The translations under genes were made by a program, and so were the position numbers. A stretch of DNA of 64,000 bases from Xanthomonas indica (GTDB lineage Bacteria > Pseudomonadota > Gammaproteobacteria > Xanthomonadales > Xanthomonadaceae). The stretch's first letter is position 1; each line of letters begins with the position of its first letter. The DNA lies in contig NZ_CP131914.1 of the NCBI RefSeq assembly GCF_040529045.1, positions 4,448,501-4,512,500 on the forward strand. Reading direction: 5' to 3'. Of the stretch, positions 1-64,000 are shown piece by piece. The notes under the pieces were generated by a model that saw only the letters and a list, made by a program, of their open reading frames with translations, had not been told where the DNA came from and searched no databases.

Positions 1-2
1 TC

Positions 3-248
3 GCACCGTGGCCGTTCGTTGCCGCGTGGCCGGCGCTGGGCGACTGGGAACAGAGCGTGGGCCTGGCCGACCGCTGCCTCTACGCCGCCAAGGGCGCCGG
101 CAAGGACGCCTGGGTGGGGCTGGCACCGGGCGCGGCGCCGGACCGGCCGCGCCTGCATGCGCTGCTGGCCGGCGGCGCGCCGGAAGCACTGGGCGACAGC
201 GTGCGCGTGCTGTGTTCGCCCGGGCGCCAGCCGCGCTTCGCGCGCTGA
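3..248 (+). CDS. C-terminal fragment of a GGDEF diguanylate cyclase (5' end outside window)
   Basis: The reading frame is open from the window edge to a TGA at 246-248. The visible residues include SVGLADRCLYAAKGAGKDAW, which matches the last helix and strand of GGDEF domains (typically A-D-xx-LY-xAK-xx-G-x-x). These domains make cyclic di-GMP from two GTP. About 35 poorly conserved residues follow the domain. The catalytic GGDEF signature and any sensor domain lie upstream of the window, so neither activity nor input can be judged. It converges on the binding-protein gene that ends at 265. Confidence 0.75.
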   Translation, partial: APWPFVAAWPALGDWEQSVGLADRCLYAAKGAGKDAWVGLAPGAAPDRPRLHALLAGGAPEALGDSVRVLCSPGRQPRFAR

Positions 249-264
249 ACGCCGCCACCGCCGC

Positions 265-1347
265 TCAGCGCGGCGGTGCCTGCTGCATGCTGCTGCGCCA
301 GGCGTCCAGGAACTGGCGCCGCTTCAGCGCATCCAGGTACACCAGCAACCCCGGGCCCAGCGCGATCGGGCGGAACGCCGCGGCGGCGGCCGGTCCCCCC
401 TGGGCCACCCTGCCCGGCCGCGGCAGGATCGGCTGCAACCGCGCCTCGCGCGACAGCACCTGCTGTCCGCGTGGCGACAGCAGGTAGTCCAGGAAACATC
501 GCGCCTCGGCCGCATGCGGGCTGTCGCGCGGGATCACCGCGGTACGCAGCGCCACCAGGGTGTAGTCCTCCGGCTGCACGATCGCCAGCGGCGCGCCGGC
601 ATCGATGCGCGCCTGTGCATACGAGCCCAGCACGTTGTAGGCCAGCAGCAGCTCGCCGCGCGCGACCTTGTCCAGGAGCACGCCGGTGCGCTCCTCCAGC
701 ACCACCTGGTTGTCGCCCATCGCCGCCAGCAGCGCCCCGGCCATGCTGCCGAGTTGGCTGTCCTGGGTCGCGAACAGGTAGCCCACGCCGCTGCGCTCCA
801 CGTCGTAGGTGCCGATGCGTCCGCGCAGCGGCTGGCCCGGTGCGCGCAGCAGTTCCAGCAGGCGACGGCGGGTGCGCGGCACCTGCGCGGCCGGTAGCCG
901 CGCGGTGTTGTAGACGATCGCCACCGGCTCGTAGCTGATGCCGAACAGTTCGTGCCGCCATTGCGCCCACGCCGGTAGCGCCTCGGTCTGCGGCGAACGG
1001 TGCGCCAGCGCGTGGCCGTCGTTCACCAGCTTGGTCTGCAGGTCCATGCTGGCGCTGATCAGCAGATCGGCGCAGCGCGGGCCCGGGCCCGGCCGTAGAT
1101 AGCGCTGGTAGATGTCCCAGGCGATCGCGTCCTGGTACACCACCTCGGTCTGTGGATGCAGACGCTGGTAATCGCCGATCACCGCGGCGAACACCTCGAT
1201 GTCGGTCGAGCCCTGGATGCACAGCTGCGCGCTGGCCGCGCCCTGTGCCGGGAAGCGGCGCACGTCGCCGGGCGCGGCCAGCGCGGCGCCTGCGAGCAGC
1301 ACGGTCAACAGCAGCGGCAGTCGGCACAGCAGCATGGGCAGGCTCAT
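265..1347 (-). CDS. Periplasmic solute-binding protein co-transcribed with tctDE
   Basis: 360 residues with an N-terminal signal peptide (LLLTVLLAGAALA, cleavage near residue 22). The body resembles the iron/anion-type periplasmic binding proteins (SBP_bac_11 style): IQGSTDIEVF near the N terminus, ELFGISYEPVAIVYNT in the middle and FLDYLLSPRGQQVLSREARL near the C terminus. The ATG overlaps the stop of the upstream histidine kinase gene (ATGA, 1344-1347), which indicates translational coupling. No ABC or tripartite permease gene lies nearby. I infer it may deliver a ligand signal to the TctE-like kinase rather than feed a transporter. The family call is fairly sure. The ligand (citrate, another tricarboxylate or a metal complex) is not visible. 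Confidence 0.8.
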   Translation of the reverse strand: MSLPMLLCRLPLLLTVLLAGAALAAPGDVRRFPAQGAASAQLCIQGSTDIEVFAAVIGDYQRLHPQTEVVYQDAIAWDIYQRYLRPGPGPRCADLLISASMDLQTKLVNDGHALAHRSPQTEALPAWAQWRHELFGISYEPVAIVYNTARLPAAQVPRTRRRLLELLRAPGQPLRGRIGTYDVERSGVGYLFATQDSQLGSMAGALLAAMGDNQVVLEERTGVLLDKVARGELLLAYNVLGSYAQARIDAGAPLAIVQPEDYTLVALRTAVIPRDSPHAAEARCFLDYLLSPRGQQVLSREARLQPILPRPGRVAQGGPAAAAAFRPIALGPGLLVYLDALKRRQFLDAWRSSMQQAPPR

Positions 1348-2732
1348 GGATGCAACCTCGGCAGGTGCAGGCTGGCGATCAGGCCGCCGCCCACGCGATT
1401 GGACAGGTCGATGCGGCCGCCATGGGCCTCGACCACGCGCTTGACGATCGCCAGGCCCAGTCCGGCGCCGCCAGCGGCCGCACCCTCGCCGCGCACGAAG
1501 CGCTCGAACACGCGCTCGGCCTCGGCCGCGGCGATGCCGGGACCGTGGTCGGCCACGGTCACCACGCAGTCGCGCGCATTGCAGGTCAGCGCGACCTGCA
1601 GCGGGCCATCGCCGCCGTACTTGCAGGCGTTGTCGATCAGGTTCTTGATCGCCTCGCGCAACAGCAGCGCATCGCCGCGCACCAGCGCCGGTTCGCTGGC
1701 GACGGCCAGTTGCACGCGCGGCCGCGGCGCGGCCTGCGGCACGGCCTCGTGCAGCGCCTGGTGCAGCACCTCGGCCAGGTCGACGCTGGCATAGCGTTGC
1801 AGGTTCGAACGGTGGATCACGCTGGCATCGCTGAGCAACTGGTTGAGCAGGCGGCTCATGTGCGTGGCATTGCGCTCGATCGCCTCCAGGCTGCGGCGCA
1901 TCTCGTGCGGGTCGTCCTCGTCCAGCGCCAGTTGCGCCTGCGCGCGCAGCGCCGCCAGCGGCGTGCGCATCTGGTGCGCGGCTTCGGCCATGAACGCACG
2001 CAAGGTTTCGTTGCTGCCGGCCAGGCGCGCCATGAAGCGGTTCAGCGCCGCCACCATCTGCTGCATCTCCTGCGGCGCGGTCGCGGCCACCGGCTTGAGC
2101 TCGGACGGTTCGCGCCGCGACAGCTCGCGCTCCAGCGTGCGCAGCGGACGCAAGGCACGCGATACGCCCAGCCAGACCAGCGCCAACGCCAGCAGCGACA
2201 GCAATGCGATCGCCACCAGTGCGTGCAGCACCACGTCCTGCGCCAGCGCCTCGCGTGCGCGGCGGGTCTGCCCCACCTGCACCCACACCTGGTCCTGCGC
2301 CGCCGCCGAGGACACCCGCCGCGACACCACCGCAAAGCGCACCGGCTCGCCGCTGTAGACCGCGTCGAACAAGCGCGGCGGTGCGCTGGCGCGCGGCAGC
2401 GACGGCGCCGCCGGCAGGTCGTCGTAGCCGGTGATGGTGCGCCCGCGCGCATCGAACACGCGGTAGAACACCCGGTCCTCCGGCGCCATCGCCAGCAGGT
2501 CCAGCGCCGCGTACGGCAGGTCCACCTGCCATTGGCCGCCGGCCAGCGCCACCGAATCGACGATGGACAGCGCCGAGGACACCAGCAGGTGGTCGTAGGA
2601 GCGGTTGGCGGCGCGCTGGCCGTAATCGCGCGCCACGAAGAACAGCGCCACCGCGCCGAGCAGCGACAACGCGCCCAGGTAGCGCAGCAGCGTGCGCCGG
2701 ATCGAAGGCGCCGGCGGCGCGGCCTCAGCCAT
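1344..2732 (-). CDS. tctE: TctE-type sensor histidine kinase
   Basis: 462 residues. TM1 lies at about 14-33, the periplasmic TctE-like sensor at about 34-165 and TM2 at about 168-190. A HAMP-like stretch follows, then an H-box with phospho-acceptor His253 (EAAHQMRTPLAALR), an N-box (LIDNACKYGG), a D-box (DHGPGIA) and a G-box (GAGLGLAIVKRVVEAHGG). The family senses tricarboxylates and phosphorylates TctD. Its start overlaps the end of tctD by 8 nt and its stop overlaps the start of the binding-protein gene by 4 nt, so all three form one tight operon. The CitMHS transporter across the divergent region supports citrate as the signal. Confidence 0.9.
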   Translation of the reverse strand: MAEAAPPAPSIRRTLLRYLGALSLLGAVALFFVARDYGQRAANRSYDHLLVSSALSIVDSVALAGGQWQVDLPYAALDLLAMAPEDRVFYRVFDARGRTITGYDDLPAAPSLPRASAPPRLFDAVYSGEPVRFAVVSRRVSSAAAQDQVWVQVGQTRRAREALAQDVVLHALVAIALLSLLALALVWLGVSRALRPLRTLERELSRREPSELKPVAATAPQEMQQMVAALNRFMARLAGSNETLRAFMAEAAHQMRTPLAALRAQAQLALDEDDPHEMRRSLEAIERNATHMSRLLNQLLSDASVIHRSNLQRYASVDLAEVLHQALHEAVPQAAPRPRVQLAVASEPALVRGDALLLREAIKNLIDNACKYGGDGPLQVALTCNARDCVVTVADHGPGIAAAEAERVFERFVRGEGAAAGGAGLGLAIVKRVVEAHGGRIDLSNRVGGGLIASLHLPRLHP

Positions 2733-3429
2733 CGGCGTCCGCTGCCGCCGGATCCGGCGGCGCCGCGTCCGCCTCCAGCTTGTAGCCGACGCCGCGCACG
2801 GTGACGATGCGCAGCGGCGCGGCGGCCAGCTTCTTGCGCAGGCGCCCGACGTAGAGCTCGATCGCGTTCGGCCCGGCCTCGTCGTCGAAGCCGAACAGGC
2901 CGTTGCCGATCTCGTCCTTGCCCACCACCTGGCCGAGCCGGCCGATCAGGATCTCCAGCAGGCGGTACTCGCGGTTGGGCAAGTCGATCGGCGTGCCGTC
3001 CAGGCTGACACTGTGCGCGGCGTTGTCGAAGGCGAAACCGCCAAGCTGCACCACCTCGCTGGCCTGGCCGCGGTTGCGCCGCAGCAACACCCGGCAGCGC
3101 GCCTCGAACTCGCGGAAATCGAATGGCTTGCCCAGGTAATCGTCGGCACCCACGTCCAGCGCCTGCACCCGGTCCTCGATGCCGTCGCGCGCGGTCAGCA
3201 TCAGCACCGGCGTGGTATCGCCGCGCTCGCGCAGCCCGGCCAGCACGCGCAGCCCGTCCAGCCCCGGCAGGCCGATGTCCAGCACCACCAGATCGAAGCG
3301 CTGGTAGCGCAGCACCCCGGCCGCACTCAAGCCATCGCGCTGCCAATCCACCGCATGCCCGCTGCGGCGCATGCGCCGCACGATCGCATCGGCGAGATCG
3401 GCGTTGTCTTCTACCAGGAGCAGGCGCAT
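2725..3429 (-). CDS. tctD: TctD-type OmpR-family response regulator
   Basis: 234 residues. The receiver domain covers about 1-115, with acidic residues E7/D8 (LLVEDNADLAD), phospho-acceptor Asp51 (LVVLDIGLPG) and the conserved Lys in DDYLGKPF. The winged-helix DNA-binding domain covers about 125-222 (LPNREYRLLEILIGR, ELYVGRLRKKL, IVTVRGVGYKLEAD). It is the first gene of the minus-strand operon and is divergent from the porin and CitMHS genes. TctDE is known to activate citH in Xanthomonas and the tricarboxylate transporter tctCBA in Salmonella. The target promoter here is inferred to be upstream of 3653 and/or 4978. Confidence 0.9.
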   Translation of the reverse strand: MRLLLVEDNADLADAIVRRMRRSGHAVDWQRDGLSAAGVLRYQRFDLVVLDIGLPGLDGLRVLAGLRERGDTTPVLMLTARDGIEDRVQALDVGADDYLGKPFDFREFEARCRVLLRRNRGQASEVVQLGGFAFDNAAHSVSLDGTPIDLPNREYRLLEILIGRLGQVVGKDEIGNGLFGFDDEAGPNAIELYVGRLRKKLAAAPLRIVTVRGVGYKLEADAAPPDPAAADADG

Positions 3430-3439
3430 TCGGGGCCAG

Positions 3440-3542
3440 GAATGGTGAATCGGGAATAGGGAATGGAAAACAGCAACGGCAGAAGCCTAGCGCATCCGGG
3501 AGCGTGCTTTTTCGATTCCCCATTCTCGATTCCCGATTCCCC
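3440..3542. repeat. GGGAATCGGGAATGG-type inverted repeat
   Basis: A left arm of GGGAAT/GAATGG words (about 3440-3466) is matched by the complementary ATTCCCGATTCCCC arm at 3511-3542, across about 45 bases that include a short T run. The same word family recurs at 4848-4880, 6311-6393, 8459-8671 and 27483-27512. It occupies much of the tctD-porin intergenic region and could fold as a hairpin in RNA. Confidence 0.75.
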
Positions 3543-3652
3543 ACCGCCGACAGGTCGATGACAGCTACGCCCGACTAGGCTGCGTCCATGCCGGTCCGCG
3601 GCATGCGCAGGCGGACCGATCCAATCGCTGCGACACGCACCTGGGAGGGGAC

Positions 3653-4843
3653 GTGGAACTGAAGACTCTGACATGGGGCAGCGCCTGCGCGCTGCTGTGC
3701 CTGGCCGGCTCGGCGCGCGCCGCCACCGACGACGACAGCCCGGTGACCGCCGAACTCGGTGGCCGCCTGCACTGGGATTTCGCCCATTTCGACAACGACC
3801 ATCGCGGCACGCCCAATCCCGACGACACCGAGATCCGCCGCCTGTGGCTGGACGTGTCCGGCAAGGCGTTCGGGTTCGGCTACAAGGTCGAAGGCGATTT
3901 CGCCGGGCTGCAGGACGATTTCAACGGCAAGGGCATCGAGGCCAAGGACGTCTACATCACCCGCAAATTCGGCGCCGGCACGCTGACCGTGGGCCAGTTC
4001 AAGCAGTACTTCACCCTCGACGACCGCACCGGCTCCAACTTCGGCCAGTTCCTGGAGCGCAGCGGCGCGGCCAGTACGCTGGCGCCGCTGTACCGCAAGG
4101 CGGTGTCGTGGCAGGCCGCAGGCACCGACTACACCTGGGCCGCCAGCGTCTACAGCCTGCAGAGCATCGACGTCTCCAACGTCCGCGGCCATGCGTTCGG
4201 CGGCCGCGGCACCTGGGCGCCGGGCGCGCGCGACGGCGACGTGCTGCACCTCGGCCTGTCGCTGGCGCACGAGCACTACGATCATCCCGGCGCCGGCGGC
4301 GCGCCGGCGCTGAGCATCCGCCCGCGCCCGGCCGGGCATCTGTCCGACGACAGCCGCATCACCCTGGCGCGCTTCGCCGACGGCCGCGACACCGACGTGG
4401 ACAAGTGGTCGCTGGAATACGCGCAGGTGCGCGGCCCGCTGTCGTGGCAGGGCGAGTTCAGTGGCGGCGTGTTCGACGATGGTGCGCAGCGTGCCGACGT
4501 GATGGCGGCCTACGGCTTCGTCAGCTGGTTCGCCACCGGCGAATCGCGCCGCTACGACGGCAAGACCGGACGTTTCACCCGCATCAAGCAGGTCAACCAC
4601 AAGTACGGCGCCTTCGAATTGGCGCTGCGCTACGACCGTATGTGGGGCGAGCAGCACCGCGACGGCCAGCCGGATCTGCTCGACGCCTCCACCGCCTCGT
4701 GGACGCTGGCCGGCAACTGGTACATCAAGCCGAACCTGCGGCTGATGCTCAACCTGATCGACAGCCGCAACCGCGATCACCTGGCCGGCGTGACGCTGGA
4801 CCATACGCGGGCGATTACCGGGCGCTTTCAGTATGACTTCTGA
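3653..4843 (+). CDS. OprO/OprP-family outer-membrane porin
   Basis: 396 residues. The GTG start at 3653 is preceded by a strong GGGAGGGG ribosome site and begins a clear signal peptide (LTWGSACALLCLAGSARA). The mature protein is rich in alternating strands, shows the Porin_O_P pattern (GGRLHWDFAHFDND, EIRRLWLDVSGKAFGFGYKVEGDF, FKQYFTLDDRTGS) and ends in Tyr-Asp-Phe, the usual beta-barrel C terminus for BamA recognition. Family members are trimeric anion channels. Next to tctDE and a citrate carrier it probably admits citrate or a related anion, which is inferred from position only. Confidence 0.88.
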   Translation: MELKTLTWGSACALLCLAGSARAATDDDSPVTAELGGRLHWDFAHFDNDHRGTPNPDDTEIRRLWLDVSGKAFGFGYKVEGDFAGLQDDFNGKGIEAKDVYITRKFGAGTLTVGQFKQYFTLDDRTGSNFGQFLERSGAASTLAPLYRKAVSWQAAGTDYTWAASVYSLQSIDVSNVRGHAFGGRGTWAPGARDGDVLHLGLSLAHEHYDHPGAGGAPALSIRPRPAGHLSDDSRITLARFADGRDTDVDKWSLEYAQVRGPLSWQGEFSGGVFDDGAQRADVMAAYGFVSWFATGESRRYDGKTGRFTRIKQVNHKYGAFELALRYDRMWGEQHRDGQPDLLDASTASWTLAGNWYIKPNLRLMLNLIDSRNRDHLAGVTLDHTRAITGRFQYDF

Positions 4844-4847
4844 GTGC

Positions 4848-4880
4848 CGGGATTCGGGAGTGGGGATTTGGGATTCGCAA
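4848..4880. repeat. Degenerate copy of the GGGATTCGGGA word repeat
   Basis: GGGATTCGGGAGTGGGGATTTGGGATTCG lies just after the porin stop. It is a diverged single arm of the repeat seen at 3440-3542, with a weak complementary stretch near 4915-4930 (TTTCGATTTTCGGATCTCC). Confidence 0.5.
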
Positions 4881-4977
4881 CGGCGGCATTTCGCGATGTG
4901 ACATCTGGTCGGCTTTCGATTTTCGGATCTCCGCTGCGGGATCCGCCTTCTTTCATGCACCACCTTGAGGAACTTCC

Positions 4978-6303
4978 ATGCTGACCGCGCTCGGTTTCGG
5001 AATGGTCATTACCTTCATGTACCTGATCATGAGCAAGCGGCTGTCGCCGCTGGTCGCGTTGATCATCGTCCCGATCGTGTTCGCGCTGGCCGGCGGCTTC
5101 GGCACCGGCATCAACGAGATGATGCTGGAAGGGATCAAGAAGATCGCACCCACCGGCGTCATGCTGATGTTCGCGATCCTGTACTTCGGCGTGATGATCG
5201 ACGCCGGCCTGTTCGACCCGCTGGTGCGGCGCATCCTGCGCCTGGTCAAGGGCGACCCGATGAAGATCGTGGTCGGCACCGCGGTGCTGGCGCTGCTGAT
5301 CTCGCTCGACGGCGACGGGTCCACCACCTACATGATCACGGTTTCGGCGATGTTGCCGCTGTACCGGCGGCTGGGCATGAACGCGCTGAACATGACCTGC
5401 GTGACCATCCTGGCCGGTGGCGTGATGAACCTGACGCCGTGGGGCGGCCCCACCGCGCGCGCGGCCACCGCGCTGCACGTGGACCCGGCCGACGTGTTCG
5501 TGCCGCTGGTGCCGGCGATGGCGCTGGCGATCGCCGGCATCCTGGCGCTGGCCTGGTACCTGGGCATGAAGGAGCGGCGCCGCCTCGGCGTGGTGACGCT
5601 GCCCGGCGATGCATGGATGGACAGCAGCGTGGCCGACGACGGCGAGGCGCTGCCCACGGTGGAGGACGCCGAGGACATCAAGCGGCCGCGGCTGCTGTGG
5701 GTGAACCTGCTGCTGACCCTGGCGTTGATGGCCGCGCTGGTGATCGGCGTGCTGCCGATGCCGGTGCTGTTCATGATCGGCTTCGCGCTGGCGCTGCTGA
5801 TCAACTACCCGAACCTGGCCGAACAGCGCCGGCGCCTGGTCAACCATGCCGGCAACGTGCTGTCGGTGGTGTCGCTGATCTTCGCCGCCGGCGTTTTCAC
5901 CGGCATCCTCTCCAACACCGGCATGGTCGAGGCGATGTCGCGCAGCTTCCTGGCGGTGATCCCCGACGCCTGGGGGCCTTACCTGGCGGTGATCACCGCG
6001 CTGGCCAGCATGCCCTTCACCTTCTTCATGTCCAACGACGCCTTCTACTTCGGCGTGCTGCCGATCCTGTCCGACGCCGCCAGCCACTACGGCATCACCC
6101 CGGTGGAAATGGCCCGCGCCTCGCTGGCCGGGCAACCGGTGCACCTGCTCAGCCCGCTGGTGCCGTCCACCTACCTGCTGGTCGGCCTGGCCAAGGTCGA
6201 CTTCGCCGACCACCAGCGCTTCACTCTGAAATGGGCGGTGCTGATCTCGCTGGTGTTGATGGGTGGCAGCTTGTTATTCGCACTGTATCCGTTGGCCGCT
6301 TGA
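4978..6303 (+). CDS. citH: CitMHS-family citrate:proton (metal-citrate) symporter
   Basis: 441 residues with about 11-12 hydrophobic segments. Typical CitMHS stretches are visible: MFAILYFGVMIDAGLFDPLVRR, SLDGDGSTTYMITVSAMLPLYRRLGM, GGVMNLTPWGGPTARA, IFAAGVFTGILSNTGM and FFMSNDAFYFGVLPIL. The family imports citrate complexed with a divalent metal. The ATG is preceded by GAGGAAC. It lies 134 bp after the porin gene on the same strand and faces the tctDE operon. This matches the arrangement known for citH of plant-pathogenic Xanthomonas, where TctDE switches the gene on with citrate. Confidence 0.92.
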   Translation: MLTALGFGMVITFMYLIMSKRLSPLVALIIVPIVFALAGGFGTGINEMMLEGIKKIAPTGVMLMFAILYFGVMIDAGLFDPLVRRILRLVKGDPMKIVVGTAVLALLISLDGDGSTTYMITVSAMLPLYRRLGMNALNMTCVTILAGGVMNLTPWGGPTARAATALHVDPADVFVPLVPAMALAIAGILALAWYLGMKERRRLGVVTLPGDAWMDSSVADDGEALPTVEDAEDIKRPRLLWVNLLLTLALMAALVIGVLPMPVLFMIGFALALLINYPNLAEQRRRLVNHAGNVLSVVSLIFAAGVFTGILSNTGMVEAMSRSFLAVIPDAWGPYLAVITALASMPFTFFMSNDAFYFGVLPILSDAASHYGITPVEMARASLAGQPVHLLSPLVPSTYLLVGLAKVDFADHQRFTLKWAVLISLVLMGGSLLFALYPLAA

Positions 6304-6310
6304 GCGCTGC

Positions 6311-6393
6311 CGGGAATGGGGAATCGAGAATCGGGAATCGCAAGAGCGGCCCCGCTTCCCACCATTCCCGATTCCCCACTCCCCATTCCCAAC
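6311..6393. repeat. GGGAATGGGGAATCG inverted repeat after citH
   Basis: The left arm 6311-6340 (GGGAATGGGGAATCGAGAAT...) and right arm 6358-6393 (ATTCCCGATTCCCCACTCCC...) are near-perfect complements around a short GC-rich loop. It fills most of the gap between citH and the SDR gene and could act as a transcript 3'-end hairpin. It belongs to the same family as the copy at 3440-3542. Confidence 0.8.
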
Positions 6394-6410
6394 TCCGAAG
6401 GAGTTAAGCC

Positions 6411-7151
6411 ATGACCCTCCGCATCGCCTACGTCACCAGCGGCATGGGCAGCATCGGTACCGCGATCTGCCAGAAGCTGGCGCGCAACGGCCACACCGTG
6501 GTCGCCGGCTGCGGCCCGGACTCGCCGCGCAAGTCGGCGTGGCTGCGCGAGCAGCGCGAGCTCGGTTTCGACTTCATCGCCTCCGAAGGCAACGCCACCG
6601 ACTGGGATTCCACGGTGGCCGCGTTCGCCAAGGTCAAGGCCGAGGTCGGCGAGATCGACGTGCTGGTCAACAACGCCGGCGGCAGCCGCGACATGCTGTT
6701 CCGGCAGATGGGCCGCGAGGACTGGCAGGCGGTGATCGCCAGCAATCTGCATGCGCTGTTCAACATCACCAAGCAGGTGGTGGACGGCATGACCGCGCGC
6801 GGCTGGGGCCGCATCGTCAACATCGGCGCAGTCAGCGCGCAGAAGGGCCAGATCGGCCAGATCAACTACGCCACCGCCAAGGCGGCGATGCAGGGCTTCA
6901 GCCGCGCGCTGGCGCAGGAAGTGGCCTCGCGTGGGGTCACCGTCAACACCGTCTCGCCCGGCTACATCGCCAGCGCGGCGATCAGCGGCTTCCCGCCGGA
7001 CGTGCTCGATCGCCTGGCCAGTTCGGTGCCGCTGCGTCGGCTCGGCAAGCCCGAGGAAGTGGCCGCGCTGTGCGCCTGGCTGGCCTCGGACGAGGCCGCC
7101 TACGTCACCGGCGCCGACTACGCGGTCAACGGCGGCCTGCACATGGCCTGA
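6411..7151 (+). CDS. phbB: Acetoacetyl-CoA reductase-like short-chain dehydrogenase
   Basis: 246 residues, the classical SDR length. The N-terminal nucleotide motif is TSGMGSIGTAIC instead of TGGxxGIG. NNAGG is at about 88-92, the catalytic Ser sits in NIGAVSAQKGQ, and the Tyr-xxx-Lys dyad is YATAK. The overall pattern (INYATAKAAMQGFSRALAQE, VNTVSPGYIAS) is that of PhbB, which reduces acetoacetyl-CoA to 3-hydroxybutyryl-CoA with NADPH. A 3-oxoacyl-ACP reductase role cannot be excluded. No phaC or phaA gene is adjacent. GAAGGAG lies 7 nt before the ATG. Confidence 0.82.
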   Translation: MTLRIAYVTSGMGSIGTAICQKLARNGHTVVAGCGPDSPRKSAWLREQRELGFDFIASEGNATDWDSTVAAFAKVKAEVGEIDVLVNNAGGSRDMLFRQMGREDWQAVIASNLHALFNITKQVVDGMTARGWGRIVNIGAVSAQKGQIGQINYATAKAAMQGFSRALAQEVASRGVTVNTVSPGYIASAAISGFPPDVLDRLASSVPLRRLGKPEEVAALCAWLASDEAAYVTGADYAVNGGLHMA

Positions 7152-7423
7152 GACATGCTTCGCCTCCCGCGCTGTGCGCGCCGCGGTTGTGCGTGCGCGT
7201 GGCAGGCAGGCGCCATGACGTGGCCGTGCGCCAGGCTCAGTGACACGGCAACGGGCCGCACAGACACGCCCCCTGCTTGAACCTGGCCGGCGCGGCGTGG
7301 CGCCGCCCACGGGCACGACGCGCCCACCACTGCGGCGGCGATGCGGCCGCGACGCGCAAAGCGGCGCGCCGCCTGCCTGGCATACACTGCAACTTCCGCT
7401 TCGTTCGTCGCGCCCCGCTCCGC

Positions 7424-8455
7424 ATGTCCGACAAACCCGAACCCGGCGCGCCCGCCGCGCGCCTGCAGATGGCCGACATCGCGCGCATGGCCGGCGTGTC
7501 CGAATCCACGGTGTCGCGCGCGCTGGCCGACAATCCGGTGGTCGCCGAACGCACCCGCGCCTACATCAAGCAGCTCGCCCGCGACGCCGGCTACCGGGTC
7601 GACCCGGTGGCGCGCAGCCTGCGTTCGCGCCGCTCCAACATCGTCTGCGTCGCGGTGCCGTTGATGCACGCGCACGAGCAGCCGTTGTCGGACCCGTTCA
7701 TGATGACCATGCTGGCGCTGCTCGCCGACGCACTGACCGCGCGCGGCTACAGCATGCTGCTGTCCAAGCTGGACCAGCACCAGGACCACTGGGTCGAGGA
7801 CCTGGCGCGCAGCAGCCGGGCCGACGGCGTCATCATGCTGGGCCAGAGCCACGAGCACGCCTCGCTGGACGCGGCCGCGCGCGGCGGCCTGCCGATGCTG
7901 GTGTGGGGCAGCCGCATCGATGGCCAGGCCTATGCCAGCGTCGGCAGCGACAACCTGCGCGGCGGCGAACTGGCCACCGCGCACCTGATCGAGCACGGCC
8001 GCCAGCGCATCGCCTTCCTCGGCGACGAGCAACTACCGGAAGTGGCGCCGCGCTTCGCCGGCTACCGGCGCATGCTCGACGCGCACGGCCTGGTGTTCGA
8101 CCCGCGGCTGCACGCGCGCAGCCATTTCCTCAGCGAGGACGCCTACCGCCTGACCCGCGCGATGCTGAAGAAGACCGATCCACCGGATGCGGTCTTTGCC
8201 GCCTCCGACGTGATCGCCCTGGGCGCGATCCGCGCCCTGATCGAAGCCGGCCATCGCGTGCCGCAGGACATCGCCCTGGTCGGCTTCGACGACATTCCGC
8301 TCGCCGCCTACAGCCAGCCGCCGCTGACCACCGTGCGCCAGGACCTGGCGCAGGCCGCCACCCTGCTGGTGGACGGCGTGCTGCACCTGATCGCCGGCAC
8401 ACCGGTCGACTCGGTGGAGCTGCCGGTGAGCCTGGTGGTGCGGGAGTCGGCTTGA
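7424..8455 (+). CDS. suxR: SuxR, LacI-family repressor of the sucrose locus
   Basis: 343 residues from the ATG at 7424; the frame is open upstream to 7277 but lacks LacI homology there. The helix-turn-helix is at about 14-36 (MADIARMAGVSESTVSRAL) with the hinge helix PVARSLRSRRSNIV at about 59-72. It is followed by a periplasmic-binding-protein-like sugar sensor ending VPQDIALVGFDDIPLAAYSQPPLTTV. The order suxR-suxC-suxA-suxB is that described for X. campestris, where SuxR represses the sucrose transporter, receptor and amylosucrase genes. Likely operators lie at 10039 and 10140. Confidence 0.88.
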   Translation: MSDKPEPGAPAARLQMADIARMAGVSESTVSRALADNPVVAERTRAYIKQLARDAGYRVDPVARSLRSRRSNIVCVAVPLMHAHEQPLSDPFMMTMLALLADALTARGYSMLLSKLDQHQDHWVEDLARSSRADGVIMLGQSHEHASLDAAARGGLPMLVWGSRIDGQAYASVGSDNLRGGELATAHLIEHGRQRIAFLGDEQLPEVAPRFAGYRRMLDAHGLVFDPRLHARSHFLSEDAYRLTRAMLKKTDPPDAVFAASDVIALGAIRALIEAGHRVPQDIALVGFDDIPLAAYSQPPLTTVRQDLAQAATLLVDGVLHLIAGTPVDSVELPVSLVVRESA

Positions 8456-8458
8456 AGG

Positions 8459-8671
8459 CTGGGAATGGGGAATCGGGAATGGGGAATCGGAAAAGCGCTG
8501 GTCGCGCGCTGACGCTGCATCAGCTGGCCTAGGGCTCTACATTCGAATTGCGCGCTTCCTGGCAATGGATTGCACGCAGATAGCGAAGTTGAAAATCGGT
8601 TACCACGCGGAGTTTCAGCGCACGATGCCGCGCTTTCCCGATTCCCCATTCCCGGTTCCCCATTCCCGACG
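8459..8671. repeat. Long-range inverted GGGAATCGGGAATGG arms between suxR and suxC
   Basis: The left arm 8459-8495 (tandem GGGAATGGGGAATCG words) is complementary to the right arm 8636-8671 (ATTCCCCATTCCCGGTTCCCCATTCC). The spacer is about 140 bp. The right arm lies inside the 3' end of the convergent suxC frame and encodes its last residues. Confidence 0.75.
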
Positions 8672-9973
8672 CTTCACCAACAACATCGCCACCGCCGCCA
8701 ACAGCATCAACACGCCGGCCAGGCGGATCACGTTGCGCGGGTCGCCCTGCAGCAGGCTGTCGTAGTACAGCGGCAGGGTCACGATCTGGATCAGCATCGG
8801 CAGCACGATGAACAGGTTGAACAGGCCCATGTACACGCCGGTGCGTTCGGGCGGGATGCTGTTGGCCAGCATCAGGTAGGGATTGCCCATCATGCTGGCC
8901 CAGGCCAGGCCGATGCCGATCATCGGCAGCAGCAACAGCCAGCGGTCGTGGATCGACGGCAGCAGGCACATGCCGAGGCCGGCGGCGACCAGGCAGGCGG
9001 CGTGGGTGGCCTTGGGACCGAACCGGCGCGCCACCGGCACCATCGCGAACGCGGCCAGGAACGCGACGAAGTTGTAGAAGCCGCCGATCTGCCCATTGAC
9101 CAGGCCGGCCTCGCGGAAGCCGTGCGAATCGGCCGCGGTGGTGCCGAACAGGGTGGTGGACAGCGACAGCACGATGTACTGCCAGTAGCAGAACATCGCA
9201 TACCACTGGAACAGCATCACCGGCGCCATCTGCCGCATCGTCGGCGGCATCTGCCGCACCGCGTCGACGATCTCGCGCAGCGTCGCCAGCGGCCCGACCG
9301 CGGCGCGGCGCAAGCGCTGCAGTTCCGCCGCCGTCAACACCGGCTCGCGCACGCTGCGCGCGGTGAGCAGGATCGACGCGGCGGAGAACCCCGCACCGAT
9401 CGCGAACGCGGCGATGGTGACGTAGGGAATATGGTGGGCGTTGGCCGCGTCCTGGTTCATGCCCAGCCACACCAGCAACGGCGGAGTGACGTAGGCCAGG
9501 GTCTGGCCGAGGCCGGTGAACGCGCTCTGGGTCAGGTAACCGAGCGGCCGCTGCGGCGGCGCCAGCACGTCGCTCACCAGCGCACGGTACGGCTCCATCG
9601 CCACGTTGTTGGCCGCATCCAGCATCCACAGCAGCGCCACCGCCATCCACAGCGCCACGCTGAAGGGCATGGTCAGCAGGCACAGGCTGCAGACCAGCGC
9701 GCCCACCACCATGTACGGCATGCGCCGGCCCCAGCGGGTCACGGTACGGTCGCTGAGCACGCCGACCACCGGTTGCAGCACCAGCCCGGTGATCGGGCCG
9801 GCCAGCCACAGATACGGCAGATTGGCGTGGTCGGCGCCCAGGTAGTTGTAGATCGGGCTCATGTTGCTCTGCTGCAGCCCGAAGCTGTACTGCACGCCGA
9901 AGAAACCGGCGTTGAGCGCCAGCACGCGCGAGAGCGGAAGCAGGGGACGATCGGTACGCATCAGCATCGGCAT
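8615..9973 (-). CDS. suxC: SuxC, sucrose transporter of the inner membrane (MFS/GPH type)
   Basis: 452 residues from ATG 9973; alternative starts are at 9967 and 9961. Twelve hydrophobic segments are seen, beginning FFGVQYSFGLQQSNMSPIYNYLG. The conserved loop DRTVTRWGRRMPYM is typical of GPH/sucrose symporters. The gene is divergent from suxA and shares its regulatory region. The last ~17 residues (REWGTGNGESGKRG) are encoded by a GGGAAT repeat arm, so the original C terminus was probably shorter and the tail is repeat-derived. The function, uptake of sucrose across the cytoplasmic membrane, is inferred from gene order and family. Confidence 0.88.
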   Translation of the reverse strand: MPMLMRTDRPLLPLSRVLALNAGFFGVQYSFGLQQSNMSPIYNYLGADHANLPYLWLAGPITGLVLQPVVGVLSDRTVTRWGRRMPYMVVGALVCSLCLLTMPFSVALWMAVALLWMLDAANNVAMEPYRALVSDVLAPPQRPLGYLTQSAFTGLGQTLAYVTPPLLVWLGMNQDAANAHHIPYVTIAAFAIGAGFSAASILLTARSVREPVLTAAELQRLRRAAVGPLATLREIVDAVRQMPPTMRQMAPVMLFQWYAMFCYWQYIVLSLSTTLFGTTAADSHGFREAGLVNGQIGGFYNFVAFLAAFAMVPVARRFGPKATHAACLVAAGLGMCLLPSIHDRWLLLLPMIGIGLAWASMMGNPYLMLANSIPPERTGVYMGLFNLFIVLPMLIQIVTLPLYYDSLLQGDPRNVIRLAGVLMLLAAVAMLLVKRREWGTGNGESGKRGIVR

Positions 9974-10038
9974 CGGCCTGGGGCGGGTCGGGCACGCGGG
10001 AGGCGTACCGCAGCGGCGGAGCGGAGTGTCGCCGCGCC

Positions 10039-10052
10039 TGCAATCGTTTGTA
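10039..10052. promoter_or_regulatory. Candidate SuxR operator 1
   Basis: TGCAATCGTTTGTA is a near-palindrome with a central CG, the hallmark of LacI/GalR operators. Thirteen of its 14 bases match the reverse complement of the second site at 10140-10153. It lies 66 bp upstream of the suxC start and 212 bp upstream of suxA. Confidence 0.7.
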
Positions 10053-10139
10053 ACGCTGCGCTGCACCATGCAAGATATGCCCTGTCTCTTCCTGATCGGG
10101 ATCCATCGACACCGCTGCCGGCTTTGCTGCACTGCAAAT

Positions 10140-10153
10140 TGCAAACGATTGCA
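10140..10153. promoter_or_regulatory. Candidate SuxR operator 2
   Basis: TGCAAACGATTGCA is a central-CG palindrome with half-sites TGCAAAC and GATTGCA. It is 101 bp from the first operator in the suxC-suxA intergenic region, close to an integral number of helical turns, which would suit looping by a SuxR tetramer or independent control of the two divergent promoters. Confidence 0.75.
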
Positions 10154-10263
10154 AGCAGCCGTATCTGTAGCCCGCCGCACCCACCGTCCGTGCCGCGCCC
10201 TGCCCGTTTCCGGCGGTGGCGCGCCGCCACCTACTGCACCACTTCGCTTCGGGAGAGACAGCG

Positions 10264-12723
10264 ATGCACCACCCTTCGATCCGCCTGCAGACCCTGGCCC
10301 TGGCCGTCGCCGCGGCGCTGTCCGCGCCGGCTGCGCTCGCGCAACAGGCCACGCCCGCCGCTGCCGACGCCCCGGCGGCGCAGGGCGACGTGGTCAGCCT
10401 GGACTCGGTGTTCGTTACCGGCACTGCCACACCCAAGAGCAAGCTCAAGTCCAGCGTCTCGGTCAGCACCGTCGGCGCCGAGGCGATCGAACAGTCGGCA
10501 CCGCGCAGCACCGCCGAGATCTTCCGCAATATCCCCGGCATCCGTTCCGAATCCAGCGGCGGCGAAGGCAACGCCAACATCGCCGTACGTGGCCTGCCGG
10601 TCGCCTCCGGCGGCGCCAAGTTCCTGCAGTTGCAGGAAGACGGGCTGCCGGTGCTGGAGTTCGGCGACATCGCCTTCGGCAACGCCGACATCTTCCTGCG
10701 CGCCGACTACAGCCTGGAGCGCATCGAGGCCATCCGCGGCGGCTCGGCTTCCACCTTCGCCAGCAACTCGCCCGGCGGCATCATCAACTTCATCAGCAAG
10801 ACCGGCGACACCGCCGGCGGCAGCGTCGGCCTCACCCGCGGGCTGGGCGGCTACGACAACACCCGCCTGGACTTCGACTACGGCGCGCCGTTCGCCGAAC
10901 ACTGGCAGTTCAACGTCGGCGGCTTCTACCGGCGTGGCGACGGCGTGCGCGACGCCGGCTACACCACCGACAAGGGCGGCCAGCTCAAGGCCAACCTGAC
11001 CCGGCTGTTCGACAACGGCTACGTACGCGTCTACGCCAAGTACCTCAACGACCGCGCCGCCGGTTACCTGCCGGTACCCACGCGGGTCAGCGGCCGCGAC
11101 GGGTCGCCGCACTTCGGCAGCATCGACGGTTTCGACCCCGGCACCGACACGCTGTACAGCCCGTACTTCCGCAGCAGCGCCACCCTCGACGGCGGCAACA
11201 AACCCTCGCGCGTTGAACTGGGCGATGGCATGCATCCGCTGTCGCGCGCGTTCGGCGCCGAGGCGCAGTTCGATGTCGGCGGCGGCTGGACCCTGACCGA
11301 CAAGTTCCGCATCGCCGACACCTCCGGGCGCTTCGTCTCGCCGTTCCCGGCGCAGGTCGCCGATGCAAGCGCGCTGGCCGCCAGCATCGGCGGCGCCGGC
11401 GCCGGCCTGCGCTACGTCGACGGCCCGAACGCCGGCCAGGCCTACACCGGGCTGGCGCTGCGCACGCACCTGTTCAACGTGCATCTCAACGACCTGGGCA
11501 ACGCGGTCAACGACCTCAGCCTGGCGCGCGACTTCGGCAGCGGCGACGGCGGCAACCTCAACCTCAAGGCCGGCTGGTATACCTCGCGGCAGACCATCGA
11601 CGTGGACTGGACCTGGAATTCCTACGTGCAGTCGCTGGCGCACCGGCCGCGGCTGCTGGACGTGGTCGCCGCCGACGGCAGCCTGCGCTCGCAGGACGGC
11701 CTGTACGCCTACGGTGTGCCGTACTGGGGCCTGGACGTCACCCGTCACTACGACGTGCGCTACGACATCAACGCACCGTACCTGGCGCTGAGCTGGGACC
11801 AGGGTCCGCTGAGCCTGGACGGCAGCCTGCGCTACGACATGGGCCGCGCGCGCGGCAACACCGCCGGCGGCCTGCTGGCCAGCAACGTCGACGTGAACGG
11901 CGACGGCGTGATCGAGGCGCCGGAGCAACGCGTGGCGACCATCGACTACGGCAACCGCAAGCCGGTGCGCTACGACTGGAACTACCTGTCGTACTCGTTC
12001 GGCGGCAATTACATGCTCAACGACGACCTGGCCGCGTTCGCGCGCTACAGCCGCGGTGCGCGCGCCAATGCCGACCGCCTGCTGTTCGGCGTGGTCCGCG
12101 ACGACGGCTCGGTGTCCTCCAACGAGGCGGTCAACGTGGTCAAGCAGCTTGAGGGCGGGCTGAAGTGGCGCAGCGGCGGGCTGAGCCTGTTCGCCACCGC
12201 CTTCGCCGCGCGCACCCAGGAGCAGAACTACGAAGCGACCACCCAGCGCTTCTTCGACCGCACCTACAAGGCGCATGGCCTGGAACTGGAAGCGGCGTAC
12301 CGCGCCGGTGGCTTCAACCTCAACGGCGGCCTGACCTGGACCGACGCCACCATCGACAAGGACCAGATCACGCCGGCCAACGCCGGCAACACGCCGCGTC
12401 GGCAGGCGCGCTTCGTCTGGCAGCTGACGCCGAGCTACCGCGGCGAGCGCTACCAGGTCGGCATCAACGCGATCGGCACCAGTTCGGCCTACACCCAGGA
12501 CAGCAACCAGCTGAAGATGCCCGGCTACACCCAGGTCAACCTGTTCGGCGACTACCGCATCACCGATGCGCTGACCGTCTCGCTCAACGTCAACAACCTG
12601 TTCAACACCTTCGGCCTGACCGAAGCGGAGGAAGCGTCGATCGCCGATGCGTCTTCCGGCGTGATCCGCGCGCGCTCGATCCCGGGCCGCACCTCCAGCA
12701 TCAGCCTGCGCTACGACTTCTGA
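10264..12723 (+). CDS. suxA: SuxA, TonB-dependent outer-membrane sucrose receptor
   Basis: 819 residues. The ATG at 10264 begins a signal peptide (LALAVAAALSAPAALAQ). A linker follows with a possible TonB box (SLDSVFVTGTA, about residues 44-54), then a plug domain (about 60-180: PRSTAEIFRNIPGIRSESSG, AVRGLPVASGGAKFLQLQEDGLPV, ERIEAIRGGSASTFASNSPGGIINF) and a 22-strand barrel ending in Tyr-Asp-Phe. It is 47 bp upstream of suxB on the same strand. SuxA in Xanthomonas gives high-affinity sucrose uptake. The neighbouring amylosucrase and SuxR-type operators support the same role here. Confidence 0.92.
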   Translation: MHHPSIRLQTLALAVAAALSAPAALAQQATPAAADAPAAQGDVVSLDSVFVTGTATPKSKLKSSVSVSTVGAEAIEQSAPRSTAEIFRNIPGIRSESSGGEGNANIAVRGLPVASGGAKFLQLQEDGLPVLEFGDIAFGNADIFLRADYSLERIEAIRGGSASTFASNSPGGIINFISKTGDTAGGSVGLTRGLGGYDNTRLDFDYGAPFAEHWQFNVGGFYRRGDGVRDAGYTTDKGGQLKANLTRLFDNGYVRVYAKYLNDRAAGYLPVPTRVSGRDGSPHFGSIDGFDPGTDTLYSPYFRSSATLDGGNKPSRVELGDGMHPLSRAFGAEAQFDVGGGWTLTDKFRIADTSGRFVSPFPAQVADASALAASIGGAGAGLRYVDGPNAGQAYTGLALRTHLFNVHLNDLGNAVNDLSLARDFGSGDGGNLNLKAGWYTSRQTIDVDWTWNSYVQSLAHRPRLLDVVAADGSLRSQDGLYAYGVPYWGLDVTRHYDVRYDINAPYLALSWDQGPLSLDGSLRYDMGRARGNTAGGLLASNVDVNGDGVIEAPEQRVATIDYGNRKPVRYDWNYLSYSFGGNYMLNDDLAAFARYSRGARANADRLLFGVVRDDGSVSSNEAVNVVKQLEGGLKWRSGGLSLFATAFAARTQEQNYEATTQRFFDRTYKAHGLELEAAYRAGGFNLNGGLTWTDATIDKDQITPANAGNTPRRQARFVWQLTPSYRGERYQVGINAIGTSSAYTQDSNQLKMPGYTQVNLFGDYRITDALTVSLNVNNLFNTFGLTEAEEASIADASSGVIRARSIPGRTSSISLRYDF

Positions 12724-12770
12724 CGAGGACCGCACATCCGCGCCCCGCCCGGGGCGCGGCCAAGCCCCCC

Positions 12771-14690
12771 ATGACCGCACCCGCTCCTTCCGCATTGTCC
12801 GCACTCGCCCACACCCTGTGGCAGGCGCATCTGCCTCCGGATGCCGCCGCCGCGCTGTTACCGCGCCTGCAGCGCCACGGCGAACGTTTGCTCGCCCCAT
12901 TGCACGCGCTGTACGGCGCGCATCCGGCCTTCGCGCAGTGGCTGCCGCAGTGGCTGACGCAACTGGCGGCCGCCGCCACTGCGCGGCCTCCGGCGCTGCG
13001 CCAGCTGGACGCCGAACGCGCGCCCGACTGGTTCGCCACCCCGACGATGCTTGGCTACAGCGCCTATGTGGACCGTTTCGCTGGCACCTTGAACGGCGTT
13101 GACGAACGCGTGCCCTACCTGCAGGAACTGGGTGTGCGCTATCTGCACCTGCTGCCGTTCCTGCGCGCGCGCGACGGCGACAACGACGGCGGCTTTGCGG
13201 TCAGCGACTACGGCCAGGTCGAGCCGCGGCTCGGCGACACCGACGACCTCGCGGCGCTGACCGCGCGCCTGCGCGCTGCGGGCATCAGCCTGTGCGCCGA
13301 TTTCGTGCTCAACCACACCGCCGACGACCACCCCTGGGCGCTGGCGGCCAAGCGTGGCGATGCGCGGCATCTGGACTACTACCACCACTTCCCCGACCGC
13401 AGCGTGCCAGACGCCTACGAGCGCACCCTGGGCCAGGTGTTCCCGCACACCGCGCCGGGCAACTTCACCTGGGTGGAGGGCGCCGACGCCTGGGTGTGGA
13501 CCACGTTCTATCCCTACCAGTGGGATCTGGACTGGAGCAATCCGGCGGTGTTCGGCGAGATGGCGCTGGCGCTGCTGCACCTGGCCAACTTGGGCGTGGA
13601 GGTGTTCCGCCTGGATTCCACCGCCTATCTGTGGAAGCGCCTGAGCACCGACTGCATGAACCAGCCGGAGGCGCATACCATCCTGCAGGCGCTGCGCGCG
13701 CTCACCGACATCCTGGCGCCGGCGGTGCTGCTGAAGGCCGAGGCGATCGTGCCGATGGCGCAGTTGCCGCCCTACTTCGGCACCGGCGCCGCGCGCGGCC
13801 ACGAATGCCACCTGGCCTACCACAGCACGCTGATGGCGGCCGGCTGGGTGGCGCTGGCCGAGCAGCGCGGCGACATCGTGCAGGCGGCGATCGCGCACAC
13901 GCCCGCGCTGCCGCCGGCCTGCGGCTGGCTCAGCTACGTGCGCTGCCACGACGACATCGGCTGGAACGTGTTGCAGCGCGAAGCCGCCGGTGGCGAAGGC
14001 GTGGCCCCGTTCGCGCTGGCGCGCATCGCCCAGTTCTACGCCGGCCGCACCGCCGACAGCTACGCGCGCGGCGAAGCGTTCCAGAGCAGCGGCGACGGTG
14101 TGCACGGCAGCAACGGCATGAGCGCTGCGCTGGTTGGCATCGCCGCGGCGCTGGCCGCCGGCGACAGCGACGCGCTGGAACTGGGTGTGCGCCGCCTGCT
14201 GCTGCTGTACGCGGTGGCGCTGGCGATGCCGGGCATCCCGCTGCTGTACATGGGCGACGAACTGGCCCTGGGCAACGACGAGACCTACCGCGACGACCCG
14301 CTGCGCCGCCACGAAGGTCGCTGGCTACATCGGCCAGCGATGGACTGGACGCGCGCGGCGCAACGCCACGACACCGCCAGCCTGCCCGGGCAGGTTTACA
14401 CCCGCCTGCGCGGGTTGATCGCCGCGCGTACCGAAACCGTTGCACTGGCCGCCGACCAGCCACTGCGCGCAGTGCCACTGGGCAATCCCGCGCTGCTTGG
14501 CCTGGCCCGCGGCGAGGCGTTCGTGGCGGTCTACAACTTCAGCGCACAACCGATCGCAGTGGATGTCGCCACCACGCTGGGCGAAGGCGACTGGCAGGCC
14601 ATCGCCGATGGCGGCAGCGATCCCTCGGCACTGTCGAACTGGGACGGCGTCCTGCCCGCCTACGGCCTGCGTTGGTGGCGGCGCGGCTGA
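12771..14690 (+). CDS. suxB: SuxB, amylosucrase (GH13)
   Basis: 639 residues, the length of amylosucrases. The (beta/alpha)8 catalytic residues are visible: nucleophile Asp282 (VFRLDSTAYLW), acid/base Glu324 (LLKAEAIV) and Asp394 (VRCHDDIGW). Residues equivalent to the sucrose-specific salt bridge of the Neisseria enzyme are also present: Asp139 (NDGGFAVS) and Arg517 (GRWLHRP). The enzyme splits sucrose, releases fructose and transfers glucose to an alpha-glucan. There is no signal peptide, so it acts in the cytoplasm on imported sucrose. It is co-directional with suxA. Confidence 0.93.
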   Translation: MTAPAPSALSALAHTLWQAHLPPDAAAALLPRLQRHGERLLAPLHALYGAHPAFAQWLPQWLTQLAAAATARPPALRQLDAERAPDWFATPTMLGYSAYVDRFAGTLNGVDERVPYLQELGVRYLHLLPFLRARDGDNDGGFAVSDYGQVEPRLGDTDDLAALTARLRAAGISLCADFVLNHTADDHPWALAAKRGDARHLDYYHHFPDRSVPDAYERTLGQVFPHTAPGNFTWVEGADAWVWTTFYPYQWDLDWSNPAVFGEMALALLHLANLGVEVFRLDSTAYLWKRLSTDCMNQPEAHTILQALRALTDILAPAVLLKAEAIVPMAQLPPYFGTGAARGHECHLAYHSTLMAAGWVALAEQRGDIVQAAIAHTPALPPACGWLSYVRCHDDIGWNVLQREAAGGEGVAPFALARIAQFYAGRTADSYARGEAFQSSGDGVHGSNGMSAALVGIAAALAAGDSDALELGVRRLLLLYAVALAMPGIPLLYMGDELALGNDETYRDDPLRRHEGRWLHRPAMDWTRAAQRHDTASLPGQVYTRLRGLIAARTETVALAADQPLRAVPLGNPALLGLARGEAFVAVYNFSAQPIAVDVATTLGEGDWQAIADGGSDPSALSNWDGVLPAYGLRWWRRG

Positions 14691-14698
14691 GCCGAAAA

Positions 14699-14728
14699 CA
14701 GCAGCGGCGCCTGTACGCGCCGCTGCTG
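14699..14728 (+). terminator. Hairpin after suxB
   Basis: CAGCAGCGGCGC and GCGCCGCTGCTG form a perfect 12-bp stem with a 6-nt loop just after the suxB stop. No T run follows, so it may stabilise the mRNA end rather than terminate by itself. Confidence 0.5.
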
Positions 14729-14751
14729 TACATCTGCGCGTGCGGGTGCGT

Positions 14752-14884
14752 GCAGTCGGGACTGACGTCCCTCCCACAGGCGTGCACCCTGCCTGGTACG
14801 CGGTGGCACATGTGCGTCGTAGGAGCGGCTTCAGCCGCGACCGGCTTTAATGGGAACGCCTGTCGCGGCTGAAGCCGCTCCTAC
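14752..14884. repeat. REP-like inverted repeat (GTAGGAGCGGCTTCAGCCGC family)
   Basis: Perfect 23-bp inverted arms at 14819-14841 and 14862-14884 are separated by 20 bp. A degenerate relative (GCAGTCGGGACTGACGTCCC) precedes them at 14752-14778. The same element with 28-bp arms occurs at 31304-31371. These resemble the extragenic palindromes dispersed in Xanthomonas and Stenotrophomonas genomes. Confidence 0.85.
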
Positions 14885-15033
14885 GGAAGGCAGCGCGTAG
14901 GTGGATCCAGCGAGGCGCTGCAACCGCGGCGGCCAGAGGTGCGCTTCAACCGCTGCGCCGGCACCCCGCCAGGAAGCGATGTCCTCTCACACCGAGATGG
15001 CGGTCGCCTTGCCAACCTCGCGATCGATAGCGC

Positions 15034-15717
15034 TCACTTCCCGCGCAGCAGTCCCAGTAACGCCTCGGCCGCCGCCTCGGACGAGGCCGGGTTCTGCCCG
15101 GTGACCAGGCGGCCGTCCTCGACCACGTGCACGCCCCAGTCGGCGCCCTTGCTGTAGTCGCCACCCAGGCGCCGCAGTTCGTCCTCGACCAGGAACGGCA
15201 CCACGTCGGTCAGGCCCACCGCGGCTTCCTCGCCGTTGGTGAAGCCGGTGACGCGGCGTCCCTTCACCAAGGGCGTGCCGTCGGCCGCGGCGACCCGGCG
15301 CAGCACGCCCGGCGCATGGCAGACGAAGCCGATCGGCTTGCCGGCGCGCGCGAACGCCTCGATCAGGGCGATGGAGTCGCGGTCTTCGGCCAGATCCCAC
15401 AGCGGGCCGTGGCCGCCCGGGTAGAACAGCGCGTCGTAGTCGTCCATGCGCACCGACGCCAGCGTTTGCGTGCTCGCCAGTTGCTGCTGCGCGGCCGGGT
15501 CGTCCTTGAAGCGCCGCGTGGCCTCGGTCTGCGCGTCCGGCGCATCGCTCTTCGGGTCCAGCGGCGGCTGCCCGCCCTTGGGCGAGGCCAGGGCCAGTTC
15601 GGCACCGGCGTCCTTGAACGTGTAGTACGGCGCGGCGAATTCTTCCAGCCAGAAGCCGGTCTTGTGGCCGGTGTCGCCGAGACGGTCGTGCGACGTCAGC
15701 ACCATCAGGATCTTCAT
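15034..15717 (-). CDS. DJ-1/PfpI-family protein (type 1 glutamine amidotransferase-like)
   Basis: 227 residues from ATG 15717, with GAGGAGAA just upstream; the frame extends to 15810 without homology. The nucleophile elbow is GFVCHAPGVLR, with Cys followed by His. KTGFWLEEFAAPYYTFKDAG near the N terminus carries the acidic residue typical of the Hsp31-like/YhbO subgroup. Members act as glyoxalase III/deglycase-type or chaperone proteins of carbonyl stress; the exact activity is not decided by sequence. The gene flanks the AT-richer lanthipeptide operon and has host-like GC content, so it marks the left boundary of that island. Confidence 0.85.
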   Translation of the reverse strand: MKILMVLTSHDRLGDTGHKTGFWLEEFAAPYYTFKDAGAELALASPKGGQPPLDPKSDAPDAQTEATRRFKDDPAAQQQLASTQTLASVRMDDYDALFYPGGHGPLWDLAEDRDSIALIEAFARAGKPIGFVCHAPGVLRRVAAADGTPLVKGRRVTGFTNGEEAAVGLTDVVPFLVEDELRRLGGDYSKGADWGVHVVEDGRLVTGQNPASSEAAAEALLGLLRGK

Positions 15718-15858
15718 GCGGTTCTCCTCGTGAGGGGACGCGGCCATGCGGGGGCAGGCCGGGCGCCGCAGTATCGGCAGCCGCACATTCGCGGCGGGTG
15801 AGCGCCACACGCTTGCGCTGTGTGCCGACGCCCGGCGTCCCCCAACCGCCGGGACAAC

Positions 15859-17991
15859 TCAGGCGCTTGCCGCTACAGTCGCTGGCGCTGGCGACGACCA
15901 CAGGGCTCCATTGACGAGTTTCACTACACGACCCGCACTCGCGATGGTCTCTGGGCGATGTGCAATGATGATCCTGGTCAACTCCAGGTGTTTTATCGCG
16001 TCATTGACAGCGGATTCATTGACAATATCCAGGTGGCTCGTAGCCTCGTCGAGTACCAAGATAGATGGCCTCCCATAAAGCGCCCTAGCCAAAAGAATCC
16101 TCTGGATTTGCCCACCGGAAAGACCTGCACCGATATCCCCCACGACAGTGTGGTACTGCATGGGCATTTCTTCAATCTCCTTGCTGATGGAAGCAAGTCG
16201 CGCGCACTCGTACACGCGCTCCATATCTGGCTCAGGATGGAAGAACGCGATATTGTCCGCCAGGGAGCCGGCGAACAGCGTGTCGTTCTGCATCACCGTC
16301 CCCAAGAGTTTACGGTACCGCAACAGACCAAAGCGATTTATTGGGATGCCATTTATTATTATCTCACCACTGGTCGGCTCTAACAGTCCGAGCAATAGTT
16401 TGACCAGAGTGGTCTTGCCCGAGCCAGACGGGCCCGTAATGGCGACAGATTCCCCGTAAGTTACCTTTAGATTCAAATCGCGCAATACGTCCCTCTCGCC
16501 CTGCGAGTAGCGAAAGCTGACGTTGCGCAGCTCAAGTTCGACATTGCCCAAGGCCGCGGACCGGTCAAGCTGGCTTCTCGATTCCTCGGCTGGCGTCATC
16601 ACGATGTCCGCTACCCGGGAGCCGTGCAATGAAAGCATCCTGGCCTCAAAAAGCTTGTCGACAAGACTCGCCATCCGCTGACTGAACTGATCCTTATAAC
16701 TGATGTACGCAAACAACATTCCGACAGAGAAATTCTTTTCAATAACAGCCAACGCACCCAACCAAATAACGACAATCCTTTCCACATTGAAAACCAGACT
16801 ATTAGCCGACTGATGCAGGATCGAGATGCGCGATATATTGAGATCCGCATTGAATTGATCAGCTAGCGCATTCGCCCAGATGTTGCGCCTCACTTCACCG
16901 CGACCGAAGATCCGAATACTCTGAATACCCCGGACTGACTCCATGAAATTCTGCTCCTGACGGGCAGCATGAATGATCTGCTCCGACGTGGCGTTTCGCA
17001 GACGCCCGAAGAACACCAGGCGGAGTAACAGGTACAGCGTCACCGCACCCAGCGTCACCAGTGCAAGGCGTCCGCTGTAGATGAACATCATCACCAAAGT
17101 GCCAATGGCCATCAATCCATCAAGTACCACCTCAACGAACTGCGTCGTCACGATTCGCTGCATCGCCAGAATCGAATTGAATCTGGATACGATATCGGCC
17201 GTACTTCTCTTCTCAAAGTAAGGTAGCGGCAACTTCATCAGGTGCGAGAAAGCATTTCCCAGCCACTGAAAATTGAAGCTGGTGGACAGTGCCGTTGTCG
17301 CCCAGGTCCGCGCCATGGTGAAGACCGCCTGCATCATCACCAAAAGAATGAATCCGATGCCTAAAACCGATATAAGGCCAAGGTCGCCATTGACCAGCGC
17401 CTCATCGACGGTCCATTGCAGGTAGAACGGCAAGACGAGCATGCATGCCTGGATCGCCAAGCCAAGGCACACCACTTTCGCCAAACCCCGCCGGAGCCCG
17501 ATAACTCGCCCCATCAGGTCGCGAATGCGATAGGTCCGCACCTCCTTGACCGGCACAAAATCGCTACTGGGAGTCAGCTCAAGCGCAACGCCGGTAAACG
17601 CCTTGCTCACCTCGCGCATCGGCACATGGCGGCGCCCAGTGGAGGGATCGTGGATGACGATTCCATCGCGCAGCACGCGCTTCAATACGACAAAGTGGTT
17701 GAAGTTCCAGTGCAATATGCAAGGCGTTTCCAGATCCGAAAGATCGTCCAAATCCAGACTTAACGCGCGCGCTCTCAACGAGCAAGATTCGGCCATATCG
17801 ACGAGACCGAGCATGGTGACCCCTCGGATGGACGTAGGGAACCTCTTGCGCAGGCTATGCAGGTCCAACTGATGTCCCCAGTAGCACGCGATCATCGCCA
17901 TGCAGGCGATCCCGCACTCGCTGGCCTCCGCTTGCAGGGTCACCGGCAGCACCCGGCCCTTCCAAAGACCAACCCTCAGGCGATCCATCAT
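15859..17991 (-). CDS. C39 peptidase-containing ABC transporter (PCAT) for the lanthipeptide
   Basis: 710 residues. The N-terminal C39 protease domain (1-130) has Gln20 of the oxyanion hole, catalytic Cys26 (SECGIACM), His99 (WNFNHFVVLK) and Asp115 (HDPSTG). An ABC exporter membrane domain covers about 160-470. The ATPase domain has Walker A GPSGSGKTT at 520-528, signature LSGGQ at 624-628 and Walker B ILVLDE at 644-649. PCATs cut leaders after Gly-Gly and export the core peptide. Here the Gly-Gly precursor is encoded at the other end of the operon. The start lies 16 bp after the HlyD gene. It is AT-richer than the flanking genes. Confidence 0.93.
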   Translation of the reverse strand: MMDRLRVGLWKGRVLPVTLQAEASECGIACMAMIACYWGHQLDLHSLRKRFPTSIRGVTMLGLVDMAESCSLRARALSLDLDDLSDLETPCILHWNFNHFVVLKRVLRDGIVIHDPSTGRRHVPMREVSKAFTGVALELTPSSDFVPVKEVRTYRIRDLMGRVIGLRRGLAKVVCLGLAIQACMLVLPFYLQWTVDEALVNGDLGLISVLGIGFILLVMMQAVFTMARTWATTALSTSFNFQWLGNAFSHLMKLPLPYFEKRSTADIVSRFNSILAMQRIVTTQFVEVVLDGLMAIGTLVMMFIYSGRLALVTLGAVTLYLLLRLVFFGRLRNATSEQIIHAARQEQNFMESVRGIQSIRIFGRGEVRRNIWANALADQFNADLNISRISILHQSANSLVFNVERIVVIWLGALAVIEKNFSVGMLFAYISYKDQFSQRMASLVDKLFEARMLSLHGSRVADIVMTPAEESRSQLDRSAALGNVELELRNVSFRYSQGERDVLRDLNLKVTYGESVAITGPSGSGKTTLVKLLLGLLEPTSGEIIINGIPINRFGLLRYRKLLGTVMQNDTLFAGSLADNIAFFHPEPDMERVYECARLASISKEIEEMPMQYHTVVGDIGAGLSGGQIQRILLARALYGRPSILVLDEATSHLDIVNESAVNDAIKHLELTRIIIAHRPETIASAGRVVKLVNGALWSSPAPATVAASA

Positions 17992-18007
17992 CTCGATTCC
18001 AGCCTCT

Positions 18008-19303
18008 TCAGAGTCGTCCAGTCACGGTAAACAGCGGATCGAGAATCCACTCATATAACTTTCGCTGCTCCAGGTTGACGCTTCCTTCGACAAGCATTCC
18101 CGGCCTCAAAGGCACCTCTCTGCCATACACCCTGACGGTGGGAGACCCGATATCGATGCGAACCCGATAGAGGGGCTCCGCACCCGACTTCATTAGGCTT
18201 GCCGGAAGCCTGACCTCCTCGACTCGCATCGTGGATCGCGAAATCGCCTTGACCCGACCTGTCTGCTGGCCGAACTTTTGGTATGGGAACGCAGAATACC
18301 GCAGCGACACATCCATCCCCTCGCGCATCAGCCCCACCGCCTGCGACGGTGCATACATCTCGACCTCAAGCGGGCGGTCTTCGGGTATCAGCACAGCCAA
18401 TGGCAGTAGCGCACCCACCCCCTGGCCCGCAGCAACATTGACCGTTCCGACAACCCCATTCCCCAGCGCGCGAACCACGACAGTGCGCGTGCCTGTGCTT
18501 TCGGTCAGTTGCTGATCCAGTTCAAACGTCTTTCGCTGCAGATCGAGCGCGTCGAGCTTGAACTGTGCCGTTTGGTTTTGCATGTCGGACGCCAGGGAAC
18601 TGCGCTCCCTGCGCAATCGCTGGATTTGCCGACGGATGTCCACCAACTGTTGTTTTTTGCTCAGAAGATCCAGGCGCTTCTCGCGAACGGCAATGCCTGA
18701 CACATACCTGGAACTTTCCAGGTCCGAATAGGTCCTCGAAGTCTGCTCCGCCAGCGCGATAACCTGCACCTGCAACTGCTCCTGCTGGGAAGCCGCGCGA
18801 ATCTCTTCGTCGTAATCGCCAAGCCGCTCCAACATCGAGGTCTTCAGCAGCTCAGCTTTTCGTTGGCGCTCTGCTGTCTCTCTTTTCAGACTCTGACGGC
18901 GCTCATCGAGGAGTTCGGGAATCGCACCATCGCCACCTGCCAGGCGCGCATTGCCTAGCGACTCCGACAACACGAACATGGCTTGCCCGGCGTGCACTTG
19001 CTCGCCTTCCCTCACCAAGACCCTGGACACGCTCCCTGCGGAAGGTGCTATGACCGACACGGTTCCGCCTGCGGGGATCACCACGCCCTGCCACTGCACC
19101 TTCCGTGACGTGCTGAACGTGGCAAGAAACAGCAAGATCAGCGCGACGATCAGCACGCCTGCCAGCGCCATCCCTCCAACGAGCCGATCTCCAAGCAGAA
19201 GCACCGTGCCGTAGGACTTTGGCTCAGCCGATGCGGCGAGCGCTTGATGGCGAAACATCCCGCGGGAACTCTTATCCGCTCCACCAGGCGCATCTTGATC
19301 CAT
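18008..19303 (-). CDS. HlyD-family periplasmic adaptor of the lanthipeptide exporter
   Basis: 431 residues: a cytoplasmic N terminus, one TM helix at about 45-66 (GMALAGVLIVALILLFLATF), a lipoyl half (GSVSRVLVREGEQVHAGQAMFVL, about 89-112), a long coiled coil (about 130-270, rich in Arg, Gln, Glu and Leu), the second lipoyl half (VRALGNGVVGTVNVAAGQGV) and a beta-barrel region ending LRPGMLVEGSVNLEQRKLYEWILDPL. This is the membrane-fusion partner of type I/PCAT exporters, linking the pump to a TolC-like outer-membrane channel, which is not encoded nearby. It lies 21 bp downstream of the unknown gene at 19325-20107. Confidence 0.9.
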   Translation of the reverse strand: MDQDAPGGADKSSRGMFRHQALAASAEPKSYGTVLLLGDRLVGGMALAGVLIVALILLFLATFSTSRKVQWQGVVIPAGGTVSVIAPSAGSVSRVLVREGEQVHAGQAMFVLSESLGNARLAGGDGAIPELLDERRQSLKRETAERQRKAELLKTSMLERLGDYDEEIRAASQQEQLQVQVIALAEQTSRTYSDLESSRYVSGIAVREKRLDLLSKKQQLVDIRRQIQRLRRERSSLASDMQNQTAQFKLDALDLQRKTFELDQQLTESTGTRTVVVRALGNGVVGTVNVAAGQGVGALLPLAVLIPEDRPLEVEMYAPSQAVGLMREGMDVSLRYSAFPYQKFGQQTGRVKAISRSTMRVEEVRLPASLMKSGAEPLYRVRIDIGSPTVRVYGREVPLRPGMLVEGSVNLEQRKLYEWILDPLFTVTGRL

Positions 19304-19324
19304 GATCTGTCTCTTCCCTAACGA

Positions 19325-20107
19325 CTATCTACTCGCTGCAGAGTTCCCCGGGAAACTCTGGATGACATCGCCCTTGTCATCGATGAAGTCCAACGACGCC
19401 TTGCCGCCAGGCGCGACGGACATGATGATCCTGGGCCGTCCCGCGTCGTCCGCGAGGATGACGGCAGACGACTTTCCGCGCGTACGCCCAACAAAGAGCC
19501 TCTGGGTCTGCTGACCGCCCGCCTCCTTCCATTGCTTCAACAGCGCATCCTTCTCCACCCCTTTCGGGGCAGCCAAGTATTTCTCATACAACCCCTTGTA
19601 TTGCCCGTAGAGACCGCGATCGAATACGGAAAGACCCGTCTCCATGAACCCACCCTGCTCGTAATGATGCAGGGCCATTTGCTGATCTCCGCCATACCGA
19701 TCCATGGAGAGGTGCACGCCGCCATTTGGCTTGCCATCCTTATCGATATAACCGTCATAGATCAGCCCGCCGACCTCGTCGCCTACGCCATTGTAGAACA
19801 ACATCCCGGGCATCTTGCCGCGATCGCTTTTCCCGACCTCTCCGTCCGTCACGGGGTCAGGCAGAAAGCCGCGCGCCGCCAAGACCATGGATTTCGACCC
19901 ATCGTCGTTGACGATATTGATACGATTGACGTCGATTTCGGAGAAGACCTCCCTGCGAACCGGACTACGCGCGCCCATCATCATCAACATGAAGGGCAGC
20001 GCCAGCGCCACAGCCAAGAACGCCTTCAGAATCCGATTCTGCGTGCGTAGCTGGGCAACGACATCCGCCGCATCGCCACCAGCACGCTTCATATCTACCA
20101 TCGGCAT
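19325..20107 (-). CDS. Unknown membrane-anchored protein of the lanthipeptide operon
   Basis: 260 residues. A short charged N terminus is followed by one strong TM helix (about 29-46, AFLAVALALPFMLMMMG) and a mostly beta periplasmic region with repeated strand pairs (INIVNDDGSKSMVLAARGF, GMLFYNGVGDEVGGLIYDGY, LFVGRTRGKSSAVILADDAG, RIIMSVAPGGKASLDFID). I do not recognise the family. The topology suggests the bulk lies outside the inner membrane. It sits between the synthetase (9 bp gap) and the HlyD gene (21 bp gap), so a role in peptide maturation, immunity or export assembly is inferred from position only. Confidence 0.7.
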   Translation of the reverse strand: MPMVDMKRAGGDAADVVAQLRTQNRILKAFLAVALALPFMLMMMGARSPVRREVFSEIDVNRINIVNDDGSKSMVLAARGFLPDPVTDGEVGKSDRGKMPGMLFYNGVGDEVGGLIYDGYIDKDGKPNGGVHLSMDRYGGDQQMALHHYEQGGFMETGLSVFDRGLYGQYKGLYEKYLAAPKGVEKDALLKQWKEAGGQQTQRLFVGRTRGKSSAVILADDAGRPRIIMSVAPGGKASLDFIDDKGDVIQSFPGNSAASR

Positions 20108-20116
20108 ACCAATCCC

Positions 20117-22798
20117 CTAGTTTGCTGCCAGCAGCTCGTCCAGCATGATCACTTCATTCCGCTTATCGCCGGCCAGCCGATCCAGATAAGAAATAATGCC
20201 CGCGCCTCCACCCGCCAGTGAGCAACTTATCTTCGGCGAGTTTCCGCCCGGGAAGCATACCCCAGATTCCTTATCTATCCTGAAAAGGTCCAGACCGCAT
20301 GCGACCCGCCATGCCAAAGCACGATAGCTGTCGTCCTCCAGGAACTGCGCAGCGTCTAGCAGATAATGCCCGATCCCGGAAAGTCCAAGGAACAGATCGC
20401 CGCTCACCGTGTACTTCTGAGAAACCGACGCCTTGACCTGATCGACAAACACCTTGTACTTTTCCGACCGGGTAATCGCATACATGCGCACCGCCACGGA
20501 CGCCACGCCTGCAGTGCCAGCTCCCAGATAAGGATAGAGGATTCGATTCTCCTGCACGGTGTCACTGGGAAATCCCACGGCGCCGTTGACGGTGCGCCCA
20601 TGGGAGATATCGTGGTCCAGCCCTTGCATGGCGAGTTCGATATAAACGTCTTCACCGGTTGCTACGCCTAGGTACAGCAGAAACAACGCGATACCGGAGC
20701 CTCCAGAGTGAAGACCAAGTCCGGTGTAGCCGTTGGCGTCAAGACTCCAGGCGATCCCCGTGTCCTGAGCAACGCCTGTCGCCCGCAGCGCCTTGCCGAC
20801 TTTTACCGCCGCGTCCAGGTGTCTAGCGTCATTGCTGGCGAGCCAAACTTTGAGGCAGGCCATGCCATAGCCGGCATAGCCATAACCCAACGACATGCTT
20901 TCATGGAGCAATTGGTGCTCGGCCGCTCGCGTCAACGTGCGCTCCGATTCCGAGATCAAACCGATCGCGGACTGAACCCACGCCAGGCCGCACAATCCAT
21001 TGAGCAGCCCAGGCAGGTGATTGCCCTTGCCCCCCGAGCGCGCCATCCACCCCTTTAAATCCGCAGGAACGCTTTTATCAACCTGTTGCCAGACAAGCGC
21101 GACACCGGCCACGCCATGATCGATTGCAATGAGGTCTGCACTCTGCGGGCCCAGCGGGAACGGACGCCATGGATGATCAACCCGCATCACGCTTCGCATG
21201 TAGTCCATGGCTTTCACGACCACCTGTGCGACATCGGGACGGCGCATGTCCGCTGATTCGGCCGAGAACGCCGTCACGCGATCCAGATCGATCAGCTCAA
21301 GCAGTCGCCGACACTGCTGCAGGTCAGGATCGGAGTCTCGCAGCAGCGACTTGATGCAGGCATTGAATTCACGCGGCAGGCCGACGTCAACCATCAGTTC
21401 TGCGAGTATCCGCTCGGGATACTCTTCAATGATGTCCAGCGATACGGAGCTCGGCGCCAGCAGCGCGAGCAACACGCAACCTAGCGCATAGCAATCATCA
21501 GACATCTGAGCGACGTCTCGACCCCGGCGATCGGGAGCGCAGAATCCAGGAGTGTAGATATTGATGTTCTCGTCAACCCCGACCTGCAGCGCTCCCTCGA
21601 AGTCAATGAAGCGGAGTTGCATCGACTCCGGATCGATCATGATGTTATTGGTGGAAATATCACCGAATACGATCCCGTTAGCGTGCAAGAGCCGCACCTT
21701 CTCTATCAGATCGGCGCCGATAGCTGCCGACTGCTCCAGCCACGTTCTGACCTCGGCCTGAGAAGAACCTGGGTATAACGACTTTGTTGCGTCCAGGCAG
21801 TACTCTCTGAGTGTTTTCCCCGCCACCCTCTCCTGGACGAGAAATGTATGCTCCCATTCGACAAACCAGCCCAATGGTCGCGGCGCGATTCCGCTACCTT
21901 CCAGGACATGCAGAATTCTCTGCTCTTTCTTGAGGCGACTCAACGGATCGAGTCCGTTCACCTCCGCATCGACATGCGGACGCGCCTCTTTTATTACTAC
22001 CGGAAGATCATCGGTTACTCGCCGCGCCGCGTATACGCCACCGGCATTGGAAAACTTGAGCACGGACTCAATGGCATACTTCTCCCCAAATAGCTCGTCG
22101 GCGCCCGCGTCATCGGCAGGCGGCTCGCTTTGTCCCCAGCGCGCGTCGACTGCGAACTCGGGGACACGGAAGTGAGGAGTACGCAGGTCCTCCACCAAAC
22201 GGAATCCACCATCGAGGATCATGCTCTTTTCTCGCCCGCGCAGATCGCGAACGGTGAAGGCGCGGAACCCGCCATATCGATAGAATACCGCACCAGAGTC
22301 CTTGTATTGCCTGTCGGACAGGATGTAAGGACCTTGAATATCCCGAAGCTCCTGGTACAGCAACTCGATCAGACTCTCGAACTTTTCGATACCGGCCGGA
22401 TAGATCGTCATGAACTTCCCACCCGACTGCCTTGCCGCCGACTTGGAAAGCAGCTTTCGGTGTATGAACTCGTCGCTCGCGAACTTGAACTCCGTTCCGT
22501 CATTGGTACAGACGCGCGTCACCCGCTCAAGCACGACTCTGGCTTCTTTCAAAGTACAACTGATATGGATCTTCCAGCCCTGGGTGAGGTGCGGCGAAAC
22601 CGGCGCCACAGCCTGGGTCCAGAAGTAGTCGCGCCTTAGTCGCCACAGCGCGGGCAAAAGAGGATCGACGAAATCACAGTACGTTGACTTCGGCTTGTAT
22701 TTATTGAAAGGAACGAAGAACTCGGGATGCGCGTTAAGATCCCCAGCATTCTGATGATTCAAGTGAACCTCACAAAAATCAATCACGATGCCGCGCAC
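20117..22798 (-). CDS. Class III lanthipeptide synthetase (LanKC: lyase-kinase-cyclase)
   Basis: 893 residues. The N-terminal lyase-like domain covers about 1-230. The Ser/Thr kinase domain covers about 240-510, with Lys270 (VVIKEARP), catalytic loop GDISTNN with Asp380 and Asn385, and metal-binding Asp399 in DFE. The LanC-like cyclase covers about 545-893, built of Gly-rich repeats. At the positions where class I, II and IV cyclases hold zinc (W-C-x-G and C-H-G) this protein reads YPYLGAG and LFLGLSG, so zinc ligands are absent as in class III enzymes. It would phosphorylate and dehydrate Ser/Thr of the precursor and then form lanthionine or labionin rings. It follows the precursor gene by 135 bp. 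Confidence 0.92.
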   Translation of the reverse strand: MRGIVIDFCEVHLNHQNAGDLNAHPEFFVPFNKYKPKSTYCDFVDPLLPALWRLRRDYFWTQAVAPVSPHLTQGWKIHISCTLKEARVVLERVTRVCTNDGTEFKFASDEFIHRKLLSKSAARQSGGKFMTIYPAGIEKFESLIELLYQELRDIQGPYILSDRQYKDSGAVFYRYGGFRAFTVRDLRGREKSMILDGGFRLVEDLRTPHFRVPEFAVDARWGQSEPPADDAGADELFGEKYAIESVLKFSNAGGVYAARRVTDDLPVVIKEARPHVDAEVNGLDPLSRLKKEQRILHVLEGSGIAPRPLGWFVEWEHTFLVQERVAGKTLREYCLDATKSLYPGSSQAEVRTWLEQSAAIGADLIEKVRLLHANGIVFGDISTNNIMIDPESMQLRFIDFEGALQVGVDENINIYTPGFCAPDRRGRDVAQMSDDCYALGCVLLALLAPSSVSLDIIEEYPERILAELMVDVGLPREFNACIKSLLRDSDPDLQQCRRLLELIDLDRVTAFSAESADMRRPDVAQVVVKAMDYMRSVMRVDHPWRPFPLGPQSADLIAIDHGVAGVALVWQQVDKSVPADLKGWMARSGGKGNHLPGLLNGLCGLAWVQSAIGLISESERTLTRAAEHQLLHESMSLGYGYAGYGMACLKVWLASNDARHLDAAVKVGKALRATGVAQDTGIAWSLDANGYTGLGLHSGGSGIALFLLYLGVATGEDVYIELAMQGLDHDISHGRTVNGAVGFPSDTVQENRILYPYLGAGTAGVASVAVRMYAITRSEKYKVFVDQVKASVSQKYTVSGDLFLGLSGIGHYLLDAAQFLEDDSYRALAWRVACGLDLFRIDKESGVCFPGGNSPKISCSLAGGGAGIISYLDRLAGDKRNEVIMLDELLAAN

Positions 22799-22868
22799 GG
22801 ATGTGTTCGCGCATCGCAGGAAAAAAATTTCGGCAGCCGCTTCTACAATCTAATGAGACGCAGTAGAA

Positions 22869-22893
22869 CCGTGCGACCCAGCGGATCGCACGG
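22869..22893 (-). terminator. Hairpin between precursor and synthetase genes (possible attenuator)
   Basis: CCGTGCGA and TCGCACGG form an 8-bp stem with a 9-nt loop in the 135-bp gap downstream of the precursor gene. In the direction of transcription it is followed by TTCTACTG, not by a long U run, so partial termination or mRNA-end protection is more likely than a full stop. Such leaky hairpins often raise precursor over synthetase expression in RiPP operons. Confidence 0.45.
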
Positions 22894-22933
22894 CCTACTT
22901 TGCTACATCAATGCGAAACGCGGCACCTGATGA

Positions 22934-23134
22934 TCAGGAGCCGATCTGTGCATCGACAGTTTCCTTCGGACAACCCCGACTCGCGGTGCTCCACTCGTCC
23001 TTGGTAACGCCGCCACAGTTGATGCTGTCGGTGCTCCACGCAGCCAAGCCTCCGCTAACACCCTCCAATTCCTGCAGTGCCAGCACCTTCATCTTCGCCG
23101 AGGACTTGTTGCGCAGTTTGGAATCACTATTCAT
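22934..23134 (-). CDS. Lanthipeptide precursor with double-glycine leader and two WSTxSxxC motifs
   Basis: 66 residues from ATG 23134; an ATG 9 nt upstream (23143) is in frame but directly abuts AAAGG at 23144-23148, which is spaced ideally (9 nt) for 23134. The leader is residues 1-29, charged at first and ending LQELEGVSGG, the classic C39 recognition pattern with cleavage after Gly29. The 37-residue core carries two eight-residue repeats, WSTDSINC (33-40) and WSTASRGC (48-55), 15 residues apart. Each holds Ser-x-x-Ser-x-x-Cys, the labionin/lanthionine-forming pattern of class III peptides. It is the first gene of the operon feeding the LanKC and PCAT proteins. Confidence 0.88.
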   Translation of the reverse strand: MNSDSKLRNKSSAKMKVLALQELEGVSGGLAAWSTDSINCGGVTKDEWSTASRGCPKETVDAQIGS

Positions 23135-23148
23135 CCTGACCATCCTTT

Positions 23149-23610
23149 AGCTGAGTTATCCATATGCGAATTATCCGCAGACACAGATAATCCGCGTCCT
23201 TGAGTTACAGAAAACCGGCTGCAACTCGACCTCAAGAATCCCGAGGCAGACATGCCGTGTCAAGGTGATGAAAAGGATAAATGACTGGATTCTCCTACTC
23301 ACCAGAACTTGGCTACAGAATGCTCCACTCCCTACCCAGCCCCAGGTCTCAGCGGGCTACGGGACTCCCTTTCACCGACCATCTTCGTGTCAATGCGAGT
23401 CGGGCATTCCGGCCAGGATCGGTGACGCCTCCAAGGGTTCATGTTGCCGTGCACCGCAACGCGGCACTTCATACAGAACCGGCGTCCGACGGTTTCCGCA
23501 CGCACGCAGCGTCGGTCAGCAGCACAGCACGACACCACCTGCGCCACGATCGAACTGCGCCTACTGACAGCCAGATGCGCTTTTATGCCTTTGAACGCAT
23601 CTTCCCGGAC
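23149..23610. other. Presumed promoter region and unassigned DNA upstream of the precursor
   Basis: I see no convincing gene here. Just upstream of the precursor (23149-23200) the minus strand is AT-rich with repeated GGATTATC/GGATAATTC/GGATAAC words, and GATAAT could serve as a -10 element. The rest (23280-23600) has mixed composition, several short unsupported frames on both strands, and may be remnant DNA at the island edge. Confidence 0.4.
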
Positions 23611-24855
23611 TCACTCCACCTGGTCCATGCGGATGCGGTTGGCGAACAGCGAGAACGCCAGCATCCCGGCCAGGCCGCTGGCGCGCGCCACCCATGTCGG
23701 CAACCAGCGCGGCGGCGCCAGCACGCCGGACTCGAACAGCGGCGCGAACGCGGCCACGTCCTCCAGCGCCATCTTGCCGGCGAACAACCAGCGGCACAGC
23801 GGCAGCCGGTCGCGCTGCAGCGCCTGGCGGAAGAAGGTGTGCACCGACACCAGGCCGCGCAGGTACACGGTGTCCTTGGTGAACGCGGCGCCGCCGGTGG
23901 TCGGCACGCCGCGGAACACGCGCTGCGCCGAGGAGAAACTCTCCGCCGGCGCCTGCCCGGCCGCGTCGAAGTAGCGGAACACCTCGATGAAGTCGGCGCC
24001 GTCGCGGGCCAGCGCGATCGCCTCGATGCGCAGGCTGATCCGCTTCATCCGCGCGATGTCGATGCTGCCGGTGATCTGCTCGGCGAAGGTCGCCAGGCCT
24101 TCCTGGGTGGCGGTGGTGCGCGGCGAGGACAGCGCCAGGCTCGGCAACTGCGCCTGTTGCCGGCCATTGAGCGCGGTCAGCGAATGCACCAGCGCCTCGT
24201 GGTGGAACAGTTGCGCGCGGTCGTAGTCGCTGAAGTGCGCGCCGGAGCGCAGGCGGATGCGCTGCGCGCCGGCGGCGGCCTTGGCCAGCAGGTCCGGATC
24301 CAGTTCCACCGTGATCACCCGCGTGCCGAAGAATTCGTCCAGGTCGCGCTGCAGCAGCAGGCGCAAGGCGGTGGCCGACACCGGCACCTGTTCTTCGGCC
24401 GAGAACAGTTCGCGGTCCAGTTCCTGGGCGATGCGGATGAAATGGCCGGCCGCCTCGCGGGTCGTCGGGCCGTGGCCGGGCATCGGGTCGTCCGGCACCC
24501 CGAACAACTGCGCCGAATAGCGAGCCACCGCCGGCGTGCCCAGCGCTTCCAGCAGGGCCGCGGCCAGATCCCAACTATTCACCGAGGCCTGCAGGTAGGC
24601 GCCGAGCGGGTGCGCCGGATCGGCGGCCTGGGCGATCGCGGCCAGCTCGCGGCGGGTATCGGCAAAATCCAGCCTGGGATATTGCACCTGCGGCAGCTGC
24701 GGCTGCCCGCGCGCCACGCTCTCCAGGAACGGTGCCTGCAGCGCCACCGGCCAACTGGCCAGCGCCAGCAGGCGGATGCCGCGCACCGCCTTGACCAGCC
24801 GCGCATCGAGCGCGGCGTGGTGGCGGATCTCGACCGGCAGCGCGCGCTTGGCCAC
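23611..24855 (-). CDS. DUF1704 metallopeptidase-like protein (QEGLA motif)
   Basis: 414 residues if translation begins at the GTG at 24855, eight bases after the rsgA stop; no ATG occurs before the conserved region, which starts at about residue 20. The HHEALVHSLT motif (HExxxH, a gluzincin-like zinc site) is followed about 30 residues later by TATQEGLATFAEQ, the signature of the family often annotated 'flavohemoglobin expression-modulating QEGLA motif protein'. Eukaryotic relatives are tubulin carboxypeptidases (MATCAP). The bacterial substrate is unknown. Tight linkage to rsgA suggests co-transcription. Confidence 0.82.
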   Translation of the reverse strand: MAKRALPVEIRHHAALDARLVKAVRGIRLLALASWPVALQAPFLESVARGQPQLPQVQYPRLDFADTRRELAAIAQAADPAHPLGAYLQASVNSWDLAAALLEALGTPAVARYSAQLFGVPDDPMPGHGPTTREAAGHFIRIAQELDRELFSAEEQVPVSATALRLLLQRDLDEFFGTRVITVELDPDLLAKAAAGAQRIRLRSGAHFSDYDRAQLFHHEALVHSLTALNGRQQAQLPSLALSSPRTTATQEGLATFAEQITGSIDIARMKRISLRIEAIALARDGADFIEVFRYFDAAGQAPAESFSSAQRVFRGVPTTGGAAFTKDTVYLRGLVSVHTFFRQALQRDRLPLCRWLFAGKMALEDVAAFAPLFESGVLAPPRWLPTWVARASGLAGMLAFSLFANRIRMDQVE

Positions 24856-24863
24856 GGCCGGCG

Positions 24864-25976
24864 TCAGCGGCGCAGGTTGCGCGGCGGCGGGCGCTTGCCG
24901 CCCGACTTGCCGCCACTGGGCTTGCCGCTGCGGCCGGCGGCCGCGTTCTGCGCCTGGCGCTGCGCCAGCTTGCCGGCCGCGCCGGCCACTTCTTCGCGCA
25001 ACTTCAGGTAGTTGGCCAGGCGCGCGGCATCGATCTCGCCGCGCTCGATCGCCGCCTGCACCGCACAGCCCGGCTCGGCCAGGTGCGCGCAGTCGTTGAA
25101 GCGGCACTGCGCGGCCAGCGCCTCGATGTCGGCGAAGGCGCCTTCGGCCAGGTCTTCCTCGCCGGTGGGCTTGAGTTCGCGCATGCCGGGGGTGTCGATC
25201 AGGCAGGCGCCGGACGGCAGCGGCAGCAGCGCGCGATGGGTGGTGGTGTGGCGGCCGCGCGAGTCGGTGGCGCGCACCGCCGCGGTGCGCATCTTCTGCA
25301 CGCCCAGCAAGGTGTTGGTGAGGGTGGACTTGCCGGCACCGGACGAGCCGACCAGCACCGCGGTCTGCCCCGGCCCCAGCCACGGCTGCAGCGCGGCGAC
25401 GCTGTCGGCTTCGCGCGCGTTGACCGTGAGCAGCGGGATGGCCTGCGCCGCCAGTTCCTCCAGCACCGCCAACGCATCGTCGGCGTACTCGGTGAGATCG
25501 GCCTTGGTCAGCACCACCACCGGCGCCGCACCGCCGCCGCCCACCAGCAGCAGATAGCGCTCGATCCGCCGCGGATTGAAGTCCGCATCGAGGCCGCAGA
25601 CGATGAACACCGTGTCGATGTTGGCCGCGATCACCTGCTGGTGATAGTGCTCGCCGGCGGCGCCGCGCTTGATCGCGGTGCGCCGCGGCAGCAGCGCGAC
25701 GATGCGCGTGTCCTCCAGCAGCACCCAGTCGCCGACCGCGGCGCGCTCGTGGCTGGGAAAGCGTGGCCGCTGCCAGTCCGGCAGCGATTCGACCTTGAAC
25801 CCGGTGTCCACCGCATCGGCGACCACGTAGCCGGTGCGGTGCTGCTCCACCACCCGTGCCGGCCGTGCCTGCGGATGTGTGTCGAACAGCGCGCGCCAGG
25901 CCGGCTCCTCGGGCATTCCGGGCCAGGGCCAGCCGATGGGGCGCAACGCGTCGAAGTCGATCGGGGAGGTGGTCAT
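24864..25976 (-). CDS. rsgA: RsgA, ribosome small-subunit-dependent GTPase
   Basis: 370 residues. An OB-fold covers about 40-110. The circularly permuted GTPase follows: LTKADL (G4) comes before GSSGAGKST (P-loop, G1) and DTPGMREL (G3). The zinc knuckle is CRFNDCAHLAEPGC near 295-310. A basic C-terminal tail (RSGKPSGGKSGGKR) probably contacts rRNA. RsgA checks 30S subunit maturation. The ATG at 25976 gives the usual length. It is followed by the DUF1704 gene with an 8-nt gap. Confidence 0.95.
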   Translation of the reverse strand: MTTSPIDFDALRPIGWPWPGMPEEPAWRALFDTHPQARPARVVEQHRTGYVVADAVDTGFKVESLPDWQRPRFPSHERAAVGDWVLLEDTRIVALLPRRTAIKRGAAGEHYHQQVIAANIDTVFIVCGLDADFNPRRIERYLLLVGGGGAAPVVVLTKADLTEYADDALAVLEELAAQAIPLLTVNAREADSVAALQPWLGPGQTAVLVGSSGAGKSTLTNTLLGVQKMRTAAVRATDSRGRHTTTHRALLPLPSGACLIDTPGMRELKPTGEEDLAEGAFADIEALAAQCRFNDCAHLAEPGCAVQAAIERGEIDAARLANYLKLREEVAGAAGKLAQRQAQNAAAGRSGKPSGGKSGGKRPPPRNLRR

Positions 25977-26202
25977 GCGCGGATTCTAGAGGGTGTGCCA
26001 CGCCGCGCGGTGAGCGCCAGGCCGCAGCCATGGCCACGCATGCGTCTGCGGCAGCCACGCGGGCCATCCCGGCGCCTCGCCCGATGCGGCGCCCGCGGCA
26101 GCGGCCGGCCGCCGTAGACGACCGGCTGCCGAGGCGCCCCTGCCCCGCCGTGGTGTCACATTTCCGCTACCATGCAGGTCCCACGCCCCACCGGCCAATG
26201 CG

Positions 26203-27480
26203 ATGCCCACCCTGCCGATCAAGCCGCTCGCGATCCGCGAACGCCTGTCCGAAGTCCGCTACGAGATCCGCGGCGAACTGGCACGGCGAGCCCGCGAGCT
26301 GGAGGCCCAGGGGCGCAAGCTGATCAAGCTCAACATCGGCAATCCCGGCGCGTTCGGCTTCCGTGCGCCCGAGCACCTGCAGCGCGCGATCGCCGACGAC
26401 ATGGGCCGAACCGATCCCTACACCCATCAGCAGGGCCTGCCGGAGGCGCGCGAGGCGATCGCCGCGGCCTACGCCCGGCGCCAGCATCCGGACGCGCACC
26501 CGGACCGCATCTTCGTCGGCAACGGCGTCAGCGAGCTGATCGACCTGTCGCTGCGCGCGCTGCTCAACCCGGGCGACGAAGTGCTGGTGCCCTCGCCGGA
26601 CTATCCGCTGTGGTCGGCCGCCACCATCCTCAACGACGGCCGCCCGGTGTACTACCGCTGCGCGCCGGAGAACGGCTTCCAGCCCGACCCGGTGGAGATC
26701 GAGACGCTGGTGTCCTCGCGCACCCGCGCGATCGTGCTGATCAACCCGAACAACCCCAGCGGCGCCAGCTACTCGCGCGCACTGCTGGAGAAGATCGTCG
26801 CCATCGCGGTCAAGCACAACCTGCTGCTGATGGTCGACGAGATCTACGACCAGGTGCTGTACGACGCCGCGGACTTCGTTTCGGTGGCGCCGCTGGCCGG
26901 CGCGCATCCGTGCATCAGCTTCGGCGGCCTGAGCAAGGTGCACCGCGCCTGCGGCTGGCGCGTGGGCTGGGCGCTGCTGTCCGGCGACACCGAGCGCGTC
27001 GGCGATTTCCGCAACGCCATGGACCTGCTCGGTGCGCTGCGCCTGTGCGCCAACGTCCCCGGCCAGTTCGCGATCGATGCCGCGGTCAATGGCCCGGACA
27101 CGATCTCGCCGCTGTGCGCGCCGGGCGGGCGCCTGTACGAGACCCGCCGCGCGGTGATCGAGGCCTGTGCGGCCAGCGAGCACCTGTCGCTGGTGCAGCC
27201 GGCCGGCGCGCTGTACGCGTTCCCGGCCGTGGTCGGCGCCGCCGCGCGCGGCTTCGACGATCACGCCTTCGCCCTGGAACTGATGGAACAGGAAGGCGTG
27301 CTGGTGGTGCCCGGCTCCAGCTTCAACGTGCCCTACCGGCACCATTTCCGCGTCACCCTGCTGCCGGAAGCGGCGACGATGCGCGAGGTGTTCGCGCGCA
27401 TCGACCGGGTGCTGGCGCGCCGCGCCGAGGACGCCACCAAGGTGGTGCCGCTGAAGCCGCGGGCGGCTGTGGGGCGGTGA
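26203..27480 (+). CDS. alaA: AlaA-like PLP-dependent aminotransferase
   Basis: 425 residues of fold-type I aminotransferase. The PLP lysine is in FGGLSKVHRACGWRVGW, the phosphate-binding region is VGNGVSELIDL, the substrate Asn is in INPNNPSGASYS and the cofactor Asp in LLMVDEIYD. The closest family is the E. coli AlaA (YfbQ) type, which makes alanine from pyruvate and glutamate; aspartate aminotransferase is less likely. The ATG at 26203 gives MPTLPIKPLAIRERLSEVRYEIRG, a typical N terminus. It stands alone on the plus strand, divergent from rsgA. Confidence 0.88.
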   Translation: MPTLPIKPLAIRERLSEVRYEIRGELARRARELEAQGRKLIKLNIGNPGAFGFRAPEHLQRAIADDMGRTDPYTHQQGLPEAREAIAAAYARRQHPDAHPDRIFVGNGVSELIDLSLRALLNPGDEVLVPSPDYPLWSAATILNDGRPVYYRCAPENGFQPDPVEIETLVSSRTRAIVLINPNNPSGASYSRALLEKIVAIAVKHNLLLMVDEIYDQVLYDAADFVSVAPLAGAHPCISFGGLSKVHRACGWRVGWALLSGDTERVGDFRNAMDLLGALRLCANVPGQFAIDAAVNGPDTISPLCAPGGRLYETRRAVIEACAASEHLSLVQPAGALYAFPAVVGAAARGFDDHAFALELMEQEGVLVVPGSSFNVPYRHHFRVTLLPEAATMREVFARIDRVLARRAEDATKVVPLKPRAAVGR

Positions 27481-27482
27481 GT

Positions 27483-27512
27483 GGGGACTGGAGAATCGGG
27501 AATCGGGAATGG
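27483..27512. repeat. Single arm of the GGGAATCGGGAATGG repeat
   Basis: GGAGAATCGGGAATCGGGAATGG just after the alaA stop is another copy of the word repeat found at 3440-3542 and 6311-6393, here without an obvious partner arm. Confidence 0.6.
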
Positions 27513-27575
27513 CTAAGCGTGCGCCGTTGCTGGATCGCGTATCCCGGTGACATGGCTGCTGCGGGTTCTGCGTAG

Positions 27576-28217
27576 ATGAGCAAAGGCCGTTTCGCCACGC
27601 CTGAGCACACACCGCTGCGCTATCTGGCGCTGGGCGATTCCTACACGATCGGCGAAGGCGTGGACGCCGACGGACGCTGGCCGATGCAACTGGCCGCAGC
27701 GCTGCGCCGCGACGGCATCGCGCTGGACGATCCGCAGATCGTCGCCACCACCGGCTGGACCACCGACGAACTGGACGCCGGCATCGATGCGGCAGCCCCA
27801 CAGGGTCCCTTCGACCTGGTGACGCTGCTGATCGGCGTCAACAACCAGTACCGCGGCTATCCGCTGGAGAATTACCGCGCGCAGTTCGACGCGCTGCTGC
27901 AGCGCGCGATCGGCTTCGCCGACACGCGGCCGCAGCGGGTGCTGGCGGTGTCGATCCCGGACTGGGGCGTGACCGCCTTCGCACAGCCGCCCGCGCACGA
28001 TCCGGCGCGCATCGCCGTGCAGATCGACGCCTTCAACGCCGCGGCGCAGGCCTGCTGCGCCGCGCGCGCGGTGCGCTTCGTCGATATCACTGCCTGCAGC
28101 CGCGATGGCGGCGGCGACGCGGCGATGCTGGCTGCCGACGGGCTGCATCCGTCGGCAGCGATGTATGCGCGCTGGACCGCGCTGCTGTTGCCGGCGGCCC
28201 GCGATGCGTTAGCCTAG
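27576..28217 (+). CDS. SGNH/GDSL-type hydrolase
   Basis: 213 residues. Block I is LALGDSYTIGEG with the nucleophile Ser, the Gly/Asn oxyanion region is LLIGVNNQYRGY, and block V is DGLHPSAAM with the catalytic Asp and His. There is no signal peptide, so it is probably cytoplasmic. The substrate (an ester or thioester) cannot be read from sequence. It lies 95 bp after alaA and 30 bp before the methyltransferase gene, so it may be co-transcribed with the latter. Confidence 0.85.
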   Translation: MSKGRFATPEHTPLRYLALGDSYTIGEGVDADGRWPMQLAAALRRDGIALDDPQIVATTGWTTDELDAGIDAAAPQGPFDLVTLLIGVNNQYRGYPLENYRAQFDALLQRAIGFADTRPQRVLAVSIPDWGVTAFAQPPAHDPARIAVQIDAFNAAAQACCAARAVRFVDITACSRDGGGDAAMLAADGLHPSAAMYARWTALLLPAARDALA

Positions 28218-28247
28218 CTGGCGTACGCCCGCTGCCAAGGACCGACA

Positions 28248-28946
28248 TTGCGCGACGCCAGCACCACCCAGCCGATGACCCGCCCGCAGGCCCTGGCCAT
28301 CGCCCGCGCCTTCCTGCCCACGCATCCGCTGGGCAATCGCTACGACTACTACTACACGCGCACCAAGCTGCGCACCGATCCGCTGTATCCCGGCGTGCTC
28401 GCCGCGCTGCGCGGCACCGAGGCGCCGGTGCTGGACCTGGGCTGCGGGCTAGGCCTGCTGGCGCACGCGCTGCGCGCCGACGGCCAGCGCCAGCGCTACC
28501 ACGGCGTGGACATCGATGCGGCCAAGATCCGCCGCGCCGGCGCCATCGCTGCGCGCAACGGGCTGCAGGACACGCATTTCGCGGTGGTCGACCTGGGCCA
28601 GTCCTGGCCCGAGCACCACGGCAGCGTCGCGATCCTGGACGTACTGCAGTACCTGGACCGCGACATGCAGTCCAACCTGATCCGCAGCGTGGCGCGCATG
28701 CTCACCCCCGGTGCCAAGCTGGTGATCCGCAGCGGCCTGGGCGATGCCAGCGGCCGCGGCCGCACCAGCCGCATCACCGACGTGCTGGCGCACCTGGCCG
28801 GCTGGATGCAGGAGCTGCCCAAGGCCTACCCCACCCGCGACAGCCTGCAGGCCCAGCTCGACGCCGCCGGCCTGCACGCCAGCTTCGCGCCGCTGTACGG
28901 CAACACGCCGTTCAACAACTGGCTGATCGTGGCGGAGCCGCGTTGA
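28248..28946 (+). CDS. Class I SAM-dependent methyltransferase
   Basis: 232 residues from a TTG at 28248, chosen because AAGG stands 7 nt upstream; the first ATG is 28275. The SAM-binding motif is VLDLGCGLGLLAHALR at about 64-79, followed by GVDIDAAKIRRA (ribose-binding acidic residue) and AILDVLQYLDRDMQ. It is a Methyltransf_12/25-like fold with an extended N terminus (YDYYYTRTKLRTDPLYPGVL). The substrate is unknown. The helical region LAGWMQELPKAYPTRDSLQAQLDAAG near the end suits a small-molecule or lipid methyltransferase. Confidence 0.8.
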   Translation: MRDASTTQPMTRPQALAIARAFLPTHPLGNRYDYYYTRTKLRTDPLYPGVLAALRGTEAPVLDLGCGLGLLAHALRADGQRQRYHGVDIDAAKIRRAGAIAARNGLQDTHFAVVDLGQSWPEHHGSVAILDVLQYLDRDMQSNLIRSVARMLTPGAKLVIRSGLGDASGRGRTSRITDVLAHLAGWMQELPKAYPTRDSLQAQLDAAGLHASFAPLYGNTPFNNWLIVAEPR

Positions 28947-29013
28947 GGCTGGCGCTGCACCGCGCCGGCAGCGGCCGCAGCGGCTGCGCCGGTTCACACC
29001 CGGATTGCCCCGC

Positions 29014-29352
29014 ATGACCGCACCCATGCCACGCCCACGCTCCGGCCTGGGCATCGCGTCCCTGGCGACCAGCCTGCTCAGCGCGTTGGTGCTGCTCGCG
29101 GCACTGGTGCTCAGCACCTTCTTCGTCATCCCGACGTTCGCCGCTGGCCCGCACGCACCGATGTCGCTGCTGCTCGGCCTGCTGGCCTTGTTCACCGCCA
29201 TCGCGCAGGTCTGCGCCATCGCACTGGGCATCGGCAACTGCCTGCAGCCTGGCCGCAACAAGCGCTACGGCATCCTCGGTCTGTTGTGCGCCCTGCTCAC
29301 CCTCGGCGCGATGGCGGCGCTGCTCGCCTACGGCATGGCCCGGCCAGGCTGA
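29014..29352 (+). CDS. Small three-helix membrane protein
   Basis: 112 residues from ATG 29014. Three hydrophobic segments lie at about 15-43, 50-75 and 88-108, with an N-terminal GLGIASLATSLLS that resembles DUF4190-type or tail-anchored small membrane proteins. RNKRYGILGLLCALLTL precedes the last helix. I do not recognise a specific family. It follows the methyltransferase by 67 bp and converges on the polysaccharide deacetylase gene. Confidence 0.6.
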   Translation: MTAPMPRPRSGLGIASLATSLLSALVLLAALVLSTFFVIPTFAAGPHAPMSLLLGLLALFTAIAQVCAIALGIGNCLQPGRNKRYGILGLLCALLTLGAMAALLAYGMARPG

Positions 29353-29428
29353 TCCCCGCGGCGGCGAAGCGACCGGTACGGGGACATGCCGCGGGTCGCG
29401 ATGCCGCGGCACCACGACGCAGTCCGAC

Positions 29429-30205
29429 TCAATCCGGCAACACCGCCTGCAGCCCGCGTGCCTGCAAGGCCTGCAATACGCCTTCCACGATCGCGGGGTT
29501 GTGTCCGTGCGCTGCCCCCTCGTGCAGCAGCACGATGGCGCCGGGGCGCAGGTCGCGGGCGATGCGTGCGACGGTGACGGCCGGGTCGCAGCGCACGCCG
29601 TCGAAGCCGCGCGCGCTCCAGGCCACCCGGGTCAGGCCATGCCGGCGCAGCGGCGCGGCGACGAAGGGATTGGTCATGCCCACCACCGAGCGGTACCAGC
29701 GCGGCGCGGTACCGGCGATCGCGGCCAGCGTCTGCTGCGCCTGGCCGATTTCCTGCGCCATGCGTCGCGGCCCCAGCGCCCAGAACCAGGCCTGCGGATG
29801 GTGCTGGCTGTGGTTGCCGATGCCGTGGCCGCGGCGCAGGATCTCGCCCACCAGCTGCGGGCGCGCGGCGGCGCGGGCGCCGACCAGGAAGAAGGTGGCC
29901 CTGGCCTGGTGGCGGTCGAGCAGGTCCAGGATGGCCGCGGTGTCGTCGGAGGGGCCGTCGTCGATGGTCAGCCACACCCGCGGCGCGTTGCCGGGCAGGC
30001 GGTCCAGCACCGGCGCGTACAGCCGCGCCCGCGGCAGGAACACCGGCAGCACCAGCGCCGCGTGCGACAGCAGCAGCGCCGGCAGCCCGACCCGCCACCC
30101 GTAGGCCCACCACAGCGCCGCCACCAGCGCCTGCGAGGCCAGCGCCCAGGGCAGCCAGCGGTACGGGTGGCGCGGGATGCGATGCAGCGTTTCCGGAACT
30201 GTCAT
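29429..30205 (-). CDS. NodB-type polysaccharide deacetylase, membrane-anchored
   Basis: 258 residues from ATG 30205 (in-frame ATG 30220 also possible). Two N-terminal hydrophobic segments (about 20-55) precede a NodB domain: LTIDDGPSDDTA carries the catalytic base and metal Asp, and HSQHHP supplies the His-xxx-His metal site. RWYRSVVGMTNP and GAIVLLHEG are the later motifs. The family removes N- or O-acetyl groups from polysaccharides. The substrate here is unknown. The gene is divergent from the glutaredoxin gene with about 58 bp between starts. Confidence 0.82.
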   Translation of the reverse strand: MTVPETLHRIPRHPYRWLPWALASQALVAALWWAYGWRVGLPALLLSHAALVLPVFLPRARLYAPVLDRLPGNAPRVWLTIDDGPSDDTAAILDLLDRHQARATFFLVGARAAARPQLVGEILRRGHGIGNHSQHHPQAWFWALGPRRMAQEIGQAQQTLAAIAGTAPRWYRSVVGMTNPFVAAPLRRHGLTRVAWSARGFDGVRCDPAVTVARIARDLRPGAIVLLHEGAAHGHNPAIVEGVLQALQARGLQAVLPD

Positions 30206-30263
30206 GCCCCATGATGCCATGCGGCGTAGAATGACCGGTCCGACTCTGCGACGACTGCCTGCC

Positions 30264-31190
30264 ATGTCCCTCGACCCCGCCCTGCGCTCCCGTATCGAAA
30301 CGCTGCTCAGCTCCAACCGCGTCGTGCTGTTCATGAAAGGCCAGCCGGGCATGCCGCAGTGCGGGTTCTCCGCCAAGGCGGTGGGCGCGCTGAACGAGCT
30401 CGGCGTCGACTTCGCCCACGTCAACGTGCTGGCCGACCAGGACATCCGCGAGGGCATCAAGGTCTACGGCGACTGGCCGACCATCCCGCAGCTGTACGTG
30501 GACGGCGAGCTGATCGGCGGCAGCGACATCATCCTGCAGATGGCCGGCAGCGGCGAGCTGAGCGAACTGCTCGGCGTGGCCGCGCCGGACCGTACCCCGC
30601 CGTCGATCACCATCACCGATGCCGCCGCCGAGATGCTGCGCGGCGCGCTGGCCGATGCCCCGGGTGCGAGCCTGGCGCTGGCGATCGACGCGCAGTTCCA
30701 GCCGAACTTCCAGCTGGCGCCGACCGATCCCAACGCCATCGCCGCCGAGTCCAATGGCCTGCGCGTGCAGTTCGATCTGGGCAGCGCGCGCCGCGCCGAC
30801 GGCATCACCATCGACTGGGTGGACGACATGCGCGGCCGTGGCCTGGCCATCGACAATCCCAACGCGCCCAAGCCGGTGCAGGACCTCAGCCCGCGCGACG
30901 CCGACGACCAGGTGCGCGCCGGCAGCGTGATCCTGGTGGACGTGCGTCCGCCGGAGGAGCGCGCGGTGGCGTCGGTCAACGTGCCGTTCCGCACCCTCGA
31001 TGGCGAGCAGCGCGCGCAACTGGAAGCGCTGCCCAAGGACACTGCCCTGGCCTTCCTGTGCCACCGCGGCGGCCGCAGCGCGCAGGCCGCCGAGCACTTC
31101 CGTTCGCTGGGCTTCACCAAGGTGCACAACGTGGTCGGCGGCATCGACGCCTGGACCGATCAGGTCGACGGCAGCGTGCCGAAGTACTGA
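30264..31190 (+). CDS. grxD: Monothiol glutaredoxin fused to IscA-like and rhodanese domains
   Basis: 308 residues in three parts. A Grx4-type monothiol glutaredoxin (about 1-108) carries the PQCGFS iron-sulfur site and WPTIPQLYVDGELIGGSDI. A middle HesB/IscA-like domain (about 112-210, ITITDAAAEMLRGAL) appears to lack the usual cluster cysteines. A C-terminal rhodanese domain (about 215-300) has LVDVRPPEER and active-site Cys in FLCHRGGRSAQAAEHF. Grx4 proteins carry and transfer [2Fe-2S] clusters. The extra domains suggest sulfur transfer or partner binding in the same polypeptide, as seen in xanthomonads. A strong terminator follows at 31234. Confidence 0.9.
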   Translation: MSLDPALRSRIETLLSSNRVVLFMKGQPGMPQCGFSAKAVGALNELGVDFAHVNVLADQDIREGIKVYGDWPTIPQLYVDGELIGGSDIILQMAGSGELSELLGVAAPDRTPPSITITDAAAEMLRGALADAPGASLALAIDAQFQPNFQLAPTDPNAIAAESNGLRVQFDLGSARRADGITIDWVDDMRGRGLAIDNPNAPKPVQDLSPRDADDQVRAGSVILVDVRPPEERAVASVNVPFRTLDGEQRAQLEALPKDTALAFLCHRGGRSAQAAEHFRSLGFTKVHNVVGGIDAWTDQVDGSVPKY

Positions 31191-31233
31191 GTCGGGGACC
31201 ACGTCGTTCGCGCCCCGCGCGGACGCGTCGAAA

Positions 31234-31261
31234 GGGCGATCGCAAGATCGCCCTTTTTTTG
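31234..31261 (+). terminator. Rho-independent terminator after grxD
   Basis: GGGCGATC and GATCGCCC form a perfect 8-bp stem with a GCAA loop, followed directly by eight T. This is the clearest intrinsic terminator in the window. Confidence 0.93.
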
Positions 31262-31303
31262 TTCGCGCGCCGCGATCGCCACAACGCGCAAATACGCAAA
31301 CGC

Positions 31304-31620
31304 GTAGGAGCGGCTTCAGCCGCGACCGGGCCTTACCAGGAACGCCCGGTCGCGGCTGAAGCCGCTCCTACCGTGGGCACCACCGCTTGGCGTCTTGCGC
31401 AAGTGCTGGCGGCAGCATGTAGTCCGGCAATCGCTTGTGGGAGGGACTTCAGTTCCGACTGCAAGGAGGTCGAAACGCCCGATGTCTTCGCCCGTCGCGG
31501 CTGAAGCCGCTCCCACAAGGAGCGCACCCCTTGCCTCCTGTGCGAGCACTGAGCCAACGCTGGCGGCCGCGCCAGCAGTCTGGCGCCTCCATGGGAGAGG
31601 GACTTCAGTCCCGACTGCAG
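31304..31620. repeat. Cluster of REP-like palindromes
   Basis: The main element has perfect 28-bp inverted arms at 31304-31331 and 31344-31371 (GTAGGAGCGGCTTCAGCCGC core). Related half-elements follow at 31437-31464 (TGTGGGAGGGACTTCAG), 31494-31516 (GTCGCGGCTGAAGCCGCTCC) and 31591-31620 (ATGGGAGAGGGACTTCAG). They alternate between GCGGCTTCAGCCGC and GGGACTTCAGTCCC subtypes. The block fills the gap between the grxD terminator and the DUF924 gene. Confidence 0.85.
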
Positions 31621-31683
31621 TGACACCCGATGCGCCAGAGGCGTCGCTGGCATGACGCCGTGATCGCGCAGGCAACGCTTCCC

Positions 31684-32229
31684 TCACCCGGCAAACCCAC
31701 CCGCATCCAGGAACGCCTGCTCCTCCGGCGTCGTCGTACGCCCCAGCGCCGCATTGCGGTGCGGGAAGCGGCCGAAGCGCTGGATCACGTCCTCGTGCAC
31801 CACCGCCCACTGCAGCGACTCGGCATCGCCGAGCGCGCTGAACAGCTCCACTGCCTGGCGCTGCCGCGCGGCGTCCTCGGCATGCGTGTAGGGCAGGTAG
31901 AAGAACATCCGCAGCTCGGCATCGGCCTGCTGGTCGAAGCCAGCCGCCAGCGCCTGGTCGGCGTAGCGGCCGGCCAGGCCGTCGGTGGCGAAGGCGTGGG
32001 CGCTGCCGCGGAATACGTTGCGCGGCACCTGGTCGAGCAACAGCAGCAGCGCCAGCGCGCCCTCGGCATCGGCCAGCCAGTCGCCGCGTTCGCCGCGCGC
32101 GGCGGCATGGTGCGCGTCCAGCAGGTGCTGGCGGACGTTGGCGTCGAAGGAATCGTTGGCGGCGAACCAGCGTTCGCGGCCGGCGCTGCGCCAGAAGTCC
32201 ACGACGGTGCGCGCGGGGGTGTCGGTCAT
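31684..32229 (-). CDS. DUF924-family protein
   Basis: 181 residues from ATG 32229; ATG 32241 is also possible. The family pattern is clear: VVDFWRSAGRERWFAANDSFDANVRQ at the N terminus, LLLLLDQVPRNVFRGSAHAFATD in the middle and FFYLPYTHAEDAARQ later. The fold is an all-alpha TPR-like bundle of unknown biochemical role, widespread in proteobacteria. Its 5' end faces the amidohydrolase pair. Confidence 0.82.
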   Translation of the reverse strand: MTDTPARTVVDFWRSAGRERWFAANDSFDANVRQHLLDAHHAAARGERGDWLADAEGALALLLLLDQVPRNVFRGSAHAFATDGLAGRYADQALAAGFDQQADAELRMFFYLPYTHAEDAARQRQAVELFSALGDAESLQWAVVHEDVIQRFGRFPHRNAALGRTTTPEEQAFLDAGGFAG

Positions 32230-32392
32230 CGCAGTGTCCATGAGCGGGAATCGGTCTGCATACCAGGTTTCGCGTCGCGATCCGGTGCATCGCACCATGC
32301 CCATGCCGCACCCGCACTTGGCAAGCGCGCCGGCTCGGGCTAGCGTGCGGGCACGGCCGCAAGGGCCGCGTCCATCTTCCGGGGAAAATCCG

Positions 32393-33789
<1,397 letters not shown>

Positions 33790-33793
<4 letters not shown>

Positions 33794-35079
33794 ACCGCGC
33801 CCTATCCTCGTCCCACCGCCTGGCGCAGCGCCTGGTCCTGGCCGCCAGCCTGCTGCTCGGCAGCGCCCCCGGCGTCGCCCAGGACGTGCTGATCCGTGGC
33901 GCCACCGTGCACACCGCCAGCGCCCGCGGCACCCTGGCCAATGCCGACGTACTGGTCCAGGGCGGGGTGATCCGCGCGGTCGGCCCCGGCCTGAGCGCGC
34001 CGGCCGGCGTCGCCGTGGTCGAGGCCAAGGGCCGGCCGCTGACCCCGGCGCTGTTCGGCGGCATCACCGAGATCGGCATCGAGGAGGTCTCCGGCGAGGC
34101 CTCCACCGTCGACAGCACGCTGACCCTGCCGCACGACCAGCCGATGCGTCCGGAGTTCGACGTGACCCTGGCCTACAACCCCGCGTCGGTGCTGATCCCG
34201 GTCGCGCGCGTGGAGGGCATCGGCTTCACCGCACTCGGCGCCAACACCGGCGGCGCCTTCGTTGCCGGCCAGGGTGCGGTGATGCGCCTGGACGGCGGCG
34301 CCGACCCGATCGGCCCGCGCGCGCTGTACCTGCACCTGGGCAGCGATGCGCTGGAACTGAGCGGCAAGTCGCGCGCGGCGCAATGGATGCTGCTCGACCA
34401 GCTGGTGGCCGAGGCGCGCGGACGCATGCCCGCCGACTCGCCGCACGCGCTGCTGACCCCGGCCGGCCGCGCGGTGCTGGCGCGCTACCTCGCCGGCCAG
34501 GGCCGCATCGTGGTGGCGGTGAACCGGGCCGCCGACATCCGCCAGCTGCTGCGCTGGGCGCAACGCGAGAAGGTGCGCATTGCCATCGCCAGCGGCGACG
34601 AGGCCTGGAAGCTGGCGCCGGAACTGGCAAAGGCGCAGGTGCCGGTGTTCGTCAACGCGCTGGACGACCTGCCGGCCAGCTTCGACCAGATCGGCGCCAC
34701 CCTGGAGAACGCCGCACGCCTCAATGCCGCCGGCGTGGCGGTGAGCTTCACCCAGGGCGGCGACGGCGCGCACAACGCGCGCAAGCAGCGGCAACTGGCC
34801 GGCAACGCGGTCGCCCACGGGCTGCCGTGGGACGCCGCCCTGGCCGGCCTGACCCGGGTTCCGGCCGAGGCCTTTGGCGTGGGCGACCGCCTGGGCAGCA
34901 TCGCCCCGGGCAAGCTCGCCGACCTGGTGCTGTGGGAAGGCGACCCGCTGGACGTGGCGCATTACGCCGAGCAGGTCTGGCTGGGCGGCCGCGCCATCCC
35001 GATGCGCTCACGGCAGACCGAACTGCGCGACCGCTACATGCAGCACAGCGGCGCGCTGCCGAAGGCCTACACCCACTAG
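33790..35079 (+). CDS. Amidohydrolase-like protein lacking metal ligands
   Basis: 429 residues with a signal peptide (LVLAASLLLGSAPGVAQ). The fold is that of its neighbour: an N-terminal beta part (VLIRGATVHTASARGTLANADVLVQGG) and C-terminal GSIAPGKLADLVLWEGDPLD. The place of the HxH motif reads LTPALFGGITEIGIEEVS, and no His-rich strands are seen later, so it is probably catalytically inactive. The ATG overlaps the TGA of the upstream gene (33790-33793), so the two are coupled and may form a heteromer in which this chain is structural or regulatory. Confidence 0.8.
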
Positions 35080-35098
35080 CCCACCGGGGACGCGGAGA

Positions 35099-35120
35099 CG
35101 GCAGCGTGCAGACGCTGCCG
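35099..35120 (+). terminator. Hairpin after the amidohydrolase pair
   Basis: CGGCAGCGT and ACGCTGCCG form a perfect 9-bp stem with a GCAG loop 19 bases after the stop codon. Only TTG follows, so termination strength is uncertain. Confidence 0.5.
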
Positions 35121-35256
35121 TTGCCCGGCGACAGCACTTCGCCGCGCGCTCAACCGCGCGCGGCTGAGCGCCACCCGACCGGCGCGCGTCGGCGACAGCC
35201 GGCAGCGCACCGGCGCGCAGTAGGCTGTGCGCCTGCTTGTCCTTGCGCGCACCGCC

Positions 35257-36861
35257 ATGCCCCGCCTGCCTCGCCTGCTGCTGTGCCTGTTCGCGCTGAC
35301 CAGTGCAGCGCCCGCATGGGCCGGGGCCAGCCGCTTCGGCGTCGCCCGGGTCGGCGAACGCTTCGTCGTCGACAGCGGCGCCGATCTGCAGTTCAGCGTG
35401 GACGCACGCACCGGCGACGTGGTCTCCATGCGCTACCGCGGCATCGAACTGGAGAGCCCGGAAGCCAAGCACTCGCAGATCGCCTCGGGCCTGGGCAGCG
35501 CCAGCGTCGCCGCACGCACCGTCGGTGACACCATCGTCGTCTCGGCCAGCGCCGGCGACCTGGTGCAGTACTACATGGCGCGCAAGGGACGCGACGCGAT
35601 CTATCTGGCCACCTACGCACCGACTCTGCTGCCGGTCGGCGAACTGCGCTTCATCGCCCGGCTCGACGCGGCCAAGCTGCCTAACGCCGAGCGCGAGCCG
35701 GATTCCAACGTCGGCACCGCGATCGAAGGCAAGGACGTGTTCCTGCTGCCCGACGGCCGCACCAGCTCCAAGTTCTACTCGGCGCGGCGCGCGATCGACG
35801 ACACCGTGCATGGCGTCAGTGGTCCCGGCGTGGCCGTGCGGATGTGGATGGGCAATCACGAACACAGCGCCGGCGGGCCGTTCTTCAAGGACATCGCCAC
35901 GCAACGGACCGCGCGCACCCACGAGCTGTACAACTACATGTTCTCCAACCACACCCAGACCGAACCGTACCGCGGCGGCCTGCATGGCGTGTACGTGCTG
36001 CAGTTCAGCCAGGGCGGCGCGGCGGCGCAGGTGCCGCCGGACCTGCGCTTCGTCGACGCGTCGCTGGGGCTGCAAGGCTTCCTGGGCGCAGCGGAGCGCG
36101 GCGCGGTGGCCGGCCAGGTCTCCGGCATCGCCGTGGGGCAGCCGGCGGTGGTGGCCCTGCGCAACGCGCAGGCGCAGTACTGGGCCAAGGCCGACACCGA
36201 TGGCCGCTTCCGCATCGCCGGCATCCGCCCCGGCGCGTACCGCATCGCGCTGTACCAGAACGAGCTGGAGGTGGCCCACGCCACGGTGCAGATCGCGGCC
36301 GCGGCCACCGCACAGGCCGCGCTGCACGCGGTCCCGCTGCCGGGCCAAGTGATCTGGCAGATCGGCGATCCCGATGGCACGCCGGCCGGCTTCCGCAACG
36401 CCGCGCTGCTGGCGAGCGCGCATCCTTCCGACCGGCGCATGGCGCCGTGGGGGCCGCTCACGTATCGCGTGGGCCGCGACCCGCTCGACGCGTTCCCGGC
36501 AGCGCAATGGCGCGGCGTCAACACGCCCACCCGCATCGCCTTCGTGCTCGGCCGCGACCAGGTCCACGCCTATCGCCTGCGGCTGTTCGTCACCCTCACC
36601 CAGGCCGGCGGCCGTCCGCAGCTGCGGGTGAACGCGCGCTGGAACGGGCCGGTGCCGCCACGCCCGGAGCAGCCGGACAGCCGCGGCATCACCCGCGGCA
36701 CCTATCGCGGCAACAACACGGCGTATCTGTTCGACATTCCCGCCAGCGCCCTGCAGGCCGGCCTCAACACGCTGGACATCGAGGTCGCGTCGGGCACGCC
36801 GGACAACGGCTTCCTCGGTCCCGGCCTGATCTTCGACAGCGTGCAACTGCTCGCGCCGTGA
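35257..36861 (+). CDS. Rhamnogalacturonan lyase (PL4 family), secreted
   Basis: 534 residues. The signal peptide LLLCLFALTSAAPAWA is followed by an N-terminal catalytic beta-sandwich (about 30-270: FVVDSGADLQFSVDARTGDVVSMRYRG, GPGVAVRMWMGNHEHSAGGPFFKDI, NYMFSNHTQTEPYRGGLHGVYVLQF), an FnIII-like middle domain (GQVSGIAVGQPAVVAL, TDGRFRIAGIRPGAYRIALYQ) and a jelly-roll carbohydrate-binding-like end (NTLDIEVASGTPDNGFLGPGLIFDSVQL). PL4 enzymes cleave rhamnogalacturonan I of pectin by beta-elimination. An in-frame GTG at 35227 could extend the N terminus. Adjacent to a GH12 gene, it fits plant cell-wall attack. Confidence 0.87.
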   Translation: MPRLPRLLLCLFALTSAAPAWAGASRFGVARVGERFVVDSGADLQFSVDARTGDVVSMRYRGIELESPEAKHSQIASGLGSASVAARTVGDTIVVSASAGDLVQYYMARKGRDAIYLATYAPTLLPVGELRFIARLDAAKLPNAEREPDSNVGTAIEGKDVFLLPDGRTSSKFYSARRAIDDTVHGVSGPGVAVRMWMGNHEHSAGGPFFKDIATQRTARTHELYNYMFSNHTQTEPYRGGLHGVYVLQFSQGGAAAQVPPDLRFVDASLGLQGFLGAAERGAVAGQVSGIAVGQPAVVALRNAQAQYWAKADTDGRFRIAGIRPGAYRIALYQNELEVAHATVQIAAAATAQAALHAVPLPGQVIWQIGDPDGTPAGFRNAALLASAHPSDRRMAPWGPLTYRVGRDPLDAFPAAQWRGVNTPTRIAFVLGRDQVHAYRLRLFVTLTQAGGRPQLRVNARWNGPVPPRPEQPDSRGITRGTYRGNNTAYLFDIPASALQAGLNTLDIEVASGTPDNGFLGPGLIFDSVQLLAP

Positions 36862-37070
36862 GGCGGCACCGCGAGGCGCTGGAGAGACGCCGCTTGCCTG
36901 CGCACGCTGGCACCGGTGCTGGGACGCGCCGGCAACATGCCGAGGGCGTGCGCCACGGCGTGCCGCCTGGCGACGCCGACGCGTTCCTGCCGAGCGCCCG
37001 CGCCGCCTGACATAACGCGGCGCGATGCAAGGCGCCGCCGCCCTGCGCCCGGCGGCGCCCTACGGCGGCT

Positions 37071-37904
37071 TCAGTTGGCGCCGATGTTGGCCTGGATCCA
37101 GGCCCAGCCGTTGCCGCGCACCACCTCGAAGCCGGCCTCGACCACGTGCAGGTACATCGCATTGCTGAAGCGTCCGTCCTGCGCGCGGTGATTGTGCAGC
37201 CAGGTCAGGAACGGCTTGATGTCGATGTTGAGATTGCCGTTGCTCGGCAGGGTCGGCTGGCCGGCGGTGTTGTGCGGAATGAAGGTGTAGACGTAGTAGC
37301 CGGCGGCGCTGTTCATGCCTTCCCACAGATCGAAGGTGTAGCCGCCGGCGCTGATGACGTTGCTGGCGGTGAGCGTGCCGATCGGATACGAGTTGTGGCC
37401 GCCCCAGATCATCACTTCGGTCTGCGGGATCGCGCTGGAGGAGACCGTGCTGTCCCAGCGGAAGAACAGGTCGTAGGCGAAATCGCCGCCCAGGTTGCTG
37501 CCACCGGACGAGTACGCGAAGGTCGCCGGCAATGACCGCAGCGCCGAGACCTGCCGCGGGAAGGTGCGGTCGGAAGTGGGATTGAAGCCGTAGTGCGAGC
37601 CGCGCAGGATCGCCGGATAGCCGTACAGGCTGGCGTTGGGGAAATTGAAGGTCACGGTCATGCTCGGCGTGCTGCCGCTGTGGAAGGTGCCCTGGATGAC
37701 GTTGTTGGGATCGTTGAAGTTGTTCACCCAGGCGTACTGGTTGCCGTACACCTGGTAGGGACCGGCCAGCGCCATCGGCGCGACGGCGAGCAGGGCCGCG
37801 GCGAGCAGCGCGCGCACGGTCCGTGTGCGGCCGCGCAGCGACCGTGCGAGCGTGACGGGAAAGCGCGGCGAAGCGGCGCCGGAAACGGGAGCGGAAGCGT
37901 GCAT
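37071..37904 (-). CDS. Secreted GH12 endoglucanase/xyloglucanase
   Basis: 277 residues. A long, Arg-rich N terminus leads into a signal sequence (VRALLAAALLAVAPMALA). The mature domain is a GH12 jelly roll. The nucleophile Glu is in QTEVMIWGGHN and the acid/base Glu in VVEAGFEVVRGNGW near the C terminus. GH12 enzymes cut beta-1,4-glucan or xyloglucan in plant walls. AGGAGA lies 8 nt before the ATG at 37904. The gene converges with the rhamnogalacturonan lyase gene. Confidence 0.87.
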   Translation of the reverse strand: MHASAPVSGAASPRFPVTLARSLRGRTRTVRALLAAALLAVAPMALAGPYQVYGNQYAWVNNFNDPNNVIQGTFHSGSTPSMTVTFNFPNASLYGYPAILRGSHYGFNPTSDRTFPRQVSALRSLPATFAYSSGGSNLGGDFAYDLFFRWDSTVSSSAIPQTEVMIWGGHNSYPIGTLTASNVISAGGYTFDLWEGMNSAAGYYVYTFIPHNTAGQPTLPSNGNLNIDIKPFLTWLHNHRAQDGRFSNAMYLHVVEAGFEVVRGNGWAWIQANIGAN

Positions 37905-38219
37905 GGCGGTCTCTCCTGAGCGTGCAGGGGCAGCGACAGTGCTGCCGCGACGGACGCTAGCAAGGCGCGCGCGCCGCGAGCTATGACAAGACCCGCGCAC
38001 GCCATGCGCCTGCGCAATAGCGCTACCGCGATCCAGGCCGCGGGCGTGGGGCGCTTCACAGGTATCTCGTGCCGGCGAGATTCTCGCCCGCGCATCGTCT
38101 ACGCCGCGCTGTCTGCGCGCGCCCACACGGCACCGGCCTCCCGCACTGCAGCATGCAGGCGTGCAGTCGCCGCGCGCGCGGCGCCGCGATAAGCTGAGAG
38201 GTCATTGCGGAGAAGCACG
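37905..38219. other. Intergenic region between GH12 and isomerase genes
   Basis: 315 bp between divergent genes. It must hold the GH12 promoter (minus strand) and that of 38220 (plus strand). No clear operator palindrome, RNA gene or small frame with homology was seen. Confidence 0.4.
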
Positions 38220-38849
38220 ATGCGATTGCGCTGGTACTTCGATTTCATCTCGCCGTTTTCCTATCTGCACTGGCAGCAGGTGAAAACGCTTCCGGAATTC
38301 GCCCGGATCCAGCCGGTGCCGATCGTGTTCGGTGCGGTGCTGGCGCAGTTGCAGGCGCGCGGGCCGGCCGAGGTGCCGCACAAGCGCGAGTTCACCTACC
38401 GCTTCGTGCAGTGGCAGGCGCAGCAACAGGGCGTGCCGCTGCGCTTCCCGCCGGCGCATCCGTTCAACCCGCTGACGGCGCTGCGCCTGTGCGTCGCTGC
38501 GGGCACCACGCCGCAGGCCATCGATGCGATCTTCGACTGGCTGTGGCGCGACGGCCACGCCGGCGACGACGCCGCGGCGCTGGCGCCGGTCGGCCAGGCG
38601 CTGGGCATCGCCGACGTGGCCGCGGCCACCGCCGAGGCCCGGGTCAAGGCGCAACTGCGCGCCAACACCGAGCAGGCGCTGGCGGCCGGCGTATTCGGCG
38701 TGCCGACGCTGCAGATCGACGACACCCTGCTGTGGGGCAACGACGCACACGCGCTGATGCGGGCGGTGCTGGCCGACCCGCAGCTGCTGCAGCGCGGCGA
38801 GATGGCGCGCCTGGCGACGCTACCGGCCGCCGTGCAGCGGGGCGCCTGA
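38220..38849 (+). CDS. 2-hydroxychromene-2-carboxylate isomerase-like protein (DsbA fold)
   Basis: 209 residues. The N-terminal WYFDFISPFSYLHW holds the conserved Ser that replaces the Cys-x-x-Cys of DsbA and contacts glutathione in HCCA isomerases. The inserted helical domain covers about 50-150, and GVFGVPTLQIDDTLLWGNDAHALMR is the cis-Pro/thioredoxin end. The family isomerises or transforms aromatic ring-cleavage products with glutathione; here the real substrate is unknown. GCGGAGAAG precedes the ATG. It is followed by degV after 47 bp. Confidence 0.85.
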   Translation: MRLRWYFDFISPFSYLHWQQVKTLPEFARIQPVPIVFGAVLAQLQARGPAEVPHKREFTYRFVQWQAQQQGVPLRFPPAHPFNPLTALRLCVAAGTTPQAIDAIFDWLWRDGHAGDDAAALAPVGQALGIADVAAATAEARVKAQLRANTEQALAAGVFGVPTLQIDDTLLWGNDAHALMRAVLADPQLLQRGEMARLATLPAAVQRGA

Positions 38850-38896
38850 GTGGCCGCCATGTCCCTCGACATTTCCCAATCCCGGAGATCCAGCGG

Positions 38897-39838
38897 ATGC
38901 GCATCGGCATCGTCGTAGATTCCGCCTGCGATCTGCCGCAGGACTACATCGCAGCGCACGACCTGGTGGTGTTGCCGATCAGCGTGCGCGTCGGCGGCAC
39001 GGTGCTCGCCGATCGCCGCGACGAGGCGGCGACGCTGGAGTTCCTGCACGCGCAGGTCAGCGCGCACGGCGCCGAGGCCGAGACCGTGCCGTACAGCGTG
39101 GCGCAGATCCGCGAACTGTTCTTGGGCAGGCTGGTCATCGACTACGACCACGTGTTCTGCCTGACCATCGCCAAGACCCGCAGCCCGATCCACGATCACG
39201 CGCAGCAGGCCGGCTTCGCCATCCTCAACGACTACAAGCCGATCCGCCAGGCCGCCGGTCATGCCTCGCCGTTCGCGCTGCGGGTGATCGACACCCAGAA
39301 CCTATTCGCCGCACAGGCGGTGGTCGCCGTCGAGGCGGTGCGGTTGCGTACCGATGGCGCCAGCGTGCAGGCGATGCGCGAGCGGCTGGAAACGCTGGCC
39401 GAGCACACCCATGGCTACATGATTGCGCGCGACCTGTACTACCTGCGCAGCCGCGCGCGCAGCAAGGGCGACCGCAGCGTCGGCCTGCTCAGCGCCGCGC
39501 TCGGCTCGGCCCTGGACATCAAGCCGGTGCTGCACTGCCATCGCGGCGAGACCGCGCCGGTGGCCAAGCTCAAGGGCTTCGACCACGCCGTGCAGACGCT
39601 GTTCGGCCTGGCCGCCAAGCGCGTGGCCAGCGGGCTGATGACGCCCACGCTGTGCCTGAGCTATGGCGGCGAGCTGGCGCACCTGCACGCCCTGCCCGGC
39701 TATGCGGCGTTGCGCGAGGCCTGCGAGCGCCAGGGCGTGGACCTGCTGGAAAGCGTGATGAGCCTGACCGGCATGGTCAACGTCGGCAAGGGCGCGCTGG
39801 TGCTGGGCTTTGCCGGCGAGGCGCTGCGCTTCGGCTGA
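38897..39838 (+). CDS. degV: DegV-family fatty-acid-binding protein
   Basis: 313 residues with two alpha/beta domains. The N terminus is IGIVVDSACDLPQDYI, with the lipid-contacting Ser and Asp. YDHVFCLTIAKTRSPIHDHA follows, then IDTQNLFAAQAVVAVEAV. The C-terminal half has the ALDIKPVLHCHRGETAPVAKLKG segment typical of DegV/FakB. FakB proteins present fatty acids to FakA kinase in Gram-positives. No fakA-like gene is nearby and the role in xanthomonads is unclear. Confidence 0.85.
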   Translation: MRIGIVVDSACDLPQDYIAAHDLVVLPISVRVGGTVLADRRDEAATLEFLHAQVSAHGAEAETVPYSVAQIRELFLGRLVIDYDHVFCLTIAKTRSPIHDHAQQAGFAILNDYKPIRQAAGHASPFALRVIDTQNLFAAQAVVAVEAVRLRTDGASVQAMRERLETLAEHTHGYMIARDLYYLRSRARSKGDRSVGLLSAALGSALDIKPVLHCHRGETAPVAKLKGFDHAVQTLFGLAAKRVASGLMTPTLCLSYGGELAHLHALPGYAALREACERQGVDLLESVMSLTGMVNVGKGALVLGFAGEALRFG

Positions 39839-39920
39839 TCCGCCCGTTGGCCGCGTCGACGACGACACGCCGCCGGCTCTGCTAGGCTGCGCCGCTTCGT
39901 ACCGCCCACAAGAGATGCCC

Positions 39921-40259
39921 ATGGCCGTCACCTACTCGATCAGCCTGCCCGATCCCGCCCGTGCCCGCGGCAGTAATCCGTCGCTGAGCTTCACCGCGCA
40001 CGGCGCCGACGCCTTCGCCGAACAACTGCAGGCCGCCCTGAGCGATCCGGCCTGGTTCGAGCGCTGGCGCGCGCTGCAGCCGGAGCCGGACGAGGTCGAT
40101 CCGGCCCTGGGCGTGACCGATCCGGCAGCACGGGTGACCGGCCGCCAGGACGATCTGCGCATCGACCTGGCCGCCACCACCAGCGTCCCCGGCGACATCC
40201 TCAAGCAGCGCCTGCGCCTGCTCGCCGGCAGCGGCTGGGAACTGCGCGACGTGCGCTGA
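39921..40259 (+). CDS. Small conserved hypothetical protein
   Basis: 112 residues. The ATG at 39921 is preferred because AAGAG sits 7 nt upstream; ATG 39915 is also in frame. There are no TM segments or cysteines. The chain reads as a compact alpha/beta protein (YSISLPDPARA, SLSFTAHGADAFAEQLQAAL, RQDDLRIDLAATTSVPGDILKQRLRLLA). I do not recognise the family. It is terminated by the hairpin at 40271-40293. Confidence 0.65.
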   Translation: MAVTYSISLPDPARARGSNPSLSFTAHGADAFAEQLQAALSDPAWFERWRALQPEPDEVDPALGVTDPAARVTGRQDDLRIDLAATTSVPGDILKQRLRLLAGSGWELRDVR

Positions 40260-40270
40260 GCCCGGCGGCA

Positions 40271-40293
40271 CGGCCACCGCACTGCGGTGGCCG
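40271..40293. terminator. Hairpin between convergent genes
   Basis: CGGCCACCGC and GCGGTGGCCG form a perfect 10-bp stem with a 3-base loop between the ends of the genes at 40259 (+) and 40321 (-). There is no T run on either side, so it may act as a weak bidirectional terminator. Confidence 0.5.
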
Positions 40294-40320
40294 CCGCATG
40301 GCCGTATTGCCGCGCCCGCG

Positions 40321-41232
40321 CTAGGACGCGGCGACCGCCCGGCGCGGCCAGGACCAGCGCAGATTGACCGCCAGCGTGCCCAGCACGATCAGCGCCAGGC
40401 CCAGCCATTGCACCGGCACCAGCCGGTGGCCGTACAGCAGGTAGTCCAGCAGCAGCGTCACCAGCGGATAGACGAAGGCGACCACCGCGATCGCTGCCAC
40501 ATGCAGGTGCCGGTAGGCGCTGTAGAACAGCACGTACACCACGCCGCTGTGAATCACCCCCAGGCCGACCAGCCAGAACCAGTGGTGGCCGGGGTGCAGC
40601 GCCGCACCACTGGAGAAGCCGGCCAGCATCGCCGCCCCGACCCAGCACTGCACCGTCACCACGGCCAGTGGCCGCTCGCGACTGATCCGCCGCGACATCA
40701 GCAGTGATGCCCCGCACAGCAGCGCGCCCAGCAAGGTCAGCGCGATGCCGCCCAGGTAGCCACGGTCGGCGCTGGACCACAGCCGCAGCGGATCGGCCGA
40801 GCAGGCCACGCCGACGAAGGCCAGCAGCGTCCAGCCCAGGTCGGCACGGCGGCTGCGCTCGCCCTGCAGCAACGCCGCCAGGATCAGCATGACGAACGGG
40901 AACACGTGGTAGACCATGGTCGCCACGCCGATCGACGAGCGCGCCATGCCGGCGAACAGCGCCACCCAGTTGAGCACCAGCAGCACGCCGCTGAGCGCGG
41001 CGTCGCGCAGCAGCGCGCGCTCGCGCCACAGCCCGCGCAACTGACCGCCAAGCAGGCCGCACACGGTCAGGAACAGCGCGCCGAACAGGCAGCGGTAGAA
41101 CACCGCGGTCACCGGGTCCTGGCCGCTCTCGTGCACGAACACGCCGACCGAGCCGATCAGCACCTCGGCCAGCAGCAACTGCCACAGCGCGCGCCGGGAT
41201 GCACTCGCCGATATCGCAGGTGCCGCGCTCAT
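40321..41232 (-). CDS. EamA/DMT-family transporter
   Basis: 303 residues with ten hydrophobic segments in two EamA repeats (LLLAEVLIGSVGVFVHES..., LLCGASLLMSRRIS...). VTAVFYRCLFGALFLTV and PLVTLLLDYLLYGHRLVPVQWLGLALIVLGTLAV are typical of drug/metabolite exporters of the RhaT/YdcZ kind. The ATG overlaps the stop of phzF (41229-41232), so they are translated together. The substrate is unknown, possibly an amino-acid-derived compound handled by the PhzF protein. Confidence 0.85.
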   Translation of the reverse strand: MSAAPAISASASRRALWQLLLAEVLIGSVGVFVHESGQDPVTAVFYRCLFGALFLTVCGLLGGQLRGLWRERALLRDAALSGVLLVLNWVALFAGMARSSIGVATMVYHVFPFVMLILAALLQGERSRRADLGWTLLAFVGVACSADPLRLWSSADRGYLGGIALTLLGALLCGASLLMSRRISRERPLAVVTVQCWVGAAMLAGFSSGAALHPGHHWFWLVGLGVIHSGVVYVLFYSAYRHLHVAAIAVVAFVYPLVTLLLDYLLYGHRLVPVQWLGLALIVLGTLAVNLRWSWPRRAVAAS

Positions 41233-42020
41233 AGCGCGATGCTCCCGTGCAGGTACTGCACCGCCGCGCCGCGCACCTGCACGTGGTCCGGCAGTACCCG
41301 GCACTCCAGTTCGCCGCCGCGCACCGAGGCCTGCCACGCGCGCAGGTCGCGCTTGCCCAGCCGCTGCGCCCACAGCGGCGCCAGCGCGGCGTGGATCGAG
41401 CCGGTCACCGGATCCTCGGCACCACCGTTGGCCGGCCAGAAATAGCGCGAGACGAAATCGTGCTCGCGGCCAGGCGCGGTGACCGCGACATCGCGCGGCG
41501 CCAGCGTCAGCATCCGCCCCAGGTCCGGCACCACCGCGCGCACCTGGGCTTCGTCCGCGTACACGGCGATGTAGGCCTGGGGGGTGCGGTACGCCGCCTG
41601 CGGCGCGATCGACAGCGCCTGCGCGAGGGCCTGCGGCACCGTCGCCAACGCGGTTGGCGCCTGGTGCGGGAAGCGCAGGACGAAGCGTCCGTCGGCCTCG
41701 CGGTCCACCGCCAGTTCGCTGACGCCCGCGGCGCGGAACCGCAACGGCAGCGGCGCCAGGCCCTGGGTGGCGACGACGAAGGCGCTGGCCAGGGTCGCAT
41801 GGCCGCAGAACGCCACTTCGCGCAGCGGCGAGAACCAGCGGATCGCGAACGCGCCATCGGCCTCGCGCACGAAGAACGCGGTCTCCGACAGATTGTTCTC
41901 GCTGGCGATGGCCTGCATCAGCGCATCCGGCAACCACGCCTGCAGCGGCACCACCGCGGCCGGGTTGCCGCGGAACCGCACGCTGGTGAACGCATCGACG
42001 ATGAACAACGGCAGCTGCAC
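41229..42020 (-). CDS. PhzF-family isomerase
   Basis: 263 residues, the usual PhzF length. The N terminus MQLPLFIVDAFTSVRFRGNPAAVVPL, the catalytic Glu in ASENNLSETAFFV and the second-half motif SRYFWPANGGAEDPVTGSIHAAL are all present. Family members are diaminopimelate-epimerase-fold isomerases, including the phenazine enzyme PhzF. No other phenazine genes are here, so a small-molecule isomerase role is all that can be said. It is divergent from the MocR regulator and coupled to an EamA exporter. Confidence 0.88.
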   Translation of the reverse strand: MQLPLFIVDAFTSVRFRGNPAAVVPLQAWLPDALMQAIASENNLSETAFFVREADGAFAIRWFSPLREVAFCGHATLASAFVVATQGLAPLPLRFRAAGVSELAVDREADGRFVLRFPHQAPTALATVPQALAQALSIAPQAAYRTPQAYIAVYADEAQVRAVVPDLGRMLTLAPRDVAVTAPGREHDFVSRYFWPANGGAEDPVTGSIHAALAPLWAQRLGKRDLRAWQASVRGGELECRVLPDHVQVRGAAVQYLHGSIAL

Positions 42021-42127
42021 GCGCGGCCTCGCGGGATCGGAAAGGACACGGCCAGTGTGCGCCGGGCTGGGCGACCAGCACAGAGTCAGATACGCTGCAA
42101 ATCGACCGATACAGATGAGGCCGGCGC

Positions 42128-43540
42128 ATGCGCCTGTACGAAGCCCTCGCCAGCCAGCTGCGCGACCAGATCGCGCAGGGCACCCTGCGCGCCGGCGAGC
42201 GCCTGCCGTCGATCCGGCAACTGGCCGCCGGCCACGGCATCAGCGCCGCCACCGCGGTGCAGGCCTGCCTGCAACTGGAACGCGAAGGCCGGGTGCAGGC
42301 GCGGCCGCGCTCGGGCTACTTCGTGCGCGCCGCGGCCACACCGCAACCGACCGGCGCAAGCGCCACCACCCGGCGGCGCGCGCCTGGCGCGGTCGCCAAT
42401 CCGGCGCTGCAGGGCGTGCTGGACATGCTCGCGCGCTCGGACTTGGTGCCGCTGCACACCGCCACGCCGGCCGCGGCGCTGCTGCCCGACGCGCACCTGG
42501 CCAGCGCACTGGCGCGGCAACTGCGCCGCCAGCGCAGCGCCGCGCTCGACTACGCCCCGCCGCAGGGCCATGCCGCGCTGCGCCGGCAGATCGCGCAGCG
42601 CTACGCGCACTGCGCCACCGCCGTGGCCGCCGACGAGGTGGTGGTGACCGCTGGCGCGATGGAAGCGATCAGCCTGGCCCTGCGCACCCTCACCGCGCCC
42701 GGCGACGTGGTGCTGGTCGAGACCCCGACCTACCACGGCATCCTGCAGGCGGTGGCAGCGCTGCGGCTGAAGGTGCTGGAAGTGCCCAACCGCCCGGGCC
42801 AGGGCATCGACGCCGCACGCCTGGACGCACTGCTGCAGCGCACCCCGGCGCGCGCCGCGGTGCTGGTGCCGAACTTCAACAATCCGCTCGGCAGCCTCAC
42901 CCCGGACGCGGCCAAGCGCGCGCTGCTGGACAGTTGCGCGCGCCATGGCACGGTGGTGATCGAGGACGACATCTACGGCGAACTCGACTGGTCGGGACAG
43001 CGCCCGCGGCCGCTGCGCCATTTCGACACCCACGGCAACGTGATCACCTGCGGCGCCTTCTCCAAGGTGCTGGCGCCCGGCCTGCGCGTGGGCTGGCTGC
43101 TCGGCGGCGCCTGGACCGACGCGCTGGTGCGCGCCAAGTACTTCTCCACCATCGGCGGCGCCAGCCTGCCGCAACTGGCCCTGGCCGACTACCTGGAGCG
43201 GCACGACCTGGAGCGCCACCTGCGCAAGCTGCGCCGCACCCTGGCCGACAACGGCCAGCGCCTGCGCGAGGCGGTGCTGCGGCACTGGCCGGCCGGCACC
43301 CGCATCGGCGACCCGGCCGGCGGCCTGTCGCTGTGGCTGCAACTGGCCGACGCCGGCAGCGGCCAGGCCTTGTTCGAGGCCGCCCTCGCCGAGGGCATCG
43401 GCACCTCGCCCGGACATCTGTTCTCCAGCCGCGGCGACTACGTCGACCACCTGCGGCTGAGCTGCGGCCAGCCCTGGACGCCCGCCCTGGAGCAGGCCAT
43501 GCGCCGGCTCGGCACGTTGGCCGCGCGGCTGCCGCGCTGA
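42128..43540 (+). CDS. MocR-type regulator (GntR helix-turn-helix fused to aminotransferase domain)
   Basis: 470 residues. The winged-helix GntR domain is at 1-72 (YEALASQLRDQIAQGTLRAGERLPSIRQLA). A fold-type I PLP domain covers about 95-470, with PLP lysine in GAFSKVLAPGLRVGW and the Asn in VPNFNNPLGSL. MocR proteins sense PLP-bound amino compounds and often control a divergent gene. The phzF-eamA pair starts 108 bp away in the opposite direction, so it is the likely target. Two GATAC words (42089 and 42108) lie in that gap. Confidence 0.9.
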   Translation: MRLYEALASQLRDQIAQGTLRAGERLPSIRQLAAGHGISAATAVQACLQLEREGRVQARPRSGYFVRAAATPQPTGASATTRRRAPGAVANPALQGVLDMLARSDLVPLHTATPAAALLPDAHLASALARQLRRQRSAALDYAPPQGHAALRRQIAQRYAHCATAVAADEVVVTAGAMEAISLALRTLTAPGDVVLVETPTYHGILQAVAALRLKVLEVPNRPGQGIDAARLDALLQRTPARAAVLVPNFNNPLGSLTPDAAKRALLDSCARHGTVVIEDDIYGELDWSGQRPRPLRHFDTHGNVITCGAFSKVLAPGLRVGWLLGGAWTDALVRAKYFSTIGGASLPQLALADYLERHDLERHLRKLRRTLADNGQRLREAVLRHWPAGTRIGDPAGGLSLWLQLADAGSGQALFEAALAEGIGTSPGHLFSSRGDYVDHLRLSCGQPWTPALEQAMRRLGTLAARLPR

Positions 43541-43767
43541 AAAGGGACGCCCGGCACCGCGCCGCAGTACCGAGGCGACACGCGCGCTGCCAGCGTGTGC
43601 CTGGCTGGTGACCGCACCGCGTCCTGCGCGCCTGCCAAGCGGGGCCCTACACCTGCATCCACACGAGTGTCGGCCAGCCACAACGATGGCCGCGGCGCAC
43701 CGCCACCGCAGTGGCGGCGCCCGACAGCGCGCGTGGACCGACGGACGGCAGCCAGCGGCGGCTTGCG

Positions 43768-43896
43768 CTATGGCGTGGCCGCACCGATCGCCAGCGCCAC
43801 GCAGGCGCCGAACAAGGTGCAGGCGAGCATCGCCACGGCGCTGAGCGGGCTGCGCCAGCGCTGCCAGGGAAGCAGCAGGGTGCGACGGCAAGACAT
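43768..43896 (-). CDS. Possible small single-helix membrane protein
   Basis: 42 residues starting MSCRRTLLLPWQRWRS, then one hydrophobic segment (about 19-40, SAVAMLACTLFGACVALAIG) and a short end. GGAG stands 7 nt upstream of the ATG at 43896. Basic residues before the helix predict an N-inside orientation. It lies alone in a region otherwise without genes. No family is recognised, and short GC-rich frames can arise by chance. Confidence 0.4.
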   Translation of the reverse strand: MSCRRTLLLPWQRWRSPLSAVAMLACTLFGACVALAIGAATP

Positions 43897-44234
43897 GGCG
43901 CGACTCCGGTCCAGGGATGTGGCGATGGCGAACCCTGCGGAATCTAGCCAGCGCCCGTCTCAGCAGGCGCGAAAGCGATCGCACAACCGCGCGCCGGGTG
44001 CTGCTGCCCCCCACGTTTGTTTACGAGACCGGCCACGCCGCCGCCGTGGCGGTCACCGCGCTGTCATGTGCAGGCCGGCGAGCCCACAGCTGCGCCGCTC
44101 GCCTTCGGCCACCCGCCACCGCACGGCACGGCAGCGACGACAGCCCGGAGGGCACGGGGTGCACCGGCACCGCCGCCAAGCCCGCAGTGCGCTGCCCGGC
44201 GGTCGCGTCGTGCGCGACCGCCAGCGCATCGCGC
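43897..44234. other. Gene-poor stretch between the small membrane frame and fghA
   Basis: 338 bp without a supported gene. It has high GC, no clear terminator with a T run after fghA (which ends at 44235), and no recognised repeat. Confidence 0.35.
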
Positions 44235-45065
44235 TCAGTCCTGCAGCGCGCGCGCGTGGAAGGCGATGTGCTCGCCGATGAAACTGCCGATGAAGTAGTA
44301 GCTGTGGTCGTAGCCCGGCTGCACGCGCAAGGTCAACGGATAGCCGGCGGCCTCGGCGGCCGCCTGCAGCAGCTGCGGGCGCAACTGCTTGTCCAGGAAT
44401 TCGTCGCCGCCGCCCTGGTCGATCAGCAGCGGCAGGCGTTCGCTGGCGCCGCCGATCAGCACGCTGGCGTCGTACGCCTGCCATTGCGCGCGGTCCTCGC
44501 CCAGGTAGGCGGTGAAGGCCTTCTCGCCCCACGGCACCTGGCTCGGCGCGACGATCGGCGAGAACGCCGACACGCTGCGGTAGCGGCCGGGATTCTTCAG
44601 CGCGATCACCAGCGCGCCGTGGCCGCCCATCGAGTGCCCGCTGATGGCGCGGCGGCCGTTGTGCGGGAACTGCGCCTCGATCAGCGCCGGCAGTTCCTGC
44701 ACCACGTAGTCGTACATGCGGTAGTGCGCGGCCCACGGCGCCTGGGTGGCGTTGACGTAGAAGCCGGCGCCCTTGCCCAGGTCGTACCCCTCGGCGTCGG
44801 CGACCTGCTCGCCGCGCGGGCTGGTGTCGGGGGCGACCAGGATCACCCCATGCTCGGCCGCATAGCGCTGCGCGCCGGCCTTGGTGATGAAGTTCTGCTC
44901 GGTGCAGGTGAGGCCGCTGAGCCAGTACAGCACCGGCAGTTTGGCGTGCTCGGCCTGCGGCGGCAGGTACACGGCCACCTGCATGGGGCAGCCGAGCACG
45001 GCCGAGTCGTGGCGATAGACGTCCTGCCAGCCGCCGCAGCAGGCGTGGTGTTCGATACGTTCCAT
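44235..45065 (-). CDS. fghA: S-formylglutathione hydrolase
   Basis: 276 residues of the esterase D family. The nucleophile Ser is in [11 protein letters not shown], the Asp in [13 protein letters not shown] and the catalytic His in [34 protein letters not shown] carries the oxyanion region. It hydrolyses S-formylglutathione to formate and glutathione, the last step of formaldehyde oxidation. It is the final gene of the frmR-adhC-gfa-fghA operon, 90 bp after gfa. Confidence 0.95.
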
Positions 45066-45155
45066 GGACAGTTCCGAAATGTGGGCCTGCGGCCGCGACC
45101 GGCCGCAGGCGGGATGCCGCGACGCGTCGAACGGCGACGCGCGCGGCAGCGGGCT

Positions 45156-45728
45156 TCAGTGCAGCACGCCGTTCTTGCGCGCCACGTGGGTGGAGATCGC
45201 GTCCATCAGCGGCGGCGACAGGCAGTCGTACGGTTCCAGCTTCAGTTCGCGCAGGCGGTTGCGCACCCCGTCCATCGCCTCCGGCCGCGTGCCGCTCTCG
45301 ATGATCGAGGACACGAACGCGGCGAAGCCCGGCGCCGACCACCCCTGCTGCGGCGACAGTTCCGTATGCACGAAATCCAGGCCGTAGAACGGATGCTCGG
45401 TGTTCTCGATGCGGCCGTACATGTGCACGCCGCAGCCGGTGCAGGCGTGACGGCGGATGGTCGCGCTCTCGTCCACCACCTTCAGTTTCTCCTCGTGCGC
45501 GGTCACCTTGACCTTGTCGCGCGCCACCACCGCCACCACCGAGAAGGTCGCGCCCTTCGGCTTCCAGCACTTGGTACAGCCGCAGGCATGGTTGTGTGCG
45601 GTCTGCGCCCCCACTTCCACCACCACCTTGTCGCTGGCGCAGTGGCATTCCAGGGTGCCGCCCTGGAACTGCTCCGCGCCGGCACGCACGCCGGCATCCA
45701 CCGACGGATGAATCGTCACAGTACTCAT
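45156..45728 (-). CDS. gfa: S-(hydroxymethyl)glutathione synthase (Gfa)
   Basis: 190 residues. Zinc ligands of the Gfa fold are visible: [20 protein letters not shown] and [12 protein letters not shown]. The glutathione-binding end is [14 protein letters not shown]. Gfa is reported to speed condensation of formaldehyde with glutathione, although it has also been proposed to act mainly as a glutathione carrier. The ATG at 45728 gives the family length. It lies 71 bp after adhC and upstream of fghA in the same operon. Confidence 0.93.
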
Positions 45729-45799
45729 CTTGCCCCCTCCCGGGTTCGTTGCGTCGCTGCACTGCGCGGAAACGGCCGCGCGCCGGACTGACCTGCGGG

Positions 45800-47225
<1,426 letters not shown>

Positions 47226-47245
47226 GCGATAAGAACCCGGGAACT

Positions 47246-47262
47246 ATACTGGGGGATAGTAT
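47246..47262. promoter_or_regulatory. FrmR operator
   Basis: ATACTGGGGGATAGTAT: inverted ATACT/AGTAT ends around a G5 tract, the RcnR/CsoR type II operator architecture (TACT-G-tract-AGTA). It lies 21 bp upstream of the frmR start, well placed to block the promoter of the formaldehyde operon. Confidence 0.8.
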
Positions 47263-47549
47263 CCGCACGACCGAAAAAAAGAAATGCCCGCCCCGTGCCG
47301 ACGCCCGCCAGATCGGCCCCAGCCGCCGCCGGAGGCCGCGACAGCGCTAGTGCCGGCGCATGGCAATGCGTGTCGGCACAAGACACGAACCGGCCATGTT
47401 CGCGCCGCCGGCGCTGCCTATGATGGCCATGCGGTCAAGCACGGGCCCCGGCTCCGGCGGCCACGTCCCTGCCCGCCCCCAGTTCCAGGCAGCCGCGGCC
47501 ACGTCTAGACTGGGCGACTCCCGTGTGGCCGCCCTTCAAGATCGTGGAC
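47263..47549. other. Region between frmR and the two-component operon
   Basis: 287 bp of intergenic DNA between divergent genes. It begins with an A-rich stretch (CGAAAAAAAGAAATG) beside the FrmR operator and otherwise shows no supported gene, RNA or repeat. Promoters for both directions should lie here. Confidence 0.4.
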
Positions 47550-48260
47550 ATGAAATCCTTCATTCTGGTCGTCGACGACGATCCGGATCTGCGTCGACTC
47601 ATCAGCGAGTTCCTGAGCGACCACGGCTATCAGGTGGACACCGCCGAAACCGTGGCGGAGATGCGCCTGCGGATGGCCGAGCGCCAGCCGGACCTGGTGA
47701 TCCTGGACGTGATGATGCCCGGCGAGGACGGCCTCAGCGCCGCCCGCCAGCTCGCCAGCGAGCGCGGCGCGCCGGCGGTGATCATGCTCAGCGCGCTGGG
47801 CAGCGACACCGACCGCATCATCGGCCTGGAAGTCGGCGCCGACGACTACCTGGCCAAGCCCTGCAATCCGCGCGAACTGCTGGCGCGGGTGCGCGCCCTG
47901 CTGCGGCGCAGCCAGGCGGCGACGCTGCCGCCGGAAGCGCGCGGCAACGTCTACGAGTTCGCCGGCTGGCGGCTGGACGTGATCCGCCGCGACCTGCGCG
48001 ACCCCACCGGCATCTTCATCAATCTCTCCGATGGCGAGTTCGCGCTGCTGCGCACCTTCGTCGAGCACCCGCAGCGCGTGCTCAGCCGCGACCAGTTGCT
48101 CGACTACGCGCGCGGCCGCGACACCGAGGTCTACGACCGCGCCATCGACAGCCAGATCAGCCGCCTGCGCCGCAAGATCAACGAACGCGTGCAGACCGAG
48201 CTGATCCGCACCGTGCGCAACGAAGGCTACATGCTGCTGCCGAGCGTCGCCCGCCTGTGA
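47550..48260 (+). CDS. OmpR-family response regulator
   Basis: 236 residues from ATG 47550; a GTG at 47523 is in frame. The receiver domain has Asp9-Asp11, phospho-acceptor Asp53 (LVILDVMMPGEDG) and Lys in DDYLAKPCNPRELL. The winged helix ends DRAIDSQISRLRRKINERVQTELIRTVRNEGYMLLP. It resembles OmpR-type regulators that control envelope functions. The stop overlaps the GTG of the histidine kinase gene (GTGA), so the two are co-translated. Target genes are not visible. Confidence 0.88.
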   Translation: MKSFILVVDDDPDLRRLISEFLSDHGYQVDTAETVAEMRLRMAERQPDLVILDVMMPGEDGLSAARQLASERGAPAVIMLSALGSDTDRIIGLEVGADDYLAKPCNPRELLARVRALLRRSQAATLPPEARGNVYEFAGWRLDVIRRDLRDPTGIFINLSDGEFALLRTFVEHPQRVLSRDQLLDYARGRDTEVYDRAIDSQISRLRRKINERVQTELIRTVRNEGYMLLPSVARL

Positions 48261-49768
48261 GCGGGCCCACGCGCGCCCGTCGCGGCGTGCCGATCTTCGC
48301 CCGCGCCTTCCTGCTGCTGGTGGTGGCGCTGCTCACCGCGCAGCTGATCGGCATCGCCCTGGTGCTGCGCACCCCGGTCTACGAGATGCCGGTGCATCCG
48401 CCGGAAGTGATCGCCCTGCTCAGCACGCGCATGCCGGCCGGCACCCAGACCCTCAAGGTGCAGGACACGACGCATGCGCCGCTGCCGGCGCGCGACCAGG
48501 TGCGCGACCGCAATGCCGAACGGGTGATGGCGCACTGGCTGGAGGTGGCGCCGGACCAGGTGCGCTTCTACCGCAACAGCGACGGCCGCCTGGAACGCCT
48601 GCGCCTGCGCCTGGGCGAGCGCCCGCCGCCGCCGCCGCATGCGCTCGCTGCCGACGACGCCATCCCCGCACCCGACGACCTGGCGCCTCCGCCCGACGCG
48701 CCGCAACCACCGCCGCTGGAGCCGCCACCGGCACCGGGCGAGGCACCGCGCACCGAGGCGTTTGGCGCGACCATGCGCGCAGTGGGCTGGCGCGAACGCG
48801 GCTTCGCCCCGGCGGTGCCGCTGCTGGATGGCTTCACCGCGGCGCTGCGCCAGCCCGACGGCCACTGGCGCAGCGTGATGTCGCCGCCGCGCCGCTTCTC
48901 CAACGCATTCAAGACCCAGGTGGTGATGCTGTTCCTGGTCGGCATGCTGGCGATGCTGCCGCTGGCCTGGTGGTTCTCGCGGGCGCTGTCGGCGCCGATC
49001 CGGCGCTTCGCCGAGGCGGCCGACCAGCTCGGGCGCAACCCCGACGCGCAGCCGCTGCGGCGCAGCGGCCCCAGCGAGATCGTGCAGGCGGCCGACTCGT
49101 TCAACGCCATGCAGGCGCGCCTGAACCGGCTGATCAACGAGCGCACGCACATGGTCGCGGCCATCGCCCACGACCTGCGCACGCCGCTGGCGCGGCTGGC
49201 GTTCCGCCTGGAAAACCTGCAGGCGCCGCTGCGCGAGAAGACCATGGCCGACATCGACGAGATGAAGGCGATGATCTCCGCGGCGCTGGACTTCATCCAC
49301 AACGACAGCCGCCGCGGCACCCGCTCGCCGCTGGATTTCCGCCTGCTGGTGGAGAGCGTGGTCGACGACGCCAGCGACACCGGCGCCGACGTGGTCCTGC
49401 TGCTCGGCGACGCCATCACCCTCGACGGCGACTCGCTGTCGCTGCGGCGCATGGTGATGAACCTGGTGGAGAACGCATTGAAGTACGGCAAGCGCGCGCG
49501 CCTGCAACTGCGTCACGACGCCGGCGAATGCCTGCTGTGGATCGACGACGACGGCCCCGGCATCGATCCCGCGCAGCGCGAGAAGCTGTTCCTGCCGTTC
49601 TTCCGCGGCGAGAACTCGCGCAACCGCGACACCGGCGGTATCGGCCTGGGCCTGTCGGTGGCGCACAGCATCGTGCTGGCGCACGGCGGCCAGATCGCCC
49701 TGGACAACCGCCCCGAGGGCGGCCTGCGGGTCAGCGTGCGGCTGCCGTGCCAGGCGATGGGCGGCTGA
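48257..49768 (+). CDS. EnvZ-like sensor histidine kinase with proline-rich periplasmic segment
   Basis: 503 residues from the GTG overlapping the regulator stop. TM1 is at about 14-38. The periplasmic domain at about 40-218 includes a Pro-rich stretch (about 123-163, many PPP runs). TM2 is at about 220-241, followed by HAMP, H-box His305 (AAIAHDLRTPLARL), N-box NLVENALKYG, D-box DDDGPGID and G-box GIGLGLSVAHSIVLAHGG. It phosphorylates the adjacent OmpR-type regulator. The signal is unknown. The Pro-rich part may be a flexible spacer between two sensor halves. Confidence 0.88.
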   Translation: MSGPTRARRGVPIFARAFLLLVVALLTAQLIGIALVLRTPVYEMPVHPPEVIALLSTRMPAGTQTLKVQDTTHAPLPARDQVRDRNAERVMAHWLEVAPDQVRFYRNSDGRLERLRLRLGERPPPPPHALAADDAIPAPDDLAPPPDAPQPPPLEPPPAPGEAPRTEAFGATMRAVGWRERGFAPAVPLLDGFTAALRQPDGHWRSVMSPPRRFSNAFKTQVVMLFLVGMLAMLPLAWWFSRALSAPIRRFAEAADQLGRNPDAQPLRRSGPSEIVQAADSFNAMQARLNRLINERTHMVAAIAHDLRTPLARLAFRLENLQAPLREKTMADIDEMKAMISAALDFIHNDSRRGTRSPLDFRLLVESVVDDASDTGADVVLLLGDAITLDGDSLSLRRMVMNLVENALKYGKRARLQLRHDAGECLLWIDDDGPGIDPAQREKLFLPFFRGENSRNRDTGGIGLGLSVAHSIVLAHGGQIALDNRPEGGLRVSVRLPCQAMGG

Positions 49769-49933
49769 GCCGGGCGCCGCCACGGCCCCCGCCCTTCCGC
49801 TACAGTCCGAAGTGATTCACGAACCACCGCTCGACCCCCTGATCTGCGATCTGGACGAGTGGCACGAAGACGTGCAGCCCGCGATCGATGTCCAACTGGC
49901 ACGACGCAGTAGAGAAGAAAAGGCAAGAGAACC

Positions 49934-50854
49934 ATGAAGAACCTAACAGGCGCTGCGCCAGCCCATCAGGCGAGAAGCATTGCCGGCGTCGCGCTGATCA
50001 TTGCGGCATATTTCTTCATAAATCCGCTAGCAAGCGCCATCTATGGATTCATCGCAACATCACTGAATCTGACCATCGTCTCCGGAAATACCATCCACCT
50101 TCTCCCGTTCGGGGTGGTCGGAGCAGTGCGATTGATTCTGGACTTTTTCCTCGTGGTCCTCGTATATAAAACGCTCAACCGAAAGTTCAGAGGATTTCCG
50201 CTACTCGGCCCGCATATGCTGAAAATGGCCGTATCGGGACTGGCGATCGGCATGGCGGTCATGAGCGGCGCAATTCTGGCGATCATCGCCACCGGAAACG
50301 CCAGTGTGTCGGTGTCACCCCAGCCCTTCACAGGTGCCGTGCGCAATGCAAGCGGCTGGCTCGCCTTCGAAGGGCTTGCAGCGCTTGGAGAAGAGTTGCT
50401 GGTGCGGGTCGCAGTCCTCGTCGTGGCCGAACGCCTCGCTGGCTGGCGCGGAGCGCTCATCGCGTCCGGCCTGATGTTCGCCGCACTGCATTTGGACAAC
50501 CCTGGCGCAACCGGAATATGGCTCACCCGCCTTCTCTGTCAGGGCGTGTTACTGGCCTATGCGGTGTATCGCACCGGCTCGTTCTGGTGGTCGGTTGGAT
50601 ATCACACGGGGTGGAACTGGGCGAGCGCCCCGATTTTTGGCGCGTCCGGCAGCGGCTACTACGTCGATGGGCATGTTCTCACCTTCACTCCGGGCGACGC
50701 ACACTGGATCACAGGGGGCGCGGTGGGTCCGGAAGGCAGCGTGTTCGCCTTCGTCGCGGTCCTGGCAGGGTTTCTGCTTCTGGTTGCGACGACGCCGAAT
50801 CGGCGGATGCCACCGCGCAGTTCGCTCACTACCCCGGACGCGCATACGGCCTGA
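49934..50854 (+). CDS. CPBP-family intramembrane glutamic protease homologue
   Basis: 306 residues, about eight hydrophobic segments. The signature Glu-Glu-x-x-x-Arg is in GEELLVRVAVLVVAERL, followed by FAALHLDNPGA and VGYHTGWNWASAPI, the three CAAX-protease/bacteriocin-processing (Abi) motifs. Members cleave prenylated proteins or peptides, or give self-immunity to bacteriocins. The gene has lower GC and less regular codon use than its neighbours, hinting at acquisition. It has no peptide partner nearby. GAGAACC precedes the ATG. Confidence 0.85.
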   Translation: MKNLTGAAPAHQARSIAGVALIIAAYFFINPLASAIYGFIATSLNLTIVSGNTIHLLPFGVVGAVRLILDFFLVVLVYKTLNRKFRGFPLLGPHMLKMAVSGLAIGMAVMSGAILAIIATGNASVSVSPQPFTGAVRNASGWLAFEGLAALGEELLVRVAVLVVAERLAGWRGALIASGLMFAALHLDNPGATGIWLTRLLCQGVLLAYAVYRTGSFWWSVGYHTGWNWASAPIFGASGSGYYVDGHVLTFTPGDAHWITGGAVGPEGSVFAFVAVLAGFLLLVATTPNRRMPPRSSLTTPDAHTA

Positions 50855-50943
50855 TGGCACAGGCCGCATGCGCGTTGACGCACCAAGCGGTGCTAGCCAA
50901 GTTTGATCAGCAGTGCGCTGGCGCCCGACAGGCAGAATTTCGC

Positions 50944-51327
50944 CTACCTATTCGGCTCGACGACCACCGCCGTGCCATAACACAGCACCTCGGTCAGCCC
51001 GGCCATCAGCTCGGTGGCGTCGTAGCGCACCGCGACGATGGCGTTGCCGCCCATCTGCCGCGCGTGCTGCAGCATGTCCCGGTAGGTCTCCAGGCGCGCC
51101 TGCTCGCACAGTTGGGTGTAGATGGTGATATTGCCGCCGAAGATGGTCTGCAGCCCACCCAGGAAATTGCCGACGATGGAGCGAGAGCGCACGGTGATGC
51201 CGCGCACGATGCCCAGGTTGCGCACGATGCGGTAACCGGGAAGCTCCAGCGCGGTGGTCACCATCGCATCGGTGAGCGGCGAAGCCGCCACCGCGCGCGG
51301 CGGCGAGGAATTGTATGGATCGGTCAT
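50944..51327 (-). CDS. YbjQ-family (UPF0145) protein
   Basis: 127 residues from ATG 51327. The family core is clear: [24 protein letters not shown], then [31 protein letters not shown] and a final strand [12 protein letters not shown]. The fold is a small pentameric alpha/beta 'heavy-metal-binding' domain whose function is not established. It converges with the CPBP gene. Confidence 0.87.
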
Positions 51328-51631
51328 CGGTGTCCCCTGGTGATGCTGGTCCGTGACGCCGCGGACCGCGGCCCCGGCGCGCATGCGCCGAGGCTGGCAG
51401 TGTTAGCACCGCATGAAGAGCCACGCAATCGCCAAAACCAGGCAGCCGCTCCATCGCAGCAGCATCGCCACGACGCCGGCCAGAACGACCGCCACGCGCC
51501 GCCACTGGCGCAGCCCGCGCGCGCGCCGCACCACGTGCACGCACAGGCAGCAGGCCGCTGGCGACCGCGCACCACGGAGTCCCCCTTCCCCTGCCTGAAG
51601 CACCGTTTACTGCAAAGCACGAAACTGCAGA

Positions 51632-52213
51632 TCAACGCCTCGCTGGCGCGCCGCTGCCGCCCACCGTCGGCAATGAACGCCGAAACTCGGCAGCGACAGG
51701 TCGTGAGAGCAAGCGCGCGATGATCCAGCCATGCAGGGCGACGAAGACCGCAGCAAAGACCACGCCGATCGCCGCCATCGCCCACATCATCGCCTGCATA
51801 TCCGGCGCGCCGTGCATCTGCGCAACCGCGAGCTGTTTCTGCATGAACCCGATCATCTGCACCTGCACGACTGCGCCGCCCAGATTCCATGCGATCACCA
51901 GCACCATGGCACCGATGAAGCACCACCGCGCCCAGTTCAGCCGCCGCAGAAGCCCGATCGAACTCGCCAGGGTCCACACCGAAAACAGCACAGTTCCAAG
52001 AAACAACCACCGGAAGTTGGAAAAAATGAAGGCCGTCGTGGGCGGCATCCCTGGCGGAAGCCTCCTTATCAGATCGGCGAACTGCACGTGATCGAACACG
52101 GCGAACAGAACGAAAACCTGCATGACGCCGACCACCGTCCCGAAACCGGAGAGTGCGATGAAGATCCAGGCCAGGATGGTGACAAAGCTGGACCGCGGTG
52201 GTGCTTGGTGCAT
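51632..52213 (-). CDS. Four-helix membrane protein of unknown function
   Basis: 193 residues from ATG 52213, chosen because AGGGG stands 5 nt upstream and the hydrophobic region starts soon after; the frame is open to 52351. TM segments lie at about 10-34, 52-78, 88-115 and 140-170, with a Met- and Gln-rich loop (MQKQLAVAQMHGAPDMQAMMW). I do not recognise a family. A weak GTG-initiated frame downstream (51403-51603) has one hydrophobic segment and is not called as a gene. Confidence 0.6.
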   Translation of the reverse strand: MHQAPPRSSFVTILAWIFIALSGFGTVVGVMQVFVLFAVFDHVQFADLIRRLPPGMPPTTAFIFSNFRWLFLGTVLFSVWTLASSIGLLRRLNWARWCFIGAMVLVIAWNLGGAVVQVQMIGFMQKQLAVAQMHGAPDMQAMMWAMAAIGVVFAAVFVALHGWIIARLLSRPVAAEFRRSLPTVGGSGAPARR

Positions 52214-52453
52214 ACATGCCCCTGAAGCCGAGTCGACAATAGTGACGCCTGGCCGCTCACCGCGCCAATCACCTGCAGCCACATCCGATTGCCGAATTCC
52301 GACGAAATACATGGACCCGTCGGTCGCCGAATTCTCTAGCGGCGTTGCCATGCGCAGGCGGCGGTCGCCGCCGCTGCTACGGTCGCGCGCAAGCAGGACA
52401 CCCGACAGGCCAAAAGACGCTCACCGGCGCCGTCATGACGGCGCCAACATCGC

Positions 52454-52786
52454 CTAACGTCGCTGCGCCAGGGCCGCCGCATGGCGCGCCCGCAACAGCG
52501 GCATGACGGTCGCCCGCCAGAACACCAGGCTGACGTACCCCGAGGACATGCCGCCGTGGCTGAGGCGCGGCACGAAGACCGACTCGACAGAGGCGTCGTC
52601 CAGCGCCGTGCCGACCAGGCGCGCGAAGGTGTCGGCGAGCAGCGCCTCGCACTGTGCCGACGTTGCCGGCAGCGGCACGCCGGCCAGGGTCGACGCCATT
52701 TCCTCCCAGAGATACGGATCGCCACGGCCGCCCCATGTGGGCGGCTCGTCCTGGAACAGGCCCGCCATGCCCTCGTTCGCGGCCAT
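52454..52786 (-). CDS. Small hypothetical protein downstream of gshA
   Basis: 110 residues. Acidic N terminus (GLFQDEPPTWGGRGDPYLWEEMAS) and an alpha/beta remainder (ARLVGTALDDASVESVFVPRLSHGGMSSGYVSLVFWRATVMPLL). No signal peptide or TM helix. It starts 43 bp after gshA on the same strand, so it may be co-transcribed. The family is not recognised. The composition and ordered secondary-structure pattern make it more likely real than the overlapping frames. Confidence 0.55.
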   Translation of the reverse strand: MAANEGMAGLFQDEPPTWGGRGDPYLWEEMASTLAGVPLPATSAQCEALLADTFARLVGTALDDASVESVFVPRLSHGGMSSGYVSLVFWRATVMPLLRARHAAALAQRR

Positions 52787-52829
52787 CGTCGTGCTGGCGT
52801 ACCGGCGTGCGGCGCGACGCTCAGGACGC

Positions 52830-54194
52830 TCAGTACGCGAATTCGCGGAACACGTGGTCGATGTCGCCTTGCCACGCGCCGTGGTACAGCGCCAGCTTGC
52901 GCTCGGCCGCGGTCTCGCCGGCGTGCAGGATCTCCACGAGCGGTTCCAGGAAACGCGACTCGTCCTGGCCGTCGCGGTTCAACCGCGCGCGGCGGCGCAG
53001 GCCGCTCAGGGCGATCTTCACCGCTTCGGCGGCCAGGTCCTGCACGGTGCCGTTGCGGAACGGCAGCTTCAGCGCCAGCTTCGGCACGCCGTCGCGCAAC
53101 GCGTGGCGTTCGACCAGGCTGAAATCCTTGACCAGGTCCCAGGCCGCATCCAGTGCGGCATCGTCGTACAGCAGGCCCACCCAGAACGCCGACAGCGCAC
53201 ACAGCCGTCCCCACGGGCCAGCGTCGGCGCCGCGCATTTCCAGGTACTTCTTCAAGCGCACTTCCGGGAACGCGGTGGTCATGTGGTCGGACCAGTCGCG
53301 AAGGGTCGGCAACGCACCCGGCAAGGCCGGCAGCTTGCCCTGCAGGAAGTCGCGGAAGCTCTGCCCGCTGGCGTCCACGTAGGTGCCGTTACGGTAGGAG
53401 AAGTACATCGGCACGTCGAGCAGGTAGTCGACGTAGCGCTCGTAGCCGAAGCCGTCCTCGAACACGAAATCGAGCATGCCGGTGCGGTCGGCGTCGGTGT
53501 CGGTCCAGATGTGCGAGCGGTAGCTGAGGTAGCCGTTGGGCTTGCCCTCGGCGAACGGCGAATCGGCGAACAGCGCGGTGGCGATCGGCTGCAGCGCCAG
53601 CGACACGCGGAACTTCCTGATCATGTCCGCTTCGCTGGCGTAGTCCAGATTGACCTGCACCGTGCAGGTGCGGGTCATCATGTCCAGGCCGAGCGCGCCG
53701 ACCTTGGGCATGTACGCCTGCATGATCTTGTAGCGGCCCTTGGGCATCCACGGCATCTCGTCGCGGCGCCATTTCGGCTGGAAGCCCATGCCGAGAAAGC
53801 CCAGGCCCAGTTCGTCGGCGACCTGCTTGACCTCGTTGAGGTGGCTGCCCACTTCCACGCAGGTGTCGTGGATGGTCGGCAGCGGCGCGCCGGACAGTTC
53901 CAGCTGGCCGGCCGGCTCCAGCGTCACCGAGGCGCCATCGCGCAGCAGGGCGATGGTGTGCCCGGCTTCGCGCACCGGCTCCCAGCCGAAACGGGTCAGG
54001 CCGAGCAGCAAGGCCTCGATGCCGCGCTCGCCGTCGAAGGTCGGCGGCCGCAGGTCGTCGAGCCGGAAGCCGAACTTCTCGTGCTCGGTGCCGATGCGCC
54101 ACTGCGCTTCGGGTTTTTCTCCGGAGGCGAGCACCTGGACCAGTTCGGCGCGGTCGGTGATCGGCGTCTCGGCAACGTGGCTGGGGCTCGACAA
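52830..54194 (-). CDS. gshA: Glutamate-cysteine ligase (plant/alphaproteobacterial type)
   Basis: 454 residues from a TTG at 54194 ([21 protein letters not shown]), the usual N terminus of this family; the frame runs open to 54260. ATP-grasp-like GCS2 motifs are visible: [50 protein letters not shown] and [15 protein letters not shown]. It catalyses the first step of glutathione synthesis, joining glutamate and cysteine. This supplies the thiol used by the nearby formaldehyde pathway and glutaredoxin. Confidence 0.9.
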
Positions 54195-54417
54195 GGGCAG
54201 GACTCGCGCAACGGGTGAAGCGATGTGGGGGCCGGCCGCCAGCACCGCAAGGCCCCGCACTATAACGCGCCGGGGGTGAGGCCCATATCGCTACCGGCGG
54301 CACTGCAGCATTCCACGACCGCGGCAGCTGGCGGCGTCGAGAGTGAGACGCAGCAAGCGCTCGTGGCGTCGGCTTCGGTAGGCTGCGGACTCTCTCACCG
54401 CCCGCAGCAGGCAACGC

Positions 54418-55113
54418 ATGCGCCCGACCCACACCGAACGCCATCGCACCGACCGCGCCGGCTGGCTGCGCGCGGCCGTGCTCGGTGCCAACGACGGCAT
54501 CCTGTCCGTGGCCGGCCTGGTGGTCGGCGTCGCCAGCAGCGGTGCGTCGGCGGCCACGGTGCTGACCAGCGGCATCGCCGGCCTGGTCGCCGGTGCGATG
54601 TCGATGGCCGCCGGCGAATACGTATCGGTGCAATCGCAGGCCGACACCGAGCGCGCCGACCTGGCGCTGGAGCGGCGCGAACTGCACGAGGATCCGCAGA
54701 GCGAGCTGGACGAACTCACCGCGATCTATCGCCAGCGCGGACTCGATCCCGGCCTGGCCCGCCAGGTCGCCGAGCAGTTGACCGTGCACGATGCCCTGGG
54801 CGCACACGCGCGCGACGAACTCGGCATCACCGAGAGCCTGCGCGCGCGCCCGCTGCAGGCGGCAGCCGCCTCGGCAGCCGCGTTCTGCAGCGGCGCGGCG
54901 CTGCCGATCGTGGCCGCGTGGCTGGCCCCTGACGGCCGGCAACTGTGGGTGACCGGCGCGGCGACCTTGCTCGGCCTGTCGCTGACCGGCGCGCTGGCCG
55001 CCCGCGCCGGTGGCGCCTCGGGCCTGCGCGGCGCGGCGCGCGTGGTGTTCTGGGGCGCGGCGGCGATGCTCGCCAGCGGCGCGATCGGCCATGTCTTCGG
55101 CGTGCACGTCTGA
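54418..55113 (+). CDS. VIT1/CCC1-family metal transporter
   Basis: 231 residues. The first helices carry LGANDGILSVAGLVVGVASSG and GLVAGAMSMAAGEYVSVQSQADTERAD, the signature of VIT1/CCC1 Fe2+/Mn2+ transporters. A short acidic-basic cytoplasmic domain (ELHEDPQSELDELTAIYRQRGL) and three more TM segments follow, the usual arrangement of five. It probably moves iron or manganese out of the cytoplasm. It is a single gene, divergent from gshA. Confidence 0.88.
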   Translation: MRPTHTERHRTDRAGWLRAAVLGANDGILSVAGLVVGVASSGASAATVLTSGIAGLVAGAMSMAAGEYVSVQSQADTERADLALERRELHEDPQSELDELTAIYRQRGLDPGLARQVAEQLTVHDALGAHARDELGITESLRARPLQAAAASAAAFCSGAALPIVAAWLAPDGRQLWVTGAATLLGLSLTGALAARAGGASGLRGAARVVFWGAAAMLASGAIGHVFGVHV

Positions 55114-55258
55114 GCGGACGCGCACCGTACTGGGTAACATCACCGGCATGGCCGATACGCGTTTCCCCGTAATGCAAGGCAAATGCGCGCCCATCGCTCA
55201 AAACGGAATCTGACCTGGAGGACTGGAAATCAACACTGGCACCTTCGTCGTCGACCAC

Positions 55259-55681
55259 ATGGGATTTTCCGTTTCATCGCTGGATGAGGCGATCGCGTTC
55301 TGGACTGCGGCCATGGGCTTCGAACTTGTCCGCACAGGCGAAATGGGCGGCGATTTCCTGCGCGAGGTGACGGGCGTCGACGATCCGCGTTGCCGCATGG
55401 CGCTGGTGGTATCGCCTGCCGGCTTTCCCATCGAACTGCTGGAATACTCGACGGCCCGCACGTTGGGCAAGACACCCGCAAGCGCTGGCGCGATAGGCGC
55501 GGCCCATCTTGCCGTCACCGTGCCGGAGATCGACATGGCGGTCGCCAGGATCCAGGCGCAGGGATGGCACTTGAAAGGGTCTCCGCGGCCGATCGAGGCC
55601 GGGCCACGCGCGGGAACCGTCGTTGCCTACGTCAGCGGACCCGACGGGATCACCATCGAGCTCATGCAACCTCCCAGGTAA
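55259..55681 (+). CDS. Glyoxalase/VOC-fold protein (start uncertain)
   Basis: 140 residues from ATG 55259, but the conserved first strand (TFVVDHMGFSVSSL) begins upstream in the same frame. A perfect GGAGG at 55217-55221 points to the ATC codon at 55229 or the CTG at 55223 as start; no ATG, GTG or TTG fits there. Two VOC half-repeats are visible (MGFSVSSLDEAIAFWTAAMGFELV and AAHLAVTVPEIDMAVARIQAQGW). His and Glu near the strand ends could bind metal. The substrate is unknown; dioxygenase or lactoylglutathione-lyase-like roles are possible. Confidence 0.75.
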   Translation: MGFSVSSLDEAIAFWTAAMGFELVRTGEMGGDFLREVTGVDDPRCRMALVVSPAGFPIELLEYSTARTLGKTPASAGAIGAAHLAVTVPEIDMAVARIQAQGWHLKGSPRPIEAGPRAGTVVAYVSGPDGITIELMQPPR

Positions 55682-56079
55682 GAGTGGCCAACAAAACGAC
55701 CGCGCAGCTGCCAGGCCGGCGCGTGCAGCGCTCGAAATCCGCATGTGGCGCTGTACATCGCAGTCCTGTGCCCGTCCGCGCCCGCCTGGCGACTGCTCGC
55801 GCCGTTTTGTCAGCCCCTCTGAAGTCTCATCCGGCTTGGTGTGGGCGCTCGGGTTCTTTCGATCGCCGCTGGCTACAGTGGGTGATGCACGTTGAGGCGC
55901 TATGCCTCGCCTGTCCGCGGCGCGGCCGGCCAACCCGCGGGGAAACGGCCTGTGGCGCGCCGAGACCGGCAGTTTGCGAGGCCGGCACCGGCGCAGCCGT
56001 GGTGGTCATGGTGGTCCTGCCGGCTGCGACACAGCGGCCCGGCGCTTTGCTCTGAGCGCGCGCGCCGCGCTGCGCTAGC
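55682..56079. other. Gap before the AraC gene
   Basis: About 400 bp with no supported gene. There is no long repeat, terminator or RNA. Short frames on both strands lack homology-like patterns. Confidence 0.4.
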
Positions 56080-56919
56080 ATGACGGCCATGGCCGACACG
56101 ACTTCCCCCGACGCCTTGCTGCTGGCGCGCCTGGCCAGCCTGGCCGATTGCTCGCAGGCCGACGGCTACGCCTGCATCACCGCGCGCCGCGAACACGGGG
56201 CGCGTTCGGTGGAGATTCCGCAGCCGCACCTGGCGATCCTGCTGCAGGGCCGCAAGCAGGTGCGCACCGCCACGCAGACCCTGGAGTTCGTGCCGGGCGA
56301 CCTGTTCCTGGTGACGCGGCGCTGCCGCATCGATGTGGTCAACATCCCGGATCCGCACAGCGGCCTGTACCTGAGCGTGCTGGTACCGCTGTGCGAGGAG
56401 GCGCTGAGCGCCGCACGCATGCTGTGGAACGAGCCGCTGCCCGCTGCCGGCGCGGAACTGGCACGCCTGCGCGCCGAGGCGTTCGGCAGCACCCTGCTGC
56501 AATGGCGGCAGGCGCTGCAGGACGGCCATTACACCGAGGCGCGGCTGGCACTGGCGACGCTGGTGGTGGCGCTCTGCCGGCGTGGCCATGGCGGCCTGCT
56601 GCTGCCGCCGGCGCCGAGCGTGGCCGCGCAGGTGCGCGACCTGATCGCCGCACAGCCGCAACGCGCCTGGCGTTCGCGCGACATCGAGGACAGCCTGGGC
56701 CTCAGCGGCGCGACCCTGCGCCGGCACCTGGCCGGCGAACGCACCTCGTTGCGCGAACTGCTCGCCGATGCGCGCCTGGCGCATGCGATGCAGCTGCTGT
56801 ACACCACGCGCTGGCCGCTGAAGACGGTCGCCGCGCACGCCGGCTACCGCTCGGTACGCAGCTTCAGCCAACGCTTCCAGCAACGCTACGGCCTGGATCC
56901 GGCCAGCATCGGCAATTGA
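56080..56919 (+). CDS. AraC-family transcriptional regulator
   Basis: 279 residues. The N-terminal cupin-like domain (about 20-160: PHLAILLQGRKQVRTATQTLEFVPGDLFLVTRR) resembles AraC_N of the TetR-neighbour type. The C-terminal tandem HTH covers about 185-279 (RDIEDSLGLSGATLRRHLAGERTSLRELLADARLAHAMQLL, VAAHAGYRSVRSFSQRFQQRYG). It precedes a secreted metallo-beta-lactamase-fold gene by 106 bp on the same strand and may regulate it, although the ligand is unknown. An alternative ATG is at 56089. Confidence 0.87.
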   Translation: MTAMADTTSPDALLLARLASLADCSQADGYACITARREHGARSVEIPQPHLAILLQGRKQVRTATQTLEFVPGDLFLVTRRCRIDVVNIPDPHSGLYLSVLVPLCEEALSAARMLWNEPLPAAGAELARLRAEAFGSTLLQWRQALQDGHYTEARLALATLVVALCRRGHGGLLLPPAPSVAAQVRDLIAAQPQRAWRSRDIEDSLGLSGATLRRHLAGERTSLRELLADARLAHAMQLLYTTRWPLKTVAAHAGYRSVRSFSQRFQQRYGLDPASIGN

Positions 56920-57025
56920 GCGGCGACGGCTTGAGCGCCGCGCGCAGCGGAATGAGCGAATCGCGCAGCGACGCAGGCGCAGCATGCCGGTACCGCGGTG
57001 CCTGCCGCTCTGCCAGGAAGTCCCC

Positions 57026-58018
57026 ATGTCCGTGTTTCCCTTGCGTGCGCTGTGCGCGCTGGCCCTGACCGCCAGCACGGCGCTGACGCTGCCATCTCCC
57101 GCCCGTGCCGCCGCGGCGGACGCTACCGCGACGCAGGTACCCGGCGTCTATCGCCAGGCGATCGGCCGCTTGCGCGTCACCGCCCTGTTCGACGGCACCG
57201 TCGCGCTGCCGCGCGCGCAATTGGCGAACATTCCGCCGGCGGCGATCGCGCGCCTGCTCGACCACCGCTACGTGCCGGAGAACGACAAGGGCCTGCAGAC
57301 CGCGGTCAATGCCTACCTGATCCAGGACGGCACGCACCTGACCCTGGTCGACACCGGCACCGCCACCTGCTTCGGCCCCGGGCTCGGCCAGGTGCTGGCC
57401 AACCTGCGCGCGGCCGGCTATGCGCCCGAGCAGGTCGACGACGTGCTGCTCACCCACGCCCATCCCGATCACCTGTGCGGCCTGCTGGAGGCACAAGGCC
57501 AGCCCGCCTACCCCAAGGCGACGGTGTGGCTGAGCGCCGCCGACGCCGCGTACTGGCTGGACCCGGCCAGCGAGGCCGGCGCGCCGCAGATGCTGCGCTT
57601 CGCCTTCCCACTGGCGCGCGCGGCGGTGGCGCCGTACCAGGCCACGCAGCGGCTGCGCCGCTTCCGTCCCGGCGATGCGCTACCCGGCGGCGCGGTCGCG
57701 CTGGACACCCACGGGCACACGCCCGGGCACGTGTCGTACCGCTTCGAGGGCGGCGCCGGGCAACAGCTGCTGGTGTGGGGCGACCTGGTGCACTACCACG
57801 CGGTGCAGTTCGCGCAGCCGCAAGCCTCGTACGAGGCCGACAGCAACCGCGACGCGGCGATCGCCGCGCGCAAGCGCATGCTGGCGCAGGCGGCGGACCA
57901 CGGCTGGTGGGTGGCCGGCGCGCACCTGCCGTTCCCGGGGCTGGGTCACGTCCGCCGCGAGGGCGAGGCGTTCGCCTGGGTGCCGACCGAGTTCTCGCCG
58001 TTGCCGGCCGCGCGTTGA
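57026..58018 (+). CDS. Exported metallo-beta-lactamase-fold hydrolase
   Basis: 330 residues. The signal peptide is LALTASTALTLPSPARA. The metal site is THAHPDHLCG (HxHxDH), followed by DTHGHTPGHVSY, GDLVHYHAVQF and AGAHLPFPGLGHV. The pattern is that of the quorum-quenching lactonase/'YycJ-ribonuclease' superfamily, subgroup of periplasmic MBL-fold hydrolases. It could be a lactonase or other ester hydrolase. The ATG at 57026 is preceded by AGGAAG. Confidence 0.87.
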   Translation: MSVFPLRALCALALTASTALTLPSPARAAAADATATQVPGVYRQAIGRLRVTALFDGTVALPRAQLANIPPAAIARLLDHRYVPENDKGLQTAVNAYLIQDGTHLTLVDTGTATCFGPGLGQVLANLRAAGYAPEQVDDVLLTHAHPDHLCGLLEAQGQPAYPKATVWLSAADAAYWLDPASEAGAPQMLRFAFPLARAAVAPYQATQRLRRFRPGDALPGGAVALDTHGHTPGHVSYRFEGGAGQQLLVWGDLVHYHAVQFAQPQASYEADSNRDAAIAARKRMLAQAADHGWWVAGAHLPFPGLGHVRREGEAFAWVPTEFSPLPAAR

Positions 58019-58021
58019 TTG

Positions 58022-58460
58022 GCCCGTACCCTCATCCGGCCCTTCGGGCTACCTTCTCCCGAGGGGAGAAGGAACAGCGGCTAGCCCCTCTCCCCCCGGG
58101 AGAGGGGTTGGGGTGAGGGTCCGGCGCGAAAGCGTCTCGCGGTCTAGGTGCACTAGGCTTCGCCCGTACCCTCATCCGGCCCTCCGGGCCACCTTCCCCC
58201 AAAAGGGGGCCATGGTCCCGAGGGGAGAAGGAACAGCGGCTAGCCCCTCTCCCCTCGGGAGAGGGGTTGGGGTGAGGGTCCGGCGCGAAAGCGTCTCGCG
58301 GTTTAGGTGCACTAGGCTTTGCCCGTACCCTCATCCGGCCCTTTGGGCCACCTCCCCCAAAAAGCGGGCCATGGTCCCGAGGGAGAAGGAACAGCTATTA
58401 GCCCCTCTCCCCGCGGGAGAGGGGTTGGGGTGAGGGTCCGGCGCGAAGCGTCTCGCGGAG
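58022..58460. repeat. Three tandem copies of a ~140-158-bp palindrome-rich repeat
   Basis: Copies are at about 58022-58160, 58162-58319 and 58321-58460. Each starts CCCGTACCCTCATCCGGCCC, carries GAGGGGAGAAGGAACAG, then CCCCTCTCCC...GGGAGAGGGG and GGGTGAGGGTCCGGCGCG, and copies 1-2 end TAGGTGCACTAGGCTT. Copies 2 and 3 have an extra ~20-bp AAAAGGGGGCCATGGTCC-like insert. Complementary ends (CCCTCATCC versus GGGTGAGGG) could fold each unit. It lies between convergent genes (MBL hydrolase and engB). Confidence 0.93.
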
Positions 58461-58499
58461 TTCGGGCGCGCGAGGCTGCGCCCAGCGCCACCGCACTGA

Positions 58500-59120
58500 C
58501 TACGCGGCGGGTGGCTCCGTCTCCAACCCCAGCCAGCGGCCGACGATGCCGCGCGCTTCGTCCACGCCTTGGCGGGTTTCGCCGGAGAAGGCCTGGACGC
58601 TGACCGTGTCGCCGAACGCGCTGGACAGTTCCTTGCGCACCTGCTGCAGCGCCTGTGCCTGCTGGCCGCGGCCGAGCTTGTCGGCCTTGGTCAGCAACGC
58701 ATGCGCCGGCAGGCCGCGCTGCACCGCGTAGCCGAGCATCTGCCGGTCGTAGTCCTTGAGCGGATGGCGGATGTCCATCACCACCACCAACCCGCGCAGC
58801 GCCTCGCGGGTACGGAAGTACGTGTCGATGAACTTCTGCCAGTGCGCCTGCAGTTCCAGCGGCACCTTGGCGTAGCCGTAGCCGGGCAGGTCCACCAGGC
58901 AGCGTTCCGGCTGGACCTCGAAGAACACCAGTTGCTGGGTGCGGCCCGGCGTCTTGGAGACGCGGGCCAGGGCGTTCTGCCGGGTCAGCGCGTTCAGCGC
59001 GCTGGACTTGCCCGCGTTGGAGCGGCCGGCGAATGCCACTTCCCAGCCGCCGTCGTCCGGCAACTGGCGGGCGTTGTGGGCGGAAAGCAGATAGTGGGCA
59101 CGTTCGAGGATCAGCGACAT
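58500..59120 (-). CDS. engB: EngB (YihA), ribosome-biogenesis GTPase
   Basis: 206 residues, typical length. P-loop GRSNAGKSSALNAL, G3 VDLPGYGYAKVP, G4 LLTKADKL and switch region TPGRTQQLVFF are present. EngB helps late assembly of the 50S subunit and is usually essential. The ATG at 59120 gives MSLILERAHYLLSAHNARQLPDD, a normal N terminus. It is divergent from the cytochrome c4 gene. Confidence 0.95.
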   Translation of the reverse strand: MSLILERAHYLLSAHNARQLPDDGGWEVAFAGRSNAGKSSALNALTRQNALARVSKTPGRTQQLVFFEVQPERCLVDLPGYGYAKVPLELQAHWQKFIDTYFRTREALRGLVVVMDIRHPLKDYDRQMLGYAVQRGLPAHALLTKADKLGRGQQAQALQQVRKELSSAFGDTVSVQAFSGETRQGVDEARGIVGRWLGLETEPPAA

Positions 59121-59249
59121 CCGCCTAGGATCGCACGTCCGCGGCCCCGGGCGGGCTTCGTTGACCGCCAGGCCGCGGCATGCCGATAATCGCGCGAGTG
59201 CGGTCGCCGGCCCGGCAGCCGCGGGGTCGGGTCATACGGAGCTTCAGCA

Positions 59250-60071
59250 ATGCGCCACGCTCGCGTTCTTGCCTTTGCCGGTCTAGCGGTTTCCGTCGCC
59301 GCCGCGGTCGCGTTCGCGCAGACCTCGGTGGTTCCCATTCCCGACAACGCTCCGGTGCGCACCACACCGCTGGAGGGCGACGTCGGCAAGGCCGCCTGGG
59401 GCGATCCCAAGGCCGGCCAGGCCAAGGCCGCCGCCTGCGCCGCCTGTCATGGCCCGGACGGCAATCCCGCCATCGCCATGTATCCGCGCATCGCCGGCCA
59501 GATGGAGCGCTACAGCGCGCGGCAGATGGCGCTGATCGCGCACGGCGAACGCACCAGCGGCGCGGTCGCGGCGATGGTGCCGTTCGTGCAGCCGTTGAGC
59601 GCGCAGGACATGCGCGACATCGGCGCCTACTTCGCCACGCAGAAGGCCGGTGCCGGCATCGCCGACGACGCGGTGATCGCCGACGGGCCGTATGCGGGCA
59701 TGAAGTTCTACGAGGTCGGCCAGCAGCTGTATCGCGGCGGCGATGCGAGCCGCGGCATCCCCGCGTGCATGGCCTGCCACGGCCCGGCCGGCGCCGGCAA
59801 CCCCGGCCCCGCCTATCCGCACCTGGGCGGCCAGCACGCCGACTACGTGGCGCGGCGCCTGCAGGAATACCAGGCCGGCACCACCCAGGAGCGCGACCCG
59901 ACGATGTTCAAGATCATGGCGCAGGTGGCCAAGCCGCTGACCGACCAGGAGATCAAGGCGCTGGGCAGCTACCTGCAGGGCCTGCACGACCGCGCCGACG
60001 ACGCGGCCGCCGCGCAGGTGACGCCGGCGGCGACAACGCCACCGCAGCCGGCCCCCGCGCAACAATCCTGA
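59250..60071 (+). CDS. Di-haem cytochrome c4
   Basis: 273 residues. The signal peptide (LAFAGLAVSVAAAVAFAQ) is followed by two class I cytochrome domains, with CxxCH sites CAACHG (about residue 62) and CMACHG (about 174) and later Met ligands. YPRIAGQMERYSARQMALIAHGERT is the typical c4 pattern repeated as PHLGGQHADYVARRLQEYQAGTT. Cytochrome c4 carries electrons to terminal oxidases at the outer face of the inner membrane. The C-terminal Pro/Ala/Gln tail is low-complexity. It is followed by two DsbA genes. Confidence 0.93.
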   Translation: MRHARVLAFAGLAVSVAAAVAFAQTSVVPIPDNAPVRTTPLEGDVGKAAWGDPKAGQAKAAACAACHGPDGNPAIAMYPRIAGQMERYSARQMALIAHGERTSGAVAAMVPFVQPLSAQDMRDIGAYFATQKAGAGIADDAVIADGPYAGMKFYEVGQQLYRGGDASRGIPACMACHGPAGAGNPGPAYPHLGGQHADYVARRLQEYQAGTTQERDPTMFKIMAQVAKPLTDQEIKALGSYLQGLHDRADDAAAAQVTPAATTPPQPAPAQQS

Positions 60072-60156
60072 CCGTGCGCCGCCGCGGCGGCGCCGGCCCG
60101 TTTCCCCTTCGCGCCGGTCCCGACGACCGGCGTTCGTTTTTGCCATTGGAGATCGC

Positions 60157-60798
60157 ATGAACCGTCTGCCCCGCCTGCTGTTGTGCCTGCTCGCCCTGCT
60201 GCCGTTGAGCGCCTGCGCGCAACCCAAGTCCGCCACCGCGGTGGAAGGCGAGGACTACACGCTGATCGCCGATCCCAAGCCGTTCGCGCCGCTGGCCGGC
60301 AAGATCGAGGTGGTGGAAGTGTTCGGCTACACCTGCCCGCACTGCGCGCACTTCGAGCCGCTGCTGGAGGAATGGGCCGGCAAGCAGGCCAAGGACGTGC
60401 GCCTGACCCTGGTGCCGGCGGCGTTCGGCGGCTACTGGGACAACTTCGCCGCCGCCTTCTATGCCGCGCAGCAGTTGGGCGTGCAAAGCCGTAGCCACCG
60501 CGCCATGTTCGAGGCCATCCACGACAAGCGCAGCGTGCCGGTGCAGAACGTCGCGCCGGAGGAACTGGCCACGTTCTACGCCGGCTTCGGGATCAAGCCG
60601 CAGGCCTTCATCGCCGCCTACCAGAGTCCGCAGGTCGCCGCGCAGGTGAAGGCCGCGCGCGATTTCGCCGTGCGCGCCGACATCGCCGGCACCCCGGCGC
60701 TGATCGTCAACGGCAAGTACCTGGTCAAGGGCAAGAACTTCGAGGACATGCTGCGCATCGCCGACGCGCTGATCGCCCGCGAGCGCGCAGGCAAGTAA
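60157..60798 (+). CDS. dsbA: DsbA-type thiol oxidase, probable lipoprotein 1
   Basis: 213 residues. An N-terminal LLPLSACAQ lipobox predicts a lipid-anchored periplasmic protein. The thioredoxin fold has active site FGYTCPHCAHF (CPHC) and cis-Pro in IAGTPALIVNGKYLV. The inserted helical domain is at about 90-155. It oxidises cysteines of exported proteins. The next gene (60904) is a paralogue sharing the same C-terminal NGKYLVKGK segment, so a tandem duplication is likely. Confidence 0.9.
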   Translation: MNRLPRLLLCLLALLPLSACAQPKSATAVEGEDYTLIADPKPFAPLAGKIEVVEVFGYTCPHCAHFEPLLEEWAGKQAKDVRLTLVPAAFGGYWDNFAAAFYAAQQLGVQSRSHRAMFEAIHDKRSVPVQNVAPEELATFYAGFGIKPQAFIAAYQSPQVAAQVKAARDFAVRADIAGTPALIVNGKYLVKGKNFEDMLRIADALIARERAGK

Positions 60799-60903
60799 TC
60801 GGCGCACGGCGCTTCATCCGCGCCATGGCATCATGACGGGGTGGCCGGACCGCGCTTGCGGCGCGTCCGGCGTTTTTCCCCCATCCTGCTGGAGATGTCG
60901 CCG

Positions 60904-61755
60904 ATGAAGACCCGCTTCGCCCTGACCCTGATGGCCCTGCTGCCGATCCTGGTGGCATGCAAGGCCCAGGACGGCACTGCCGACACCGTCGCCCCCGCCT
61001 CCGGCACCACGGCGGCCCCGGCCGCACCTGCCGCCGGCAGCGATGCCGCCGCCGCGCCCGCCGAGACCCCGGCCGCGCCCGCGGCCACCACCGCCGATGC
61101 CGCCGCGCAGCCCGCCGCCGCCGAAGGCGACAGCGCCGCCGCGGCCAAGCCGGTCGCCGCCAAGACCCCGAACGGCCCGGAGCCGGTCGCCGGCACCGAC
61201 TACGTCGACATCGCGGGCGGCCAGCCGTTCCAGCCGACCAACGGCAAGATCGAGGTGGCCGAGATCTTCGGCTACGTCTGCCCGGCCTGCGCGCGCTTCC
61301 AGCCGCTGATCGGCCCGTGGAAGGCCGGCCTGCCCTCCGACGTGCGCTTCGTCTATGTGCCGGCGATGTTCGGCGGCACCTGGGACGACTACGCCCGCGC
61401 GTTCTACGCCGCCGAGGCACTGGGCGTGCAGGAGAAGACCCACGATGCGCTGTACAAGGCCATCCACGTCGACCAGACCCTGAAGGGCGAGCGCGGCCGC
61501 GACTCGGTGCAGGACATCGCCAACTTCTATGCCAAGTACGGCGTGGACCCGAAGCAGTTCGCCGACACCATGGGCAGCTTCGCGGTGGCCACCAAGACCA
61601 ACCGCGCCAAGCAGTTCGCCACCCGCAGCGGCATCAGCGGCACGCCGTCGCTGATCATCAACGGCAAGTACCTGGTCAAGGGCAAGAGCTACGACGACAT
61701 GCTGCGCATCGCCGATCACCTGATCGCGCGCGAACGCGCGGCGATGGCCAAGTAA
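60904..61755 (+). CDS. DsbA-type thiol oxidase, lipoprotein 2 with Ala/Pro-rich linker
   Basis: 283 residues from ATG 60904, where GGAG is 9 nt upstream; ATG 60895 is less likely. ILVACKA is a lipobox. A linker of about 75 residues, almost only Ala, Pro, Thr and Gly, tethers a DsbA domain (about 95-283) with active site FGYVCPACARF (CPAC) and cis-Pro in SGTPSLIINGKYLV. It would reach further from the membrane than the first copy. The different dipeptide (PA versus PH) predicts another redox potential. Confidence 0.9.
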   Translation: MKTRFALTLMALLPILVACKAQDGTADTVAPASGTTAAPAAPAAGSDAAAAPAETPAAPAATTADAAAQPAAAEGDSAAAAKPVAAKTPNGPEPVAGTDYVDIAGGQPFQPTNGKIEVAEIFGYVCPACARFQPLIGPWKAGLPSDVRFVYVPAMFGGTWDDYARAFYAAEALGVQEKTHDALYKAIHVDQTLKGERGRDSVQDIANFYAKYGVDPKQFADTMGSFAVATKTNRAKQFATRSGISGTPSLIINGKYLVKGKSYDDMLRIADHLIARERAAMAK

Positions 61756-61780
61756 GCCGTCCGCCCCGGCCCGCCCCGCC

Positions 61781-62548
61781 GTGACCGCTCCCGCCACCCG
61801 CACCCTGCGCGTGCTGACCGCCAACATCCAGGCCGGTTCCAGCACGCGCCGCTACAGCGACTACGTGACCCGCAGCTGGTCGCATGCGCTGCCGGCCGGG
61901 CGCAAGCGCAGCAGCCTGGACGCGATCGCGCAGCTGGCCAGCGACCACGACATCGTCGGCCTGCAGGAGGCCGACCCCGGCAGCCTGCGCTCGGGCTTCA
62001 CCAACCAGACCCACTACCTGGCCGAGCGCGCCGGCTTCAACTACTGGAGCCACCAGCCGAACCGCCGCGTGGGCGGGGTGGCCTCCAGCGCCAACGGCCT
62101 GCTCAGCCGGCTGGAGCCGGTGGAAGTGCAGGACCATGCCCTGCCCGGCCGGCTCGGCGGGCGTGGCGTGCTGCTGGCCAAGTTCGGCAACGGCGCCGAA
62201 GGCCTGGCGGTGGCGGTGGCGCACCTGTCGCTGGGCGCCAACTCGCGCGCAGCGCAACTGGCCTTCATCGCCGAGCTGCTGTCCGATCACCCCAACGTGG
62301 TGCTGATGGGCGACTTCAACTGCGTCGCCGACCGCCCGGAAATGCAGTTCCTCTACCAGCGCACCCGGCTGCAACCGCCGGGCTGCGTGGTTCCGACCTT
62401 CCCCAGCTGGCGCCCGCAGCGCGCCATCGACCACATCCTGGTCAGCGACGGCCTGCGCTGCAACGCGCAGCGTGCGGTGCCCGCCGCGTTCTCCGACCAC
62501 CTCGCCGTGGCGACCGAGATCGAGGTGCCGCAGCACTTGTTGCGCTGA
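61781..62548 (+). CDS. Endonuclease/exonuclease/phosphatase-family protein
   Basis: 255 residues from a GTG at 61781. Motifs of the EEP/DNase I superfamily are in order: LTANIQAG, VGLQEADPGSLRSG (catalytic Glu), VAHLSLG, LMGDFNCVADRPE (Asp-Asn) and RAIDHILVSDGL with SDHLAV (His). No signal peptide. It could act on DNA, RNA or phospho-lipids; the EEP fold alone does not tell. It follows the DsbA pair by 25 bp. Confidence 0.87.
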   Translation: MTAPATRTLRVLTANIQAGSSTRRYSDYVTRSWSHALPAGRKRSSLDAIAQLASDHDIVGLQEADPGSLRSGFTNQTHYLAERAGFNYWSHQPNRRVGGVASSANGLLSRLEPVEVQDHALPGRLGGRGVLLAKFGNGAEGLAVAVAHLSLGANSRAAQLAFIAELLSDHPNVVLMGDFNCVADRPEMQFLYQRTRLQPPGCVVPTFPSWRPQRAIDHILVSDGLRCNAQRAVPAAFSDHLAVATEIEVPQHLLR

Positions 62549-62574
62549 GGCAGCCCGGTCAGTTCTTGCACCAC

Positions 62575-62600
62575 GTAGGCGCGGCTTTAGCCGCGGGAAC
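62575..62600. repeat. Single REP-like element
   Basis: GTAGGCGCGGCTTTAGCCGC with flanks, a diverged copy of the 14819 and 31304 palindromes, between the convergent EEP and TonB-receptor genes. Confidence 0.65.
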
Positions 62601-62674
62601 TCTCGTCCCATCACATCGGCAACACCCTGCGAGAGCACGCGCGCTCCCGCCAGGTGCCATCGCGCAGGCCGCGA

Positions 62675-64000
62675 CTAGAACTTCAGATCCGCACGCACGT
62701 ACAGGTAACGTCCGCCCGGGATGCCGTAGGTGGAGGCGTCGTAGCCGTTGAGCGAGCACGACAGGCAGATCGGCGGGTCCTTGTCGAAGACGTTGTTGAC
62801 GCCGCCGCTGAGGGTCAGGCCCTTGAGCCAGTCGAAGCGGTAGCCCACCTGCAGGTCGTGGTAGGTGATCGCATCCAGCGTGTTGGTGCCGGCGACCGGG
62901 TCGCTGCACACCGGGAACGCGACCGCATCGCCGCACTGTTCGGTCAGCTCGGAGATGTGCCGCAGCGTCCACGACGCATTCCAGCGGCCAAGCGACCAGT
63001 CCAGGCTCAGATTGCTGGTCCACTCGGGAATCGAGCTGTCCACCACTTCCACGCCCGGGCGCTGCGGCTGCACCTGGCCGGCCGCGCCGGTGGCGACATA
63101 GCGGGTGACGAAGGTGTTCTGCCAGCCGACCTTCAGGCGGCCCGCGGCGGTCTCCGGCGTGGTCCAGAACAGGTCCACGTCCCATCCGTCGGTCTTGATC
63201 GAGCCGAGGTTGGTGAGCCGGTTGTTGAAGCCGTTGATGCCGCCGGTGGACGCGCGGGTGATGCCGTCGCAGTACGTCGGCGACAGCGTGTCCACGCACA
63301 GATCGAGCTGGGTCTGCGCGTTGATCGCCTGGATCGCGCCATCGATGTCGTGGCGGTAGAAGGTCACCTCCACGTCGAAGCGGTCCGACCACGGCACGTT
63401 GCTGGCGAACCACGGGCTCCAGACGAAGCCGGCGCTGAAGCTGCGCGCCTTTTCCGGCTCCAGCGCGCGGTTGCCGCCGGTGGTCACCGAGATCTGCGAG
63501 TTGGCCTGCTGGTAGCCGGTCGGCACGCCGAGCGCGGCGCAGTTGCTGGCGCTGCCGCGCGGCGCGGTGCCGCCCAGGCCGATCGAGCACGGGTCGGACA
63601 GGGTCAGGTCGGCGCGCGCGGCCGAGCCATACAGTTCGCCGATGCTGGGCGCGCGGAAGCCTTCGGCATAGCTGGCACGCAGCACGAAGTCCGGCGCCAC
63701 CTGCCAGCGCAGGCCGTACTTCGGGGTGAACTTGCCGCCGAAGGTGGAGTAGTCGGAATAGCGCCCGGCCAGGCTCAGGTCCAGTTTGTCGCCCAGCGGC
63801 GAGTCGGCGAAGATCGGCACGCTCAGTTCGAGGTAGGCCTCCTTGACGTCGTAGCTGCCCTGCGTCGGCAGCGATGGCACGCCGTTGTAGTGGCCGATGA
63901 CGGTCAGCGGATCGGGGCGGTAGAAGCCCTCGTACTTGCGGTACTCCACGCCGGTGGCGAAGGACACCGCGCCGGCCGGCAGCCGGAACAGGTCGCTGCT
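62675..64000 (-). CDS. TonB-dependent receptor, C-terminal part (continues beyond window)
   Basis: The frame is open to the window edge, so the plug and part of the barrel are outside. The visible ~441 residues are the C-terminal barrel: alternating strands such as LDLSLAGRYSDYSTFGGKFTPKYG, FVLRASYAEGFRAPSIGELYGSAA and LTLSGGVNNVFDKDPPICLSC, ending RYLYVRADLKF with the terminal Phe. The ASYAEGFRAPSI and NNVFDKDPP motifs are typical of the large xanthomonad receptors with paired cysteines. The ligand is unknown. Confidence 0.92.
   Translation of the reverse strand, partial: SSDLFRLPAGAVSFATGVEYRKYEGFYRPDPLTVIGHYNGVPSLPTQGSYDVKEAYLELSVPIFADSPLGDKLDLSLAGRYSDYSTFGGKFTPKYGLRWQVAPDFVLRASYAEGFRAPSIGELYGSAARADLTLSDPCSIGLGGTAPRGSASNCAALGVPTGYQQANSQISVTTGGNRALEPEKARSFSAGFVWSPWFASNVPWSDRFDVEVTFYRHDIDGAIQAINAQTQLDLCVDTLSPTYCDGITRASTGGINGFNNRLTNLGSIKTDGWDVDLFWTTPETAAGRLKVGWQNTFVTRYVATGAAGQVQPQRPGVEVVDSSIPEWTSNLSLDWSLGRWNASWTLRHISELTEQCGDAVAFPVCSDPVAGTNTLDAITYHDLQVGYRFDWLKGLTLSGGVNNVFDKDPPICLSCSLNGYDASTYGIPGGRYLYVRADLKF

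What the first reader, a model, noticed from the sequence alone, without database searches (positions are those of the whole stretch)
15859..23134. Complete class III lanthipeptide operon with PCAT export in a xanthomonad
Seen directly: five minus-strand genes with gaps of 135, 9, 21 and 16 bp encode a Gly-Gly leader precursor, a LanKC synthetase, an unknown membrane protein, an HlyD adaptor and a C39 peptidase-ABC exporter. Known: class III lanthipeptides are mostly described from actinobacteria and usually lack a dedicated C39 protease, their leaders being trimmed by other peptidases. A LanKC paired with a double-glycine leader and PCAT in a Gram-negative plant-associated genus is a combination I do not recognise as characterised. 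Inference: the product is a dehydrated, ring-containing ~37-residue peptide exported through a type I-like tripartite system.
Basis: partly seen in the sequence, partly recalled or inferred. Interest (0 to 1): 0.93.

Follow-up and report, generated by a model that had tools for sequence, protein, structure and literature searches.

The report
Ring-forming peptide with borrowed export tag
A Xanthomonas-like bacterium carries, on a small acquired DNA island, genes predicted to make a ring-containing peptide (a class III lanthipeptide) whose leader also carries the cut-and-export signal of Gram-negative microcins, a pairing seen in only a few relatives and not described in the papers searched.

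Summary
In detail: five minus-strand genes at 15859-23134 encode a 66-aa precursor, a class III synthetase (LanKC), a 260-aa membrane protein, an HlyD adaptor and a C39 peptidase-ABC exporter (PCAT). They lie on a 7.8-kb low-GC island missing from a same-species genome. Of 37 LanKC loci examined, 6 have C39 beside LanKC, and those six LanKCs form one clade (100/100). All 5 with a readable precursor share a composite leader: the class III box (VLxLQ) lies inside a double-glycine leader, and Leu-12 belongs to both recognition patterns. Each core has two WSTxSxxC repeats, containing the SxxSxxC labionin/lanthionine motif. The sister LanKCs, on Deinococcus plasmids, go with ordinary class III leaders and a plain ABC exporter, yet one has the same double-WSTxSxxC core: core and enzyme lineage were kept while leader and exporter differ. 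The C39 exporters themselves are not one clade (p-AU 1.5e-9), and the exporter half of the island is about 95% identical between two congeners while the LanKC half is about 80%, suggesting module exchange. Best reading: a class III lanthipeptide secreted in microcin fashion. Product, rings and activity are untested.

The parts
15809..23610 (.). Acquired island holding the whole operon; absent from a same-species genome (G006), where the two flanks lie about 10 bp apart
   Evidence: GC 57.1% against 68.7% for the whole window; no direct repeat seen at its ends by eye
22934..23134 (-). Precursor peptide gene, 66 aa: 29-residue leader ending GG, 37-residue core
23072..23086 (-). Class III recognition box VLALQ in the leader (positions -13 to -9)
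   Evidence: conserved as VL[AS]LQ in 5 of 5 readable loci; contact residues of the ThurA leader from PMC10604976 (passages)
23048..23053 (-). Double glycine before the predicted cleavage site; hydrophobic residues at -4 (V), -7 (L), -12 (L), -15 (M)
   Evidence: C39 recognition rule from PMC10885120 (passages)
23015..23038 (-). First core repeat WSTDSINC (holds SxxSxxC)
22970..22993 (-). Second core repeat WSTASRGC (holds SxxSxxC)
22862..22898 (-). Stem-loop between precursor and LanKC; a strong hairpin lies at the same place in the three relatives folded
   Evidence: z -2.99; relatives -2.38, -5.79, -2.76
20117..22762 (-). Class III synthetase LanKC (lyase, kinase, cyclase), probable TTG start; a GTG-started ORF runs from 22798
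19325..20107 (-). 260-aa protein: one predicted membrane helix and a beta-sheet domain; accessory, function unknown, possibly self-protection
18008..19303 (-). HlyD-family periplasmic adaptor
15859..17991 (-). C39 peptidase-ABC exporter (PCAT), peptidase residues Q, C, H, D present
20000..20100 (.). Step in identity to the G001 island: about 95% below, about 80% above; inferred recombination border between exporter and LanKC modules

Best explanation
A horizontally acquired operon for a class III lanthipeptide secreted in the manner of a Gram-negative microcin. LanKC binds the VLALQ helix of the leader, phosphorylates Ser/Thr in the core, eliminates phosphate and closes one (methyl)lanthionine or labionin ring system on each WSTxSxxC repeat. 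The same helix is then read by the C39 domain of the exporter, which cuts after Gly-Gly; the PCAT-HlyD pair, with a TolC-type channel encoded elsewhere, exports the 37-residue product. Because the two recognition patterns overlap (L-12 is in both), modification and cleavage should be successive and mutually exclusive. Shown by sequence: the genes, motifs, co-inheritance and island. Inferred: binding order, cleavage, ring type, export and an antibacterial role.
For: LanKC passes its curated model; all eight lyase residues listed for ThurKC, and the kinase Asp, Asn and the Asp and Glu of DFE, are conserved in 37 of 37 loci. C39 beside LanKC in 6 of 37 loci, no C39 match at E<=0.01 in the other 31, the six LanKCs being one clade at 100/100. 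In 5 of 5 readable loci the precursor joins VLxLQ, GG and two WSTxSxxC; of the 31 loci without C39, 0 have WSTxSxxC and 1 (L032) has a GG before the first Cys. The sister LanKC of a Deinococcus plasmid has the same core with a plain class III leader and no C39. C39 catalytic residues present. Precursor under purifying selection.
Against: No product, cleavage or ring has been observed. The C39-GG link rests on one LanKC clade, so the loci are not independent. One of the 31 'no C39' loci (L030) has only 595 bases after LanKC, so its exporter cannot be judged. The genome has a second C39 protein, so exporter specificity is assumed. No immunity gene is identifiable, and no sigma-70-like promoter match was found upstream. 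The cyclase's lack of zinc ligands was judged by eye only. The L025 LanKC scores below the class III cut-off (540.9 against 575) and has Arg for the kinase Lys, as do 5 of the 31 others. G001 has GGG, so its cut site is ambiguous by one residue.
Confidence: 0.77

Rival explanations
1. An ordinary class III lanthipeptide trimmed by a house peptidase (M1, M16, S8 or S9 type), with the C39 exporter acting mainly as a transporter or on another peptide.
For: The known class III leader peptidases are of those kinds (PMC10885120 and PMC8960859, passages). The two Stenotrophomonas-like loci have an M61 peptidase ORF directly after the PCAT gene. The genome has another C39 protein.
Against: All 5 readable precursors with C39 beside LanKC have GG with hydrophobic -12, -7 and -4 residues, whereas 30 of 31 precursor sets without C39 lack a GG before the first Cys (GA and GS were not counted); C39 active sites are intact.
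Confidence: 0.12
2. The product is a signalling or surface-active peptide (like the SapB morphogens) rather than an antibacterial. This would leave the biosynthesis and export scheme unchanged.
For: SapB/AmfS-type class III peptides are morphogens (PMC7268733 passage; a SapB/AmfS locus seen). The ring region is highly conserved, and no immunity gene is clear.
Against: Strain-level presence on an island, a step in divergence suggesting module exchange, an exporter whose relatives are on 873 plasmid records and a variable core tail look more like a bacteriocin. None of this tests activity.
Confidence: 0.3
3. The operon is inactive or its parts are chance neighbours.
For: The same-species genome G006 lacks it; no consensus promoter found.
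Against: All five ORFs are intact with short gaps; dN/dS 0.06-0.23 for the five genes against G001; the order precursor-LanKC-HlyD-PCAT recurs in L021 and L068, and LanKC-HlyD-PCAT in the cut contig L022.
Confidence: 0.05

Closest known systems
Class III lanthipeptides made by LanKC (ThurKC structures 8SAM, 8SAO, 8SAP; labyrinthopeptins recalled)
   Same: Synthetase domains and catalytic residues, LxLQ leader box, SxxSxxC core motif
   Different: Leader box lies directly in a double-glycine leader instead of near the N-terminus; dedicated C39 exporter and HlyD; Gram-negative host
Class III cluster of the Deinococcus sp. QL22 plasmid (NZ_CP097152.1, annotated as class III lanthipeptide)
   Same: Sister LanKC (39.7% identity; joint group 100/98, midpoint root) and the same core with two WSTxSxxC repeats
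   Different: Plain class III leader (MNKILKLQ..), five tandem precursor genes, a 544-aa ABC transporter without C39
Class II lanthipeptides with LanT (C39-ABC)
   Same: GG leader cut by a C39-ABC exporter
   Different: Rings made by LanKC, not LanM. PMC8960859 says LanT is used exclusively in class II (passage); PMC7268733 adds C39 genes in class I clusters of Bacteroidetes and GG leaders in class III (passages)
Gram-negative microcin exporters (CvaA/CvaB type, recalled)
   Same: HlyD adaptor plus C39-ABC; leader end ELxxVSGG (likeness recalled); related exporters on 873 plasmid records
   Different: Cargo is modified by a class III synthetase; no TolC or immunity gene recognised in the island

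Membership tests
Class III lanthipeptide | Trifunctional LanKC: lyase, kinase and LanC-like cyclase in one protein | tested here: met
   Three Pfam domains; NF038151 637.8 against cut-off 575, class IV 482.4 against 650
Class III lanthipeptide | Lyase and kinase catalytic residues | tested here: met
   K77, H79, K106, K120, K129, D163, R175, R207 and K271, D381, N386, D400-F-E in P0002
Class III lanthipeptide | Cyclase without zinc ligands | tested here: inconclusive
   No Cys-His pair seen by eye at the motifs printed; no alignment to a zinc LanC was made
Class III lanthipeptide | LxLQ-type leader box and SxxSxx(x)C core motif | tested here: met
   VLALQ; STDSINC and STASRGC
Class III lanthipeptide | Lanthionine or labionin in the product | not testable with these tools
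   -
PCAT (C39 peptidase-ABC exporter) | C39, transmembrane and ATPase domains with intact peptidase residues | tested here: met
PCAT (C39 peptidase-ABC exporter) | Substrate leader with GG and hydrophobic -4, -7, -12 | tested here: met
   V-4, L-7, L-12 before GG; rule from PMC10885120
PCAT (C39 peptidase-ABC exporter) | Cleavage and export of this precursor | not testable with these tools
   -
Microcin-type secretion operon | Exporter with HlyD adaptor and outer-membrane channel | tested here: inconclusive
   HlyD in the operon; TolC-family matches only elsewhere in the genome (20 domain matches)
Microcin-type secretion operon | Immunity protein | tested here: inconclusive
   Only the 260-aa protein could serve; 14 of 14 of its relatives' loci fetched had no LanKC, C39 or HlyD match, but two more lie kilobases from a LanKC
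Class II lanthipeptide | LanM synthetase | tested here: not met
   P0002 scores 38.5 against the LanM cut-off of 304

The most novel reading that the evidence does not exclude
A natural leader and exporter swap: one LanKC-core lineage carries the same double-WSTxSxxC core either behind a plain class III leader with a plain ABC exporter (Deinococcus) or behind a composite leader in which a single helix is read first by LanKC (V-13, L-12, L-10, Q-9) and then by C39 (L-12, L-7, V-4, GG). The two readings compete for Leu-12, enforcing order. The composite leader let the peptide be plugged into interchangeable microcin exporter modules, giving a family of labionin-type microcins in Gram-negative bacteria.
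Probability: 0.5. Interest if true: 0.75.

Novelty: new variant of a known kind. Interest (0 to 1): 0.62.

Why it matters
Leader removal in class III lanthipeptides has been hard to assign because most characterised clusters lack a peptidase gene (PMC8960859, passages). Here the cleavage site and enzyme are predictable from sequence, so the exact 37-residue product can be made and tested. It gives a compact leader that should work with both a class III synthetase and a microcin exporter, useful for secreting ring-containing peptides from Gram-negative hosts. The Deinococcus sister offers a ready comparison of one core under two delivery systems.

Tried and rejected
Considered and rejected: class IV or class II assignment of the synthetase; the 260-aa protein as a core biosynthetic part (absent from four of the five other operons with C39; of its 27 match rows I fetched 14 loci, and 14 of 14 had no LanKC, C39 or HlyD match, while two others, G776 and G859, lie in LanKC loci L084 and L082 several kilobases from LanKC; among the 50 structural matches listed of 603 the best TM-score was 0.31, mostly OspA sheets); the island as a phage or plasmid (no LanKC match at E<=1e-20 in 50,697 phage records; none in a pattern-based scan of viral contigs; no near DNA match in plasmids). 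None of the five island genes is a transposase; a transposase-like HTH protein lies next to the G001 copy. LanKC was found only in the own genome among 369 class and 299 phylum genomes; these samples are thin and overlap others. No promoter- or terminator-like match at 22700-23620.

Weak points: the counts of loci with C39 and GG come from one clade; my precursor finder required an LxLQ-like box, so precursors without it would be missed; GA and GS sites were not counted; L030 has too little sequence after LanKC; the C39 exporter tree has 11 rows, five of them picked from plasmid hits. L022 is a cut contig and its precursor was not readable. Direction of the leader change was not tested.
Full report
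What is there. From the 5' end: a 66-aa precursor; LanKC; a 260-aa protein with one predicted membrane helix; an HlyD adaptor; a C39 peptidase-ABC exporter. LanKC probably begins at TTG 22762, since a GAGG motif precedes it and the G001 and Stenotrophomonas copies align from the same codon. LanKC meets the curated class III model (637.8 bits against 575) and not the class IV or LanM models. Against the ThurKC crystal sequences the eight lyase residues named in the paper (PMC10604976, passages) are conserved in all 37 loci compared, as are the kinase Asp and Asn and the Asp and Glu of the DFE motif; the kinase Lys is Arg in 6 of 37, L025 among them. The exporter resembles PCAT1 and ComA in solved structures, and its C39 residues Q, C, H and D are in place. 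No call names the organism; Xanthomonas is inferred from the sX9 RNA and the relatives.

The precursor. It reads MNSDSKLRNKSSAKMKVLALQELEGVSGG / LAAWSTDSINCGGVTKDEWSTASRGCPKETVDAQIGS, the stroke marking the predicted cut. Relatives beside LanKC genes in G001, Stenotrophomonas sp. BIGb0135, G031 and G719 share K.KVL[AS]LQ.L....GG and two WSTxSxxC repeats; G001 has GGG. The ThurKC paper places Val, Leu, Leu and Gln of the leader, spaced VLxLQ, in the LanKC groove. The peptidase review gives hydrophobic residues at -4, -7 and -12 and GG as the C39 signal (PMC10885120, passages). In this leader VLALQ occupies -13 to -9 and the C39 positions are L-12, L-7 and V-4, so Leu-12 belongs to both. That both proteins use it is inference. 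Each repeat contains SxxSxxC, the motif type that gives labionin or lanthionine in class III peptides (PMC7268733 and PMC8960859, passages).

Distribution. With LanKC as query: 3 of 20 genus genomes, 17 of 297 family, 19 of 250 order, 1 of 369 class and 1 of 299 phylum genomes, own genome included each time, samples overlapping. One pattern-based scan of the genome collection gave two more loci. The precursor profile hit 4 of 395 family genomes. I examined 37 LanKC loci: the window, L021, L022, L023-L039, L068-L084. C39 lies beside LanKC in 6 (window, L021, L022, L023, L025, L068). A C39 profile run with filters off gave no match at E<=0.01 in the other 31 nor in 5 plasmid loci; one weak off-strand score (L083, E 0.055) was set aside, and L030 ends 595 bases after LanKC. 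Candidate precursors were found in 31 of the 31 others, by a search that required an LxLQ-like box; none has WSTxSxxC and one (L032) has a GG before its first Cys. The upstream part of L022 is missing.

History. The six LanKCs with C39 form one clade, 100/100 (37 rows). With five plasmid LanKCs added, and two broken or partial rows dropped, they stay one clade at 100/100, and with a midpoint root their sister is the Deinococcus pair, 100/98 (40 rows). Three of the five QL22 precursor genes were translated (the other two share an accession with one of them); the first reads MNKILKLQSLSTTSLVEDTAAWSTSSYGCNTVGTDEWSTASNGCTKTQQVN, the same core architecture behind an ordinary class III leader. The neighbouring ABC transporter is 544 aa without C39. 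D. gobiensis has one WSTxSxxC. So the core and enzyme lineage were kept while leader and exporter differ; which state is older was not tested. The C39 exporters of the six loci are not one clade: a Janthinobacterium plasmid exporter groups with the window, G001 and Stenotrophomonas ones, and holding the six together is rejected (p-AU 1.5e-9; 0.0012 when L025 is left out of the group; 11 rows, two long branches). G031 has MacA- and MacB-like genes after the PCAT gene, and no match to this HlyD.

Mobility. The same-species genome G006 has the two flanks about 10 bp apart where the window has 7.8 kb. Island GC is 57.1%, window GC 68.7%. G001, a draft of about 150 contigs, has the same island on one contig and the window's flanking genes on two others, with a transposase-like HTH gene next to the island. 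Between the two islands the three exporter-side genes are about 95% identical in DNA (dS 0.17-0.23), LanKC about 80% (dS 0.78) and the precursor lower (dS 1.24), with a sharp step near 20000-20100. I read this as exchange of exporter or LanKC modules by recombination.

The 260-aa protein. Relatives occur in 22 of 200 order genomes; in the 14 loci I fetched none had a LanKC, C39 or HlyD match, although two other LanKC loci (L082, L084) have a distant relative several kilobases off. The model (pLDDT 82.6) shows a membrane helix and a beta sheet with no convincing structural match. A protective role is possible, no more.

Mechanism, with status. Shown by sequence: genes, motifs, conservation, co-occurrence, island. 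Inferred from known families: phosphorylation, elimination and cyclisation by LanKC; C39 cleavage after GG; export through PCAT, HlyD and an outer-membrane protein from elsewhere (20 TolC-family domain matches in the genome, none in the window). Guessed: the hairpin between precursor and LanKC (z -2.99; also in the three relatives folded) may keep precursor transcripts in excess; the product may be antibacterial.

Literature. Nine searches combining LanKC or (class III) lanthipeptide with C39 peptidase, PCAT, Xanthomonas, Stenotrophomonas, Lysobacter, Deinococcus, double glycine, microcin and related terms listed no title on this pairing in the held open-access library; I opened passages of 13 papers, not whole texts. 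Passages say LanT C39 is used exclusively in class II, and list S8, S9, M1 and M16 peptidases for class III. PMC7268733 notes GG leaders in class III LanAs, citing an actinobacterial study I could not read. LanKC or class III clusters in Lysobacter are noted without product (PMC9410377; PMC11451712, eight clusters), and a refactored Myxococcus class III cluster gave a modified peptide (PMC9576775). The papers that hold both LanKC and C39 or PCAT and were opened for that (PMC13060382, PMC11002830, PMC9872173, PMC12328550) speak of class II or other systems in the passages shown. The review by Hegemann and Suessmuth was not held. Absence from print beyond these searches is not claimed.

Noticed in passing
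window 23614-25794 (-): The gene beside the island matches MATCAP (PF08014, E 4e-122), in Pfam the microtubule-associated tyrosine carboxypeptidase family. What the bacterial form does is unclear to me.
   Followed up: no
window 14818-14886: A REP-like short repeat: G006, G002 and G003 carry many copies on both strands.
   Followed up: no
window 55743-55815 (+): Xanthomonas sRNA sX9 (RF02228, 50.2 bits), which supports the genus assignment.
   Followed up: no
L022: A contig in a record titled Bacillus subtilis SK7B5 carries the Stenotrophomonas-like version of the operon; probably a mislabelled or contaminating contig.
   Followed up: no
L021:14147-16102, L022:6063-8018: An M61 peptidase ORF opens 4 bp after the PCAT gene in both Stenotrophomonas-like loci (L021 copy identified; L022 by likeness of the ORF start); it could trim the exported peptide.
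   Followed up: partly
L025:1505-4794: MacA-like adaptor and MacB-like transporter genes follow the PCAT gene in G031, possibly self-protection or a second exporter.
   Followed up: partly
L035, L082, L084: LanKC loci with three candidate class III precursors each.
   Followed up: no
L039 (G106): LanKC gene in two frames with several stops in the joined stretch, apparently broken; the G152 relative is open.
   Followed up: no
G000:C1:2554573-2554950: A second C39 protein elsewhere in the same genome; its cargo was not looked for.
   Followed up: no
P0002 residues 691-703 and relatives: The six LanKCs with C39 share GLHxG in the cyclase; none of the 29 others with letters at that place has His in that column.
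   Followed up: no
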